Positions 1-64,000 of a stretch of DNA of 64,000 nt are shown piece by piece (position 1 is the first letter of the stretch; the number at the start of each line of letters is the position of its first letter). Source of the DNA: Flectonema sp. DT1601. Taxonomy: Eukaryota > Euglenozoa > Diplonemea > Diplonemida > Diplonemidae. The DNA lies in assembly GCA_964019425.1 (NCBI GenBank), contig OZ025822.1:372001-436000 (forward strand), in the 5' to 3' direction. The translations under genes and the position numbers were made by a program. The notes beneath the pieces were generated by a model. The model ran no database searches and had not been told where the DNA came from. It saw only the letters and a list, made by a program, of their open reading frames with translations.

Positions 1-2211
1 TTTTAGTACAATCATTCACAGAAAACACTTAGCAAAATTCGGATTCCAGATTTTTTTTTTTTTTAGACCTTTTTTTATAGCGTGAAAAATTTCATACTCA
101 AAAACTACTATTTTACAGTCAAAATGTGTACTTTCATACTTTTTTAAAAATCCACCAAGTTTTTTTCCCGAGAATCCACCATCTTTTTTATATCCAAAGT
201 TATTCTCCAAGTATACTCCAAATTTTTTATACACCATGTTATTTATAGTTACAATAATTATTACGTACGAAAACATCTATTTAAAAAAGGCGTATTTTTT
301 TTTTTTTTTGTACCGACGTAGTCGGAGAAGAAACTATTCAGATTGAAAACCGATTATTTCTTATGGTCATGATTTATTTTCCCCGTGCGACAGGATTTTG
401 TCTGCGTTCAACGAAATATAAGGTTAATCTGAATGGTTTTTTTTTTGTTTCTTTTTGCGAGAATATTCGCACTTTCTTTTACAGTATTGAAAAATTCCAT
501 TGTTTACACAATTGGGGTTCCCCCCCCCTTTTTTTTTTCTCTCTCTTGTTTTTTTTTTTCCCCTTTCTCCGCCCATCAAGTTACCTCCCTTGTAGTGACT
601 TTAACGATAAGTTTTCTTGATTTGGTTCATCATTCACGTATTGCGTGGTGACTTACTTCTTTAAGCCAGCTTCACACCCTTCCCTTTATTATTATCAAGT
701 TACCACTCATTGTATGTAGCTAAGTTACAAACATTCAACACGTATCATAACTGACAATTTCAGATATTTATTTCTTTTATAAATATATTAAAACATTTCA
801 AATCCTCTTTTCTAAAATGAAAGCTTAATCTGTCTGTCTGTGTCTGTCTGTCTTTTTTTTTTTTTTTTTTTTTGTTTCAGTTTAACCTCATTACTTATTG
901 TTGTATTACAGAGTTTTGTTACTGTTTCCTTACATTGTCAAAAAATAATAATTTTTTTCCTTATTCTTTGTGATGTTGTGCTTTTGTTGTATGACTGAAG
1001 TGTTGCTTATTTCTCGGGGAGAAGAAACTATAATTGATTTCTGTAAGCAACGAGTAAGACAACAGCGAGTGAATGTTAACAAATTATTTGCGGGAAACGG
1101 CAACAATAATCTCACGGTGAGTCAAAGCCTAGCAAAATGTCTGCCCCCCCCCCCCCCCCCCTTTCTATTTACGTTAATTGCAAAGTGTTTGCCTACACTA
1201 ACATTACCTTTGGTCACTGTATCTAAAACTAATGTTAAATTATTGTTATGTTGTTTATGTACCACAATATATTTGTATTTTACGTACAAAATCGAACAGC
1301 TAACCCTCTTCTTTCTGTGAAATATTTTACGTGTTTTCTTTTTTTTAATTTCTTTTTATACACAAAGTTTATTAAACAAGAAAACATTTATCATGGTGTT
1401 GTCAGCTGTTTTAAATCTCAATTTCTTGTTGGTGTTCACTTTTCGGGGTGGTTCATTTACTCTAAGATACCCCAGGTAGGTTCATAAACAAGGTTGGGTC
1501 TACTTACATTGCTATTGCCTTGTAGCTTTTGTCGGAGTTAACCCGAAGCGTATCGTGTAGTGTTATGAATTTCTTTATCAAATTATTCTTTATTCTGTCA
1601 CTTATTTTTTTCTTCTTTTTATAACAAAAAAACAAACTAACTCATTTCTGTATCTACTACTGTCCCACTCTTGGTTGAATTAATCTGATGTTTTCTGTGA
1701 TGTATTTTGTTGTCACATGAGAGAGAGAGTTCAACCTAGTAATGCTACTCACTGCATGCATAGTAGTGGTTCCTACCATTATCGTTGTATAGAATGTGTG
1801 TCTTGTTAACTGGGAATGAAAAGACAGGTGGAAAAGTCACCCTTGAAGCCCCATCACTAATGTTATTTTTGTGATTTTTTTAAAAAAAAAAAATTCATTT
1901 ATTTCTTTTTTAAAACTTTTTTATTATTATAGGTGTTGTTTAACATGGGTCACCGATCGCGTGTTTTTCATGAAACAATTACCTAACTGCAAACAGTAGA
2001 CTGCAACCAGGAGTAGGGTTAAGCATCCCGTCAACATATTTTGTTTCCTTCTCGCTTACAAATATAAAAAGTCTTTCTCAGCAAATCTAATAATTTAATA
2101 CACTTGCTGCAAGATTAGAATAGAATCCATTTCTGATAGTGGTATGGAACTCTTTTTAGGCACGAATGGCAAAATGCTGGGGTCAGCCCACATGATATGA
2201 GTATTTTATTA

Positions 2212-2249
<38 letters not shown>

Positions 2250-2607
2250 TTCTTCTTCTTCTTCTCTTCTTTTTTTTTGAATCCATTTGACACAACAAAA
2301 AAAAAAAAAAAAAAAAGAAAGTGAAAATACGCCGCAAGTCTGTTTATTATATAATTGCTTTCTTGGCCATTCTATTTTTTCCCCCTTTTTTTTTTCCCCC
2401 TTCTTTTTTCCTCAATCTTGTGCACAGTTTCCTTCCCAAAACAGGAACAGATATAAAATATGTGGAAAGATGTCCTTTTGATCTCAACCAGGTCTCCTAA
2501 AGGTTGATTATAGCAAGGCTGGCATGGATGTTGTTATTTATTACTTATTTTTGAGTGCAGCTTGAAATAGTTAAGTAATAATTTGAAAAAAAAAAAAAAA
2601 AAAAAAT
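1..2607. other. Non-coding leader region of the window
   Basis: I see no supportable gene here. The stretch is AT-rich with frequent T and A runs, a CTGT microsatellite around 830-853, an 18-base C run near 1143-1162 and an ATT microsatellite around 2205-2250. Short open frames near 970-1320 and 1390-1490 have no recognisable domain and run through homopolymers. A structured repeat at 311-446 is listed separately. The last part, from the acceptor-like AG at 2559-2560, probably belongs to the 5' UTR of the gene at 2608. Confidence 0.6.
311..446 (+). ncRNA. Candidate structured RNA/fold-back repeat, copy 1 of 3
   Basis: This copy has CCGAC-GTA-GTCGG at 313-325, then AAACTATTCAGAT at 331-343. 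The exactly complementary ATCTGAATGGTTT (one G-U pair) closes it at 427-439 and runs into a T10 tract. An inner ACC/GGT pairing extends the closing stem. Between the arms is a core shared with the other copies: CCCCGTGCGACAGGATT followed by TGTCTGCG, which can form a small GACA/TGTC hairpin. The other copies are at 31483-31588 and 33335-33477, in the same orientation. A T run after the stem would suit RNA polymerase III termination, but T runs are common here. It could instead be a small fold-back transposon. Confidence 0.55.
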
Positions 2608-3894
2608 ATGAATTCCATTTCTCGGTCAATGTCACATATTGAATTACCGTTGCCACCTCCGTCGTCGTTTCCACCTCCTGCGTTGCCTATCGTATCGATG
2701 TCTCCGATGAGAGAGGTACCATTCCCTTTGTCACCAAAGGATGAAAGTCCAATTCGATACAATGAAATAGTAACAGAACTGAGGACTGCTACAGAAGAAC
2801 GAGACTTGTTGAGTGCTGCTTTAAGACAAGCGTCTCTTGAAACTCAAACATTGCAACTTACAATTAAGGAATACGAAGTACGTCTCCGAGAATCAGAAGG
2901 CAACTACGCGATATCACTACGAGCAGGACAAGAATCGATGGCTGAAGCCAGAGACACATGCGAGAAACGAATGATCGATCTCTCAAGTGAGTTATCAGAA
3001 TGTCGAACTCTAATGCATCAAGAAAGAGAGTCTCATCTATCGAGGATGAAAGGACGTGAAGAGGAACATATTTCAGCATTACAAGCTGAACGACAACTCG
3101 GTGCAGAAAGACTTTCTCAAATGACTGTCGACACTAAAGACGCTGTTTCAATAGTACAAGAACAGATTCACGATATGAACGGATTGTTGGAAGCTGAAAG
3201 AAAAACGGCCCGTGAAGCTAACGACAATATGATTAAATCGCAATCCAATGCCGCTCAAGCACAAGATAATCTACTCACTGAACGCAACCAGCACGCGAAG
3301 TCAATCGAAGATTTCAAAATTCGCGAAGCACAGAAAAACAGCACAATAACTTCTCTCGAAGATCAGCTTGAAGCTGAGAACCAAGAAGTGAAAAAACATC
3401 GTCTTGTAGAAGTAGAAATGGAAGCGAGAATTGAAGACCTAATGACAGCTTTACAGAGAGAGATTAATGAAAAACAGTTGGCAAATGAAAGGTGTTTGAA
3501 GGCTGAGCAGTTGATTCAGCAGTCAGCACAAAATGTGACGTCTTCAGAACTGAGAACAATCGAATCACAGAGAGAAGCGACATTGAAATCCAGAGCTCTT
3601 CATGAAGTAGAACAAACATTACAATTAGAAAAAGAAAAGCGACTGGTTTTAGAATCACATCTCTCTGCTGAAGCTGCTGCTCGCAAAATGGCAGAGGAGC
3701 GTCTGGCTCGTGAACAGCAACAACTGCAACTCCAACAACGATCACTGATGGCTGCTCCAACTAACTCAACACCTTTTCATGATTACCCCTCTCTTAATAG
3801 ATTAATGAATGATCCCCACCCTTCACACAATACGTCGTCAACAAGTTTGCCTTTTGCTTCTTATCGATCTGTTTCGAAGCATTCTCTAACTTGA
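2608..3894 (+). CDS. Coiled-coil protein of unknown function
   Basis: This gene encodes 428 residues and I do not recognise a named family. Residues about 1-45 are Pro/Ser-rich and probably unstructured. Residues about 50-375 are almost continuous heptad-rich coiled coil, dense in Glu, Lys, Arg, Gln and Leu with hardly any Pro or Gly. The last 50 residues are Ser/Thr/Pro/His-rich. No catalytic motif or membrane segment is visible. The ATG directly follows an A20 run. An acceptor-like GTGCAG ends at 2560, 47 bases upstream, so a spliced 5' end there is plausible. Such proteins are often cytoskeletal, flagellar or Golgi tethers. Given the flagellar genes nearby, a cytoskeletal role is a guess only. 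Confidence 0.8.
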   Translation: MNSISRSMSHIELPLPPPSSFPPPALPIVSMSPMREVPFPLSPKDESPIRYNEIVTELRTATEERDLLSAALRQASLETQTLQLTIKEYEVRLRESEGNYAISLRAGQESMAEARDTCEKRMIDLSSELSECRTLMHQERESHLSRMKGREEEHISALQAERQLGAERLSQMTVDTKDAVSIVQEQIHDMNGLLEAERKTAREANDNMIKSQSNAAQAQDNLLTERNQHAKSIEDFKIREAQKNSTITSLEDQLEAENQEVKKHRLVEVEMEARIEDLMTALQREINEKQLANERCLKAEQLIQQSAQNVTSSELRTIESQREATLKSRALHEVEQTLQLEKEKRLVLESHLSAEAAARKMAEERLAREQQQLQLQQRSLMAAPTNSTPFHDYPSLNRLMNDPHPSHNTSSTSLPFASYRSVSKHSLT

Positions 3895-4159
3895 TAGTTG
3901 TTATAGGAAATCATATACTTACTATTTGAGGGGTCGTCGTAGATATCTTGCAGTCTTATTATTTTATTATTTAATTTTTTTTTTGTTTTTTTTTGTATTT
4001 TTTCTATTTGTTGTACTCCCAGTCTCCCTTCCTCTGCTCCTCTGCTCCTCTTGTTGTGTCCAACTGCTTCTGTTAGGGAGGCACGTTTATTGGATTTATT
4101 CATGTCGGAATAGTGTTTGTATTAATAATATATTTCTGCAGTATCCCTCTCCTCTCTCA

Positions 4160-4990
4160 ATGAATTATGAGATAGTGTTTCTATTCACAATACTGTTGGT
4201 GGTATGTCTGTTGTTGTTGTGGTGGAAACGTAGGCTCAACGTGAATTATGGAAGAGAGTGGGTTGAGAGTACAAGAAAAGCAGAAATTGAGTCTGGTGGT
4301 TGGGTTGAATTACAAAAGAATAACAAAGAAGTAGCGGAACTACCAAACACGGCATTTATTGACTCGGATTTGATGAGGACGTTTCCAGATGAAAAAATGT
4401 TTGATAAGATTCGAGGCACACCACTTCGTAATGTGTTAATAAGCGTATCGGATATATGCAGCTGTGGATACGTTCAGGGAATGAATGAAATAGCGGCCGT
4501 CATTCTCACTCAAGTCCAAGAATCAAAAGCCACCACAGTCATGACCACAATATTAAAATGTCCTAAATACTCTGTGGAATTAGCTCTTACTAGAAGAGAA
4601 TTAATTGCTGATCACTTTGAAAAAGTTTTGAATTTACATTTGCCTGACGTTAGCAATCACCTTACTAACTTTGGTGTTGTTCCTTCTATTTATATAAGTT
4701 GGTTTGTTACCTTATTCTTACACGTGGCACCTCCTTCAGAGGCTCTCGTGATATTCAATGACTTCATAAACTTTGGTTGGTCGGCAATCTATCGCGTGGC
4801 TTTGACGATCCTTTCGAACCTTCGTCGGGAAATATTAAAAAAAAAAAATTCCTCCCAATTGATGATTCTCATTTTACATTTTAAATATGAATCGGGAGAA
4901 TCATCGCAACGAAACAAATGGAAAGATGGAACAGCAATGGAAGCAAAAAATTATAAAATAAACCATTCCGAATGCAATTGGATGGAATGA
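4160..4990 (+). CDS. TBC-domain (Rab GTPase-activating) protein with N-terminal membrane segment
   Basis: From the ATG at 4160 the protein has 276 residues. An acceptor-like TTTCTGCAG ends at 4141, only 18 bases upstream. That favours this start over an in-frame ATG at 3926, which would add an implausible hydrophobic stretch. Residues about 4-22 form one membrane helix. A TBC domain follows, showing the arginine-finger motif (IDSDLMRTFP), the glutamine-finger motif (GYVQGMN) and the later WFVTLFLH...FGWSAIYRVAL block. TBC proteins stimulate GTP hydrolysis by Rab GTPases in membrane traffic. Both catalytic fingers are present. The domain is short, and the last 50 residues are Lys/Asn-rich and begin at an A8 tract, so the 3' end could hide a splice junction. 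Confidence 0.8.
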   Translation: MNYEIVFLFTILLVVCLLLLWWKRRLNVNYGREWVESTRKAEIESGGWVELQKNNKEVAELPNTAFIDSDLMRTFPDEKMFDKIRGTPLRNVLISVSDICSCGYVQGMNEIAAVILTQVQESKATTVMTTILKCPKYSVELALTRRELIADHFEKVLNLHLPDVSNHLTNFGVVPSIYISWFVTLFLHVAPPSEALVIFNDFINFGWSAIYRVALTILSNLRREILKKKNSSQLMILILHFKYESGESSQRNKWKDGTAMEAKNYKINHSECNWME

Positions 4991-4994
4991 TCGA

Positions 4995-5028
<34 letters not shown>

Positions 5029-5172
5029 TTTTAAATTTCGTTTTATATCGCTGTCATATAAAACTTCACATGACTACCAACAATTTTTTTTGTTTTGTTT
5101 TTTTTCCATTAAAAAAAAAACAATATTTGACAAAATAGGATAGGTCGGTGGATTAACACACACACAATAAGT

Positions 5173-7566
5173 ATGGCTGTTTTTGTGATGTGTTTCGTGG
5201 GGGTGATTGCTGCGCATAATTCAAAACCGAGTTGCAAAATAGCACCCTACTCCACATACGGATATTGCAACCAAAGTTGGACTGCTGGAGATAGAGCACA
5301 GGATCTCGTTAGTCGGATGAATTTAACTGAAAAAAGCCTCTCAATAAATCAAAATAACCAGGGAGTTCCGAGATTGGGAGTTCCACAATTTCGTTTCGGA
5401 GAAGCACTCCACGGAGTGATGTCTGAATGCGGAAATAAAACCTACTTCAAGGAATTTGGTGGTAACAACACAGGGTGTGCTACATCATTCCCGCATGCCC
5501 TTATGATGGGATGCGCGTTTAATAGAAGCTTGTGGTCAGCTGTTGGATCAACTGTTTCAACGGAAAGTCGCGCACTTGCCAACCAGGGCTTGGCAGGACT
5601 TGCTTTTTGGACTCCCGACATCAATTTAGCGCGTGATCCGCGTTGGGGAAGATCTCAAGAGGTTCCTTCAGAAGATCCTTTCTTAAACGGAGAGTACGGT
5701 TCGTCTTTTGTAAATGCATTTCAGTTTGGTACTCCGCAGGAATCAAAAAAATATCTCAAAGCTGTCGCTACTGCGAAACACTTTCAAGATTACAACTGTG
5801 AAACCTGCTGGGGATGTGATCAACCACTCGCAATTAACGGTAGTTGTGACAGAGGAGCGTTCAACGCTAAAATAACACCTCAAGATCAAGTAGAATACTT
5901 TTGGCCTGCATGGGAATCTACCGTCCGAGACGGTCAAGTCAGAAGTGTAATGTGCAGCTACAACGCGGTAAATGGCATTCCTTCATGTGGAAACCCTCAG
6001 ATGAATACAATTCTAAGAGACAAGTGGGGATTTAAAGGATTCATCACATCTGATTGTAGTGCCATAAACGATCCTTTTTTCAACAACTACGTAAAAACTA
6101 AATTTAATAACTCAAAACCGATGCAGGCATCGATAGCTATGAAGGCGGGTTGTGATTTTAATTGTGGACAGTTCTATTCATCATACCTGGTAGATTCTGT
6201 GAAGGAAGGTTTTATTTCAATTGCTGACGTAGACGAAGCAATTACCAGAGTATGGGAACAGGCATTCTTATTGGGTCTTATGGATGAGGATGTCCCGTAT
6301 CATAATTATGGTCCTGAAAAAGTCGATAATCCTGAGCATCGAAGGCTAGCTCTGAGTGCTTCTGAACAGTCGATGGTTTTAGTTAGAAATTCAGTAGTTG
6401 GTAAAAACCCAATTCTTCCTTTGTCTGAATCGGAATTCTTGTTGAATACTTCTGGAAGCAAATCGATAGCTCTCATCGGTCCTCACTTTAACGTCACCCA
6501 GGAGATGTTATCAATATATCATGGTCCTGCAAGGTGTAATAAAATTGTAAATAAAATGTCACCTTTAATGATATTTTCAAACAATGGAATAAACATAAAG
6601 TATGCTTCTGGTTGTGTGGGAACAGATGGTCAAGATCCCTCTGCAGACACTTCATGTTTGACTAAAAGTGGTTTTGAAAAAGCAATTCAAATCGCTTCTG
6701 AAGTTGATATTCCGATAGTCTTTTTAGGACTCACTCCCGGTGTTATGAATAATGTGACTTCAGAAGCTCATGAATCAGAGGGTTGGGATAGACACGAGAT
6801 AACTCTACCAGGGTATCAGGAGGATTTGCTGAAGGAGATTTTTAAAGTAAATAAGAATACTGTTGTTGTTCTAATTCACGGATTACAACTGTCTTCGACG
6901 TGGATGTACAAAAATATCCCTGCCGTCCTTGACGCTCACTATCCTGGTGAGGTTGGTGGGTTGGCAATTTACAATGCCATCTTTGGAAAGTATTCCCCTG
7001 CGGGAAGGCTTTCAACCACTACATATCCTGAGAGCTTTGTCTCGACTAGAAATATCTCAAATCTAAACATGAGAAACGCTCGTGGTATTACTTACAGATA
7101 TTATTTAGATGAACCGATCGTTCCTTTTGGTTTTGGTTTATCGTATACGACATTTAAGTTTGAGAATGAAGCCATTGAGAATGAGTCGAACAAACGATTT
7201 CAAATATCGAACTTTACAACAGCGACATATCGCATTAAAGTAACAAACACTGGTCATGTTCAAAGTGATGTTTCTGTTTTAGGATTCTCTGGGTCGTCTG
7301 ACAGGTCACAAGAAGGTCACGACGATGCCATTCCTAACAGTCAGCTGTTTGATTTCGATCGAATATTTCTCACACCTGGAGAATCAAAGACAGTTTTATT
7401 GACTGTTGCCATCAGTTCTTTAGCTATCACTGATACGCTTGGGAGACAACGACTTCTTCCAGGCAATTTCAGTCTTACATTCGGTGTGAATGGAAGCTCT
7501 GAAGGGACACCAGTAACTGCAAATCTCATTCTCGAAGGTGAGCCACGTACGCTATTTAGTTTCTAA
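5173..7566 (+). CDS. Secreted glycoside hydrolase family 3 (beta-xylosidase/beta-glucosidase type)
   Basis: The 797-residue protein starts with a short hydrophobic signal peptide ending near Ala14. It has the full GH3 layout: an N-terminal TIM barrel, an alpha/beta sandwich and a C-terminal fibronectin-III-like domain. The catalytic nucleophile is the Asp in GFITSDCSA, about residue 294. Other barrel blocks are RFGEALHGV, DINLARDPRWGR and KHFQDYNCE. The overall pattern is closest to plant and fungal beta-xylosidases. It probably releases xylose or glucose units from plant or algal polysaccharides in a digestive vacuole or outside the cell. Numerous N-x-S/T sites agree with secretion. A weak acceptor (AATAG) ends at 5138. 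The exact substrate cannot be told from sequence alone. Confidence 0.93.
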   Translation: MAVFVMCFVGVIAAHNSKPSCKIAPYSTYGYCNQSWTAGDRAQDLVSRMNLTEKSLSINQNNQGVPRLGVPQFRFGEALHGVMSECGNKTYFKEFGGNNTGCATSFPHALMMGCAFNRSLWSAVGSTVSTESRALANQGLAGLAFWTPDINLARDPRWGRSQEVPSEDPFLNGEYGSSFVNAFQFGTPQESKKYLKAVATAKHFQDYNCETCWGCDQPLAINGSCDRGAFNAKITPQDQVEYFWPAWESTVRDGQVRSVMCSYNAVNGIPSCGNPQMNTILRDKWGFKGFITSDCSAINDPFFNNYVKTKFNNSKPMQASIAMKAGCDFNCGQFYSSYLVDSVKEGFISIADVDEAITRVWEQAFLLGLMDEDVPYHNYGPEKVDNPEHRRLALSASEQSMVLVRNSVVGKNPILPLSESEFLLNTSGSKSIALIGPHFNVTQEMLSIYHGPARCNKIVNKMSPLMIFSNNGINIKYASGCVGTDGQDPSADTSCLTKSGFEKAIQIASEVDIPIVFLGLTPGVMNNVTSEAHESEGWDRHEITLPGYQEDLLKEIFKVNKNTVVVLIHGLQLSSTWMYKNIPAVLDAHYPGEVGGLAIYNAIFGKYSPAGRLSTTTYPESFVSTRNISNLNMRNARGITYRYYLDEPIVPFGFGLSYTTFKFENEAIENESNKRFQISNFTTATYRIKVTNTGHVQSDVSVLGFSGSSDRSQEGHDDAIPNSQLFDFDRIFLTPGESKTVLLTVAISSLAITDTLGRQRLLPGNFSLTFGVNGSSEGTPVTANLILEGEPRTLFSF

Positions 7567-8039
7567 AATTTACGTTTTTTTTTTTTTTTTTTTTTTTTTT
7601 GTAAACTATTTATTATTAAAAAAAACAACATACAATTATTAATTATTACACAGAACTTTATATTCCTTGCGAAAAAAAATTCTTTTTCTGTCTGCCAAAA
7701 AATAAAATAAAATAAAAAGAACATAACGAACAAAAAAAGAATGGGGCTTTTGCGGGTTTGCGGGTTTCATATTGGAGGTGGTATATCACAACACCTGTCC
7801 TCAGTTATTTCATTCCCCTCTCAGGTTTGACTGAACAGCGCAGAGAACAGCCCAAGCCTGAATTGTGGTGCAAGCTATTGTGGGGATCTGGTGACAAGTC
7901 TCCTGGAATGGGGGTCGGTTTTTTTTTTTTAGGTTGCTTCCATTTTTAATAAAAAAGTTTCACATTACCTCCCAACTACCAGTAACACAAACTTCGTTTT
8001 TTTTTAAAAAAAAAAAAAAAATAAAAATGAAATGATATC
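7567..8039. other. Spacer with LSU rRNA-like fragment and long T run
   Basis: After the GH3 stop there is a T run of more than 20 bases, then AT-rich sequence, then a GC-richer stretch (about 7742-7920) that resembles LSU rRNA and is listed separately. An acceptor-like CTACCAG ends at 7982, followed by an A-rich 5' UTR to the next start at 8040. Confidence 0.6.
7815..7918 (+). rRNA. Fragment resembling the 5' part of LSU (28S) rRNA
   Basis: The segment contains GAACAGCCCAAGCCTGAAT and, 50 bases later, AAGTCTCCTGGAATGGGG. In eukaryotic LSU rRNA the same order occurs early in the molecule: after AGCGAAC-GGGAAGAGCCCA...CTGAATC comes the variable part and then AAAGTCTCCTGGAACGGGG. It is far too short for an rRNA gene and sits in an ordinary spacer, so it is either a degenerate rRNA-derived insertion or one piece of a fragmented rRNA. 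The match was made from memory. Confidence 0.5.
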
Positions 8040-10181
8040 ATGTCAATGTTGAACTTTACTACCGTGTTGATTCTACTGGTAGCCTTCTTCCCGAAGGGGG
8101 TTGAAGGAGCTGGTGGTGTTAGTATATTCGCTTTGGGATCACTTATTGAAGAGAAAGCATGGGATGTACTTCTTATGTACTATGCTGTTTTTAGTGTTAC
8201 TATGTTTTTGGAATGGGTTGTTCACACTTTACATAGAAAAGTAAGGTCAAGCAGTGGAATGTCCGTTTTACATCACATCACACAAGAGGTGATGATTTTG
8301 GGAGGTATTTCAGCTGTTCTGGTGGTGTTTGAAAATTTGGGAGGTGGGACTACAATTGATGCTCCACTCTTCCACTATGTTCATTTTGTAATATTTGTTA
8401 TGGCGCTGATGTTCATCACACTTGTGACTTCATTGTTCGTCACAGTTGGACCAAGTTGGAGTAGTTGGTCGAAATATGAAAATCACGTGACTGAAATAGA
8501 AAACGATCCCACCATGACTGATGAAGACCGAAGTGCATTCATCGATCAGTATACAAAAAAAGTAAAACACGGATACAGAATGCTTGCATGTCTTTGTTAC
8601 TTTAGACAGAATCTACCTGCGAATATGCATGACATCTCGTTCTCTCGATATATGAAAAAAATGCAGAGAAAATTTATGCTCAGATTTCTAGACTTGACAG
8701 TGACCTCATGGCTGTTGTTAGGATTGTTGTGTCTGTTGGCAGCCATAACTGATTTCATTACAATTCAGATTAGTGACAACCCGTTAGCAACAATTGGACT
8801 TTGGGTGTTGATGGTGGGGTTTGGACCTCTTCTTGTTTTAATAATTTTATGCGCCAAAGTAAGACACGAAATGCAAGAATTCTGCATTGGAGTTCAAGAG
8901 ATGCGTCAAGAAGGTGCTCAGAAACCTCCAAAAGAACAGTCAGAATTTTTCTGGAGGGGACATCCTTCATTCTCCATTTACCTGATTCAAACTATGTTGT
9001 TATATCAAGTTTTTTATTTAGCAACAACTGTCGTAAATTTTACCTATCGACTTTGGTTGCATGGAGCTCAAGACGGTTCTTACGGAAGGGCAATGTTACT
9101 TATCTCGTTGTGTTTCGCACCTTCTGCGATCGTCTTTTTTATAATTCTTCCAGTAATCTTACCGACGTTGACGATCCTTGCATCGTTAGGAGAATATATA
9201 GACCATGAAGTATTAGTTGGAATACTGCAAGTCGATAAGAAATCAGGAAAGCTGAGAAGAGTTTTTGAACGGGACAAGAAGATAAAGAAACTAGCAGCCT
9301 CGATGAGGATATTCAGAGAAACGAGAATGCTTTCGAAGACGAACCTTGGAAGCAGAGGAAGTGGAAAGGACAGCGTTATGATTATGCAAGATCCAGCATT
9401 CAGGGTATTCAAAATTGATGATGGAGTTAATAGAGAAAAACCCGTCGTGATAACAGCGGATGAACTCGAATCAAAGTGTGGAGAATGCAACGTTGCAGCA
9501 GCAAAGCTGAAATGTAATCGATGTGGTGTTTTATGTGATGACTGTGATAATAACTACCACAGATTACGACTTCTTAAGAATCATCACAGAAAGTTATTTG
9601 AAGACCGACTTGAAGCAGACGCTTCTTATGATAGTTCCGACACCGATATCAGTGAAAGAATCCCAGAGTGTGGATCGGTAGTGTCTTCGGATTTATCTTC
9701 GAGTGTTTCTTCTATCGGAAGTGCTATGAAACGAAAATTAAAAAAACCACCACTTCCGATGAAACCACCAAAACCTAGCGAGTCAGCTCCTCAAGTTAAT
9801 CTGCATCAAAGTGCTCCAATGCCCCCACAGCCTCGGAGGTACAGTGATGGAAGTATTGTTGGGTTTAGTTCAAGTCCTCCAGCTTCACCACCGTCAGTAC
9901 ACTCGCAGTCATCAAATCCGCTGGTCGCTCTCGCTGATCGAATGAATGTTCGCACTAATTGGGTTTGTAAAATGTGTCACATGCAAAACTTTGGTGGTCG
10001 TGCTAGCTGTGCTCGTTGTTCCAGTGTGAGACCCCAGGTTGCAGGATCAAGTCTACCGGCAGTGACACCGGCACCAAGCCCGTCTTTAAACTCGTCTTCG
10101 AATTCTGCTGTTATTCCTCCAATGAGGAGAGTGTTGTCGTTGGGAAAGTCAGCACCTTCCTCATATTATCAACTTCAGTAG
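8040..10181 (+). CDS. MLO-like multi-pass membrane protein with C-terminal B-box-like and RanBP2-type zinc fingers
   Basis: The 713-residue protein has a signal-like N-terminus and about seven membrane helices up to residue 400. Two blocks recall the plant MLO family: HHITQEVMILGGISAVL in the first third, and FWRGHPSFSIYLIQ with LLYQVFYLAT, matching MLO's FWF-x-RP...LIHF-x-LFQNAF motif. MLO proteins are plasma-membrane calcium-linked proteins of plants and some protists. After the membrane part, residues about 478-520 hold a B-box-like finger (C-x2-C-x7-C-x2-C-x4-C-x2-C then His residues). Residues about 530-640 are Ser/Pro-rich. Residues 640-667 hold a RanBP2-type finger (WVCKMC...N...CARC), a type that often binds ubiquitin or RNA. 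I do not know this combination from plants. The MLO call rests on motif memory. Confidence 0.65.
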   Translation: MSMLNFTTVLILLVAFFPKGVEGAGGVSIFALGSLIEEKAWDVLLMYYAVFSVTMFLEWVVHTLHRKVRSSSGMSVLHHITQEVMILGGISAVLVVFENLGGGTTIDAPLFHYVHFVIFVMALMFITLVTSLFVTVGPSWSSWSKYENHVTEIENDPTMTDEDRSAFIDQYTKKVKHGYRMLACLCYFRQNLPANMHDISFSRYMKKMQRKFMLRFLDLTVTSWLLLGLLCLLAAITDFITIQISDNPLATIGLWVLMVGFGPLLVLIILCAKVRHEMQEFCIGVQEMRQEGAQKPPKEQSEFFWRGHPSFSIYLIQTMLLYQVFYLATTVVNFTYRLWLHGAQDGSYGRAMLLISLCFAPSAIVFFIILPVILPTLTILASLGEYIDHEVLVGILQVDKKSGKLRRVFERDKKIKKLAASMRIFRETRMLSKTNLGSRGSGKDSVMIMQDPAFRVFKIDDGVNREKPVVITADELESKCGECNVAAAKLKCNRCGVLCDDCDNNYHRLRLLKNHHRKLFEDRLEADASYDSSDTDISERIPECGSVVSSDLSSSVSSIGSAMKRKLKKPPLPMKPPKPSESAPQVNLHQSAPMPPQPRRYSDGSIVGFSSSPPASPPSVHSQSSNPLVALADRMNVRTNWVCKMCHMQNFGGRASCARCSSVRPQVAGSSLPAVTPAPSPSLNSSSNSAVIPPMRRVLSLGKSAPSSYYQLQ

Positions 10182-10560
10182 TTAGGGTCTTAATTGATAT
10201 CAACTTGCGTGAATATGATGAAATGAAATAATAATAATTATTATATACTTGTCCGATTAAAAAGCTGTTTTACGTGTAGTTTTCTTCTGTTTGCTTTCTT
10301 TCTGTTTCTATTTCTCTCTTCTTGCCCTACTCTCCATCCCCTGGTTGTGAGTGAAGCCACAACGTGATAAGACTGGTAACGTGCAGCTGGCCTCCCTTAG
10401 TAGAATTATGTAAGCTGATTGTAATAATGAGAAATGATTGAAAATGACATTTAATTATTTTTATTTTAAAAAAAAAAAACTCTTTGCAGTTCTGAACAAT
10501 AGATATGGCAATTGTTTCTTTCATTTCTTCAGGTTTACTTCATGAAGTCAGCTCAGACTG

Positions 10561-10594
<34 letters not shown>

Positions 10595-11572
10595 AAAAGA
10601 GATTTATCGTCGATTCACGCATTTTTTTTTTTTTTTTTCCTCACTTTTTAGTTTTCAACAAAGTGAAAAGTTTGTCAGTTTGCCAGATATCTTATTCTTG
10701 TTTTGAAGAGCACATTTTTTTCTTAAAAAAAAGAATATCTTTTCACTGTGTGCTACAAAAAACAAGACTAAAACCGGTTTAAAAAAAAAAAAAAAATACG
10801 ACTTTTTCGTTTATAAGATAGAGTCCTGTGATTTCTAATTTTTTTTTTTTTTTTTTTTTTTTTCCCTTGAAGTCGTGAATTGCGAACAGGTTCTTAAGTG
10901 AGCCTTCCCTCAGTTTTGTTATTGCCATTTTTTTTTTTTTTTAAATTTATCTAATTTTTTTTTTTCTGTCTATTTTTCTTTTTTTTTAAAAATAACATAG
11001 CTGAGCAAAGAAGCCACCTGTAGTTTACCTGTCCCCTCAGCGGTAATCAGTTACCACGTTATTCATAGATGAGGTTTGTTGAGAGCAAAAAAAAAAACCG
11101 TCAGCGAAAAAAAGGGGGAAAAGAATGAAAGAAACAAAGAAAAAAGTTATCTAAAAAACTAATACCCACGCAGAATACATATTTCACACAACGAAGTATA
11201 GTGGTACCTTTTTTTGTTTATTGAAAAAAAAAAAAAAAAAAAAAAAAAAGCACTGTTCGTTAGTCCTGTGGTGGTGAATATGTTGATTTCTTTTTCTTTA
11301 CTTCTTTTCTTCTTTTGTTACTTAAAATCAATTAACGAAACAGGATTTATTTTATGTAAAAAAAAAAACCGTTCGAAAACTTCGTTAAACGAGCAGAAAT
11401 AAAAGTACGGTTCGGTTTGCGTAGTTTGGAGTGTTTTTTTATTTATTTATTTTATATTGTTAATCAATTTCCCTGTGCGTGTTAAGTAAGTATCACAATC
11501 CTGTCAATCGCTAAATTCAAACTACAGGATTGTGATTCCTTCACTTCAAGACTCGATCCAAAAAAAAAAAAA
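10182..11572. other. Gene-free spacer rich in A and T runs
   Basis: No gene is visible in 1.4 kb. There are at least six homopolymers of more than 14 bases, among them A31 near 10561-10591, T runs near 10839-10863 and 10929-10942, and a long A run near 11224-11249. Short GC-richer islands at 10325-10400 and 11000-11080 do not match anything I recognise. An acceptor-like CTACAG ends at 11527, giving a 45-base leader before the next ATG. Confidence 0.6.
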
Positions 11573-13150
11573 ATGGAAGACGAACTCTCTTTATTAATAC
11601 GAAGACAAGATTCCCTCAGAAGCAGCACCGTAACAATGAAAGAGGAAATAGACAATCAGCAACAGGTGGTCGCTGATGAAAAAAAAAAATTAGAAGAAAT
11701 GCTATCAAAATACACGAGTTCCCAAATTGAATATAACGAATTGTTGTTGAAAATTCAGTCGTTAAAAGAAAAGATCGTACTCGACAATAATAAAAAACGA
11801 AAAGCCATTCCTCAAAGTGCTATTCAACGAGAGGAAGAATCAGCAACAGAACTGTGGGATTCTGTAACAGCTAGTTTAGGTCATGAAGTTGAGACATGCG
11901 ATCCTGAAGTTTTAGGCGAGATCTTGCAAGCCCAGAATAAGTCAGAACAAGAAATCATATTATTTAAAAATAAATGGCTTGAGAAGTATAAACCTCATCA
12001 TCCAAAACTTCCAATCTTTCCAAAAAGTTGTATTCTAAAAACGGGATATAAGTTTTTTAAAAAAACTGTTTATGGAGAAGGCACTGGATTCTTAAAGTCA
12101 ATTGACAGATCAGTATGGACAATTACATCTAATCCAGAAGAAGCGACTCTCATATGGGAACGAGATGACCTTAAAGATTTTAAAGAAAATCTATTTGATC
12201 CTCGAATCCATTGTTTAAATAAACTACTACTACGAACTCAATTATCATTCGCTGATAAGTCTGACCTGTGTCGATCAATAAATGAAAAATATATTCCGAA
12301 AAGTTGTTTTATAACAACGCCTCAAGAATTAGTTTCATTTTCAAACATTGTTTTGGAACTTGGGAATGAAGATTCCGATTCTGAAGGTGTTTGGATATTA
12401 AAGAGAGTTAATTTATCTTCTGGTTTTGGTTTAACGATAATACCAAATTTACAATCTTGGTGGAACTCAAAACGTCGACAACTATTCGATGCAATGTCCC
12501 GACTTGGACACAAATATCTTCTTCAAAAGTATATAAATAATCCATTGCTTTGGAAGCTTCCTGGTGATCAAACTGGCAGGAAGTTCGATATCAGAGTGTA
12601 CTTTGTTATTGTTAGTACTGATCCTCTCATAGTTTTATACAAAGAGGGAACATGTCGACTAAACGCTGAAGAATACAAACAGTCTGACTACAGTAATGAA
12701 CATATTCATATTTCAAATATCGCAAGACAACGGACTCATCAAGACTTTGCTTTAGTTCAGCAAAATCTAAAAAAAACTGTTCCGCAATTGCAATCGGATG
12801 GATTGGTTTGTTCTGATGAGTACGACAGTCTTACTGGGAAGTTTAAAGAAATCATCAAACATGTGATTGAGAGTCATAGGCATTTGATATTAGAAAACGC
12901 GGGGCTTTCTCGATTTGAGTTGCTCGCAGCAGATTTTTTAATTGATGAGAAGTTGAATGTATTTCTGTTGGAATGTCAAACTGGATGTGCTCTCTCTACT
13001 GATGATCCAATTAGTCAGGTTCAAATTCCAATTCTTATAAATCAAACTCTCTCTGCTGCTTTTGAAGTTCATCAACGAAGAGCAAACGGAGAAACACTAA
13101 CAGGACTGAGAGACGTTGGAGACTTCGTTGTTCTGGTTAGTGAAGCTTGA
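11573..13150 (+). CDS. Tubulin-tyrosine-ligase-like (TTLL) enzyme
   Basis: The protein has 525 residues. Residues about 1-85 form a coiled coil. A TTL-type ATP-grasp domain follows: WILKRVNLSSGFGLTII at about 273, LLQKYINNPLL at about 318, GRKFDIRVYFVIV near 335, and FELLAADFLIDEKLNVFLLE with CQTG near 449. These are the nucleotide- and magnesium-binding blocks of the family. TTLL enzymes add glutamate, glycine or tyrosine to tubulin tails, mostly on axonemes and stable microtubules. The product cannot be assigned from sequence, but the coiled-coil N-terminus and absence of a long C-terminal cationic region do not point to simple TTL. It fits with the docking-complex and BILBO1-like genes in the same array. 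The ATG follows an A12 run. Confidence 0.88.
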   Translation: MEDELSLLIRRQDSLRSSTVTMKEEIDNQQQVVADEKKKLEEMLSKYTSSQIEYNELLLKIQSLKEKIVLDNNKKRKAIPQSAIQREEESATELWDSVTASLGHEVETCDPEVLGEILQAQNKSEQEIILFKNKWLEKYKPHHPKLPIFPKSCILKTGYKFFKKTVYGEGTGFLKSIDRSVWTITSNPEEATLIWERDDLKDFKENLFDPRIHCLNKLLLRTQLSFADKSDLCRSINEKYIPKSCFITTPQELVSFSNIVLELGNEDSDSEGVWILKRVNLSSGFGLTIIPNLQSWWNSKRRQLFDAMSRLGHKYLLQKYINNPLLWKLPGDQTGRKFDIRVYFVIVSTDPLIVLYKEGTCRLNAEEYKQSDYSNEHIHISNIARQRTHQDFALVQQNLKKTVPQLQSDGLVCSDEYDSLTGKFKEIIKHVIESHRHLILENAGLSRFELLAADFLIDEKLNVFLLECQTGCALSTDDPISQVQIPILINQTLSAAFEVHQRRANGETLTGLRDVGDFVVLVSEA

Positions 13151-13200
13151 TAGCAGTGGTCTACTCTACTATGAGGATGTTCTTTTCCCCCTTTTTTTTT

Positions 13201-13310
13201 TTGCATTTAACAAGTATTGTAAGAACGAAAAATAATGTTGAGCAGCACACGTAAACCTCCTTTTGCTTTAGTTTAAGTCGGTTCACGAGTTTCGTTGCAC
13301 AAATAAAAAT
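13201..13310. repeat. Dispersed repeat family B, copy 1
   Basis: The segment starts GCATTTAACAAGTATTGTA after a T run and contains AGCACACGTAAACCTCCTTT and TTTAAGTCGGTTCACG. The same ordered blocks recur twice in tandem at 54539-54695 and 54711-54869. Each copy follows a T run and lies soon after a stop codon (51 bases here). Read on the minus strand it would end in poly(A), as a short retroposon might. I found no coding potential. Confidence 0.75.
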
Positions 13311-13446
13311 AGCCATTTATAGCTCAACCTTACCATTGATATCTTTATTTCTTACTTTTTTTTTATTTCTTTTTTTAAATTAAAGAACGAAAACCAAGAC
13401 CCACACAGAGTGCGGAATCTAACGCTGTACTGCGAATTAAAAAACA

Positions 13447-13635
13447 GTGGAGGGGTAACTTTACTTTTTTTCGCAATGAGAGAGCGGAGTCAGACAATTA
13501 CCCTGGAAAGCTGCACTCTTTTGTGTCTGGTGGATGTGCATGGAAAAGACAGGGGAGCCGTGCCGTTAGCCGCAATAGGTCTCCTTGGCAAAAAGCCTCT
13601 GGCCGACAGAACAATGTAGGTAAGGGAAGTCGGCA
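13447..13635 (+). rRNA. Fragment of LSU (28S) rRNA
   Basis: Several blocks in the right order match a mid-molecule region of eukaryotic LSU rRNA. These are AGGGGTAACTTT (canonical GAGGAGTTATCTTTTC), ACCCTGGAA, CCGCAATAGGTCTCC, AGCCTCTGGCCGACAGAACA and ATGTAGGTAAGGGAAGTCGG. The canonical text is CCGCAGCAGGTCTCCAAGG...CAGCCTCT...GAACAATGTAGGCAAGGGAAGTCGGCA. The similarity stops abruptly after GTCGGCAG, and nothing else of an rRNA gene lies around it. It could be a degenerate insertion or a piece of a split rRNA. The differences from canonical positions are more than I would expect in a working rRNA. Confidence 0.8.
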
Positions 13636-14437
13636 GCCATGACCGTCATGTAATCAGGTCGGGTATTTGATGTGTTGTTTAGTAGTTACAAAAAATAAAA
13701 ATAAAAAAATGATTTCATTTCTTTTTGTTCTGGTATACGTTTATCCACATGGAAGGGAGAAAAAAAAGAAAAAAAAACAAACAAACAAAACGAACGAAAT
13801 AAACAAATTACGTTCCTCGCTTGATTTTGGTAATTGAAATAAGAAAGTGCTGGCAGCTAACTAAACTAACTTTAGTTGCTTATCTATTCTTATAAAAAAA
13901 AACTCACATTTTGACTAGTTGGTACTAAAAAGTGTCCTGAGCTGACAGCTGACATGTGATGATTTTAATTTTAACTTTTTTTTCTTCTTCTTTTTTCTTC
14001 CTCCTAGTCATTAAACCAACCAAGCAATAGAGAAAAGCTGGTTATTGTCAAATACAAACCTCTGCTAGTGATGCTTTACACTTTGCTTTGAATATATAAC
14101 AACCCTATCTTTTTTTTTTTTTTTTTTTTTAAATTAACATTTCTTTTTGATCGTAAACGCTATCGTTAAGTTGGGGGGTGTTTGTTGTGTTAATTTTTAT
14201 AGATGTGAGGAAAAGTCAAAAAAAAAAAAAAAAAAATCCTGACAAAAACACACACTACCTGTAAGATATTAACCTCCCCAAAACATTTAGAAATTTAATT
14301 ATGTTGAATTATTATTACATTTTATTTTGTTTTAAAACAGCCTAGTAACCAACAGTGCAGCCTTTGTATATTTCAGTACTATTCAAAGAAAGTAAATCTA
14401 AATTTATTTTTCAAAAAAAAAAAAAAGCATTCCCAAG

Positions 14438-15835
14438 ATGCCAGTTCCACGCAGAGAGGCCGCACAGCCACCGTCAGTTCCAACAGCTGCGCTTGATAAG
14501 TTTAACGTCTCCACACCTCGTTTCTATTCGGAAAATCCATACCTTGAGAACAATAGTGAAGAAAATAGCAAACGAGAAACAACCGTAATAAAAGATGCAC
14601 TGATGGAGGTAGCCTGTTCTTTGGGAACTCCCAAGTCGATTATCTTACGAAAAATTGTTACGATGCCCAAAGACAAGCTACACTTTAGAATTCACAACAC
14701 TACTACTCAAGGGTTTATCAATTATGATGATTTACCGCCGATGCCAAAAATAATATCGACGACTGATTACAGTGAACTTCACAGGAGAGTGGTGGCTTCT
14801 TATATGTCGTGGGCTGCATTTCAGCACCCTGATTGTGAACCAATCTGTTGCAATGGATCTGTGTTTCTACCGACGGTACCAGTTCAAACCTCACCAACAA
14901 CTTGCAGTATATTATCATCGTGGTTGAGTAAGAATCAGTGTTGTGGAAGTCCTGCGGCGTATTTTTGCATTACTCACAAAGTTGCGTTTTGCGGAAAACC
15001 GTTTTGTGGAAATTCTCATTCTCGCAATAGGAAGTGTAATGTCAGAGTAAACAGACCACAGTGTCCACAATTATCGATGGAGAATGGGAATATAAAATGG
15101 TCAACCGAAAGTAGATTTTGGGCATGTCGCGGTTGTCAAGAAATTATATGCGATGCCTGTGCAGCCAGATATTCAGGAATTGTGATCTTAGAAAACATCC
15201 CTGAAAGCTGGACTGATGCTTCTGTCATTCAAGCACTAGAAATGTGTTTTGGTTGTTCAGTTAGCTTTTACGACAGGTCTCCGAGATGTGGTCACGTTTA
15301 CGTACAGTTTTCAAGACAAGTTATAAAAACACGAACTCAGTGTCTTAAAGTTCGAGAAGTCTTAACGAATACTGACATCCTAATAAAGGTCCCTCACGCG
15401 AGTAAAAAACACAACTCAATTCATGGGAACAGATTGATTGTCGGAATAGAAATTACATCTGCAGAACTCGACTGCAGTGAACTTGACATTCACACGGACC
15501 TAATCGACATCGTTGTTTCTATTTTATTAAATTCAGGACTCACGCCGCAAGCAGTTCGTTATGCAGTGTCTTCAAAGAATACTCCAGAGTATCAACTTGC
15601 TATTCATGTTACAGATGAATGTGTTAGATCGCTTTTGGAGTATAGACTTCGAAGTTTCACTTTTCGTGATACCATTTACCAAATAGCTCTTCACCCGGTA
15701 AACAATAGTACTACTCCGCTATCTGGTACTTATGTGTCTGATATTCCAATTCACCGCAGAGAAATAATATTCAATCGCCAGTTGGTTGCAAAGTATGAAA
15801 TCCATAAAGAAATAGAAAAACAGTTCGCGAATTAA
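14438..15835 (+). CDS. Zinc-finger/RRM-like protein, paralogue 1
   Basis: The protein has 465 residues and is clearly a paralogue of the gene at 17036 (both begin MPVP and share the same block order). Residues about 145-245 carry Cys/His pairs like a B-box or double treble-clef: NQCCG...CITH...GKPFCGNSH...PQCP, then WACRGCQEIICDACAARY. Straight after comes VILENIPESWTDASVIQALE...GHVYVQFSRQVIKTRTQC, which looks like an RNA-recognition-motif fold. Another alpha/beta region follows. This suggests a cytoplasmic or nuclear RNA-binding or scaffold protein, but I know no named family with this order. An overlapping frame around 14355-14588 is not a separate gene. Confidence 0.8.
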   Translation: MPVPRREAAQPPSVPTAALDKFNVSTPRFYSENPYLENNSEENSKRETTVIKDALMEVACSLGTPKSIILRKIVTMPKDKLHFRIHNTTTQGFINYDDLPPMPKIISTTDYSELHRRVVASYMSWAAFQHPDCEPICCNGSVFLPTVPVQTSPTTCSILSSWLSKNQCCGSPAAYFCITHKVAFCGKPFCGNSHSRNRKCNVRVNRPQCPQLSMENGNIKWSTESRFWACRGCQEIICDACAARYSGIVILENIPESWTDASVIQALEMCFGCSVSFYDRSPRCGHVYVQFSRQVIKTRTQCLKVREVLTNTDILIKVPHASKKHNSIHGNRLIVGIEITSAELDCSELDIHTDLIDIVVSILLNSGLTPQAVRYAVSSKNTPEYQLAIHVTDECVRSLLEYRLRSFTFRDTIYQIALHPVNNSTTPLSGTYVSDIPIHRREIIFNRQLVAKYEIHKEIEKQFAN

Positions 15836-15950
15836 TATTATTGAAGGAAGTGTTGTTTTCTTTAGAACAGTGCTTTTTGAAATTTGGGATATTTTACTCC
15901 CGTTCTTTTTTTTTTTTGTTTTTTTTTAAATTTTCGATAACAAACGAGCT

Positions 15951-15979
15951 TTCAACGGAGTCAGTCAGACTGCGTTGAA
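15951..15979. other. Inverted repeat/hairpin after the paralogue-1 stop
   Basis: TTCAACG at 15951-15957 pairs with CGTTGAA at 15973-15979. Inside is the near-perfect palindrome CAGTC-A-GACTG at 15962-15972, leaving a four-base GAGT bulge. It lies 116 bases after the stop codon at 15835, so a role in 3' end formation or mRNA stability is possible but unsupported otherwise. Confidence 0.5.
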
Positions 15980-16431
15980 CGTATTTACGTTAAAGAGTCC
16001 CTTTATTTATTTTATTTTATTTTATTTATTTTTTTTTAATAGTTGTTGCCAAGTCTCACTTGAGCCATGAATTCTCTTACTCTCTAATCCAAAAGGGAAT
16101 TGTGACCTCATCTCTCATGTCATGTCTTTGTATGTAAAACTGGTGTCTTTAATTACATCGTTTTTCGTGCTCAAGATACAACTTCCTCTCTTTTTTATTA
16201 ATTTACACTCGATGTTGTTTGTGATAACCATCTATGACCTTCTGAAGTACTTTTTTATTTTCCCCTCCAAATTATCGAGGGATTACATTTTTGACATTAT
16301 AAAAACGCGCCCCGGTTGAAGCGATACAATCTTAGTTAAACAAAAGCAAACCTATGCCAAACCCGTCCTGACGAGCTTCGATGGATTATCAGTTCTTACG
16401 TTGTGAACAACTTTTGAAAACTGTTTTACGA

Positions 16432-16459
16432 GAGGTTCTGAAACTACGCATTCCACAAG
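16432..16459. repeat. Short shared motif, copy 1
   Basis: GGTTCTGAAACTACGCATTC followed by CACAAG recurs at 22570-22597 with one inserted base and one substitution. The surrounding 100 bases do not align convincingly, so only the core is shared. It might be part of a small RNA or of a decayed repeat. Confidence 0.4.
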
Positions 16460-16714
16460 TGTTTTATGGAACAGCAGAACAATTTATTAAATGTTTTTTT
16501 TCACTTTCTTATTTTCTCGAATGCATTTTTTTTTTTTTTTCTCTCTCTTTTCTTTTACAATAAACTCACATTCTAACATTTTTATTAAAAAACGGTTCTT
16601 AATCCGTGTAATTTCCTCTCTCCCTGACTATTTGAAAAAAAAAAAAAAAGGGCGTTTTTCGTCATCCATTTTTTAATAGCAACTGCACAACAGCAACAAA
16701 AAAAAAAAATAATT

Positions 16715-16865
16715 ATGTCAGTTCCCAGTTCTGGATCACTTCCGCAACCAGAGTTGGGTTTACTCAACCTGATGAAGAAGAGAACGTGGGAATTGTTATA
16801 TTGACTCGTGTGTTTGACATAATTTCCCAATTGAGTTCCTTCTCAAGAGCAGCGGAAGTTGATAA
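16715..16865 (+). pseudogene. Relic of the 5' end of a third zinc-finger/RRM-like paralogue
   Basis: The sequence ATGTCAGTTCCC...CTTCCGCAACCAGAGTTGG...CAACCTGATGAAGA...CAAGAGCAGCGGAAG parallels the first 190 bases of the intact gene at 17036 (ATGCCAGTCCCC...CCACTACCAGAGTTGG...CAACCTGATGAAGA...CTAGAGCAACAG). The frame is lost after the shared CCAGAGTTGG, and sequence between blocks is missing. Even the AACAG leader is partly kept. It is a partial, broken tandem duplicate 170 bases upstream of its source. Confidence 0.75.
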
Positions 16866-17035
16866 CTCTTTCTCGGGATGTGTTTTTTTTATTTTTTGTT
16901 TTGCATTCCCTCTATCCTATCTGTGACAACCATCTCCAATTCTGAAGTATATTAAGTTGAGGGAATTAGTTGTAAAAAATGGTATAATACTTCTTTTCTT
17001 TTTTCTAATCAGGTTTTTATTACACAAATCAAGAG

Positions 17036-18556
17036 ATGCCAGTCCCCTGTTCTAGAATACATGCAAACCTTCCGATGTACGCACTTCCACTACCAGAGTT
17101 GGAGTCCTTACAACCTGATGAAGAGGAGAGAGAGGAACTTGAGAGAATGGCTCGAGCAGTACGAGGGGCGATGTTCGAAATAAGCTCCCAGTTCGATTCC
17201 TACCCTAGAGCAACAGTACTCAGAAGATACGTGCAGGGAAATAAACATGAGATATTAAAATTTGAGGTGTCGGATGATACGGTGATGGGATCAAGAATCA
17301 ACGGTGAATCTGAATACATCAGAGCATGTCATCTACCAGCACCTGAGCAATGCACTGTTCAATCTGAATGGGAGAGAGTTTTTGAAAGATGGGTCACTGG
17401 CAGTCAAGAAGCATCAACACATGCATACGATTACTGCTGTGAGGGACATCCAATGACGGTTATGTCACAAATGATGAATCACTCTCAGATTGGAACTTGT
17501 CAGATATTACAAGGCTTCATTCATAAAAATAGATGTTGTGGAGACTTAGCAACATCGATGTGTATCACATGCAACACTTCGTATTGTATGAGATGTTCTT
17601 ATAAACATGTTAATCACAATACCAGACTACTACGAAGTCCATGTCCTCAGATGAGTGTGACTGATGAAGGAGCTCGTTTCATATCATCGTCAAATACATT
17701 TCTGTCTTGCAGTAAATGTTCTCTAACTTGTTGTTTGTCATGTGTAGCTCGATATGTAGGTATGCTTGTCGTAGAAAACATTCCAAGCTGTTGGAGTGAT
17801 GGACATATTATTGAAGCATTGGAAGAGACATTTAACTCACGAGTATCAAAGTATGAGCGTTCTCCACATGATGGTCACATGTACATTTCATTTAAAACAC
17901 AAGTAGTCCGACTTCGAACCCAGTGCATCAAATTAGTCGAACGTCGGAGTGGTAGAATAATCCTCTTGAAGCCTCCTCACTACGGAAGAAATCTCGATCT
18001 CAGAGAACTCAAAATGACTTTGTCAGCGGAATTACCTTTTCAAAAGGGGTTCGATTTGATGTCTTTCTTGGTTCGTATTTTAATGGAAACAGGTCTTCAA
18101 TCTGTTGATATTAGATACGCGGCAATGGTCGTTCAGGGGGAATCGAACTTGATGAAGATATTGTTGTTCGCAGCTGATCATAGAGCGAGGTCGGTGTTGA
18201 TGAAGTTAAATAATTCTAAGGCAGTTGAATTCCCGCTGAAGATTTCACCGATGGTGTCGCATCGACGTGTAAAGGCGAGTTTTGAGTATGCTTTTCACAA
18301 AACTTTGAATAATGCTGTGAGAATACAACAGAAGTCTGAAACGAGTGTTCCAAAACTACTAACTGAATTCATCAGATATAATGCGTTGGATAATAGCCAT
18401 CAGCCGTTACCTCCAGTCTGTGGTCGGAATGTTAACAACACTAACAGTAGCATTGCTACTCAAACAGAAGTCTTTTTGTTTGATGATCCTTTATCGAGTG
18501 TTGGCTCTGATTCCGAACCCAGGACTCGGATTTATTCAAAAACACCTCCGTTTTAA
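17036..18556 (+). CDS. Zinc-finger/RRM-like protein, paralogue 2
   Basis: The protein has 506 residues. Residues about 45-80 (SQFDSYPRATVLRRYV) are absent as a clear block in paralogue 1. The shared core begins with NRCCGDLATSMCITC...CMRCSYKHVNH, continues with the second Cys set (LSCSKCSLTCCLSCVARY) and then the RRM-like VVENIPSCWSDGHIIEALE...GHMYISFKTQVVRLRTQC. A further alpha/beta region and a Ser/Asn-rich tail follow. The preserved Cys/His pairs in both paralogues argue that the fingers bind zinc. The acceptor TTCTAATCAG is 23 bases upstream of the ATG and supports the start. The function is unknown, and I recognise no orthologue by name. Confidence 0.82.
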   Translation: MPVPCSRIHANLPMYALPLPELESLQPDEEEREELERMARAVRGAMFEISSQFDSYPRATVLRRYVQGNKHEILKFEVSDDTVMGSRINGESEYIRACHLPAPEQCTVQSEWERVFERWVTGSQEASTHAYDYCCEGHPMTVMSQMMNHSQIGTCQILQGFIHKNRCCGDLATSMCITCNTSYCMRCSYKHVNHNTRLLRSPCPQMSVTDEGARFISSSNTFLSCSKCSLTCCLSCVARYVGMLVVENIPSCWSDGHIIEALEETFNSRVSKYERSPHDGHMYISFKTQVVRLRTQCIKLVERRSGRIILLKPPHYGRNLDLRELKMTLSAELPFQKGFDLMSFLVRILMETGLQSVDIRYAAMVVQGESNLMKILLFAADHRARSVLMKLNNSKAVEFPLKISPMVSHRRVKASFEYAFHKTLNNAVRIQQKSETSVPKLLTEFIRYNALDNSHQPLPPVCGRNVNNTNSSIATQTEVFLFDDPLSSVGSDSEPRTRIYSKTPPF

Positions 18557-19487
18557 AACTGTGCGGGTATCTCTAGTTTGGTGTTTGACAATGTGACTCG
18601 CTTGGTTTTTTTTTAAAAATTCTCTTCACAGTTTTCTTCTCTCTATAAAATATATTTAAAAAAATAAATAAATAAAAAAGTGTAATCTTTTTTTGTTGGC
18701 GTGGCTCTGACCGCGTGGATTGTCACTTAATATGCTCACAGACATAATTACTCTCTTGTTCTCCCTTTTTCCTTTTCCTTTTCCTTTTTTTTTTTTTTTT
18801 TTTTTTAAATAAAAGTTCTTCAACACGTTTCATATCCTTACCGACTACTATTTGTTTGACGTGACTCTGATCGCTCCCCCCGTAGGTTGTCTATTGGTGG
18901 TGTTGGCTATCTTCTGTCAAAAGTCACAGTTTCTTTTTCTTTATTTTATTATTCTCACTCTACCTCTCCCTTTGTTGCTATTGTTTCCTTTACCATCATT
19001 TATCTTATTATATAAAAAGGGTTTGATAGCATTTTTCTTTTTTAAAAAAAAAAAAAAAGTTGATTCCTTTGGCGGGGTTTTCTTTTATTATCTACCAATC
19101 TCTCATCTTTGTAGTGTGGTTCTGTCCACAATCAGTTATTCTACTTTGTTGCACTGTAGATGTAGTTGTTTGCCAGCCTGGGGATCTTTTTTTTTCTTTC
19201 TTCCCTCTTCATCCTAGTTCTTCTCAAAACTGTTTTGAGTTAGTAGTCGACTTTCTAGTATTGTTTTTCTTCTTTTTTTACTAATCTCTTTTTTAAAAAA
19301 AAAAAAAAAAAGTCGACGAAGTTACCTCTCTTTTACTCTACTTTATTAACAATCTCGGTTCTTATGCAAGATGGAGTCTTATCAAACTGAAAATAAGTCC
19401 CTAGACTGTCAAAGAGAGCCTTCGTAAATATCTCAGTATTCTAACTTGAATAAACACTTTCTTCTATTTAAGTTTATACATAAGGAA
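18557..19487. other. T-rich spacer without a supportable gene
   Basis: Open frames between 18850 and 19290 run through T and A homopolymers and encode Phe/Leu-rich low complexity, so I do not call them. Two loosely similar GC-richer strings (GTGGCTCTGACCGCG near 18701 and GTGACTCTGATCGC near 18860) may be remnants of one short repeat. Acceptor-like CTCAG and TTTAAG end at 19436 and 19472. Confidence 0.55.
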
Positions 19488-20561
19488 ATGAATAGGAATA
19501 GGAAAGACACCGGCGGTGGTAAGGTCGCTCAGAAACTTCGGATATTGGCTGAGAAGTCTTGGATGATATCAACTCATAGCCATTCATTATATTTAACAAG
19601 AATGAATAACCTTCAAGTTAGAGATAAAAAAGGTGAAATTAGATATACGTTTGACGGGACTGGAGCGTTCTGTTGTCGGACCTGTTTAAAACTTGGATAC
19701 AGTGAAGCTCATCACTGTAGACAATGCTCTCCTACTTATGATGTTTGTGTGAAGTGTTTTATGGAACAAAAAGCGAAAGATATCGGAACTGATAACGAAG
19801 CTGTAGATCAAATACCCCAACAGAGTAAACGAAAACAAAGTTGTGTCGTAAAGCGACTCGATGACGATATCGACGACTATTCAAGTGAAGGTTTGTCTTC
19901 TGAGGAAATGACAACCGATTCTATCTTATCGTCAGCAGAATGCGGCGACTTCACTAATCTTTTAGCACTTCTATTCCCATCACAAAACACTGTTGACTTA
20001 ACAGCAGAAGCGCAGGGACAAACTCCAATTTCTATAAACTACGCATCTGTTGATCCTCTCACTGGTAAATCACTTCTTCATCACGCAGCTGGTCATGGTA
20101 ATGGAAAAGTTGTACTCGGATTGCTAATGAGAATTACAAAAGACCAATGCAATGTTCGAGATAACAATGGTCTTACTCCCCTAATGATATCATCAATGAA
20201 AGGAAGTACAGAAGTAGTTGATGAACTGTTGTACGGAAGCGTCACTACTGACAGTAGATGTGATTTAGGATACACTGCATTGATGTTAGCAGCTTGTTAT
20301 GGTTGGCCAGATATCGTAAGCAGATTAATATTCTCTGGTGCTGATGTTAATGCGCAGTCTCATAAAGGTCGAACAGCTTTGGCGATGGCATCTCTAAATG
20401 GCAATTGGAATTGTGTTCATCGACTTAACCAATGCAAACATCTTTATAAAGGTTTAAAAGACTCTGAAGGATACACTCCGCTGTTATTAGCTGCTGCCAG
20501 AAATCATCAAAACGTCGTCGAGTTATTCAGTGATCAGGAACGATCAATTTTGAAATGGTGA
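19488..20561 (+). CDS. Ankyrin-repeat protein with N-terminal zinc finger
   Basis: The first in-frame ATG is at 19488, giving 357 residues. Residues about 55-90 contain FCCRTC...HHCRQC...DVCVKC, spaced like a ZZ-type or related treble-clef finger (C-x2-C...C-x2-C...C-x2-C). A Ser/Asp/Glu-rich linker follows. Five or so ankyrin repeats then run to the end (LLHHAAGHGNGKVV, TPLMISSMKGSTEVV, TALMLAACYGWPDIV, TALAMASLNGNW, TPLLLAAARNHQNVV). It is probably a cytoplasmic protein-protein adaptor. The stop is only 142 bases from the next gene's start, one of the tightest spacings here, yet an acceptor still sits between them. Confidence 0.85.
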   Translation: MNRNRKDTGGGKVAQKLRILAEKSWMISTHSHSLYLTRMNNLQVRDKKGEIRYTFDGTGAFCCRTCLKLGYSEAHHCRQCSPTYDVCVKCFMEQKAKDIGTDNEAVDQIPQQSKRKQSCVVKRLDDDIDDYSSEGLSSEEMTTDSILSSAECGDFTNLLALLFPSQNTVDLTAEAQGQTPISINYASVDPLTGKSLLHHAAGHGNGKVVLGLLMRITKDQCNVRDNNGLTPLMISSMKGSTEVVDELLYGSVTTDSRCDLGYTALMLAACYGWPDIVSRLIFSGADVNAQSHKGRTALAMASLNGNWNCVHRLNQCKHLYKGLKDSEGYTPLLLAAARNHQNVVELFSDQERSILKW

Positions 20562-20703
20562 AATTATTTTTTTTTAAAAAATGTTTTTCTTTTATAATAT
20601 TTACACACTTTGTTACGTCTCCTGTTTTGTTTATTCATCGTCTGTGTGTGTGTGTTGTGTAACTTCACTTTTTTTTTTCTTGTTACCCAGGTATAGAATA
20701 ACA

Positions 20704-22335
20704 ATGTTTCTAGCAGTACTTCTGTGTGGTGTTGTTGCATCTCTCCCTTCAGGGTTTTATGTTATTGATCCAAGTGAGTATTCATCAAATTTAAGAAGTG
20801 ACTACAATTGGGGATTACAAAACGTTCCATTTATCGATCTTCCAAAAGGAGTTGGATATGATGACATTATTACGTCGTACTACTACAGGTGGAGGAGTTA
20901 TAAAACGCATATTAACTTAACACCAGAAGGGTTTTATGTTATTACGGAGTTCGGACCTCCTGTTCCTTGGGCTGGAAAATACAACACGATTCCAGCAGCT
21001 GCTGGTCATCATATTATGGAAGGAAGATGGATTCATAACCAGCAGTATGTTGATGATTATATTAGATTTTGGTTTCTTTGGGGAGGTGATCCTAGAAAGT
21101 ATACTTCGTGGATAACACATGCGGCGTATGAGCGATTCAAGCTGACGAATAACAAAACGCTGTTTCATAACTTAACAAAGCCTCTGTCTGATAATGTTCT
21201 TGGTTGGGAACGTGAACATTTCTCTTCATACGGAGGTCGCAATTGCTTTTGGCAAAATGATGGTGCGGATGCAATGGAAGTATCTATCAGTGGATCTGGT
21301 TGTCGTCCAACAATCAATTCAGTTATCGCTAAGGAAGCTGAAGCAACGATCGCAATAGCGAATCTCATGAATGAAACATCTGATATTCCCATTCAGAACT
21401 TGACTACAATTCGATCACATGCGATCAACGCTGTTCTAAATCAACAGTGGAATCCTTCAATCCAGTCATTTGCTGTAATGCCAATGGGATCCCCATCACT
21501 AGAAAACACCGCTAGTAGTGATCCGGAATTAACATGTCCTGGAAATGGAACTGCTGCATGGAAATTAAACGAAACAGTCTCGGTTAGAGAATTGTTAGGT
21601 TTCGTACCATTTTACTTTTCAATTCCGATATCACCATCCCCAAGAGACTCTGACTACAAGGCAATGTGGAGACAATTATTCAACGAAAATGGGTTTGCTT
21701 CTCTATACGGACCTAGAACAGCAGAACTACGACACCCATGTTATAATTATTCTTGGTCACACAGGGACTGTTGGAATGGACCAACGTGGCCGTATGAGAC
21801 TGCAAGACTGCTTACAGCTGCTGGTACCATGGTCCGTAATTATAAATCAGTTGAAGCATTAAATAAGACAGAATACAATAATTTATTAAAGCAATATGCA
21901 ATGATTCATGTCAATACGTATGCGGTTAACGATACTGCTCATCCTTTAGGTTCAGGTCATGTGTTTGAATTGGTGCATCCCGACATGGGATACTGGATTG
22001 ATCGTGATGGTCTTTATAAGTACAATGCAAGCATCAAAGACGTTGGTGATGACTACAATCATTCGACGTTTGTTGATATTATTATTTCTGGTCTTTTTGG
22101 AATTCTTCCACAGCTATCAGGAGTGGTCATCGATCCACTTTTTCAAAATAATAATTTGTCATACTTTGCTATCGATCACGTGTTGTGTAAAGGAAAAATA
22201 ATTTCGATTTTGTTTGATCGAAGTGGAGATCGGTACAATAAAGGAAAGGGATTTATTGTTTTCGTTAACGGACAAGTGGTATCACACACCACTGATGTGA
22301 CGAGAGTCGTCCTTCCGGAGACTGACTTTGAATAG
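20704..22335 (+). CDS. Secreted GH63/MGH1-like glycoside hydrolase
   Basis: From the ATG at 20704 the protein has 543 residues and a clean signal peptide (MFLAVLLCGVVASLPSG). The preceding TTGTTACCCAG acceptor ends at 20690, so the longer in-frame start at 20581 is rejected. The (alpha/alpha)6-type body carries WRSYKTHI, WGGDPRKYTSWI, FWQNDGADAMEVSISG and WNGPTWPYETARL, signatures of the GH63 / mannosylglycerate-hydrolase-like (MGH1) clade, whose members trim glucose or mannose-containing glycans. The Asp in NDGADAME and an acidic residue in the C-terminal FELVHPDMGYWIDRDG region are candidate catalytic acids. Many N-x-S/T sites fit passage through the ER. A digestive or lysosomal role is likely, and the substrate is uncertain. 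Confidence 0.82.
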   Translation: MFLAVLLCGVVASLPSGFYVIDPSEYSSNLRSDYNWGLQNVPFIDLPKGVGYDDIITSYYYRWRSYKTHINLTPEGFYVITEFGPPVPWAGKYNTIPAAAGHHIMEGRWIHNQQYVDDYIRFWFLWGGDPRKYTSWITHAAYERFKLTNNKTLFHNLTKPLSDNVLGWEREHFSSYGGRNCFWQNDGADAMEVSISGSGCRPTINSVIAKEAEATIAIANLMNETSDIPIQNLTTIRSHAINAVLNQQWNPSIQSFAVMPMGSPSLENTASSDPELTCPGNGTAAWKLNETVSVRELLGFVPFYFSIPISPSPRDSDYKAMWRQLFNENGFASLYGPRTAELRHPCYNYSWSHRDCWNGPTWPYETARLLTAAGTMVRNYKSVEALNKTEYNNLLKQYAMIHVNTYAVNDTAHPLGSGHVFELVHPDMGYWIDRDGLYKYNASIKDVGDDYNHSTFVDIIISGLFGILPQLSGVVIDPLFQNNNLSYFAIDHVLCKGKIISILFDRSGDRYNKGKGFIVFVNGQVVSHTTDVTRVVLPETDFE

Positions 22336-22569
22336 ATTATTTGTGTTATTATTCTATCCACTTTTTTAATTTATTATTTAAATAAAAAAATAAGGGGGGT
22401 TCTTACTCTCAGATAAAGGAGAAAATTACTTTTTATGCTTCCGATATTACATTTTTTTTTGTTTTTTTGTACCTGTCCAAACAAAAAGATTCTATTTAAG
22501 CTTTTCGCTATCTGACTTATAAACTGGTGATGAAGACCCCTTAGAAGAGGGACAAGTAGTATAAGATTA

Positions 22570-22597
22570 AGGTTCCTGAAACTACGTATTCCACAAG
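22570..22597. repeat. Short shared motif, copy 2
   Basis: GGTTCCTGAAACTACGTATT followed by CCACAAG matches the copy at 16432-16459. A ctggtgatgaagacc string lies about 45 bases upstream, so a box C/D-like RNA is conceivable, but I cannot define its terminal stem. Confidence 0.4.
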
Positions 22598-23120
22598 AAC
22601 CAATTGTGTTTTTTGTTGACTTTTCCATTTTTTTTAAATTCATGGGAGCATAGATTGAAATTTTACTACAAACTTGGGAAGCTTTTCCCCTTTATTTTTT
22701 TTCTCACTAGGCTACTTAACGTTACGTTTGGTTCTTTGAAAATGGAATCGAAAAAAACTGGAATGGGCAGATGCACAAGTTCCAAAGCAGAAATAATGAT
22801 TTTTATTTTTTATATTAGCTTTTTATTTAGTTGACATAATATTATGTTACAAACGAAATTCACGAACGTTCAGGTTTTTTTTTTTTTTTTTTTTTGTTTG
22901 TGAATACTTTATAAAGCTAAATATTAACTGACGTTAAACAATTTTAGCCCCCCTGAAAACTTTTCCCTTTCCCGTTATGATTGTATTTGTTTTTTTTTTT
23001 AAAATTTATTTTATTTAATTTTTTGATAACTCCTCCACCAATATAGCTGAAATACTATCCAGGTGGAAGTATTGACTTTGTGGTTCTCTGTGTCGAAAAA
23101 CTTAAAAAAAAAAAAAGAAT

Positions 23121-23240
23121 AATCCTCACAGGGGATAAGTTCAATCTTCTATGGACGTATTTGAGATCTCTGAGGGGCTACCTGTTTCTCATTCAACTGG
23201 TACTCATCAGAATGTTGGACTCGCTAACCAACAAACGTTA
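23121..23240. repeat. Dispersed repeat family D, copy 1
   Basis: The segment starts AATCCTCACAGGGGATAAGT and ends TGTTGGACTCGCTAACCAAC. The same two ends, about 120 bases apart, occur at 29370-29490 (GATCCTCTCAGGGATTAGG ... TGTCGGACTCGCTAACTAAC). The middle is diverged. Confidence 0.5.
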
Positions 23241-23283
23241 CACGAGTATAACTCACACTCTAACCAGCGTTAACACTAACGTT

Positions 23284-23320
<37 letters not shown>

Positions 23321-23629
23321 TGTGTGAAAAAAAAAGAAAAAAAAGATCTCAAATCATATAGCTAAATACTAACTAACGTTACACGACGGCATTTGTAATT
23401 TCTTTTGTTACAAAAGTGTTGGGGTGTTCTATTCTTTATTTTTTTGTAGTGGTCGTTCTTAGTAAGAGTCATCTCCCTTCCTCAGGTGTTTTAAACTGAT
23501 GAGAGCCATGAAATAATAGTAACATTAGTATCGACCACAAAGGGTTCCTCGGTTACTGTAGTTCTTCGTGAGTATCTTTTTTTACTTCCCCAAGTGTGAA
23601 GTGGATTTGATGATTCAAAAAAAAAGAAA

Positions 23630-26389
23630 ATGTCAGAACTTTTACAACTGACTCCTCCATGTCGGAGAGTTGGACCTTTTCGACAACCATTTAAACAAAT
23701 CTCATCAAAGATTATTGATAGGCCAGCTACTGCTGCACCAAGAAGAAGCTCACCATATGTAAAACGTAAGAAGACGTTGGATAAGACGAGAGCGAGTACC
23801 GCGATGGGTGTGAGACCAAAATTCAGCGTACCTGATGACCTTTTATCTGAATCAGATTTGACTAATGTCGAACAGATGTGTCACTCACCTCATAATCCGT
23901 TATTGTCTCCGAGGTCTTGTTTGTCTCCAAAAAGTTTTAGTTGTCCTGTTTTCGATGAAGTTGGTGTTGAAAAATTATTAAAAATACTTGGAGACTCCAT
24001 CAGTGTTATCGCTATGCCTCCAAGTGAAGTCCACGACTACATTTTAAGTATTTTCCGTAAGATTGAAGCCAGCAATCCTAATCCGCTTATAAACGAAGCA
24101 TTTTCAACAATTATTTCAGTCATCAGTTTGATTTTTAATAGATTCTCCCTCTCAGAGCAGTCGTTAAAAGTAAAATTCGATCGCGAACTGCATCGTCTAA
24201 AAGAACACAGTCAACATGAGTTGAACTCGATAAGACAATCCAGCACCTCAAGGATCGATAAATTACAAAAAAAGATAAAAATTCTATCCCTCGATGCTCA
24301 CAACAACTGTAAGATAGCTGATCAAGAAGCACAAAGATCAAAAGACCAGGGGAGGGAGTTCAAAGAAAGATACATAGAATGGGATAATAGCTGGAGGGTC
24401 AAACAATCTGAAATCAAACACCTCCAAAGCACCGTTGACAACCTGAGAAATCTAATATCGAGTACTGAAGTAAGATTATCAACCATTACCAAAGAGCTTC
24501 ATTTTCGTGATAAGGAATTAACTGAGGCGTTGTCGTCTATTAACACACTCCAAGAATCAAACAGCTGCCTTGAAAAAAGATGTTCTCAACTGATACAAGA
24601 AGCGACTCTTCTCAGTGATGAAAACAATTTATTAACAACGCAGATAAACAATGTGCAGAATCGTAGAATGCATGCAAAATCAACACCGATTCAAGAACAA
24701 TCAAATAATTCAAAAGTTTCAAAGAGTAAATTAACAGCCATAGCCAATGCCGTGATAATACCCCGACCGGGATTCGAACCTGCGAAGCAATTTCCGTTGA
24801 CGGATGCCAATGCGAATGAAGTACTTGCGATGGTCGCAAAAGTTGTGACAGAGCTTCGCACTGAGCTTCAGCAGTGTGAGGAAACTGTCTCGACTTTGTC
24901 AAACTTACATGAATTAAAGTTTACTGTTTCATTACCTTCTCACTTGACACCGTTGGGTTCAGCTGTTATTCCACTCGGACGAGAGACGGATTTATTTGTT
25001 CCTCCACCTCTGAGGGTTAGACAGCAACCAGTAGTTCCAATCTTACTTATGAACATTAAACATCTCCATGAGATCCTGAGAGAAATATTTACTAAAATAT
25101 TCAATTCGCAAACTACTCCTCCAATAAAGTCTGATGTTGTGTTATTCACGAAACATCTAAACGTGTTTTTGAAAGAGAGATTTGGAGGTGATTACGCAAC
25201 TGAGATGGCGTATTCATTATTAGAATGCTGTTTGAGATTACCTGATGATCCGCTTTCTCAATTATACGTAATGATGATGAATAGGAGAATGAGTGGATGG
25301 ATATTATGTGAAGTTGAGAGGGGGGTGTACAAACTTTTAAACGAAGTAGATCGAAGATCAACTCAACGAGATCGCTCTGGTAGACTAACACTACCGATTA
25401 GCAGATGGTCTCCTCTTGTTGAAGAAACTTTATTTTGGGCATCATACGATCAACGTGTTCGTATTAAATACCATGGTCTTCCGAGACCCGGTTCATCCGC
25501 CCAACAAAACATCGACGGAACAGTTTTATACTCAATTTCTGAAATGGGTGAATCCACCTGCGTATCTGCGATTCGATCAGCCGTCATTGAGAGAATCTTT
25601 TCTTTTAGAAACTGTTTGGAAATTGAGATCGCTTCGCATTCTAAAAAGTCATTTGCGTCGGGAGATCAACAGTCTCAACCTTATTATATAACGGAAGCAC
25701 AATTGACATCTGCGGTGTTTAGCGCTTTTAAGAAGTGTGAATGTAGAGAACACTTTAAATTATCTGTCGATGAGATTAGAGTCATTGCAATGGACTTTTC
25801 ACAAAAAATATTATCAATAGTTGAGCAGAATCATTGTTATTATAAAAAAGAAAGTTTAAAATCGACTGATGACGTTCATCAGCAATGGCAGTTTGGTTAT
25901 CACAACTCCGATTCAGAATTCATCATTCCGACCATCCCCGAAATAATTGAAGATACAGAGCTTGATGAATTCTCATTAGAAAGACTTGCAGCTAGGAGGG
26001 ATTCTCTTCCTAACCTGTCTTCGGTGTTATTTAAAAAACAAAATGGCACAGTTCCTCCTCGTGCGACTAATCTACGATTATTCACATGCCACATGCTATC
26101 TGATAAAGAGTTGCATAAGAAGATTTCAGAGTTGGCGATTGAACCTGAATCAAACTTACTGCCAGCATCGCCATCAACTTTACCCAAAACAACGAGTACT
26201 CGAAATAAGCCAACCACAGTGGGCGCGTCTAATAAAAGATTTCAGACTCTCGGAAAAGCAGTAGTCGCTCTTAAATTTGCAACTGCTACCGCAGGCTCAA
26301 AGCTGCCAACTCAACACGATACACATTTTATTATTATTGCCTCTCGTTGTTTACCAGTAGTTGGTTTATTAGAGGGTGCGGCATTGTAG
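23630..26389 (+). CDS. Large coiled-coil protein with a conserved helical module (unrecognised)
   Basis: The protein has 919 residues. Residues 1-100 are basic and Ser/Pro-rich. Residues about 175-360 form a long coiled coil. Residues about 455-570 form an ordered helical region (LLMNIKHLHEILREIF...LNVFLKERFGG...MAYSLLECCLRL...LYVMMMNRRMSGWILCEVE). Residues about 590-760 look like a second folded region with calmodulin- or EF-hand-array-like helices but without intact EF loops. The tail is Ser/Thr/Lys-rich. The combination recalls large ciliary or basal-body proteins of flagellates, which is inference only. I cannot name a family. An inverted tRNA-like string inside it (24771) is coincidental. 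Confidence 0.75.
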   Translation: MSELLQLTPPCRRVGPFRQPFKQISSKIIDRPATAAPRRSSPYVKRKKTLDKTRASTAMGVRPKFSVPDDLLSESDLTNVEQMCHSPHNPLLSPRSCLSPKSFSCPVFDEVGVEKLLKILGDSISVIAMPPSEVHDYILSIFRKIEASNPNPLINEAFSTIISVISLIFNRFSLSEQSLKVKFDRELHRLKEHSQHELNSIRQSSTSRIDKLQKKIKILSLDAHNNCKIADQEAQRSKDQGREFKERYIEWDNSWRVKQSEIKHLQSTVDNLRNLISSTEVRLSTITKELHFRDKELTEALSSINTLQESNSCLEKRCSQLIQEATLLSDENNLLTTQINNVQNRRMHAKSTPIQEQSNNSKVSKSKLTAIANAVIIPRPGFEPAKQFPLTDANANEVLAMVAKVVTELRTELQQCEETVSTLSNLHELKFTVSLPSHLTPLGSAVIPLGRETDLFVPPPLRVRQQPVVPILLMNIKHLHEILREIFTKIFNSQTTPPIKSDVVLFTKHLNVFLKERFGGDYATEMAYSLLECCLRLPDDPLSQLYVMMMNRRMSGWILCEVERGVYKLLNEVDRRSTQRDRSGRLTLPISRWSPLVEETLFWASYDQRVRIKYHGLPRPGSSAQQNIDGTVLYSISEMGESTCVSAIRSAVIERIFSFRNCLEIEIASHSKKSFASGDQQSQPYYITEAQLTSAVFSAFKKCECREHFKLSVDEIRVIAMDFSQKILSIVEQNHCYYKKESLKSTDDVHQQWQFGYHNSDSEFIIPTIPEIIEDTELDEFSLERLAARRDSLPNLSSVLFKKQNGTVPPRATNLRLFTCHMLSDKELHKKISELAIEPESNLLPASPSTLPKTTSTRNKPTTVGASNKRFQTLGKAVVALKFATATAGSKLPTQHDTHFIIIASRCLPVVGLLEGAAL

Positions 26390-26559
26390 TTTTTTTTTTA
26401 TGTTATTATATTTCTTATTTTTTTTACGTTAAACTATTTGTCATTTTGTTATTTACACAAAGTCGATCTCTTTTTGTCTGTTTGAGGAACTCTTTTGTTT
26501 TGTCAAAAAAAAAAAAAAAATTTCAAAATTCAGAAAAATAATACAAAACACAAACGAAC

Positions 26560-27924
26560 ATGTCCAGATTACTAACAGTAACGTCGCTTGCTGCTACTGC
26601 TCTTGCGGGATCGACGACACCTGAACAGATTAGGATCGCATTACAAGGAGCTGATGGTCAAGGCAATCCAACTGGTATGAATGTTGGATGGTACACAAAA
26701 CACGAAGCTGACCACGTAGTAAAGTATGGAACTAACTCTGGATCACTCACCATGACTGCTACAGGATCAGCGAGACAGTACTACAGACACCATGGATACC
26801 ACCATTATGTTGATCTACCTAACTTGACTCCAAACACAAAATATTTTTATCAGATTAACGGTGATAATGAAGTCAGATCATTCAAATCGGCTCCAACTGG
26901 AACTGAAGCAACGTTCTCTGTTTCAGTATTTGGTGACATGGGATGGTTGGGTTCAAAAGAACGTCCGGTAATTGTTGATGCTGGTGGTCTGAAGAAGAAT
27001 TGGTCAGCGGTACCAACCAGACAACAGTTGGAAAAACTTTACAAAAATGATGAAATCGACATGGTTTGGCATTTAGGTGACATCGGATACGCTGATGACG
27101 CATTCGCACACGATGCTGTTGGAGGACTTTATGAAGATTGTTACAATGGATATGTTAATTGGATGCAGAACATCTCTTCAACTGTTCCATACATGGTTAG
27201 TGTTGGTAATCATGAATCAGAGTGTCACTCAGTTGAGTGTGTGACTGATCCTTTTATTGGACTTTCTCTCAGTAATTTCTCAGCCTACAATGCTCGTTGG
27301 AACATGCCTGCAAAGTCATCAGGAGGAGTTGCTAACATGTGGTATTCATGGAATTATGGTCCAATTCACTTTGTTTCCCTAAACACTGAAACCGACTTCC
27401 CAGGAGCTGGTGAGGAACACAGAGGTGATAGTGATATCTTCCCAGCTGGATCATTTGGACGTAAGGGTGAGTACCTCGCTTGGCTTGAGGCTGACTTAAA
27501 GGCAGCTGATGCCGCTCGTAAAGCAGGAAATGGTCGTACCTGGATTGTCGCTGGAGGACACCGTTATCCAGAAAAAGATAATATCAAAGCGAAGGCACTA
27601 TTTGATAAGTACAACGTTGACCTTTATGTTTCAGGACACGCTCATACTTACGCTAGATCATACAAGTCATGTCTGCCTCCAGCGTGTTCTTCTGAGGGAA
27701 GCTCAAACTCTACAACTACCTACTTGTACTGTGGAGGTGCTGGAAATGATGAAACTGATTATCGCATCTGTGGTAAGACTTATCCAGGACCAACTCCAGG
27801 AAACGCCACCTACGCCACTCCAGAGCTCAGCAGTGGAATTCTTCAAGTCGTCAACTCCACAGCATTAGTGTGGAGGCTTTACTCTTCTCTTGATGGTCGT
27901 GTTATTGATGAGATGTGGATTTAG
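26560..27924 (+). CDS. Secreted purple acid phosphatase
   Basis: The protein has 454 residues with a signal peptide (MSRLLTVTSLAATALAG). An N-terminal fibronectin-III-like domain (about 20-110) is followed by a metallophosphoesterase domain. All the expected metal-ligand blocks are there: FGDMG, HLGDIGYADD, VGNHE, GGHRYPE and VSGHAHTYARS. The pattern is that of the large plant/animal-type enzymes that hydrolyse phosphomonoesters at acid pH with an Fe-M centre and the tyrosine charge-transfer ligand (GYADD). It probably works in lysosomes, digestive vacuoles or outside the cell. The acceptor AAATTCAG ends at 26533, 26 bases before the ATG. The preceding stop is only 170 bases away. Confidence 0.94.
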   Translation: MSRLLTVTSLAATALAGSTTPEQIRIALQGADGQGNPTGMNVGWYTKHEADHVVKYGTNSGSLTMTATGSARQYYRHHGYHHYVDLPNLTPNTKYFYQINGDNEVRSFKSAPTGTEATFSVSVFGDMGWLGSKERPVIVDAGGLKKNWSAVPTRQQLEKLYKNDEIDMVWHLGDIGYADDAFAHDAVGGLYEDCYNGYVNWMQNISSTVPYMVSVGNHESECHSVECVTDPFIGLSLSNFSAYNARWNMPAKSSGGVANMWYSWNYGPIHFVSLNTETDFPGAGEEHRGDSDIFPAGSFGRKGEYLAWLEADLKAADAARKAGNGRTWIVAGGHRYPEKDNIKAKALFDKYNVDLYVSGHAHTYARSYKSCLPPACSSEGSSNSTTTYLYCGGAGNDETDYRICGKTYPGPTPGNATYATPELSSGILQVVNSTALVWRLYSSLDGRVIDEMWI

Positions 27925-28019
27925 GTTTGAAACAAGATTAATTCTCTTCCCATACCCCCCTTTTTTTTTTCGTTTATGGAGAACATGTTCTCTTATGGGC
28001 AAAGGGAGAATCGCAGTTA

Positions 28020-28053
<34 letters not shown>

Positions 28054-29369
28054 GTCCTTTCTCCGGGTGGTCCATTTCTTGTGACGGTTTATTATTTTCT
28101 TTTCTTTTTTTTGCCTGCGAACAAAGTCTCTTTTTCCCTGGTAGAGATTTCTTCTTTATCGTGTGTTGATTAATGTCCGAACAAAAAAAAAAAAAAACTA
28201 AAAAATAAATAATACAATGCTTAGGCAGCGGTGGCTGATACGACCTTTTCTGTATTTTGAGTCTTCTTTTAAAAAAAAAAAAAAAAAATTCCTCTGTTCT
28301 AATTTTTACTGTTTTCTTGAACGACAAATAGTTACTACATTAAGTTGTAAATTTCATTGTTGTTTCCTCTGTGTGTCGTGATTTTTCTTTTTATAGCGTA
28401 CTTCTTTATCCGAAGGGAAAAAAAACAAAAAAAACAAAAAAAAAAAATAAAAAAATATTCATCGTACCCTTGTAATACGTTTTTTAAAAGAAAAAAGTAG
28501 AAGGATTCGAACAAAACTATCTTTTTTTTTTTTTTTTTTTTCAAAAAAAGAACCCCGCCCTTAGCTTATAAGCGGTTTACTGCTGTTTTTCTGTTTTTTT
28601 TTATTTTTATTTTTATCTTTTTTTTGCTTCTAACACAAAACTACGAACTGACAGGATAGCTGAATGTAATAGCAATCACTATGTGTTTTTTTTTCGATTT
28701 GTGTTGTCGCAAAGGAGTCCGTGTGAGGTACCCATCTTTCTCTCCAATCTACTGAATAAAAATGATCAAAATGAATTATATTATATAAATCGCCTTTATT
28801 TTCTTTTATTTTCTTTCTTTCTTTGGTGTAATGATACTTGCTTGGTACTTCCAGTGTGATCGCCAATTTTTTTTTTAAATAAAAAAAAAAAAAAACACAC
28901 AACAATTAACAACAACAACAACAACAAAACCCGCAAAAGGTTTCCCTGTTTTTCTTGGATTCCGTTGGTGTTTTTTATTTATTTTTATTTATTAATTTAT
29001 TAATACTAATATTGTTCCATTACCACATTGGGTTTCATGCTTTTGATCGTTTTTGTTTTCTTCTGACTTATGAACTCTCTTTAAGAGAGAACGGTTAGTA
29101 ACAAAAGAACTATTCAGCAGCGTATCTGTGCGGCGAGTTAAAGAAGGGTAGTCGGCTAGTCGCTTTTATCTGTCCTCTTTTTTTCCCTTAAAAAGACTTT
29201 TTTTATTCCCTTTTTTTCCTCCCCACACGGCTGTTTCATGGCAGTTTGATTTATCTTCAAAAAAAACGCCTCTTTTTTTTTTTTTTTTTTTCCCGCTCCC
29301 CTTGCTTACTGTTTCTCTTTTTTTTTTTTTTTTTTTTTAGTCAAGTGAATACCTATCGTCACTCAGAGT

Positions 29370-29490
29370 GATCCTCTCAGGGATTAGGTTCGACATAATG
29401 TCGTAGTATTGGGGACTCAACCGTTCCACCCTGTCGTGTCAATCTAACCGGAACTCGATTGTATGTCGGACTCGCTAACTAACTAACTCA
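29370..29490. repeat. Dispersed repeat family D, copy 2
   Basis: This copy pairs with that at 23121-23240: it starts GATCCTCTCAGGGATTAGG and ends TGTCGGACTCGCTAACTAAC. It contains a CGACAT/ATGTCG hairpin and GTAGTATTGGGGACT. A partial third copy with GTATTGGGGACT and TGTCGGACT lies 400 bases downstream. Confidence 0.5.
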
Positions 29491-29796
29491 GACTGTCTGC
29501 TATAACTATTATTTTCTATTGTTTCTTTAATTGTTTTATTGCGTAGGTGATGCTGGTACGTGTGCCTGCTACGTGTAGCTTGTGATTGAGAATTGCTATT
29601 GCGCTCCTCCTTTCTTTCTCCAGCTGTGGGTGCAATAATTACAATATTAGTGACGCTGTTCCTTTACTTTGAGTGTTTTTTTTTTTTTTTCATTCCCCGT
29701 TCTTATTTAAAAAACAAAAAAACAAAAAACAAAAATGGGAGATTAATTATCCCAAAATAAATAAGAGAACCCGAGAAATACAAATCAAAACTTCCG

Positions 29797-29835
29797 CAGT
29801 ATTGGGGACTGCTGTCGGACTTACTAATGTAGCAA
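29797..29835. repeat. Dispersed repeat family D, partial copy 3
   Basis: AGTATTGGGGACT and TGTCGGACTTACTAA repeat two blocks of the copy at 29370-29490 with most of the sequence between them missing. Confidence 0.4.
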
Positions 29836-29865
29836 CCCTAAACTTGTGTTTTTTATTTTATTAAA

Positions 29866-29900
<35 letters not shown>

Positions 29901-29936
29901 AACTTTTTGCAACAGATAACAAAACAACAGCAAACG

Positions 29937-31409
29937 ATGGAATGGGCAGCCGACCGGTTGTCAACAGCTGACGACACCACTGATGGTAATCCGCTTCTAG
30001 GATCGAAGAGTTGTAGTTCTTGGGTTAAGTATAACATGAAATACAGAGACGTTTCATCTCCAACAAGGACGTACAATACGCATGAAAAAGCTCAACAGGA
30101 ACTAAGTAAAGTTATTGATCAAGAATACAGAGAAACAATGAGAGAAGGAAGGAAGAATCGAAGAGAAAAACGAATGATTCCACCAAACTACTCATCCAGC
30201 GTTATCGTTGATAAGATAATTCAAAATAGAAATCAAGTTCACTGTGGGAGTATGAGAACTAGTTTGGTACAGGGATTGAGAACTAACCCTGAATTGATAT
30301 CAGCAATTCAACCACCACAAGTTCTTCCACAACCTCCTCCGAGGATTCGATTATCAACCACAACCAATCCTCGTTCAGTTGCTCGAGTTTATAAAGAAAT
30401 ACCTCAACTGAAATTCAGTGCAAGAAAACTTCCGAGTGAAATGTTTATTATCGCATTTGGATATTTAAATTTTTCAGAATTGTGTCGGGCGAGTCGAGTT
30501 TGCAAATCCTGGGAAGTATCATCTACGGCAGACTGGCTGTGGAGATCTATTTCAAAGAAACACGGATCAAAAATACAACCAACAGATGACATGTCATGGA
30601 AACAAGCTTTTAGTAATCATATTAAGGGTATGAGAAGTGACTTAGATCAAGAACTCGCTGGGTTAATGACTATTGTAAAACGCTCTGATAAACTGCTTGA
30701 AGAAGCCCATGCACGCTCACGCGATGATGACATCAGCATTGAAGGTCCAAACCCAAATATTAAAAATAAAGTTGTAAACTTAGAACAGCAAGTAGAGTTT
30801 TTAAAAAGACAAGTCGCAACTGCCCATCAATTCCAATCTACCATCCAATTTAGTAGAAAAGAACAACAGGAAGAATGTTCAAAACTAAACATCAGATTAA
30901 CTGACGTGAGGGATACTTTAACTCTTCTAAAAACAACTGAAAACAGAAAAGCTTTTGCGACTGAATTTCAAAAAAGAGTAATCAGAACTTGTTTTTCAAA
31001 CACACCACAATCAGCGCTTCCGATAGCGATAATGAGGGGAACAGATACGTTTGGTCAAATGGAGTTGTTGTCTTTTACGATTCCATCTGGAGGTCATCCA
31101 TGGTCAAGTAACTGGTGTGAATTTAAAAGATTATTTCCTCTAAATGATAGTTGGCACTCATTATTAAATATTTTAACAGCAGCACCAGATCCGAATTCAA
31201 TTGGTCCTGTTCGAAGTGTGGGAGATCAACCGTCATCGTCATCATCATCATCATCGTCACTGACTGAGAATACATATTCACAGTTGAGATTACCCTTCCC
31301 AAAGGGATCTAAATATGATACGTTAATACGCATGATGTCTGATATGATCCAAACAAGTCCTCGGGATTTACTCGCATCACTTACTCCACAAGGAGGACAT
31401 CAGTCTTAA
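29937..31409 (+). CDS. F-box protein
   Basis: From the ATG at 29937 the protein has 490 residues. Residues about 165-208 form an F-box (LPSEMFIIAFGYLNFSELCR, ASRVCKSW, then ADWLWRSISKKH), the Skp1-binding helix set of SCF ubiquitin ligases. Residues about 275-335 form a coiled coil. Residues about 340-490 carry FGQMELLSFTIPSG and a Ser run, and would be the substrate-binding part, but I do not recognise the fold. The N-terminal 150 residues contain a basic segment (REGRKNRREKRMIPP). F-box proteins select substrates for ubiquitylation, and the partner is unknown. An acceptor-like CAACAG ends at 29915. Confidence 0.8.
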   Translation: MEWAADRLSTADDTTDGNPLLGSKSCSSWVKYNMKYRDVSSPTRTYNTHEKAQQELSKVIDQEYRETMREGRKNRREKRMIPPNYSSSVIVDKIIQNRNQVHCGSMRTSLVQGLRTNPELISAIQPPQVLPQPPPRIRLSTTTNPRSVARVYKEIPQLKFSARKLPSEMFIIAFGYLNFSELCRASRVCKSWEVSSTADWLWRSISKKHGSKIQPTDDMSWKQAFSNHIKGMRSDLDQELAGLMTIVKRSDKLLEEAHARSRDDDISIEGPNPNIKNKVVNLEQQVEFLKRQVATAHQFQSTIQFSRKEQQEECSKLNIRLTDVRDTLTLLKTTENRKAFATEFQKRVIRTCFSNTPQSALPIAIMRGTDTFGQMELLSFTIPSGGHPWSSNWCEFKRLFPLNDSWHSLLNILTAAPDPNSIGPVRSVGDQPSSSSSSSSSLTENTYSQLRLPFPKGSKYDTLIRMMSDMIQTSPRDLLASLTPQGGHQS

Positions 31410-31782
31410 AAAAAAAAAAAAAACATTTTTACACTTTACGAGGGAGTGCTTTACAGCTTTATCCTGATTCCAGATTAATTTTAGTCGGAGAAGAAACCAT
31501 TCATAGTCTTGTGATGTATTTTCCCCCCAGTGCGACAGGATTTCTGTCTGCGATCAATAAAATGTAACGTATGCACCTGAATGGTTTTCTTCTTCTTTTT
31601 CTTTCTTTCTTAAATTCTTTCTAAATTGGTATTATAAGTTTATACTATAATATTTTATTAAAAAAAATAGCAGACATGTGAAGAAGGTTGATGGCAGGAG
31701 TTGTTTTTCTATAATGTTATATTACGATTAAATAAAGAAAATCACATTTTTTTTTTTTAAAATTCAGACCTCTTTAAACAAC
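31410..31782. other. Short spacer with structured repeat
   Basis: Apart from structured repeat copy 3 (31483-31588) the spacer is AT-rich. The acceptor TTTTAAAATTCAG ends at 31767, 15 bases before the next ATG. Confidence 0.65.
31483..31588 (+). ncRNA. Candidate structured RNA/fold-back repeat, copy 3 of 3
   Basis: It shares GTCGGAGAAGAAAC, TATTTTCCCC, GTGCGACAGGATTT and TGTCTGCGATCAA with copies 1 and 2. The outer stem here is AAACCATTCA (31494-31503) with TGAATGGTTT (31578-31587). The T-G pair of the other copies is replaced by a C-G pair, so the stem is kept by compensation. The inner hairpin is GACAG-GATTT-CTGTC. The 5' CCGAC arm seen in copies 1 and 2 is missing. It lies 73 bases after the F-box stop. 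Confidence 0.55.
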
Positions 31783-33117
31783 ATGGCTGCTGTGAAGGAC
31801 AGCGCCGCAGCCCAGCAGGCTGGAATTCTCGCAAGCATGGCGCGGGCTCATGAGAAAATGCTTCGAGAAATTTATTTTCAAAAACTTCAGCGTAAAAAGA
31901 ATGAAAAAACCGCAGAGGAAAACAAAAACCTTCTCAAACGGATAAAAGAGTTGGAGGCTGGTGGAATAACTGAAAATGACAACAGCAAGACTGCTGAGCT
32001 TGAAGAGAAGGTGAAATCACTAACACAAGAGAATTCAAAATTAAAAGCAGCTGCTGCATCCAATGGTAAAGACGGCAATTTGGCTGAAGAAAATGAACAA
32101 CTTCGAGAAAAGATTAAAAAACTTCAAAGTAACGAAGAACTCAAAGCCGTCACTGCTCGTAATAAAATGTTAGAAGTTGAGAACATGAGGATGGAGAGGA
32201 AGATTCATGAGATGGGGGGAATCGAAGTGCCAACTGGAAGATCAATTCAACCGACACAACAAAGAACAGTTCGACTTTCATCAGAAGAAAGAATTATGGG
32301 ACTTGAGAATAGAATTTCAGACTTAGAACACCTTGAACAATTATCACCTCGTGTCAGGGGGAGTTCTCCAATCCGTGACAGACAACATTCTCAAAGCCCT
32401 CGTCTTCATGATATGACGAGCAGTAATTTCTTTACTGTCAGAGTTGCTTGTGATGTTCACGGAAAGAAGTTTAACGTCAGATTCTCCTTTCCATCAATTC
32501 CAACGATGGGAATATTAATAAACACCGTCAACTCTTATTATGATTCTATCGCTAGGGTGTCTCATCCCCCAGGATGTCCAACAGTTCCATTTTCATTAGC
32601 AGCATTGCAAGTGTTCGATTCAATGCAGCAGAGATGGGTTGATTTAAACGATCCTTTTATGATTACAACTGATGCGCAATTATTTTGTTTTCAACAGGCT
32701 TCGGTTTGGCATCCAGATAGACCTGGGACTATCCCTGCTGCTGAGGATGTGATTACATGGTCATCAACACCCGGATCACCTAAGAGGGCAGTTCCAATAT
32801 CAGAGCCTCCATCTTTATCTGTTATGATTGTTTCTGTATTTAGAGACCTTGACATATCAGGGACTGGTCATGTTAGATTTCAAGATTTAAGAGATGGTAT
32901 GACTCGTTACTGTATGGAATTAGCGACCATCAACTCGATTGATTTGTTTAAGAAAATTGATCGTAAAAATGACGGGATCATTACATACGATGAGTGGATG
33001 GCATTCGCACGAGACAAGCCTCGTTTTATTGAAGCAATGTATTGCAAGGCTCTCGATAGTAAGGATGATGGTCATCAATTTGATGTTTCCTCACCTGTAC
33101 TGAGAAAGTATTACTAA
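31783..33117 (+). CDS. BILBO1-like domain protein with coiled coil and EF-hands
   Basis: The protein has 444 residues. Residues about 25-150 form a coiled coil. Residues about 210-320 (FTVRVACDVHGKKFNVRFSF...LQVFDSMQQRWVDL...LFCFQQASVWHPD) closely follow the N-terminal domain of kinetoplastid BILBO1 (FLVQVAADIFNNKVNFELSF...IKMYDEELNKWVDL...LYVFQPPNEWH). BILBO1 builds the collar around the flagellar pocket. Two EF-hand units follow at about 350-420: DLDISGTGHVRFQDL and KIDRKNDGIITYDEW, the second with a complete calcium loop. Domain order differs from BILBO1 (coiled coil first, then the globular domain, then EF-hands), so I call it BILBO1-like, probably flagellar or basal-body. A short leader of 15 bases follows the acceptor AATTCAG. 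Confidence 0.72.
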   Translation: MAAVKDSAAAQQAGILASMARAHEKMLREIYFQKLQRKKNEKTAEENKNLLKRIKELEAGGITENDNSKTAELEEKVKSLTQENSKLKAAAASNGKDGNLAEENEQLREKIKKLQSNEELKAVTARNKMLEVENMRMERKIHEMGGIEVPTGRSIQPTQQRTVRLSSEERIMGLENRISDLEHLEQLSPRVRGSSPIRDRQHSQSPRLHDMTSSNFFTVRVACDVHGKKFNVRFSFPSIPTMGILINTVNSYYDSIARVSHPPGCPTVPFSLAALQVFDSMQQRWVDLNDPFMITTDAQLFCFQQASVWHPDRPGTIPAAEDVITWSSTPGSPKRAVPISEPPSLSVMIVSVFRDLDISGTGHVRFQDLRDGMTRYCMELATINSIDLFKKIDRKNDGIITYDEWMAFARDKPRFIEAMYCKALDSKDDGHQFDVSSPVLRKYY

Positions 33118-33202
33118 TTTCGCAATGTATTCGGATGAAAAAAAAAAAAAAAAAAAACTTGTTGGACTTCACAGAACAGTTTTTTTTTTTTTTTTTTTTT
33201 TT

Positions 33203-33281
33203 CGCCGAAGCGAAGATGCCGGGAAGAAACCACATGCTAGTACAGTTCTTTTACTTTTCTTTGTCTGCTGGAATTCTATCT
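33203..33281 (+). repeat. Dispersed repeat family C, short copy
   Basis: It begins CGCCGAAGCG after a T run of over 20 bases and ends with a block (ATGCTAGTACAGTTCTTTTA, then CTTTTCTTTGTCTGCTGGAA and TTCTATCT) that is identical on the minus strand of 56386-56593. The 56.5 kb copy has about 130 additional bases between the two blocks, so this copy is internally deleted. Confidence 0.85.
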
Positions 33282-33334
33282 GAGAAAACCGGTAGTCTTT
33301 AAAATTGTAAGCCAAGTACAAGTTGTTTTTTTTG

Positions 33335-33477
33335 CTCCGACAAAGTCGGAGAAGAAACTATTCAGATAAAGAGCCGTTTTATTTATTATTGTCAAAATGT
33401 TATCTGTTTTCCCCGTGCGCCAGTAATACTGTCTGCGATCAACAAAAAATATAAGGCTGCTTATCTGAATGGTTTTT
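33335..33477 (+). ncRNA. Candidate structured RNA/fold-back repeat, copy 2 of 3
   Basis: This is the most complete copy. The 5' hairpin CTCCGAC-AAA-GTCGGAG is at 33335-33351. The outer stem pairs AAACTATTCAGAT (33355-33367) with ATCTGAATGGTTT (33463-33475). The inner stem is AGCC with GGCT, where copy 1 has ACC with GGT. The core TTTTCCCCGTGCG is shared, and the small hairpin is CAG-TAATA-CTG. The strand is the same as for the genes and the other copies. It abuts family C, but neither interrupts the other. Confidence 0.6.
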
Positions 33478-33918
33478 AAATTGTATTTTTTTTCCTTCTT
33501 TCTTTCCGTATTAAAAAAAAATCGTTCCCTTCCCACACACCACTTTTTTTTATGTAGGTAACGGAGAAAGTCCATTTTTTTTTTTTTTTTTTTTTCATTT
33601 GTTTGTACTTTCTGTTTGTAATCTCCAGTGGTACTCTTACTGCTTTGTTTTTCTTTGGACCACAGCAATAAAAAAAAAAAGTAAAAAAATAAATACTGTA
33701 AAAAAAAGAGGAATATTTCCTTATGAGATTAATTCCTTTACGGTTTTTTTTTTTTAATTTTTTTTTTAAAAAAAAAATAATTAAAAAATTTTAATTATTT
33801 GAATTAAAAATATTGTAAAATGGGGTGTTTTTTTTTTTTTTTCTTTTTTTCCGTTCTTCAAAAAAAAAATTATGTTATTTTTTTTATTTTATTTTTAGTA
33901 TGTAAAAAAAAAAAAAAT

Positions 33919-35301
33919 ATGGATTCCACGTATTATGAGATTGCTCAAATATTAGACAACTGTCCGCTGATTATCCCAGACTCATACCTTCCTAGAGATG
34001 TGGTAGTTGGAGCTTCTCACTTTAGATCAAAAGATAAAACAGAAGAGAAATGTAATATGATTGACGTTGAGAAGGAGGTTGAAGGTCTTGAAGATGCCAG
34101 AAAAGAACTTGAACAGCTTGAAAATATTAAATTAATAGTGACAATGATTGATAATAAGGATGAGAAAAATAATTTAAATGACATCGAAAAGCTTCTAAGT
34201 AAAGTAACCGATCCAAACATAGCATCCATCTTGACAGAGAAATTTAGAAGCACAAACACCCAAATCAATAACGACGTTATAAAATGGGAGGAATATTCAA
34301 CAGTAAAACAAAAAGTGTCGAAAAAATTTTATTATGACGGGATGGTCCAACAGATAACGACGGCATATCAAAAAATTACATCAAATCCGCAAATTTACAA
34401 CAAAAGCATCACCAGCACTTCTATTACATACCCTTCTAAGTTACCGAAAATTGCTTCTCTGCAGACCAATCCACATGTTTTTCCATCGTGTTCGGTATCA
34501 AAGGTAATCGTGGAGTTCATTTTAATTTTGTACGACATCAGCCTCGATGGATGTTTCAAGGATTGCGGTGATATTTTCGACAGCTCCATGAGGTCATTAA
34601 TGATTTTGTATCCCGCATTGACCCCCGTAATTATATCAAAGTCAGATTTAAATCCATCGTTGGCTTTAAGACATGCAACGAATTTATTATATGTTGGAGT
34701 TCATTGCCGTATAATACAAGAAATGTTGTCGAATGACTTTACTAAAGAAATTAGTGTGATTCAGAATGAATGTAGTATGGCTATTAAAAGTTGTATGAGT
34801 GATGTGACACAACGTGTTAGAAGTCAACTGCGAGCAACAAAGGAAATGATAGAATTGAGTCGGAATGATAGAATATCATTGTTTCGAAGGGGAGTGTATT
34901 CAGTGGTTGAGGAGTTCAGCAACGTTCGTGAGAGTTTTCGAACTATCACTCCATTTCCTCTTTACAAAAAATTAATTTCAGAGGTGTGTAGTATTATTTT
35001 ATACTGGTCTTGCGAAACGGTTTCTTCAATGAAAAACTTATCCTCGTCAGACTGCTCTGAGCTGCTCGAAGTGCTAGTCCACTTTCAAACATTTGAAGGT
35101 TGGTTTATGACTTCTTCTGATGACTTGTCAGCTATTAATGAGGCATCCATCGCTGCTCGTGAAGCTTGTGATGCATTTTTATCATACGATGAGCTGATTA
35201 TGTTCCTTTCTAACGTTATAAATGGAACTCAGAAAAGTGATAGCCACTCATCGGAGTTAACCTCACTGATATCAGCATTTAGCAGAATCAGGGTCACATA
35301 G
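33919..35301 (+). CDS. ZW10: ZW10 homologue (RZZ/NRZ tethering subunit)
   Basis: From the ATG at 33919 the protein has 460 residues, shorter than animal ZW10 (about 780). The C-terminal half follows ZW10 block by block: VSKVIVEFILILYDISLDGC with DIFDSSMRSLMILYP; then PSLALRHATNLLYVGVH, matching the LPHAAAVFHNDCLYLSHHL block; then LYKKLISEVCSIILYWSCET and MKNLSSSDCSELLEVLVHF, matching the ALEDIS block; and a final LSYDELIMFL helix pair. The N-terminus is coiled coil. ZW10 works in ER-Golgi tethering (NRZ/Dsl1) and, in animals, the kinetochore RZZ complex. In protists the tethering role is the likelier one. An upstream in-frame ATG at 33820 gives only homopolymer-coded residues and lies before the TTTTTAG acceptor (33898), so I reject it. 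Confidence 0.72.
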   Translation: MDSTYYEIAQILDNCPLIIPDSYLPRDVVVGASHFRSKDKTEEKCNMIDVEKEVEGLEDARKELEQLENIKLIVTMIDNKDEKNNLNDIEKLLSKVTDPNIASILTEKFRSTNTQINNDVIKWEEYSTVKQKVSKKFYYDGMVQQITTAYQKITSNPQIYNKSITSTSITYPSKLPKIASLQTNPHVFPSCSVSKVIVEFILILYDISLDGCFKDCGDIFDSSMRSLMILYPALTPVIISKSDLNPSLALRHATNLLYVGVHCRIIQEMLSNDFTKEISVIQNECSMAIKSCMSDVTQRVRSQLRATKEMIELSRNDRISLFRRGVYSVVEEFSNVRESFRTITPFPLYKKLISEVCSIILYWSCETVSSMKNLSSSDCSELLEVLVHFQTFEGWFMTSSDDLSAINEASIAAREACDAFLSYDELIMFLSNVINGTQKSDSHSSELTSLISAFSRIRVT

Positions 35302-35546
35302 AAAGGTTACAATACAAAACACGGTTTATTTTTTTTGGATTTTTTAAAGGATTTTTTTTTTTTTTTTCATTCCCCTCCAGCATATATGGGATTTTATCGA
35401 TAGCAACTGTTGGTCTCTTTTCATTGTTGGAGTCAGGTTTGGCCGAACCCCGATATTCGTTTTAACCAGTTTCAAGTTGCTTTATATTTAATCATAAGTA
35501 TCAAGTTATTCTCCAGATTTTCTGCAATAAAAATAATAAAATAATA

Positions 35547-37673
35547 ATGTCAGACGATGCTGATCAACTTCTCAATATGATTGGTCTCTTTGATGAAGAT
35601 GATATCGGGGGTGACGGTGGAGGAGGTTCGTACGATCCCATCCCACCACCATCAGAGTTACAATATTCAAATACAAATTCAGTTCCGAATTTATTTGGAT
35701 CAAGTCATAATGAAGACACTCACCGATATTCAGCTCTGAGTTCAGTTTGGAAGGAACCAGTTTCTGGATTCGTTCTAAAACGAAAAAGTGATAATTCACT
35801 TGAAGAGCTAATCGAGTCAATGAAATACTATTCTCTCTCTGATATGAGTAGCTCATCACACTTATTAAGACAAGAAGGATCTAGTGAGTGGATGGCTATT
35901 GGTGTCGTCACCAGTAAATCTCAATTAGAGAGATCAAAAAAAGGAAATTCATTCGTTAAAATATCACTCTCAGATCTCGACAAGACTGAATGTCTATTAA
36001 TGTTATTTGATCAAGCATTTGAACAACATTACAGAAGAATTGATGTGGGGACAGTTATTGTTGTCGTCTCTCCCAACATATTGGATGAACAGCCGGGGGG
36101 TAGCTTTAACAGAATAGCGTTAACGGTCTCATCGCCTGGTAGTATTTTAATTTTGGGAAATTCAGCGGAAATTTCACATTGTAAAGGCACTACTAAGAGT
36201 GGGATATCATGTACGATGCATGTAAACTTAACTAAACATGGTGGTTATTGTAAATATCATTTATCTCAAGCAACTCGTGTCGCGGATTCTAACATACGAA
36301 AAGCAAAAGGAATTACTGCTCCTCCCAAAAGACCTCCGATGACGGTGCTGTCAACTCCTATACCAACCAATTCTCTTTGCTCGTTTGCGACAAAAAGACC
36401 AGCTGCAGCGCCTGCGTACAGCAACAGCAGTGTTGCTAAACCACATATTCAGCAGACTACTAGTTTGCAGGTTATGGTTCCTGGTAGTTTTAGAATGCCT
36501 CCATCGTTTCCGGGGATTACTTCACCTCTTCCTGAACTTAGAAAATTTGAACTTGAATACGAGATGTGGAGAGGGAAGTACAGTGAAGCGCTAGCAGAAC
36601 AACGTCGGCAGCAGAAAATTAAGAAATCGAATTCAACAAATAAACTGCCATCAAATCCTAGCTCACAAATCACATCGAGCGTTAAGAAATCACCAAATCA
36701 GATGATGAACCAAAAGACGGCTTCAAATCGCTTTTCTGCTCCCCAAATACAAACAGCGGTGTCAAGAACAACCGTCAACGACATGCCAGCTGGCAGAGAA
36801 GTTCCTAATTTGGCTGCAGCACTAGCAAATGGTCGTCAACGTGCTCCAATCTCAAGCGTCGAATTAGCAGCGAAACAAAAATCCATTTCATCGAAATCTC
36901 GTTATAGTACTCCACAAGGTGACGGGTCACAGATAGCTTCAGTACAAAGTTCTAAGAGTCAACCAACTGTTTCTTCACAGAAATCTGTGTGCACTTCGCA
37001 GATACCGTCGGCTTCGAATTCTAAAAATACATCACGTCTGGTGGGAACTGTTTCTTCATCACAAATACCATCATCACAAAGTTCAAAGGGATTATCGCAA
37101 AGCCCACAACGACCTGTTGGTATGCCAAGCTACTCTGAGCAGATGGAAGCTTTGAGAGCTGGCAAGAAACCAACCATACCTTCGGAAAAACAAAAACGAA
37201 AAGCTGAAACACCCCCACCAGATCAACCTGAAAAACGACTACAGCTCTCAGCAGAGTTGCAGGCAGCTGTTCACGTAGACAGGACTGAGCGTACGAAGAG
37301 TATATTAGAAAGTATCTCTGAGAAGGAAGAGATAATAGAAGAAATGTCAGCTGTTAAAGAAACCCTCGTCACTGCATTCAAGTGTCTGAAGTGTAATATA
37401 TATCATCAAGCTAAAGAGAATTGTTGCTCCAAATCAAATCCTCCACATCCTCTTACTCGTTGCACGGATGTTCCAAAAAGATTTTGGCAATGCAATTCTT
37501 GTAGGTGTCGAATGCATGTTATCAGTCCAGCGAGAATGCGGCCGCAGACCCCCTGTAAGTGCTCAGCTATGTCATGGTCTCAAGTTGGTATGTCTCGAGA
37601 GTCACATCAATCGGCTCTGTCGAAAATGACAGCCACTGGTGATGATAAATTCATTCGAAATCCTTATGGATGA
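35547..37673 (+). CDS. MCM10: MCM10 DNA replication factor
   Basis: The protein has 708 residues. After an acidic/Ser-rich N-terminus, residues about 100-205 form the MCM10 OB-fold (EWMAIGVVTSKSQLERSKKG, FVKISLSDLDKTECLLMLF). The signature CCCH finger follows at about 211-237: C-x9-C-x11-C-x2-H, in HCKGTTKSGISC...GGYCKYH. A long Ser/Gln-rich linker ends in the C-terminal zinc ribbon pair (CLKCNIYHQAKENC..., KRFWQCNSCRCRMHV, then PCKC) that marks eukaryotic MCM10. It loads and activates the CMG helicase and recruits polymerase alpha-primase. The start is set by the acceptor TTATTCTCCAG ending at 35516, 30 bases upstream. It looks complete. Confidence 0.93.
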   Translation: MSDDADQLLNMIGLFDEDDIGGDGGGGSYDPIPPPSELQYSNTNSVPNLFGSSHNEDTHRYSALSSVWKEPVSGFVLKRKSDNSLEELIESMKYYSLSDMSSSSHLLRQEGSSEWMAIGVVTSKSQLERSKKGNSFVKISLSDLDKTECLLMLFDQAFEQHYRRIDVGTVIVVVSPNILDEQPGGSFNRIALTVSSPGSILILGNSAEISHCKGTTKSGISCTMHVNLTKHGGYCKYHLSQATRVADSNIRKAKGITAPPKRPPMTVLSTPIPTNSLCSFATKRPAAAPAYSNSSVAKPHIQQTTSLQVMVPGSFRMPPSFPGITSPLPELRKFELEYEMWRGKYSEALAEQRRQQKIKKSNSTNKLPSNPSSQITSSVKKSPNQMMNQKTASNRFSAPQIQTAVSRTTVNDMPAGREVPNLAAALANGRQRAPISSVELAAKQKSISSKSRYSTPQGDGSQIASVQSSKSQPTVSSQKSVCTSQIPSASNSKNTSRLVGTVSSSQIPSSQSSKGLSQSPQRPVGMPSYSEQMEALRAGKKPTIPSEKQKRKAETPPPDQPEKRLQLSAELQAAVHVDRTERTKSILESISEKEEIIEEMSAVKETLVTAFKCLKCNIYHQAKENCCSKSNPPHPLTRCTDVPKRFWQCNSCRCRMHVISPARMRPQTPCKCSAMSWSQVGMSRESHQSALSKMTATGDDKFIRNPYG

Positions 37674-37942
37674 GTACTACATTAACAAATAAACCAACGA
37701 TTAAACTTGTATTAAATAAAACCGGCAAAAAAGTTCTTTGCTCGGAAAAAAAAAATATCATCAAATTCCTCTCATGGCTGTTCGGTATCTTTCGATACCA
37801 AGCCGGAAAAAAAAAAAAAAAAAAAAAAAAAGAGAATTTTTAGATTCTTTTTGTATTGTTATAAAATTGTAGTATTTTTTTTTTTTTCTTTTAAGAAAAA
37901 GTATCTCAACATTTTTTTTTATAAAACAGTGGGAATAATAGT

Positions 37943-38621
37943 ATGGAGATAACCGTCGTTAACACAGAGTGTAATGAATCGTATTCCGTTAGTAGAACTC
38001 CTGAAGACACACTCGAAACTTTTACAAAACAAATAGGTCAGGAACTTAACATCAAATATTTCAGATTACTTCAAAATTGTGAAGAATTAGATGATTCAGC
38101 ATTTAGTGTTTTAATGGACGGTGATGAAGTAGAAGTCGAAATATCCAACAGCGGGGTTGCCACTCTAACAATCGAACAATCAAATTATGAAGCAACCGTA
38201 AACGGTTTGAGAGATTGCATACGACAGGGTAAGTTTAAATTAATTTCATGTTTCATGGAAGCCGATGTGTATTCATCTGATTGTGTTATTACGGCAGTTC
38301 GTTATGGAAAATCAAAAATAGTTAATCTGCTTCTTGCGTATCAACCAAGAGATGTAAACATTCAAGATTGGGGTGGTAACACACCTTTAGTCATAGCAAC
38401 GCAACGTTCTTATAAAAGAACAGTTGAGGTACTATTGAAAAGGGGTGCTGATCCAACCATATGCAATGATCAAGGTGTGTCATAAAAAGTGAAAATGATC
38501 TCGGCTCTTAACCTGAAAACAAACACCAACAGGTACCTGCCCAGCAGATATCGCGAAGAGGGCTGGTGATAAAGTGATTTATCGCATGTTAGAAAAATAT
38601 ACGAATAGCTACCAACCATGA
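37943..38621 (+). CDS. Ubiquitin-like/ankyrin protein, two exons
   Basis: Exon 1 is 37943-38474. A 58-base intron (38475-38532; GTGTGT...ACCAACAG) is followed by exon 2 at 38533-38621. The product is 206 residues. Residues about 1-72 have a ubiquitin-like strand/helix pattern (ITVVNTECNESYSV...TLETFTKQIGQEL...FRLLQNCEEL...GDEVEVEIS). Residues about 80-205 carry four ankyrin units, the last completed only through exon 2 (NDQGTCPADIAKRAGDKVIY), which confirms the splice. Without splicing the frame ends at GVS. It is probably a ubiquitin-pathway or scaffold adaptor. The gene at 53305 begins with a similar ubiquitin-like region. The acceptor AAAACAG ends at 37929, 13 bases before the ATG. Confidence 0.82.
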
Positions 38622-38905
38622 TGTGGATGGTATACCTTTTGACATTTCTTAACGTAAAGAAAAAAAAAACTATTACACTTCTTGTTCCATACTGCGAAAA
38701 AAAAATAAAAAATAAAAAGCTGTTACACAATTCGACTGTTTTATTACGGATTTCTGTCGTCAGCCAATCCATTGTTCGATACTATTTTTTTTTTTTTTTT
38801 TTTGCCAATATTGTTTTCGGATTTCTTGTCTCTAGATTCTGAGGTTTTTGATTTACCCTTTATTCTTTTTGTCAGGACCTCTTTTTTTAATTATATATTT
38901 ACAAC

Positions 38906-39251
38906 ATGCCTATCACAGCAGAACAGCTAACAGTCACGATCAAGGAAAAGATCTCAAACGTGACTCACGTTGAGGTGAAGGACGTCGGTGGTGGTTGTGG
39001 TTCAAAATTCGAAGTATGTTAAGTGGGTACTTTAGTTTCTTTTAGAAAAAAAAAAAAAAAAAAAAAAAAAACACGATAAACAACAACAGGCATTTATCGT
39101 TTCTGAAGCCTTTGAAGGTCTTAAGTTGTTGCAAAGACAACGGATGGTAAACTCTGCAATAGAAGAAGAGATGAAGGAAATCCATGCATTCATATTCAAG
39201 AAAACTATTACTCCAAAACAATACGAGGAATGGCAAAAAACTAACCAGTAG
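38906..39251 (+). CDS. BOLA2: BolA-family protein (BOLA2 type), two exons
   Basis: Exon 1 is 38906-39013 (36 codons) and exon 2 is 39090-39251, split by a 76-base intron (39014-39089) with GTATGT donor and AACAACAG acceptor. The spliced product has 89 residues and matches the cytosolic BolA2 family: HVEVKDVGGGCGSKFE in the first exon, then FIVSEAFEGLKLLQRQRMVN, EIHAFIFKKTITPKQYEEW in the second. The invariant Cys of BolA2 (CGSKF) and the C-terminal His (IHAF) are the [2Fe-2S] ligands shared with monothiol glutaredoxins. BolA2-Grx3 complexes handle cytosolic iron delivery and iron sensing. The leader acceptor TTTTTGTCAG ends at 38875. The gene is too short and interrupted to appear as a long single open frame. 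Confidence 0.92.
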
Positions 39252-39363
39252 TTGAATTCTACTTGCCGTGGAAGTCGGAAAACAACATCTGTGGCACTTC
39301 TCGGTCCTAAGAAATCTCGTTTATTATTGCCAAATGGCCGTGGTTGTTTCAAAAAAACCATAG

Positions 39364-39396
<33 letters not shown>

Positions 39397-39674
39397 GTTG
39401 CCTGTTTTTCTCACCTGCAGGCAAAATCGACGGTTTCTAAGAGAGTGTTTTTTCTTACCGGGCAACGTTCTTATATGAAGGTAAAAAAAGAATGTTTGGC
39501 GGCACACGAAATCCCTTCTAGCTCTGACAGACTGACTGTGGATTATGTTTTCAGTGCGCGCAAAACTTCGCACGTTCTTTTTTTTTTTTTTTTTTTTTTT
39601 CATTCTCTCAATAGTATCATCACCGAAAGTACAATTTCATTCCCAACACAGGCTTTTGTTAAATTTAAAAAAAA
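39252..39674. other. Spacer
   Basis: Two T runs of more than 20 bases (about 39367-39396 and 39579-39600) bracket non-coding sequence. Short open frames on both strands are products of these runs. The acceptor-like CCCAACACAG ends at 39651. Confidence 0.6.
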
Positions 39675-41006
39675 ATGCTTCGCACACTCGCGGGAGTGCT
39701 TCTGACTGCTGCATCAGCAGTCGGTTACACAAAGGAAGCTCTGTTGGATGAAGTTACTGTGTTGCCTGGAGCACCGGCAGTTAATTTTAAGATGTTCAGT
39801 GGATACGTTGACATTGGTGGAGGTAAACAAATCTTCTACATGATGGCAGAGAGTCAGAGTAATCCAACTGTTGATCCAATTGTTGTTTGGACTAACGGTG
39901 GTCCAGGTTGCAGTGGACTTGGTGGGTTTATGACTGAACAAGGACCATTCAGACCAACTGCTAATGGTTCTCTTGTTGTTAACCCAGACGCATGGAACAA
40001 GGTTGCCACCATGGTCTTTATTGAACAACCTGCTGGTGTTGGTTTCAGTCAGGCCCCTGCTGACATGAAATACGGTGATGAAGAAGCTGCGACTGACAAC
40101 CATCAGTTCTTATTAAATCTTTTAGTAAAGTACCCACAGTACAAGGCTAACAATCTGTTTATCTCTTCTGAGTCTTATGGAGGACATTACATGCCAACGT
40201 TGGCAGTAAAGATTGTTAAGAGTGCTGACATCCCAAACTTCAAGGGAGTCTTCTTAGGAAACCCATTGACTGATATGGTGTACAGAAACTATGGTCAGTT
40301 TGGAACTTATGGAGGACACAACTTGTTGCCAAAACCAATGTTTGATAAGTACCTCGCTGCTGGATGCAGAGAAAATGATGTCACCCCTGAATGTCAGGCC
40401 ATTGAGGATCAGATGTCAGCTTTAGTAAGTGACATGGATCCGTACGCACTTGATTTCCCTGTTTGTGCCAGTCAGCTTTCCGCTGGTAGACACGAAAGAC
40501 ACACTCTTCTAAAGCACATTAAAAGAGCTGGTAACAAGCTCGGAGGATACTTCCCAGAAGACTATGAGCCATGTGATTCTGACTGGGCAGCCACCTACCT
40601 CAACAGAGCTGATGTTCAAACAGCAATTCACGCAAAGATTGGAACTAAGTGGAGTGATTGTACGAACATTAACTACCCTGTAGCTGATGTCAACGCCTCG
40701 ATGGTTCCAAACTGGGAATTCCTTAAGACTCAGGCTAACCTTAACCTCACCATCTACAGTGGAGATGATGACAGTGTTTGTGCTACACTTGGAAGTCAGC
40801 AGTTCATTTGGAGCATGAACAACACGATTGTTACTCCATGGTCTCCATGGAAACTTAATGGCCAAACTGGTGGTTTCATGGTTCAGTTTAAGGGACTTAC
40901 ATTTATTACTGTGCACGGAGCTGGTCACATGGTTCCTGCCACACGTCCACAAGCATCTCTATACCTCTTCACCAGCTTCCTTCGTGGTGAGTTGAATGTT
41001 CATTAA
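39675..41006 (+). CDS. S10 serine carboxypeptidase
   Basis: The protein has 443 residues with a signal peptide (MLRTLAGVLLTAASAVGYT). The S10 blocks are complete: WTNGGPGCSGLGG (oxyanion hole), FIEQPAGVGFS, ISSESYGGHYMP with nucleophile Ser near residue 167, IYSGDDDSVCATLGSQ with the catalytic Asp, and VHGAGHMVPATRP with the catalytic His. It belongs with cathepsin A/carboxypeptidase Y enzymes that remove C-terminal residues in lysosomes or vacuoles at acid pH. The length is usual. Codon use is noticeably more biased (GGA, CCA, AAC, AAG) than in neighbouring regulatory genes, as in the acid phosphatase, suggesting high expression. Confidence 0.95.
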   Translation: MLRTLAGVLLTAASAVGYTKEALLDEVTVLPGAPAVNFKMFSGYVDIGGGKQIFYMMAESQSNPTVDPIVVWTNGGPGCSGLGGFMTEQGPFRPTANGSLVVNPDAWNKVATMVFIEQPAGVGFSQAPADMKYGDEEAATDNHQFLLNLLVKYPQYKANNLFISSESYGGHYMPTLAVKIVKSADIPNFKGVFLGNPLTDMVYRNYGQFGTYGGHNLLPKPMFDKYLAAGCRENDVTPECQAIEDQMSALVSDMDPYALDFPVCASQLSAGRHERHTLLKHIKRAGNKLGGYFPEDYEPCDSDWAATYLNRADVQTAIHAKIGTKWSDCTNINYPVADVNASMVPNWEFLKTQANLNLTIYSGDDDSVCATLGSQQFIWSMNNTIVTPWSPWKLNGQTGGFMVQFKGLTFITVHGAGHMVPATRPQASLYLFTSFLRGELNVH

Positions 41007-41535
41007 GTGTAGTTTTTTTTGGAAAGTCTGTTTTTTTTTAAAAATTAATATAAAAACTGACAATGAGAAAAAAAGAAAACAAAAAAAAAACGATCGAAAT
41101 ATGACAAAAAAAAAAAACAGAAAAAAAAAAAAATGAAAAGAATAAAAAGAATTGCGCATGGGTTTTCTATTGTGTAATTATTTTTTCATGTTTTCCGTGT
41201 GTTGAGTGTCAACAAGACGGCAGTTGAAATAAATATTTTAACAAATTCTGTATTTCCGTGTTAACATCGCATGGTAGGTTGAATACCCCCACGGTTAAGA
41301 AATTATTTCATCCATCCCCCGTCTTCTCTGTGATTCAATTCCCGTTCGTATCGAATACGTGAAGTAACTTCAAACATTCTAAGGGTATTATTATTTTTTT
41401 TAAAAATTTACAGTTCGATGGATGTTGTAGTGAGAACAGAAAGTAAATTAACTGTTTATTCTGTTTTTTTATATAAATTTATTAATATCTCAGGCTCAAA
41501 GTAAAAAGAAAACCGGTCGGGGGCGGGGTTGGGTT
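41007..41535. other. Spacer
   Basis: The region is AT-rich with A-rich tracts right after the carboxypeptidase stop. No gene is seen. The acceptor TATCTCAG ends at 41493. The 43-base leader that follows includes an unusually G-rich GGTCGGGGGCGGGG stretch. Confidence 0.6.
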
Positions 41536-43768
41536 ATGACTGAAATAGAAGATGTGGAAGAATCTCTCGGGAAGCTTATCGAAGGCGGAGGCATCGTCAG
41601 AGATTCAGAGGCGTTGAAAATGATTTCTCAAACAGAAGATCAGCAGTCGTTCTTCAGAGGAGGAGACTACAACGAATCGATTTTTTCTAATTTTTGTCAA
41701 ATGATCGTCTCGCAGTTGAATCACAAGGAAGTTCATCCACACACGAAAACCAGACTCCTCCTGGTCTTGAACAACTGTTCAATGTACAAGAATTCTCGAC
41801 CTGCGATATTTAGCGCCAGTATGTAATTCTCAGCCAAACATTTTTGTACGATTTTTTTTCATACACAAAAAAAAACAAAAAACAACAGTAAAGTACATTG
41901 ACGAAGTAATGGAAAGCTCAATGAAAGAAGAAGGCCGCATGCCCTTCAAATCCGACCTCGGACGCATGAGTGAACATATGCTTGTACTACTCATGCGAGT
42001 TCAGGGCTATAAAATACGCGCTCAGGAAGTTTTAAATTTCGCAGAGAGTCCACATGGAAGTACTCAATTCGCTGTTCAATTATTGCAAGCCATCTTACTT
42101 AAGCAGCCGAAATATGAATTTGAGCTGAGAGTGAATTGTATGACGGGGATGCTCGGGTTTACCCATCCTGGAACGTTCTTCAGTGACTCAGGGGGCAGCA
42201 TGCATGAAACTGATATCAACGATTTTCAAACAAAAATTAGTGAAATATACCAACACAGTCTTCGGATGAAAGTTATTGAAAATGTAACCAACGACGTTGT
42301 TGAGGAAATGGTAACCCACAGTCCTAAACTAACTGACGCAGTTCACGCAGGTATTAATGCTTTAATGAAGTACATAACAAATCTTGTTGAATATCATGGA
42401 AAGAGAGACGACATATCCGATGTCTATCGTCGTCTTCTACTACCCCTCTTGCAAGATGATGCCGGGGGAGCAATTGAAACAGAGTTTGTAAAATCAGCTG
42501 TGTTTCCCTACATGATGAAACTTGTCGAAGAAATAGCGAGAATCCACGGGATGGATAAAACTGAAATAAAAGTCGGAGCAGTAAACCCTCTCTTAGCTCC
42601 TCCAAAACCTCCTTCAAAAGAAATTCCAGCTGTCGTATTGCAAGGGCTTCAATCGTCGTTTAAATTTCTTGCGTTTATAACTTATCATATGCCTGCTCAT
42701 CAGTCTCAGTTGGTACGATTTATAAATTATCACACTTTTGATGTTCTGAGTTTACCCATCTCGTTTATCGCATCAAACCAATACTTGTATTCATCACTAA
42801 TTCAGATGAATGTTAATATAGACGCATTTTCTGATGAAATTCCTTTTGGTATGTTGTCGTGTTGTTGATTCTTTCTTTGATTGACTAAGCATTACAAATA
42901 ACTATAAACAAACTAACAAACAACAGACAAGGCAGTTGAGGGAACTTGTAAACCTGACACTCTACGAGGTCAGCTTGAAGACATTTTTACGGCTCTTTCT
43001 CTGGAAGGTTTGAATTTATTTCTTATTTTTATTGTTATTCTGTCAGAACAAGTCTTGAAACAACGGATCAAGGAGTCTAACACGTATGCAAGGTTTGGGG
43101 TGTCAAACCTATAAGCCTCACTGATCCCAATTTATTGGAAAAGGATTTGAGGTAAAGTACACTGGAAAAATAAAAAAAATATAACAGATTTAAGAGGTCT
43201 GCAGAGGAAGTTTATTCAATCCAGTAAAATGGAGAAGGATGGATGCAGAGTTGCTAAAGCCCACCAAAGTTACAATCTCGTATTGGAAATGATGAGTGCG
43301 ATCGCATCTGACAAGGAAGCAGGTAGGCAATCAAAGTTAGAACCAAGAGAAGAGCCTTCAAAACCTGAATACAGATTGCTGGGAACTGTTCCGGATTTGA
43401 GTTCAAAAAAAATAAGTGAAATCGAAGATAGCAGCAGACCGGAGTTGATGTCGAAACCGATTAGTGTTAATCCACATCAAGAGTATGAGAAGCTTGTTGA
43501 GGATAATGTTCCTTCGAAGTTTAGATGTTCGTTAGATGGAAACTTAATGAAGCATCCGGTGACCTCTCCACATGGTCATGTATTCGATATGCAAACTATC
43601 GAACGATGGATAAATCAATCTGGTCAGTTGTGTCCGATCACTGGGAAACCTCTCTCTCTTTCTGATCTTGAACCTGACGTCGCACTCACAGCAGAAATAA
43701 CATCGTGGCATATTCAAGAACAGGCTCAAACAAATCAAGAAGATGACTTTGACGTTTATACATTTTAA
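41536..43768 (+). CDS. U-box protein with helical-repeat body, multi-exon
   Basis: The clear exons are 41536-41818 and 41889-42848, then 42927-43007. Introns 41819-41888 and 42849-42926 both have GTATGT donors and AACAACAG acceptors. A small exon about 43047-43083 and a last exon from about 43195 to 43768 complete it, but the junctions between 43008 and 43195 are uncertain. The body (about residues 1-420) is helical and armadillo-like. The C-terminus is a U-box: KFRCSLDGNLMKHPVTSPHG, FDMQTIERWIN, LCPITGKPLSLSDLEPDVAL. U-boxes recruit E2 enzymes, so this is probably an E3 or E4 ubiquitin ligase. The body is not clearly UBE4. It is the most intron-rich gene here. Confidence 0.8.
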
Positions 43769-44415
43769 ATGAAATCAAATAAATGATGTCCAACTAAAAG
43801 ATCCATCCGACTGTGAGGCAGCCTCCAGACATCTGATTGAGATGTTTTCACTAAGAATGAGTTTTCACAGCTGCTTCTTCTTCTTCTTTTTTTTCTTTTT
43901 TTCCTTCCCGTCTTCCCCACCTTTTTTTTAATTTTTTTTTTTAAATTTTTTTTAAAAAATTTCTTTCTACTTCCCGGCAGTCTGCAAACTGAAAATCCGT
44001 TTTAAAATCAGGAAATGAAGGACACGAGAGAGGGAGTTCTTTTTTGTTTTTTTTTCCCCTTCAGCTCTGGAGGGAACGATTAGACTTTTTCCTGTTACCT
44101 CACAACTTCTGGATATCAGCGACTCATATTACACTAAGGAGGAGAATAACGTGGTTGAGACCGAGGCGATGTTTGTATCATTATGTCGTTGCCTTAGGTG
44201 ACGAAATGATCTGAACCTCTTGTAAAAAAAAAAAATTAAAAAAAAAGGAAGTTTGGTAGTGGACCCATTGTGAGGTGGCTGGGGAAGTTGTGATTTTTCT
44301 TATTCTCATCATCGGGAAAAAAAAAAATAGAAAAAAATCGCCCTAATGTACAATACTTTGAAGTGTGGAAGCCAAAAAAAAAAAAAAAAACGATTCCTTG
44401 TCTTATCAACTTGGA

Positions 44416-44450
<35 letters not shown>

Positions 44451-44799
44451 CTTTGTTGTTGTTGTTGCACACACTGAGGGAGTTTGATGGGATTTTTTTT
44501 AGTATTAAAAAAAAAAAAAAGTGAGAAGGAAAAAAAAAAAAAAAAAGATGTTCCAACTGACAGAAGAAGTGACACATAACCCAACCCTCCTACCCAACCC
44601 CGGGCGCCCCTTCTTATTGAGTTGCATAATACTTGTGTGATGATTCTTGTATTATAAGGTTTTTCTTATATTTCAGAAAAAAAAAAAAAAAAAAAAAAAA
44701 AACAATTTTCCGGTTAGAAAATGATTGTTGTATTATCCATATCTCAGTGTAGTTTAAATTTTTTTTTTTTAAAAAACCTCTTCAGGTGATTCGCAAAAG
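43769..44799. other. Gene-free spacer
   Basis: Several T and A runs, including T27 near 44421-44447 and A27 near 44677-44702, dominate this kilobase. A GC-richer stretch at 44080-44220 has no recognisable identity. The acceptor CCTCTTCAG ends at 44785, giving a 14-base leader for the next gene. Confidence 0.6.
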
Positions 44800-47700
44800 A
44801 TGACCCACCGAAAGGCACATCGGAGATTCAAAGATCGAGACCGTGAGAAATCAAGCAGCAGTGCAAAATCAGGAGGAAATGCACAACTAGAAGCAGCATC
44901 GCAAGGAAATCTGAGTAAACTAAAATCATTATTAAAAAGTGGTAGCTTTGGAGTTCATTGGCAAGATTCAAAAGGAAAAGATGCATTGATGCACGCGGCC
45001 ATCGGAGGACAAGCCGCAGCCGCAGCAGTTCTATTAGAATCGAACGCCGACCCCACCCATGTCGATAATGATGGATCACATGCACTCATCCATGCTGTAA
45101 AAAACAACAGTAAACCTGTAATAGAACTGTTACTCTCAGCTGGTAGAAATAATCCAGCATTTCAGAACGTCATAAACATCCAAGATGAAAAGAGTCGAAC
45201 TGCCCTTCACTATGCTGTCATAAGTGGAGGACAATCAATAATACAAATGCTTTTGAAGGAGAGAAGCCTTAATTTGTATTTACCAAATCAAGATTCAAGA
45301 GGTGGCATTGTCGGGTTATCTTATATATTGTGGGATGAGGTTGCGAGCCCTAGAGATGATAAAAAAGGAAAAAAACGTCCCAAACCACAAGACATCAGGG
45401 ATATAACAAAGATGCTCGTTGATGAAGTTCATAGGCGAAAAGAACTTGGAAAGCTTTGGGGATTACTCTTAGAGAGTATCCCACAAAAAGCAGGAGAAGA
45501 CAAATGGCCATCAGATCTATTTGGAGCTCTTCCACTAACTGCGCTCTTACAAGAGACTGGAAACACAATGAATGACCCTGACGTTCTGTACAGCTTAGTT
45601 AGTGAAGTATCACTGAGAATAAGTCAAGACAGGTATCCACCACAACTATCGCCTGTTGATATCGATGTCTTGTTAGATATTACTTTAGATATTGGTGATG
45701 GAGCAGGCTACAGCACATTAAAAAAAGCAATCGGAATCATTGAAGCAATCGTATGTCCGATGGAGAATGTCACAACCGAATCAGAAGAATCACCTCAAGA
45801 GTGCTCTGAGACTTTACGAGGAGCTCCGTCTTCAACTTGTGGAGCTGCTCGCAGTAAAAAAAGCACATCTATATCCGAGTGCAAGGCATCCGCTGAACTT
45901 TCTTATTTAATAGTAGTGTGGAGACATGTTCACGTCAGTCACATTAAACTCAGTAATATCAGTACGTTTCTAACTCCAGGATCGGAAGGAGCAGCTGCTT
46001 TTAAACTTCTTGACAATTTATACTCTGAGCTTGCGACTGAGTTGGGGAATAAAACAAGATTGGGAACTCGAATCCTACAACAAGAATCTGACTCACCAGA
46101 TGTCTGGTCTGAAAATTTAAAATCCTTAATAGATCTCCACAGTAAGGTTAAATTATTCATAGATACATATGGTCATCTATCAGGAATAGAATTGGGTTCC
46201 CTAGAACCTCTCCCTGTTGATAGTACAATACAGTGTCTCCAACCTCAGATGTCATCAGAGCACTTAATCGTTGTGCTCATTCATATCATTGAACTATTAG
46301 AGCGTGATGGAATGTATTTACTACATAATTTGCAATATGTCGATAATACGATGGAAAATTTCATTTTATTAACAGCCTTGTCGCTGTGGTTGTTAACACA
46401 GTTGGGTCGCAAATCAGTTCTTGGTCATCAAAGATTGCAGACGAGGTTAGAGTCGATGGATTCAATTTGGAAATCATTTTTCTACTGCGTTGGGTACCTT
46501 GACGATTCTATAAATAGCGATCCATGTGTTTATGATAGATTCGCTGTTCTATTATTCTGTATGTATCACTGGATGCAAGCGTCGTTGATATACAGAAGGT
46601 TAGAACAACAGAGCAACGATGACATTTCAAGTATAGAAAAGTTAATTTCAGAAGGTGGTGAAAACATGCGCATCCCTGTCAGAGTTGAAGTAACACAGAG
46701 TAGTAAAAATAGCGATAAAAAAACATCAACGAGTGGACATGATTTATTAAACGAAGACTCGTTGATAAATAGTGAAGGACATGTTCAAACGACAATACAG
46801 AAACACACTGCTCCTTTGTTAGAGTTAACTCGTTCCTGTCTTCGCAGTGAGTCGCTTGTCGTGGATGTGTCAGCAGGTGGTTCTTGTCAGGTTCAACAAA
46901 TCTCATATTTATATCCGAAAATATTAAATAATTGCGATTCATCAAATCAAGGAGGAGGATCATTTAAAGCAGTTGCTGCATGGGCGCGTTGCAAACCTCG
47001 TCGAGAAGAACAAGTCACGATGTCTAACCCAACGACAGTTCAATTATTTTGCCACACCGTTATAAACGATTCTGATTCATCACTTCATGAAAGAGCAATC
47101 GGAATAGATGCAAAGATAAAATGGTTAGCTGGATGGAATGTACTACGAGGGTGTCATGAAGTCCTCAGCACTAGAAGCAGAAACACATCAATTTGGAACA
47201 AACTTCATCCGATTCCTTCACACCAGACTATGGAACCAATTACTGAAGAGTTTCGTGTGAGTGAAGTCGTAAAAACAATCGGAGGAGTGTTACAGTTATT
47301 ATCGTCGTTGCCTGTTAATCCTGAATTCTTACATTTTTGTAGTACACGTACTTATGAAATAAACCACGGTATACTAAAGGGAAGGTTAGAGGGAAGTGAA
47401 ACTGCTCGTGGAACTCATTCTCTTGAAATCTTCATCAAACATCCACAACTACTTCCATTAGTTGCGCCAGTCATTGCTAAAGATTGGATTAGAACAAAAG
47501 CTGATCACATGGGAAGACAACAACTTCATAAGTTACAAGAAGCGTATTTTCCTCCATCAGAATCAATTCAACCAGTTTATTGGGTTGTTGAAGACAAGGG
47601 TGGAAAACATAAAAAACACGTCGAAAAGAAAGAATTAGAACTACGAGGCAAACCAATCTGTAAATGGTCCCTGATTGAGTTGGAACACTTTTCAGTTGTG

Positions 47701-49785
47701 AGTAGTTTACAAATGGGATTCATTGGAATTGCTTCTGATGTTAGATCTGATAGTAGCTCTGATGTTGATGAAGATGGTAGTTCAGCTGGTTGGAGGACAC
47801 TACACGATGAACCAAAACATGATGAGTCGTTAGACTTGCCTCCAGCAGCAACGACGACAACTCAAACTTCATGGCCACCTGATAGACTTTTTAAATCAGT
47901 TCGTCATGAGATATTCGGTCCAATGGATAACCCGAGATATCCTTGGCCACCACAATTACCTTTATCTGGACCGACTTCTTTATTAGTTTATTTAGTCATC
48001 GTTTCAGAACTTTGTTCTGTTGAGCCAAACGACATGGCGACGCATTACAAGGGTGAGTTCATTATAGGAACTCCTTCGCCATGTGGTAATTGGGTTCAAC
48101 AAAGATCATCAGTAGTGTTATATCCAATAAAGACAAGTGATGAATCTTTAGCTCTCAGGCAAGTTAGTCCTTTGAGTTATTTTTATCCACCTTCGATCAG
48201 TGATGTTGTTTATTTTATGTACGATGGTAATCCGATTTCATACATTACAAATATAAGTAATTGGGATCAGTTCAGAAGAGAACTAGAAAAAGCATTAGAC
48301 ATACAGCTTGGGTCTGGTAAGACGTTTAAAATATCAGGTAGAATATCGAAACGAACAACGTGTAGTCCGAGAGAAACAGACAGAGCAGAACCGACTATCG
48401 TTGAAGCGAATAATGAATACACCTGGCCTCCGATATCATCACTAGAACATCCTTTAAGGATCACACGAATTGATACTGTGGAAGAAACTGATGAAAATGA
48501 TGTCAAGGAACAACACCAATCTGATAATTCATCTCAGTGGACGACAGGCAGCAACAGTGACCCCAGTCCGTTGTACCCTTCAAGAGCTCTCGGAATTCCT
48601 TTGCATTCCGACGTGTCTGCACCCTCATCATCATACTCTGATTATATTGGTATGGCTCTTATGGTTGATCGAAATGATTTCTTCCCCTCAATCATCGATT
48701 CCGTTATATTAAAATCCGTCAGCGACGGAATAGAAGTTGAATTTATAAAAGAACCAGGAAGCGGTGACGGACCTAACAAGGAATTCTTCGGACTCCTCGC
48801 ATCTGAATTATTTCATTCTACGAAACATCAGTTATTCGTACCAGCGATGGATGGAGAGAATCGAAGAGCACTCATTATCAATAAAGAAAGAGGAGAAACA
48901 TCCGCGACGTTAAAACAATATTTTGCATGTGGTAAGCTCTTAGCATACGCGATGGTTAATTGTTATGAAGTTGGTGGTGTTGAACTTGTTCGAGGATACT
49001 ACAAAATACTATTATCACATCCGGTAGTGTTGTCAGATTTAAAAAATATTGACACGGTAGTTCATGCGAGCTTACAATGGATTCTTGAGAACCCCGTCAC
49101 AGATGATATGGACTTGACATTCACCCACACAGTTTTGGTCAACGGTCGACACAGAGAAATCAACTTGATAGATAACGGTGAAAATATTTCAGTTACCAAT
49201 TCTAACAAAGATCTGTACGTTAAGAAAAAGATTCATGCAATGCATACTGCTGGAATTGAACCTTTTCTACAGGCTCTCGCATCCGGTTTCTGGTCAGAAG
49301 CACCTTCAACTCTGTGTCGATATGTCTTATGCAGTGATGACATTGCTGCTTGTTTTGCGGGAATATCTGAAATCAGTTCCGAGGAATGGGAATTCTACAC
49401 ATCTTACGAAACTCCTAAATTGGCACAATGTGATGTTATTAAGTGGTTTTGGGAATATGTCCGAACGTTATCACAAGAGGATAAACGAGTGTTATTGACA
49501 TTTGCGACCGGATCGTCGACTCTACCTGCGGGTGGATTTGCTGGTTTAGCGGAGTACAACGGGGATTTTAATACATCGGGAAAAGCATTTACGATCGACA
49601 TCATCACTCAACAAACTGATACAAATGGTCAACCTATGTGTGACTCAAAGCTTCAAATGTTGCTTCCGTCAGCACAGACTTGCTTTAATACATTACTATT
49701 ACCAAATTATAACTCTTACGAGAGACTTAAAGAAAGACTTGGTATTGCTATGCGTATGGGTCACAAGGGTTATGATGAGGAATAA
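44800..49785 (+). CDS. Ankyrin-repeat HECT-type E3 ubiquitin ligase
   Basis: This intron-free 1661-residue protein is among the largest in the window. Residues about 25-165 hold ankyrin repeats (DALMHAAIGGQAAAAAVLL, HALIHAVKNNSKPVIELLL, TALHYAVISGGQSIIQMLL). A long, mostly helical middle of about 1,100 residues has no domain I can name. Residues about 1300-1661 form the HECT domain: EFIKEPGSGDGPNKEFFGLL, GVELVRGYYKILL, and the C-lobe ending LPSAQTCFNTLLLPNY, with catalytic Cys at residue 1628. HECT enzymes carry ubiquitin on this Cys before passing it to the substrate. The architecture resembles HECTD1/TRIP12-type ligases without proof of orthology. A broken copy of its 3' end lies just downstream (49971-50120). 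Confidence 0.93.
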   Translation: MTHRKAHRRFKDRDREKSSSSAKSGGNAQLEAASQGNLSKLKSLLKSGSFGVHWQDSKGKDALMHAAIGGQAAAAAVLLESNADPTHVDNDGSHALIHAVKNNSKPVIELLLSAGRNNPAFQNVINIQDEKSRTALHYAVISGGQSIIQMLLKERSLNLYLPNQDSRGGIVGLSYILWDEVASPRDDKKGKKRPKPQDIRDITKMLVDEVHRRKELGKLWGLLLESIPQKAGEDKWPSDLFGALPLTALLQETGNTMNDPDVLYSLVSEVSLRISQDRYPPQLSPVDIDVLLDITLDIGDGAGYSTLKKAIGIIEAIVCPMENVTTESEESPQECSETLRGAPSSTCGAARSKKSTSISECKASAELSYLIVVWRHVHVSHIKLSNISTFLTPGSEGAAAFKLLDNLYSELATELGNKTRLGTRILQQESDSPDVWSENLKSLIDLHSKVKLFIDTYGHLSGIELGSLEPLPVDSTIQCLQPQMSSEHLIVVLIHIIELLERDGMYLLHNLQYVDNTMENFILLTALSLWLLTQLGRKSVLGHQRLQTRLESMDSIWKSFFYCVGYLDDSINSDPCVYDRFAVLLFCMYHWMQASLIYRRLEQQSNDDISSIEKLISEGGENMRIPVRVEVTQSSKNSDKKTSTSGHDLLNEDSLINSEGHVQTTIQKHTAPLLELTRSCLRSESLVVDVSAGGSCQVQQISYLYPKILNNCDSSNQGGGSFKAVAAWARCKPRREEQVTMSNPTTVQLFCHTVINDSDSSLHERAIGIDAKIKWLAGWNVLRGCHEVLSTRSRNTSIWNKLHPIPSHQTMEPITEEFRVSEVVKTIGGVLQLLSSLPVNPEFLHFCSTRTYEINHGILKGRLEGSETARGTHSLEIFIKHPQLLPLVAPVIAKDWIRTKADHMGRQQLHKLQEAYFPPSESIQPVYWVVEDKGGKHKKHVEKKELELRGKPICKWSLIELEHFSVVSSLQMGFIGIASDVRSDSSSDVDEDGSSAGWRTLHDEPKHDESLDLPPAATTTTQTSWPPDRLFKSVRHEIFGPMDNPRYPWPPQLPLSGPTSLLVYLVIVSELCSVEPNDMATHYKGEFIIGTPSPCGNWVQQRSSVVLYPIKTSDESLALRQVSPLSYFYPPSISDVVYFMYDGNPISYITNISNWDQFRRELEKALDIQLGSGKTFKISGRISKRTTCSPRETDRAEPTIVEANNEYTWPPISSLEHPLRITRIDTVEETDENDVKEQHQSDNSSQWTTGSNSDPSPLYPSRALGIPLHSDVSAPSSSYSDYIGMALMVDRNDFFPSIIDSVILKSVSDGIEVEFIKEPGSGDGPNKEFFGLLASELFHSTKHQLFVPAMDGENRRALIINKERGETSATLKQYFACGKLLAYAMVNCYEVGGVELVRGYYKILLSHPVVLSDLKNIDTVVHASLQWILENPVTDDMDLTFTHTVLVNGRHREINLIDNGENISVTNSNKDLYVKKKIHAMHTAGIEPFLQALASGFWSEAPSTLCRYVLCSDDIAACFAGISEISSEEWEFYTSYETPKLAQCDVIKWFWEYVRTLSQEDKRVLLTFATGSSTLPAGGFAGLAEYNGDFNTSGKAFTIDIITQQTDTNGQPMCDSKLQMLLPSAQTCFNTLLLPNYNSYERLKERLGIAMRMGHKGYDEE

Positions 49786-50705
49786 AGAGATATAAAATTG
49801 TTTTTATGGCAGCCGAGACCCTTCAATGCACTTTCCATTATTAACACACTCTGGTTCTTACATCAAGTGGATCCTTGTATGAGTATTGATGGAGACTACG
49901 TCCCTTGATAGCCTGAGGGAAAAAAAAAAAAAAATAAAAAAAATAAATAAAAAACCCGTTGCCTTCTTTGTTGGTGGATTTGTTAGCAGATATTTTAACA
50001 CGTCGAGAATCCACATCATTGTGCAACAAACAGATACAAATAGTCAACTGATGTGTGATTTATGACTTCAAATGTTACTTCCGTCAGCACAGACTTGCTT
50101 CAATTACCAAATTGACATCTTTTTTTTAAAAAGTTTTTCTTTTCTCCCTTCATCTTGCCTCATGGGAGAGAACAATCAAACAAACAAACGCGATGTGCAG
50201 ACGTGAGGGGATAGTCATAATTTTTCTGCCATTCCAATTACCTAGCTCTTTTGACTGCTTGCCAAAGAGAAAAAAAAAATCGTATGAAAAAAAAAAAAAA
50301 AAAGAAAAAAAAAAAAAGAAGAGGATTCTCTTGATATAATTTAAAAAAAAAAAAAAAAAAATTCTGTTTTAGTTAAAAAAATCTAGCTTTTGGTGATGTT
50401 TTTTTTTGTTTGTATTTCAAATTTCAATGAAGTTTTTTTTTTCTTAAACCAAACACTCTGAGTATAATGATTTTTTCTTTTCTCCTTCTTCACAGGCAGA
50501 TTCAAAAAAAAAAAAAATCGATTGCAAAAAAGCAAACCCGTTTTGTGTATGTTGCGCCAAGCCCTCAGGAATTACCAACTTCAAAAAGGAAAGAAATCTT
50601 TTTAATTACTTTGAAAACAACAGCAACAACAACAATAAATAAAAACAACTAATCAACTGATCAAATTATAATTTATTTATTCAGTAAAATCACTCACACA
50701 CAAAC
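49786..50705. other. Spacer with a HECT-gene relic and long A runs
   Basis: The spacer includes the relic at 49971-50120 (listed separately). Poly(A)-rich stretches lie around 49921-49955, 50271-50320 and 50342-50362. Short open frames near 50467-50652 are low complexity. The acceptor TTTATTCAG ends at 50684. Confidence 0.6.
49971..50120 (+). pseudogene. Degenerate duplicate of the HECT gene 3' end
   Basis: Blocks GGTGGATTTG, CATTGTGCAACAAACAGATA, CAAATAGTCAACTGATGTG, CTTCAAATGTTACTTCCGTC, AGCACAGACTTGCTT and ATTACCAAATT run in the same order as in the intact gene at about 49531-49711. The intact gene reads CATCACTCAACAAACTGATA, CTTCAAATGTTGCTTCCGTC and AGCACAGACTTGCTT. The copy has small gaps, a stop inside, and has lost the catalytic context after the Cys codon. 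It sits about 190 bases past the stop of its source, as expected for a failed local tandem duplication. Confidence 0.85.
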
Positions 50706-53121
50706 ATGGGTGATGCAAAACAACCAGAACCCCCAGCTGATGGGGAGGTGGTATGTATTTTAAGATGGTTTCTTTAACTGAGTCACCAATTCAATACAAA
50801 AAAAAAACGAAGAAAAATAAAAAAAATAAAAGGATCGAAGACAACAAGACAAACTAAAGAAACAAGTTCGTCACTTGAGAGGAAATAACCGAAACTATCA
50901 GGAACAGGTATTATTTTATTTTATTTTCTTTTCCCTATTCTTAGCCGTAGAAAGAGAGGCAACCCTTCCATTTGCTGCTCAGTTGAGACTCAGTTGAGAC
51001 CATATCCACGAGTCAGGTGCTCCGGGGTCGGTGACTATCCCGCTCCACCTGCACGGATCCAAGAATCCCCCCCCTGATACTGTCTTCGAGGTCAACACCA
51101 CTAATTAGTTTGTTGTAAATCGATGGCCACTCTTTGGTAGATCTTCTTTTTTTTCGTCCATCACGTGGCTCTCTCATATTTCTCGGGAGGCAATGTGAAG
51201 GCATGTACTTCTTTTGAATTGTCCCTGAATCTTATATGATGCCCATTGTGCTGGGACTAAAGGTTCGAGGCAGAAAACTTCTCCGTTCGTCCTCCGCCTT
51301 TTTTTGTCTCCCAGACGCGGGGGGTTGACTTCGTTTCGTGACTTCTGGTACAACATTCCTACTTCTCACAGTGGAAAACATGAGCGTGCATGTCCACGAA
51401 GGGTTAATAACTCGAATATAAATTATTTAAGGCTTTTAAAACAAAATGAAACAATTAAACAAAACAACACAAATCAGATTCAAAAAGAAATCCGCCGAAT
51501 AGGAATCGAGAAAGAAAACCTCCGAAAAGACAACGAACGACTAAAACAAGAAATCTCATTATTGATGGCTCCGACACTCAGTTGCAGGGATAAGAACCCG
51601 AGAGTAGCAGTCAGAAATAGAGAACTCGAAAGAAAAAAAGAACTCCTGACATCGATTGAACAAAAAATTGACGTCGAAAAGAGAAAATGCCGAGCCAAAC
51701 AAGCCCAGATTGACCACTACCATGAAAAACTAGAAATCGCACGGGGTGATCCAAAAGCTAAATGCAGCAGAGCATCACCAGATTGGGTCCACGATGTTAT
51801 TACAGTAAATGCTACTCAAGAATCCCATACTAAAATAGAACGTCAAGTTCGAGTGTTAGAAAACAGACTTGACTGTGCTCTGGTTAAGTTTAATGAAGCT
51901 CTTCATGTCAACAAACAACTCCGTGAGCAAATAGACAACCTCCGAAGAGAACGCGGCGTATTCGATGCTATTTATAAAAAGCTTGAGAAGGAACTTCAGG
52001 AAAGAAAGAAAGAAATGGCTTTCATAATCGAAGTATCCAACATTGCCTATGAGGAAAAGGATAACGCAATCTCTGATTTAGAACAACTAAAACTCTACGC
52101 AAAGAAAGAAATGGAATCGTTTGAAGAAACATTTAAAGAATTAGACGACATTCTTGAAGAAGATCGAAAGATGAAAGAAGCCATAAGAACAAGGATATTC
52201 GAACGTAAAGAAAAACAACTTGCCGAACCGAAAGGCGGAAAGGAAGAAGCAGCTATAAAGAAACGACTCATGCAGGGTCAAAAACAAAGCACATTAACAT
52301 CATCACCACCAACAGCGACTCATGCACCATCACAGAATGATGGGCAAGTTACTTTGTTAACATACGAAGATGCATTTCAGAAGATACGACAATCGACTCA
52401 TTGCGAAGACATCACCAGACTTGTTTCAACGTTTCTACATTCTGAAGATGATAATTTCTCTTTGTTCAATTATGTTAACGAACTCAATAGTGAGCTTGAT
52501 CAGTTAGAAGAAGAAAAACATCAATACTACAAAAATATTGAAAACACAAAAGGAAACTCTGGCAATCACACTGACGTACAAAGACAAAATATGCTCAAAC
52601 AACTCGAGACTAATCTAAAGGAAGCAGAAGGACAAAGTTACAAATACAGAGAGACGCTGGCATCAACACAGAAAGTATTGGATGAAGTGATGGCGCTTGT
52701 TGAAGTAGTGTTTGCTAAAATGGATTGTCCAATTGATAAAATAGTTGGTCAGTGCGGGTTATCTGAGAGGGGAACACCCGTTGGTCCAAACCCAAGCAAC
52801 CTACTTCTCTACCTGGCTGCTATTGAGCTTAGAACTGATGAGTACCTACGAGCTTGGCACAAACAAGAAAGTACTCCATACGTAGGAAGTATTCTAAGAG
52901 GTCCAACAAAGCCATTCGGTCAAACACAAATTCAAATCGATATTCCGTCAACAGGTGACGACTACAACGATGATGAAGATGATGATGAAGGAACTCACGT
53001 TATGTCACGAGAAGAGTTGGTTGAAAAATCATTAAAACGTATAAAGCTTCAGCAAGTCCAGGCAGAGAAGGGAAAATACGCCAACAAATGGGGCAAGTCT
53101 AAACAAGCAGCCAAAAAGTAA
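50706..53121 (+). CDS. Outer dynein arm docking complex coiled-coil protein (DC2/ODAD1-CCDC63 family), three exons
   Basis: Exon 1 is 50706-50750, exon 2 is 50833-50907 and exon 3 is 51478-53121. All are in phase 0 and give 587 residues. Intron 1 is 82 bases (GTATGT...AAAAG). Intron 2 is 570 bases (GTATTA...AAATCAG) and contains a GC-richer insert. Residues follow the family: KKQVRHLRGNNRNYQEQ in exon 2 joined to IQKEIRRIGIEKENLRKDN, then RQVRVLENRLDCALVKFNEAL, LREQIDNLRRERGVFDAIYK and KLEKELQERKKEMAFIIEVSN, the most conserved stretch of DC2/CCDC63/ODAD1. The protein anchors outer dynein arms to doublet microtubules, so the organism makes motile flagella. Exon 3's frame extends upstream into the intron, but that part is not family-like. 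The tail is acidic and then Lys-rich. Confidence 0.9.
50945..51400. other. GC-richer insert inside intron 2 of the docking-complex gene
   Basis: This stretch is much richer in G and C than any other intron or spacer here, and it has few homopolymers. It contains TCAGTTGAGACTCAGTTGAGA (a direct repeat of TCAGTTGAGA-C type) near 50980. Short open frames exist on the minus strand, but none shows a domain I know. It may be an inserted mobile sequence, an rRNA- or RNA-derived piece, or foreign DNA. I could not identify it. Confidence 0.45.
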
Positions 53122-53304
53122 TTTGAAATCCTCGATAGAGTTTCACTCCCCTCTCCCCTCACACTGTTTAATCCACATTCCAACTCCTCCTGCAAAGGAG
53201 GTTTTCTTTTCTGTTTCTGGTTATTGAAAGTTGCGTATTGATGAACCGCGTTGTGTAATCGTTTTAAAAAACTCTTTCCCCCCTCCCATAAATTAGACAA
53301 ACAA

Positions 53305-54426
53305 ATGTCATTCACCATTCACGTTAAGTTATTAAGTGATGAAGTCATCACCAGAGACATTGATATTGAAAAAACAACATTAAAAACATTGAAAAGTACC
53401 TTCGACATGAAGGAAAAGTACTTCGATTTAGTCCTAGCAGGTGAGATTATAACCGATGCAAAGCAACTGTTTCCTGATGCCGAAGTTGAGGTTTGTCCTA
53501 CAGATTGGTTTGAAGTAAGAAAATCAATTGCCTTCACGGGTACTGCTTATTGGGAATACGGCAGCGCTTGTAGTGACAAGTCAAAAGAAAAGTACTACTC
53601 GTGTGAGTTTCCAGCTCCAAAGGACGTGTCAATAAATATGATGCCATTTGTTTTTGATGAAAAAGAGAGTCTTCCAGAAGAATACCACCAGTACTGGCCA
53701 ATGATAGAAAAATATGGAAATGATGTCTCCTCTTCAGGCAGCATATGCTACCTAACAATCCAAGAATCAATGGTTCTAGCGAACACATCCCAAAGACGAC
53801 CAGGACTTCATATAGAAACACCTGGATGCGTTGATAATCTACCCCCTAAATTTAGACTTGGTATGGGACAGAATTCAGTCTTACATTGGGGAAATGTTTA
53901 CATGGAAATGCATTGCAAGGGAGGTATCATAATGGCCTCAACTGAACCTGAGTCATGCAAACTTTACAATGTCAGAATAAAGAATAAAAGATTAACAGAA
54001 AAAGGTTTTATTGGTCCTCATGGTGACGTGTCTCATATGAAAAGTTTGATTGAAAAAGGATGTCAGCTACGTGATGAATATTTTTCTGAACATTACGAAG
54101 ATGAAGGAGAATTTGGTTGGAATGGAGAAAAGTGGAATACGTGGAGAAATCCAAATATTACCACAATGAAAGCAAATACAATGTACTGGATAACGGATCG
54201 CACTCCCCACGAATCACTTCCTTTAAAAGAGGACACGTATAGACAGTATTTTCGGATGGTTACCGAAGATATTTCTGTTTGGTTCGCAGATCACTCAACG
54301 GCAAACCCTCTCGGGACTGTTCCTCCGTCAGACGTGACTATATTACGGGGAAATAAATTTGATAACATTAGTGAGTCGATTCAAATGCAAAAACAATCAG
54401 ATGAAGAATGGTATGATTCTGATTAG
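53305..54426 (+). CDS. Ubiquitin-like N-terminus with oxygenase-like domain (tentative)
   Basis: From the ATG at 53305 the protein has 373 residues. The preceding AAATTAG at 53296 argues against the in-frame start at 53251. Residues about 1-70 (FTIHVKLLSDEVITRDIDIE, TTLKTLKSTF, FDLVLAGEIITDAKQLFPD) look ubiquitin-like. Residues about 75-350 form an unusual domain with RPGLHIETPG, VLHWGNVYMEMHCKGGIIMAS, TDRTPHESLP and YRQYFRMVTEDISVWFADHS. The ordered His-x-Glu, His and Arg are reminiscent of Fe(II)/2-oxoglutarate oxygenases of the PhyH type, but the first motif is HIE rather than HxD, so this is tentative. A short acidic tail (SDEEWYDSD) ends it. No family name can be given. Confidence 0.7.
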   Translation: MSFTIHVKLLSDEVITRDIDIEKTTLKTLKSTFDMKEKYFDLVLAGEIITDAKQLFPDAEVEVCPTDWFEVRKSIAFTGTAYWEYGSACSDKSKEKYYSCEFPAPKDVSINMMPFVFDEKESLPEEYHQYWPMIEKYGNDVSSSGSICYLTIQESMVLANTSQRRPGLHIETPGCVDNLPPKFRLGMGQNSVLHWGNVYMEMHCKGGIIMASTEPESCKLYNVRIKNKRLTEKGFIGPHGDVSHMKSLIEKGCQLRDEYFSEHYEDEGEFGWNGEKWNTWRNPNITTMKANTMYWITDRTPHESLPLKEDTYRQYFRMVTEDISVWFADHSTANPLGTVPPSDVTILRGNKFDNISESIQMQKQSDEEWYDSD

Positions 54427-54538
54427 TTTACGCAAATCATCCATCTTGAACTTCTATTAAGCCCCTCCGTTGATCGCTTTTTTCTATCCCAAAAAGTGTA
54501 CTAACGTGGCTGCAATGCATTTTTTTTTTTTTTTTTTT

Positions 54539-54695
54539 GCATTTAACAAGTATTGTAAGAACGAAAAAGAATGTTGGCAGCACACGTAAACCTCCTTTAG
54601 CTTTATCAGTTTAAGTCGGTTCACGGTTTCGTGCACAAACAAAAAATCACAGTGTTATATCATTATTTTCTGTATAGTTGAAGTTAAAGCCAATT
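54539..54695. repeat. Dispersed repeat family B, copy 2
   Basis: GCATTTAACAAGTATTGTAA, AGCACACGTAAACCTCCTTT, AGCTTTATCAGTTTAAGTCG and TTCTGTATAGTTGAAG appear in order after a T18 run. Copy 3 starts 172 bases downstream with the same order, so these two form a tandem pair. The similarity to copy 1 (13201) covers the first 100 bases. Confidence 0.85.
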
Positions 54696-54710
54696 CTTTT
54701 TTTTTTTTTT

Positions 54711-54869
54711 GCATTTAACAAGTATTATAAAAGTGAAAAAGAATGTTGGGCAGCACACGTAAACCTCCTTTAGCTTTATCAGTTAAAGTCGGTTCGTTTC
54801 GCAACGCGAACAATACATAAATAGTGTTATATTACTATTTTCTGTATAGTATAAGGTGAAGCCAATTTT
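54711..54869. repeat. Dispersed repeat family B, copy 3
   Basis: This is the tandem partner of copy 2: GCATTTAACAAGTATTATAA, AGCACACGTAAACCTCCTTT, TTTATCAGTTAAAGTCGG and TTTTCTGTATAGTATAAGG. The GGTTCACGG / GTGCAC part of copy 2 is rearranged to GGTTCGTTTCGCAACGCGAAC here. Confidence 0.85.
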
Positions 54870-55008
54870 TTAAAATTCTTTCTTCGGATTCGAAAAAAAA
54901 CGTTACACCCGAAAAAGTCTGAACCTGTTTTTTTTTTTCGTTAAAAAAACAAACAAAACAAAAAAAAACACTCATTTTCCACTTCAGTTTTACATATTTA
55001 CTATAACA

Positions 55009-56888
55009 ATGGGTGTCCACCACGATCTGATAACAAGTGAAATGTGGGAACGTAGTGTCGCATGGGCTGCAACTAACGGTCTAACCATGGCGAGAACTGG
55101 AGGAGCGAAAGATGAGTTCACTCCTTGTCCTTTTATGGCAGTACCGACAAGTTTTCCTGAACACTTATTTACAAAAGTTCGTGACATGGAACCAGTGTTC
55201 AATAAACTAATTGACAGTGTCTCACGAGACACAAAGTTTATGGTTGAGGAACTGCAAGCAACTGCTGATGCTGATTCCTTTACTGGTGAGTTGTTAAAAA
55301 TATATAAAAAAGTGTACGTTGATTCCACTCCAACACAGAGCTTAATGCTTGGGATTCACCGCGCAGACTATATGATTAATGCTGGTGATCGTGATCAAAA
55401 AGATTGGGAAATTAGTCAAATTGAAATCAACACGATTTCTTCTGCTTTTGCTGGTCTTTCCCCGCTGGTTAACAAATTGCATAGGTATCTTTCTGCGAGG
55501 GAAAAACTTGGAATTCCTGATGAAAAAATACCTGTATCAACTTCCTGTGATGACATACCAGAGGGAATCCACACGGCGTTTTCAATTGTTCAAAAAGGTC
55601 TTAAAAAAGATGATAAACTCGAAGATGTGGTTCTCGTAGTTGAGCAAGTCGGTGAACGCAATACGTCTGATCAACGACACTTAGAACAGGTTTTATTTTC
55701 AAAGTATGGTGTTCCTTGTATCCGTCGTTCTCTGCAAGAAATTTCTAAAATTGGAAAATTATCAGACGAAAATTTGATTCTATCCGACAAGTATCGTTGT
55801 ATTGTTGTTTATTTCAGAGCTGGTTATACTCCTAACGATTACCCTGAACAGTCATGTTGGGATGCTAGATTGTTAGTTGAAAAATCAACTGCCGTTAAGT
55901 GCCCTTCTATTCCATATCACTTGACTGGCGCTAAGAAAGTTCAGCAGCTTCTTTGCAGTGAAGAGATTTTGTCTAAATATTTAACAAAAGAAGAAGTGTC
56001 GAGTGTGTTAACTGTTTTTGCTCCGATGAGTGGACTAGAAGATGAACCGGCTCAAAATAAAATAATTTCTGAAGCTATTTCGAATCCGTCTGATTGGGTT
56101 CTGAAGCCTCAGCGAGAGGGAGGAGGTAACCTTCTACATTCTGACCAAATGGTTGAAATTCTTAAAACATTGACACCTCTTCAAAGAGGTGAGTATATTT
56201 TAATGAAAAAAATTCGACCACCACCATCCAAATCAGCCGTTGTACGAGATGACAACCTTATCACCGACAGTTTTATATCTGAACTTGGTATCTATGGTCT
56301 ATTTGTTGGCAACGGTGACGAAGCCTTTGTGAATAAGGTATGTATCAATTTTTTTTTTTTTTTTTTTTTGTTATTTCATTTTTTTGAGATAGAATTCCAG
56401 CAGACAAAGAAAAGTAAAAGAACTGTACTAGCATGACATCAGAAAAAATCCATAAACGCAATTCACTCTTCACCGATCTCGGAATAAGCACTACATCCTC
56501 TGGTGCCAACCTGCCATTGTTGGTCTGATTAATAACTCTCCTCGCATGTTTAACAGCAAACCAATATCGACCTGGAGAAACAGCGCTTCGGCGAAAAAAA
56601 AAAAAAAAAATGAAGGATAATTCTAACAAAAAATAGCAGTTTTTCTCCTCCCTCTATTTTTTAACCCTTCCCCCACATTATTATTTTTTTCGTTTTTTTT
56701 TTTTCTTCTTTTTTTTTTTTTTCTTGCAACGTTAAGGCATTGATTCTACAGCATATGAATACTGAAAAAAAAAAAAAAACAAAAAAAAACAGGCTGCTGG
56801 TCATTTGTTACGCTCAAAACCAGAACACCAGGAAGATGGAGGAGTTGCCTCTGGGGTTGCTGCTCTTGATTCTATTGTTTTCATGTAG
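55009..56888 (+). CDS. GSS: Glutathione synthetase, two exons
   Basis: Exon 1 is 55009-56337 (443 codons). A 455-base intron (56338-56792; GTATGT...AAAACAG) is followed by exon 2 at 56793-56888, which supplies AAGHLLRSKPEHQEDGGVAS, GVAALDSIVFM. The total of 474 residues equals the usual eukaryotic length. Key blocks are EISQIEINTISSAF near the N-terminal third, VLKPQREGGGNLLHSDQMV (the ATP-grasp glycine-rich region), YILMKKIRPPP and the C-terminal GGVASGVA loop. The enzyme joins glycine to gamma-glutamylcysteine using ATP, the last step of glutathione synthesis in the cytosol. The intron contains a family-C repeat on the opposite strand. The acceptor CCACTTCAG lies 21 bases before the start. 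Confidence 0.95.
56386..56593 (-). repeat. Dispersed repeat family C, long copy
   Basis: Read on the minus strand it begins CGCCGAAGCG after a T run and ends in the block ATGCTAGTACAGTTCTTTTA...TGCTGGAATTCTATCT that is identical in the 33203-33281 copy. It lies within the glutathione synthetase intron and is antisense to the gene. The 130 bases unique to this copy are GC-richer. I could not classify it. Confidence 0.8.
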
Positions 56889-57241
56889 TTCTATAACATT
56901 ATTATGTTATTGATAAGCCTAACCACAATAGGGAGACTAACCTCCAATTTATTTCGTAAAAACAGCTATTTGTGTAAGATTCACTCCTGATGTGTATATT
57001 CAAGGGATGGCTAGTCACATAAGACTTTGGCTTTGTCCCAAATATATATGGGGATTTTAAAAAAAAACAGATGCTTAAACAGGTGTTTCCTACATTCTTT
57101 TTTTAAAAAAAGTTGGATCTTTACACGGGGTCAGATTAAATAAAAAAGAAGGTTGCTTGCTAGCGTTTATATTTTTGGTTTTCGAAATGTGGAAATTTTT
57201 TTTTTTGTTGCAGGTTTTAGTGTTGGGGTGTTTGGTCCTGC

Positions 57242-57273
<32 letters not shown>

Positions 57274-57497
57274 CTCCGCCGTAGTCCTTTCACACTACAA
57301 ATTTCTAAGTAGTTTTTGACATTAGTTTCTTAAAGTATTTTATTTCTTAAGATAGTTTTCTGAAGAACTTAAAAAATGTTGAATCCAATCTAATTATGGA
57401 TACCGGTTAAACCTGCTGATGCAACTCTCAACTTTTTAACATAATTAATACTCGTTGTGACTCACATAATAAAATATTATTAATCTATCAAAGTCAA
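56889..57497. other. Spacer
   Basis: No gene is seen. T runs occur near 57188 and 57246-57273. A weak acceptor-like TCAAAG ends at 57493, just before the next ATG at 57498. No strong YAG is closer than this, so the start of the next gene is less certain than most. Confidence 0.55.
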
Positions 57498-60400
57498 ATG
57501 CAACAAGATGATGAGGACGAGGATGAGAAATGTTCTCTGTGTGGGTTCAAGAAGTCAATTGTTGAAGTGTGTCCGAAGACGTTTAAGAAGCACACGAGTA
57601 GCGAAACCAAACAATCAGAGAGAGCAACCACAGCTAGTGGCTCAGATGAAAAGTGTGAGTTGTGTGGGTTCAAGAAATCAATAGTAGAGGTCTGTCCCAA
57701 AACATTCAAACCTCACGCCACATCAGCAACAGCCGAGGAAAGCAAACAACCAGACTCGCAGGCTGCTGAGCAAGCCGTCTCCACTTCTGATGAAAAGTGT
57801 GAACTGTGCGGATTCAAGAAGTCGATTGTTGAAGTCTGTCCCAAAACATTCAAACCTCACGTTGCAGTAAAGAAGCCGCCGACAGATACGGAAACTGCCT
57901 TACCGACAGAGAGTACTTCTGATGAAAAGTGTGAGCTGTGCGGCTTTAAGAAATCAGTTGTGGAGGTCTGTCCCAAAACATTCAAACCTCACGTCACATC
58001 ATCAGCCGAAGAAAGCAATCGGCCAACCACACAACCGACAGACGGTGGCTCAGATGAAAAGTGTGAGTTGTGCGGCTTTAAGAAGTCAGTTGTGGAGGTC
58101 TGTCCCAAAACATTCAAACCTCACGTCACATCAGCAACGGTTGAGGAAAGCAAACAACCAGACTCGCAGGCTGCTGAGCAAACCGACTCCACTTCTGATG
58201 AAAAGTGTGAACTGTGCGGATTCAAGAAGTCGGTTGTTGAAGTCTGCCCCAAAACATTCAAACCTCACGTTGCAGTAAAGAAGCCGCCGGCAGATACGGA
58301 AACTGCCCTACCGACAGAGAGCACTTCTGATGAAAAGTGTGAGCTGTGCGGCTTTAAGAAATCAGTTGTGGAGGTCTGCCCTAAGACATTCAAACCACAC
58401 GTCACGCTGACAGAAGTCGAGGAAAGTGAGCAGCCAACCACGCAAACAGACAGTACTTCTGATGAAAAGTGTGAACTGTGCGGCTTTAAGAAGTCAGTTG
58501 TGGAAGTCTGCCCCAAAACATTCAAACCTCACGTCATATCATCAAAGGTTAAAGAAAGTAAGGAATCGTCAGCTGAAATATGTCAACTGTGCGGACTAAA
58601 GAAGTTAATTGTTGAGGTCTGCCCGAAAACATTTAAACCCCACGAGTCGGTACTTTCTTCCTCTTCACAAGAATGTGATGAGGAAGATGAAGACGAGGAA
58701 GAACCTTCCTGTCAAAAGTGTGGGTTTTCAATAAGTATGACTGATATCTGTCCTGAAACTAATTTACCACATGAAAAAGACATCAAACAAACTGCCGTTC
58801 CTTCTCACGAAAGTAGTGATAGCAGTGAAGAGGAAGAAGAAGAACCGTCGTGCACAAAGTGTGGGTTTTCACTAAGTATGACTGATATTTGTCCTGAAAC
58901 TAACTTACCACATGAAAAAACTACTGCTACGACTGCAGCTGAAGCAACTGTATCGGACTCTGAAGAGGAAGAAGAAGAGCCATCCTGTGACAAGTGTGGC
59001 TTCTCTATGAGCATGACCGATATTTGTCCAGAAACTAACTTACCACATAATCGAGACCCAGTTCCAAATACGAATCCTAGTGAGGAAGTTAAAGACACAG
59101 ACATAGAACCAACGCCTACTACTGATGGTAAATGTAATCTGTGTGGCTTCACTGTTACTGTGGTGGAGACTTGTCCAAAGACGCTTAAACCTCATATTCT
59201 TCCGAAAGCTGCAGCTGCAGTAGACGGAAAGTGTGGTTTGTGTGGATTCACTTTAGCGATAGTAGAAGTCTGTCCTAAAACTTTAAAACCTCATATCGTA
59301 CCTGAACAGAAGAAATCGAATGATGGGAAGTGTGGTTTGTGTGGATTTAACTTAGCCGTCGTGGAGATCTGTCCCTCGACACTGAAACCGCATGTGTCAC
59401 CAACACCAACACCGACTACTGACGGGAAGTGTAATTTATGTGGTTTTACTGTGTCTATAATTGAAGTATGTCCTAAGACGCTACAACCACATGTACTTCC
59501 TCAGCAACCTCCTGCAGAACCTGGTAAGTGTGGACTCTGTGGGTTTACTTTGACAATTGTTGAGATCTGTCCAAAAACACTGAAACCACACATTTCGTCT
59601 GATTCTGTACCTGAAATTGAAGAGATGTGTCGAGCATGTGGACTTTCAAAAACAAAAATAGAAACATGTCCTGAGACAAGCATCCCTCACAACAGAGAAG
59701 TAGCAAGCAGGAGTAGAAGTAGCTCTGGGTCATCTTTAGATGGTCCTGTTTGTGGAAAGTGTGAATATTTAATAAAAGAGAAGGATACTTGTCCGATAAC
59801 TGACGAGCCTCATATTTTAAAGGAAAGTGATATCGATTTGACAGTTAGAGTAGTTCCACCATCTCCTGCTGACACTAGTTTTGATGACGTACCAAAATCA
59901 AATGTTCAAACTGTAGTAATGAGAATTGATACAAATCCTTGGGAGAGAATCAGGTCACAACTTAATAGTATTCAGGACAAGGCAAAGCGTGCTTCATGGA
60001 AACAAAGTTCACCAGTGGCAACCGCAGCTTGGAAACAGAAATTAAAAAATCAAATCAGATCAAGAGAACCAACACCAGGTCTTTGGTCGAACATTCCAAA
60101 ATCAACTTCGAAGTTAGAATCTGATTCGAGAGCGACTTCACCAGCGTCGATGCAACTGAGTGCGGACAGTGCTTTTAGTGACATATCTGATGGGCATACT
60201 GAGGAACCTATACCAGATCGTGTGAGTATGACGGAAGAAGACTTAGCCGACGAACTTATCGCGATAGACAACAGCGGGTATATTAATAAGATACACAATC
60301 CAGTAGTAGAAACACCTGTTTTAGCTGAAGAAGCACCATCCGTTGGAATGTCCGTCGCAGAGAATGACACTGACAGTAATGCTTCACAAATGTCTGTTAA

Positions 60401-63400
60401 GGAATCTGTTTGCGAAGTACCTGTTTGTGTTGTTGTAGATGAGGAAGTATCTGAGTCGCATACAACGTTGACCGCCCCAAAACATATTAGTGACACTGCC
60501 GTTGATAGATATACAGAACTTATTGATAAAGCGACTGTTCTGAGAACTGTTAGTAAACAAATCATACCAACACTCACTAGTGAGTTGGAATATTTAAGTG
60601 GAGGAATGGAGTCATCGAATCAAAGGATGGAAGAAGCGATCTCAAAACACACCAGCGATCCGACCAGAAATCCATCACTTGTAAAGTCATCAGCAATCGC
60701 TTGGCTATTAGATGAAGAAGGCGTTGATACTCCCCCGGAGATACCTCTTCCGGCATTTGATTCAATTTTTACACCAAAAAGAGTAACTCCGTTACCATCA
60801 CCGTTACCAAGCACAACTAAATCAGAGATCCAATCAAGTTCAATTCCCTCTCCAGTTCCCCATCCAGCTGATCTTTCATTCAACACATTAGCACCCTTGT
60901 CATGGGAAGACGCTCAGCGTATATTATTCAACCAAGTAATTGTTAACAGAGAGGGGTCTTTTGAAGAAGAAGAAAAAGTTTTAGAAACAAATGCTTTTGA
61001 GAATGCGCAAAAAGCTCAAGAACGAGAAGACAGACAAAGGGAACGAATGCAGAGAATAATTCAAAATGAGATTCAAAGCCCTTCCCTAGATGATGATACC
61101 ACTACAAAACAGAGTTATGAGAGGGACACAGAAACGTACAGCGACAGTTGTGATCAGATACGATACTCACCATCGTCTACTTGCAGCTCAACAGTAAAAA
61201 CAAAACCTGCTTCTTGTTCGTCTTCACATTCGGTTGATTCTACTTCCGGTGATGAGGGAGACGTAGCAGCTGTGAATCCGGCTTTTAATTATTTATATTC
61301 AGCAAGAGGAACTTCTTCACCTTCTCGATCTATGTCACCTTACCAATGTGTTTCTGTTGAAAAAAGAAAGGATCCACGATCCTTTCCTACGACACCTGTT
61401 GTACAGAAACCAGATGTTATTCAGCTACTGGACGTTCATAGTACTTGGGTATCGAAGACACTTCTGAATGAAACGATAGCAACTCAAACTGATGTAAGTA
61501 CTGGTTCAGAAATAATATCAATGCAGAAAAAGGTTCAAAATGTATCTTCTCCTCCATCTACTGCTGTGATCTCCTCATCACAATTAGATCGCCTTCTTAT
61601 GACTCCAACTAGACGATATCAATGTGAGTCACCTGAGAAGTCACCATCATATTCATCTCCTGTTTACAGTTCTAATGAGAAGTTCCAAGAGAGTGAAGTA
61701 GTTATAAATAACACCGTCAGCAGTGCTGAAGAGTTTGTTTGTGTAAAACAACCGTCAGCAGGAGCAGGAGGAGATACCCCACCAGTAGTAGTGTTGTCAT
61801 CTTTTAATAAAACTAAACCTTCTACTAATGAAGTGTTACCTCCTCCAAGTATTGATTCTCTTACTGAAGTAGTCAGCAGGGAAATCAAATCCGAGAGAGT
61901 AATCTCATCGTCGTCACTCACTCCTGAGTCGGTTCCAACAGCTGTTGTCGCAACACTAGACGGGTATCGCAGTAGTAACAACAGCGACGTGGATGTTGAA
62001 ATAATAAAGTCATCGACTTCACTACAACCCGATATCAACTCAGAGAAGTCTGTTGCAGACGTGGCACTCGACGCAGATAGAAGTACAGCAGGTCAACAGA
62101 CTGTTGGGGTAATTAACGACCCTCAGTCTCTTGGTGATGAGAAGTGCACCCTGTGCGGATTCAAGATTTCTATAGTGGAAGTCTGTCCCAAGACGCTGAA
62201 GCCGCACAATGCTGATGGAAGTACAGCAGATCAGCAGTCGGCTTGTAAGGAAACTACTGCTGTTGCTGCTGCTGCTCCTTCAGATGATGAGAAGTGCACC
62301 CTGTGCGGGTTCAAGATCTCCATCGTGGAAGTCTGTCCCAAAACACTGAAACCACACCATGTTGACATCACAGTTGATCAAACAGTGCAAGAGAGTAGCT
62401 CCCCACCTTCTGATAATGAAAAGCCTGTCGAAGTGTCTTACAATTCTAATACTAATCAACACAACGTTGATGGAAGTACAACAGAGCAGCATAAGGAAGT
62501 CCTCATTTCTTCAGCTGATGAGAAGTGCACCCTGTGCGGATTCAAGATCTCCATCGTAGAAGTCTGTCCAAAGACGTTGAAGCCGCACAACGTTGGCGGA
62601 AGAGCAGCAGATCAGCCGGCTAGTGAGGAAACTGTTTCTGTCCCCGCAGATGATGAAAAGTGTGCCCTGTGCGGATTCAAGATTTCTATTGTAGAGGTCT
62701 GTCCCAAGACACTGAAGCCACACAAGGCTGACGGAAGTACAGCAGATCAGCAACAGGCTAGTGAGGAAACTGCTGTTGCTACCCCTGCAGATGATGAAAA
62801 ATGCACCCTGTGCGGGTTCAAGATTTCTATTGTAGAGGTCTGTCCCAGGACACTGAAGCCGCACAACGTTAATGGAAGTACAGCAGGTCAGCAGTCGGCT
62901 TGTAAGGAAACTACTGCTGCTGCTGCTCCTTCAGATGATGAGAAGTGCACCCTGTGCGGGTTCAAGATCTCCATCGTAGAAGTCTGTCCAAAGACGTTGA
63001 AGCCGCACGACGTTGGCGGAAGAACAGCAGATCAGCAACAGGCTAGTGAGGAAACTGCTGTTGCTACCCCTGCAGATGATGAAAAATGTACCCTGTGCGG
63101 GTTCAAGATTTCTATTGTAGAGGTCTGTCCCAGGACACTGAAGCCACACAACATTGATGGAAGTACAGCAGATCAACAACAGGCTAGTGAGGAAACTACT
63201 GCTGTTGCTACCTCTGCAGATGATGAAAAGTGTGTCCTGTGCGGGTTCAAGATCTCCATCGTAGAAGTCTGTCCAAAGACGTTGAAGCCGCACAACGTTG
63301 GCGGAAGAATAGCAGATCAACAGCCGGCTAGTGAGGAAACTGCTCCCGCAGATGATGAAAAGTGTGTCCTGTGCGGATTCAAGATCTCCATCGTAGAAGT

Positions 63401-64000
63401 CTGTCCCAAGACACTGAAGCCGCACAATGTTGATGGAAGTACAGCAGATCAACAACTGGCTAGTGAAACTGCTGCTGTTGCTGCCGCTGCTACCTCTGCA
63501 GATGATGAGAAGTGCACCCTGTGCGGGTTCAAGATCTCCATCGTGGAAGTCTGTCCAAAGACATTGAAGCCGCACAACGTTGGCGGAAGTACAGCAGATC
63601 AACGACCTGATGAAACCGTCAGTACTACTTCACCTGACGAGAAGTGTACTCTCTGTGGGTTCAAGATTTCTATAGTGGAAGTCTGTCCAAAGACACTGAA
63701 GCCGCACAACGTTGACGGAGACACAGCTAGTAAGGAACCTGCTCCCTCGGATGACGAAAAGTGCACCCTGTGCGGATTCAAAATCTCTATTGTGGAAGTC
63801 TGTCCCAAGACGCTGAAGCCACACTCTCACAGTAAAGAATCTAAACCTGAAGAGTGCAGAGATGTTGTTAAAGAACAATTAGATATTAGCCTCACTCAGG
63901 TGGATACCGAATCCGACTGTGAAAGTACCAGTTCGGAGAATCGTTATAAAAATATGTATCCGATTGGATCAAAGGTAATAGCTCACGGATTATCAAAAAA
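57498..64000 (+). CDS. Giant protein with 31 CxxC-x9-C-x6-H modules, open at window end
   Basis: One frame runs without a stop from the ATG at 57498 to the edge (2167 codons so far). Residues about 9-770 hold 19 modules such as KCELCGFKKSVVEVCPKTFK-PH. A Ser/Thr/Glu-rich linker of about 770 residues follows. Twelve more modules (KCTLCGFKISIVEVCPKTLK-PH) lie at 62140-63830. Each has C-x2-C-x9-C-x6-H, a likely zinc site. Variants include SMTDICPETNLPH (three units near 58700-59050). Linkers between modules are Ala/Thr/Ser/Glu-rich and vary from about 10 to 55 residues. I do not recognise the family. Three Cys and one His per module are kept in every copy, so selection on metal binding is likely. 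The minus-strand open frames opposite the repeats are shadows. Confidence 0.85.
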   Translation, partial: MQQDDEDEDEKCSLCGFKKSIVEVCPKTFKKHTSSETKQSERATTASGSDEKCELCGFKKSIVEVCPKTFKPHATSATAEESKQPDSQAAEQAVSTSDEKCELCGFKKSIVEVCPKTFKPHVAVKKPPTDTETALPTESTSDEKCELCGFKKSVVEVCPKTFKPHVTSSAEESNRPTTQPTDGGSDEKCELCGFKKSVVEVCPKTFKPHVTSATVEESKQPDSQAAEQTDSTSDEKCELCGFKKSVVEVCPKTFKPHVAVKKPPADTETALPTESTSDEKCELCGFKKSVVEVCPKTFKPHVTLTEVEESEQPTTQTDSTSDEKCELCGFKKSVVEVCPKTFKPHVISSKVKESKESSAEICQLCGLKKLIVEVCPKTFKPHESVLSSSSQECDEEDEDEEEPSCQKCGFSISMTDICPETNLPHEKDIKQTAVPSHESSDSSEEEEEEPSCTKCGFSLSMTDICPETNLPHEKTTATTAAEATVSDSEEEEEEPSCDKCGFSMSMTDICPETNLPHNRDPVPNTNPSEEVKDTDIEPTPTTDGKCNLCGFTVTVVETCPKTLKPHILPKAAAAVDGKCGLCGFTLAIVEVCPKTLKPHIVPEQKKSNDGKCGLCGFNLAVVEICPSTLKPHVSPTPTPTTDGKCNLCGFTVSIIEVCPKTLQPHVLPQQPPAEPGKCGLCGFTLTIVEICPKTLKPHISSDSVPEIEEMCRACGLSKTKIETCPETSIPHNREVASRSRSSSGSSLDGPVCGKCEYLIKEKDTCPITDEPHILKESDIDLTVRVVPPSPADTSFDDVPKSNVQTVVMRIDTNPWERIRSQLNSIQDKAKRASWKQSSPVATAAWKQKLKNQIRSREPTPGLWSNIPKSTSKLESDSRATSPASMQLSADSAFSDISDGHTEEPIPDRVSMTEEDLADELIAIDNSGYINKIHNPVVETPVLAEEAPSVGMSVAENDTDSNASQMSVKESVCEVPVCVVVDEEVSESHTTLTAPKHISDTAVDRYTELIDKATVLRTVSKQIIPTLTSELEYLSGGMESSNQRMEEAISKHTSDPTRNPSLVKSSAIAWLLDEEGVDTPPEIPLPAFDSIFTPKRVTPLPSPLPSTTKSEIQSSSIPSPVPHPADLSFNTLAPLSWEDAQRILFNQVIVNREGSFEEEEKVLETNAFENAQKAQEREDRQRERMQRIIQNEIQSPSLDDDTTTKQSYERDTETYSDSCDQIRYSPSSTCSSTVKTKPASCSSSHSVDSTSGDEGDVAAVNPAFNYLYSARGTSSPSRSMSPYQCVSVEKRKDPRSFPTTPVVQKPDVIQLLDVHSTWVSKTLLNETIATQTDVSTGSEIISMQKKVQNVSSPPSTAVISSSQLDRLLMTPTRRYQCESPEKSPSYSSPVYSSNEKFQESEVVINNTVSSAEEFVCVKQPSAGAGGDTPPVVVLSSFNKTKPSTNEVLPPPSIDSLTEVVSREIKSERVISSSSLTPESVPTAVVATLDGYRSSNNSDVDVEIIKSSTSLQPDINSEKSVADVALDADRSTAGQQTVGVINDPQSLGDEKCTLCGFKISIVEVCPKTLKPHNADGSTADQQSACKETTAVAAAAPSDDEKCTLCGFKISIVEVCPKTLKPHHVDITVDQTVQESSSPPSDNEKPVEVSYNSNTNQHNVDGSTTEQHKEVLISSADEKCTLCGFKISIVEVCPKTLKPHNVGGRAADQPASEETVSVPADDEKCALCGFKISIVEVCPKTLKPHKADGSTADQQQASEETAVATPADDEKCTLCGFKISIVEVCPRTLKPHNVNGSTAGQQSACKETTAAAAPSDDEKCTLCGFKISIVEVCPKTLKPHDVGGRTADQQQASEETAVATPADDEKCTLCGFKISIVEVCPRTLKPHNIDGSTADQQQASEETTAVATSADDEKCVLCGFKISIVEVCPKTLKPHNVGGRIADQQPASEETAPADDEKCVLCGFKISIVEVCPKTLKPHNVDGSTADQQLASETAAVAAAATSADDEKCTLCGFKISIVEVCPKTLKPHNVGGSTADQRPDETVSTTSPDEKCTLCGFKISIVEVCPKTLKPHNVDGDTASKEPAPSDDEKCTLCGFKISIVEVCPKTLKPHSHSKESKPEECRDVVKEQLDISLTQVDTESDCESTSSENRYKNMYPIGSKVIAHGLSK
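57522..59810 (+). repeat. Module array 1: nineteen CCCH modules
   Basis: Modules start near 57528, 57649, 57795, 57921, 58050, 58197, 58328, 58460, 58574, 58707, 58849, 58984, 59130, 59230, 59328, 59427, 59525, 59625 and 59755. The first eight carry CGFKKS...EVCPKTFK and a DEKC lead-in. Modules 10-12 form a separate subfamily (CGFSxSMTDICPETNLPH), and 13-17 a third (CGF...CPKTLKPH). Spacing is 96-147 bases. The last two are the most diverged. Confidence 0.9.
62140..63835 (+). repeat. Module array 2: twelve near-identical CCCH modules
   Basis: Modules begin near 62147, 62290, 62520, 62655, 62797, 62939, 63081, 63225, 63354, 63506, 63640 and 63753. The DNA of the module (ACCCTGTGCGGGTTCAAGAT, ...GTAGAAGTCTGTCCAAAGAC) and of the linker (GATGGAAGTACAGCAGATCA) is nearly identical between copies, with typical spacing of 128-152 bases and one of 230. 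That degree of identity implies recent or continuing duplication and gene conversion, in contrast with the older array 1. Confidence 0.92.

Follow-up and report, generated by a model that had tools for sequence, protein, structure and literature searches.

NZF / RanBP2-type zinc fingers are small one-zinc modules with a CxxC knuckle and a four-cysteine pattern, C-x2-4-C-x10-C-x2-C, and tandem fingers of this type occur in RanBP2, Nup153 and TRABID. Zinc ribbons of the Nop10, DZR and Zn_ribbon kind carry a CxxCG knuckle followed by about nine residues to a CP, and metallothioneins with repeated domains gather many thiolate metal sites in one cysteine-rich chain with few hydrophobic residues. 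The modules described here resemble the NZF / RanBP2 type in size, knuckle, similar spacing to the third ligand and single as well as tandem use, the ribbons in their knuckle and spacing, and the metallothioneins in the number of presumed metal sites per chain. However, 31 of 31 modules in the giant gene read C-x2-C-x9-C-x6-H instead of the four-cysteine pattern, with a second knuckle of C-x6-H containing CPxTxxPH where NZF / RanBP2-type fingers have CxxC; matches to Nop10-type ribbons end before the module's histidine; and the modules conserve hydrophobic and P/T positions, in contrast to metallothioneins.

WxxD and HHCR motifs mark the FYVE fingers of endosomal proteins such as RUFY1 and EEA1, and also those of the predicted second exon of the giant gene. 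TbFRP, a FYVE-GTPase restricted to Euglenozoa according to PMC3593210, offers a Euglenozoan precedent for FYVE fused to unusual partners. The predicted giant gene departs from all three by joining FYVE to a 31-module array, a C2 domain and a histidine phosphatase. PMC10161547 ranks diplonemids with the most abundant marine microeukaryotes known and states for Diplonema papillatum that about half of the predicted genes have no indicated function, that genes are co-transcribed in groups, that the leader is 39 bp long, and that about 41% of genes contain introns, most of them GT-AG. Here we analysed a window of 64,000 bases from a diplonemid genome and, with about even confidence, read its giant gene from sequence as encoding a cytoplasmic multivalent scaffold anchored to PI3P membranes.

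Organization of the giant gene

The searched genome is an 89.5-megabase assembly of 92 contigs, and the window lies on a 1.0-megabase contig. An ATG at 57498 on the forward strand starts a giant frame that stays open past the window end (Table 1). Read through, the frame has 2,402 residues and stops at contig position 436706 (64706 on the window scale), 706 bases beyond the window edge; its first residues, MQQ, are shared with a relative from EukProt, P0003. The preliminary description had reported one open frame, which holds for all 31 modules, but the gene is incomplete in the window and the frame stop falls inside a probable intron.

Table 1. Features of the giant gene, numbered on the window scale.
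Feature	Position	Strand	Basis
Candidate trans-splice acceptor, 28 T then CTCCGCCGTAG	57246..57284	+	sequence
Exon 1	57498..64000, on to 64700	+	open frame
Array 1 block A, modules 1-9, CELCGFKKSxVEVCPKTFKPH type	57531..58643	+	pattern
Array 1 block B, modules 10-12, acidic linkers, CxKCGFSxSMTDICPETNLPH	58710..59048	+	pattern
Array 1 block C, modules 13-17, GKCxLCGFT type	59133..59591	+	pattern
Array 1 single module 18, CRACGLSKTKIETCPETSIPH	59628..59690	+	pattern
Array 1 single module 19, CGKCEYLIKEKDTCPITDEPH	59751..59813	+	pattern
Module-free middle region	59814..62144	+	stretches conserved in relative P0003
Array 2, modules 20-31, CTLCGFKISIVEVCPKTLKPH type	62145..63824	+	pattern, silent sites, DNA identity
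Start of SH3-like stretch GL..VNG..G.V	63942..64000	+	query ran to 64160, beyond the window
Predicted intron, GT...AG, phase 0	64701-64998, outside the window	+	sequence
Exon 2	64999-67131, outside the window	+	open frame

Pfam gave nothing above cut-off in the middle region and no match for the GL..VNG..G.V stretch, which we take to be SH3-like. This stretch recurs on contigs 12, 29 and 48 (L048, L050-L056) and on contig 16, at E 2.6e-4 and weaker, and some frames carry it several times. Elsewhere in the window, a 172-base unit stands in two copies (85% matching, 54523-54871) between two long ORFs.

Module count and pattern

A regular expression for C-x2-C-x9-C-x6-H matched the read-through frame exactly 31 times, in agreement with the earlier count, while 500 shuffles of the giant protein gave a mean of 0.002 matches and at most one. 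Array 1 holds 19 modules (residues 12-772) and array 2 holds 12 (residues 1550-2109), and 93 of the 108 cysteines in the frame lie inside modules. The CPKT/CPET-xx-PH ending previously reported was found in 26 of the 31; the deviating modules are 1 (KKH), 15 (CPST), 19 (CPIT), and 24 and 26 (both CPRT). Across the two species compared (the window gene and P0003), all 56 modules keep C, C, C, P, T and H unchanged, G is kept in 54/56 and F in 48/56, and F, V or I predominate in module columns 6, 10, 11 and 13. The net charge is +43 for the 31 modules (651 residues) and -105 for the 29 linkers, whose lengths range from 12 to 56 residues. The array is found at one place in the genome: all 11 pattern matches of the genome search lay on the giant frame, as did 25 of the 26 matches of the genome protein search, the 26th being a reverse-strand chance match (E 0.109).

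Selection and array history

We compared module copies at silent and amino-acid-changing sites. Module copies are not independent and the pN/pS ratios are therefore descriptive only: they were 0.046 among array 2 modules (pS 0.457, pN 0.021), 0.058 among block A modules 1-8, 0.122 in block B and 0.183 in block C, against 0.49 in array 2 linkers (10 of 11, the long linker after module 21 being left out) and 0.46 in array 1 linkers after modules 2-7 (6 of 18). The claim that the four presumed ligands are kept while the linkers drift was thus upheld (0.05-0.18 in modules versus 0.46-0.49 in linkers), and these residues are kept in the second species too. Array 2, which had been called near-identical, is so in protein, but its modules are only 81-99% identical in DNA. 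Since silent sites differ by 46%, the sameness of the array 2 proteins reflects selection. On these silent-site differences we rejected recent copying of array 2, and the idea that it is still expanding, as drawn from its near-identity, had to be dropped; array 1 also has units just as close, such as 3 and 6.

Whole-unit DNA identity, taken over seven array 1 units and ten array 2 units, revealed block copies in both arrays. In array 1, units 2 and 5 were 91% identical and units 3 and 6 were 96% identical; in array 2, the values were 93% for units 20 and 24, 93-95% for unit 22 with 25 and 27, and 93% for units 23 and 26. The triplet copy in array 1 is not clean, because units 4 and 7 (84%) are less alike than units 4 and 5 (90%).

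The relative P0003

Searched against 5.8 billion proteins, the 2,402-residue frame had one match at E 0.01 besides itself, namely P0003; the search scored 7,998 candidates of 0.55-1.75 times the query length, and the single match stands within that range. P0003 has 1,744 residues, is 45% identical over 68%, and carries 25 modules in the same block order, and its transcript looks orthologous to the giant gene. With blocks assigned by eye and by best matches, and with the P0003 transcript possibly incomplete, the module counts in the window gene and P0003 were 9 and 8 for block A, 3 and 3 for block B, 5 and 10 for block C, 2 and 2 for the singles, and 12 and 2 for array 2. The ten block C modules of P0003 form five pairs. 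Module 18 corresponds to P0003 module 22 (16/25 positions identical) and module 19 to P0003 module 23 (22/25). Because the block order is common to both, the array 1 subfamilies predate the species split. Judged by these counts, copy number differs between the two species by blocks, with different blocks affected in each lineage.

Family and fold of the module

The modules had not been placed in any known zinc-finger family, and profile searches led to the same result, with no Pfam or NCBIfam model above its cut-off. The best Pfam row on module pieces was the Adenylate kinase lid (PF05191), at 25.1 against a cut-off of 26.6 over 18 residues; the zinc-ribbon rows were all below cut-off, the best being DZR_2 (19.9 against 27) and Zn_ribbon_6 (19.1 against 25). 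Weak profile matches to Nop10 covered module positions 2-20 or 4-22, and matches to RBM10, ZRANB2 and the HOIL1-L NZF were weak and non-significant. The 2,167-residue window frame had no match at E 1 among PDB sequences, no paper of the literature library searched contained CX2CX9CX6H, and the listed results of the other literature searches included no description of the module.

An AlphaFold2 model of the module built with 24 family rows had a mean pLDDT of 83.3, with 19 of 33 residues at 90 or above, and had bridge residues 6, 13, 19 and 26 next to the presumed ligands 7, 10, 20 and 27. With 28 window rows the mean pLDDT was 76.7 and the bridges were unchanged. Fold searches gave no significant match. 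We consider it very likely that every module holds a structural zinc.

Single modules elsewhere in the genome

Outside the giant gene, CPxTGxPH occurred at 5 places in the genome (control 0) and [FY]CxxTGxPH at 15 (control 1); the two lists share four places and together cover 16, spread over 15 ORFs. At 14 of the 15 [FY]CxxTGxPH places a CxxC stands 6-12 residues upstream (the exception, L062, has C-x4-C), compared with 39 of 622 cysteines (6%) in module-free ORFs, and this upstream CxxC is, at the level of sequence, an independent sign that the single modules are kin to the array. Including L034, 14 ORFs bear a single or paired module with CxxC. Single and array modules aligned in hhalign at 96.6% (6.7e-10), and none of 200 column shuffles that kept the ligands in place scored as high, although selection of the single modules by C..TG.PH patterns largely imposes T, G, P and H on both comparisons. 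The comparison of A2 with A3 was circular and was set aside. With a plain HMM built from the 56 array modules, P0005 was clear (3.3e-5) and P0006 weak (0.072), P0004 (0.91) and P0009 (4) fell below a shuffled sequence (0.59), and P0007, P0008, P0010 and P0011 were not listed.

The proteins that carry single modules are unlike each other: one is a RING protein, one is membrane-protein-like, and several have no Pfam family above cut-off. The membrane-protein-like one (P0010, P0011), perhaps amastin-like, has several hydrophobic stretches and one N-terminal CxxC...FCGATGNPH module, which is kept in a second species. Searching with the joined module set (2,646 candidates) yielded seven proteins, six from ENA and one from EukProt. 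The six ENA proteins are probably this genome's own, because they share sequence with its loci L057, L060, L063, L065, L066 and L071. The L036 frame, searched against 7,999 candidates, retrieved nothing but itself (P0004), and A2 pattern matches in viral_contigs (12) and genome_contigs (13) included none that was confirmed as a viral or prokaryotic relative. Within the reach of the word-based, length-limited search with the joined module set, the module may be limited to diplonemids.

Predicted intron and the FYVE-C2-phosphatase continuation

Exon 1 apparently ends in TTG before GTATGA, the TGA of which is the frame stop. At 298 bases further on, past a T run and TAACAG, there begins a second, in-phase open frame of 710 residues; splicing to it would bring the product to about 3,111 residues. 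Above Pfam cut-offs, exon 2 matched FYVE in two stretches (PF01363; 4.2e-31, 107.3 bits against 27.8), His_Phos_1 (PF00300; 1.2e-10, 41.8 bits against 21.7) and C2 (PF00168; 2.8e-5, 24.7 bits against 22). It carries WxxD and RHHCRxCG or KHHCRxCG in the FYVE fingers, and RHG, SPLxRAxQT and VGHS in the phosphatase part; we take WxxD, HHCR and these three in their presumed FYVE and histidine phosphatase meanings. Among solved FYVE relatives RUFY1 ranked first (3.2e-16) and EEA1 lower (4.7e-12), and the phosphatase part matched solved enzymes weakly in a plain sequence search (best E 0.056). The last 423 residues of exon 2 have no close paralog in the genome, with one weak match (E 0.0026). Two more window genes, a glutathione-synthetase-like gene and an ankyrin gene, are interrupted likewise by introns read by eye. 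In the former (55009-56436), the conserved end AGHLLRSK...GGVASGVAALDS reappears after AG from about 56793.

On this sequence evidence the array and the FYVE-C2-phosphatase part likely form one spliced gene. It is rather unlikely that they are two genes, one for the array protein of 2,402 residues and a downstream one for FYVE, C2 and phosphatase that has a spliced-leader site to itself. The P0003 transcript ORF, which is labelled complete and ends after two array 2 modules without the SH3-like and FYVE parts, would suit two genes, and the polypyrimidine run and AG ahead of exon 2 would equally suit trans-splicing. However, the downstream frame opens exactly at the acceptor, and its SH3-like stretch starts 141 bases ahead of its first in-frame ATG (L009:3158 versus 3299). 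Joining the exons is in phase and removes both stops, and two SH3-like stretches flank the intron, one on each side.

Proposed function

In the scaffold that we favour, each module would fold into two facing knuckles round one structural zinc, with three cysteines and one histidine as its ligands, and the linkers between modules would be disordered. The FYVE pair would tether the giant protein to PI3P membranes; such binding is predicted because the two fingers carry WxxD and HHCR motifs. The 31-module arm would bind one or a few kinds of partner in many copies, and either cluster them or deliver them to the phosphatase. A flexible multivalent arm fits because the modules are basic and the linkers acidic, and a binding role for the module fits because single modules sit in otherwise different proteins. 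The arrays would gain and lose units by block duplication while selection preserves every module.

The preliminary description had offered a metal store, a multivalent scaffold and a sensor; the scaffold came out ahead. A zinc store or buffer, in which the array would hold about 31 zinc ions for release like a giant metallothionein, would account for 31 presumed sites under strong selection and for cysteines concentrated in the modules, but it would not need invariant P and T or the well-kept G and F, none of which are ligands. Single modules in unlike proteins, and a continuation with FYVE, C2 and phosphatase that suggests a membrane role, also speak against storage, which we consider improbable. 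Cysteine-rich zinc sites can be redox-sensitive, and folding or unfolding of modules in response to zinc or redox state might switch membrane clustering or phosphatase activity; many copies would presumably steepen such a response, and we give this sensor a similarly small chance. A nucleic-acid-binding array, like C2H2 or RanBP2-type RNA-binding arrays, would agree with the net basic modules and the weak likeness to RBM10 and ZRANB2 fingers, yet the linkers are long and strongly acidic and FYVE and C2 indicate membranes, making it very improbable.

More tentatively than for the scaffold itself, we suggest that diplonemids are where an unnamed zinc module, C-x2-C-x(7-11)-C-x2-T-[G]-x-P-H, originated or spread, serving as a protein-binding unit of general use. 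Its 31-fold array on a PI3P-bound phosphatase would then form a multivalent membrane scaffold, and block duplication would alter the valence of this scaffold from species to species. The module, which matched no curated family and turns up in several unlike proteins of the genome, could already receive a name and an annotation. The giant gene is also a natural test of repeat-number evolution under strict per-unit selection, because the two species share block order and not copy number.

Spliced leader

A spliced-leader core, searched with at most two mismatches, matched 754 genome places (control 0). Among the matches listed, contigs 16 and 20 show regular series, with a spacing of about 623 bases on contig 16 (from 1432460) and about 610 bases on contig 20 (from 1248665); arrays of spliced-leader RNA genes would be expected to look like this. 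Four fetched loci all read ACCAACGATTCTAAAGCTACAGTTTCTGTACTTTATTG, which we take to be a diplonemid-type spliced leader. Given a spliced leader in the genome, the T run upstream of the giant frame may serve as its trans-splice acceptor. Complete spliced-leader exons also lie outside the regular series, at L072-L075 on contigs 1 and 2; in three of these four, a frame of at least 466 codons starts within 71 bases, and two of these frames reach the end of the fetched stretch. Retrocopies of trans-spliced mRNAs, or retroelements that bear the leader, are possible explanations of these loci.
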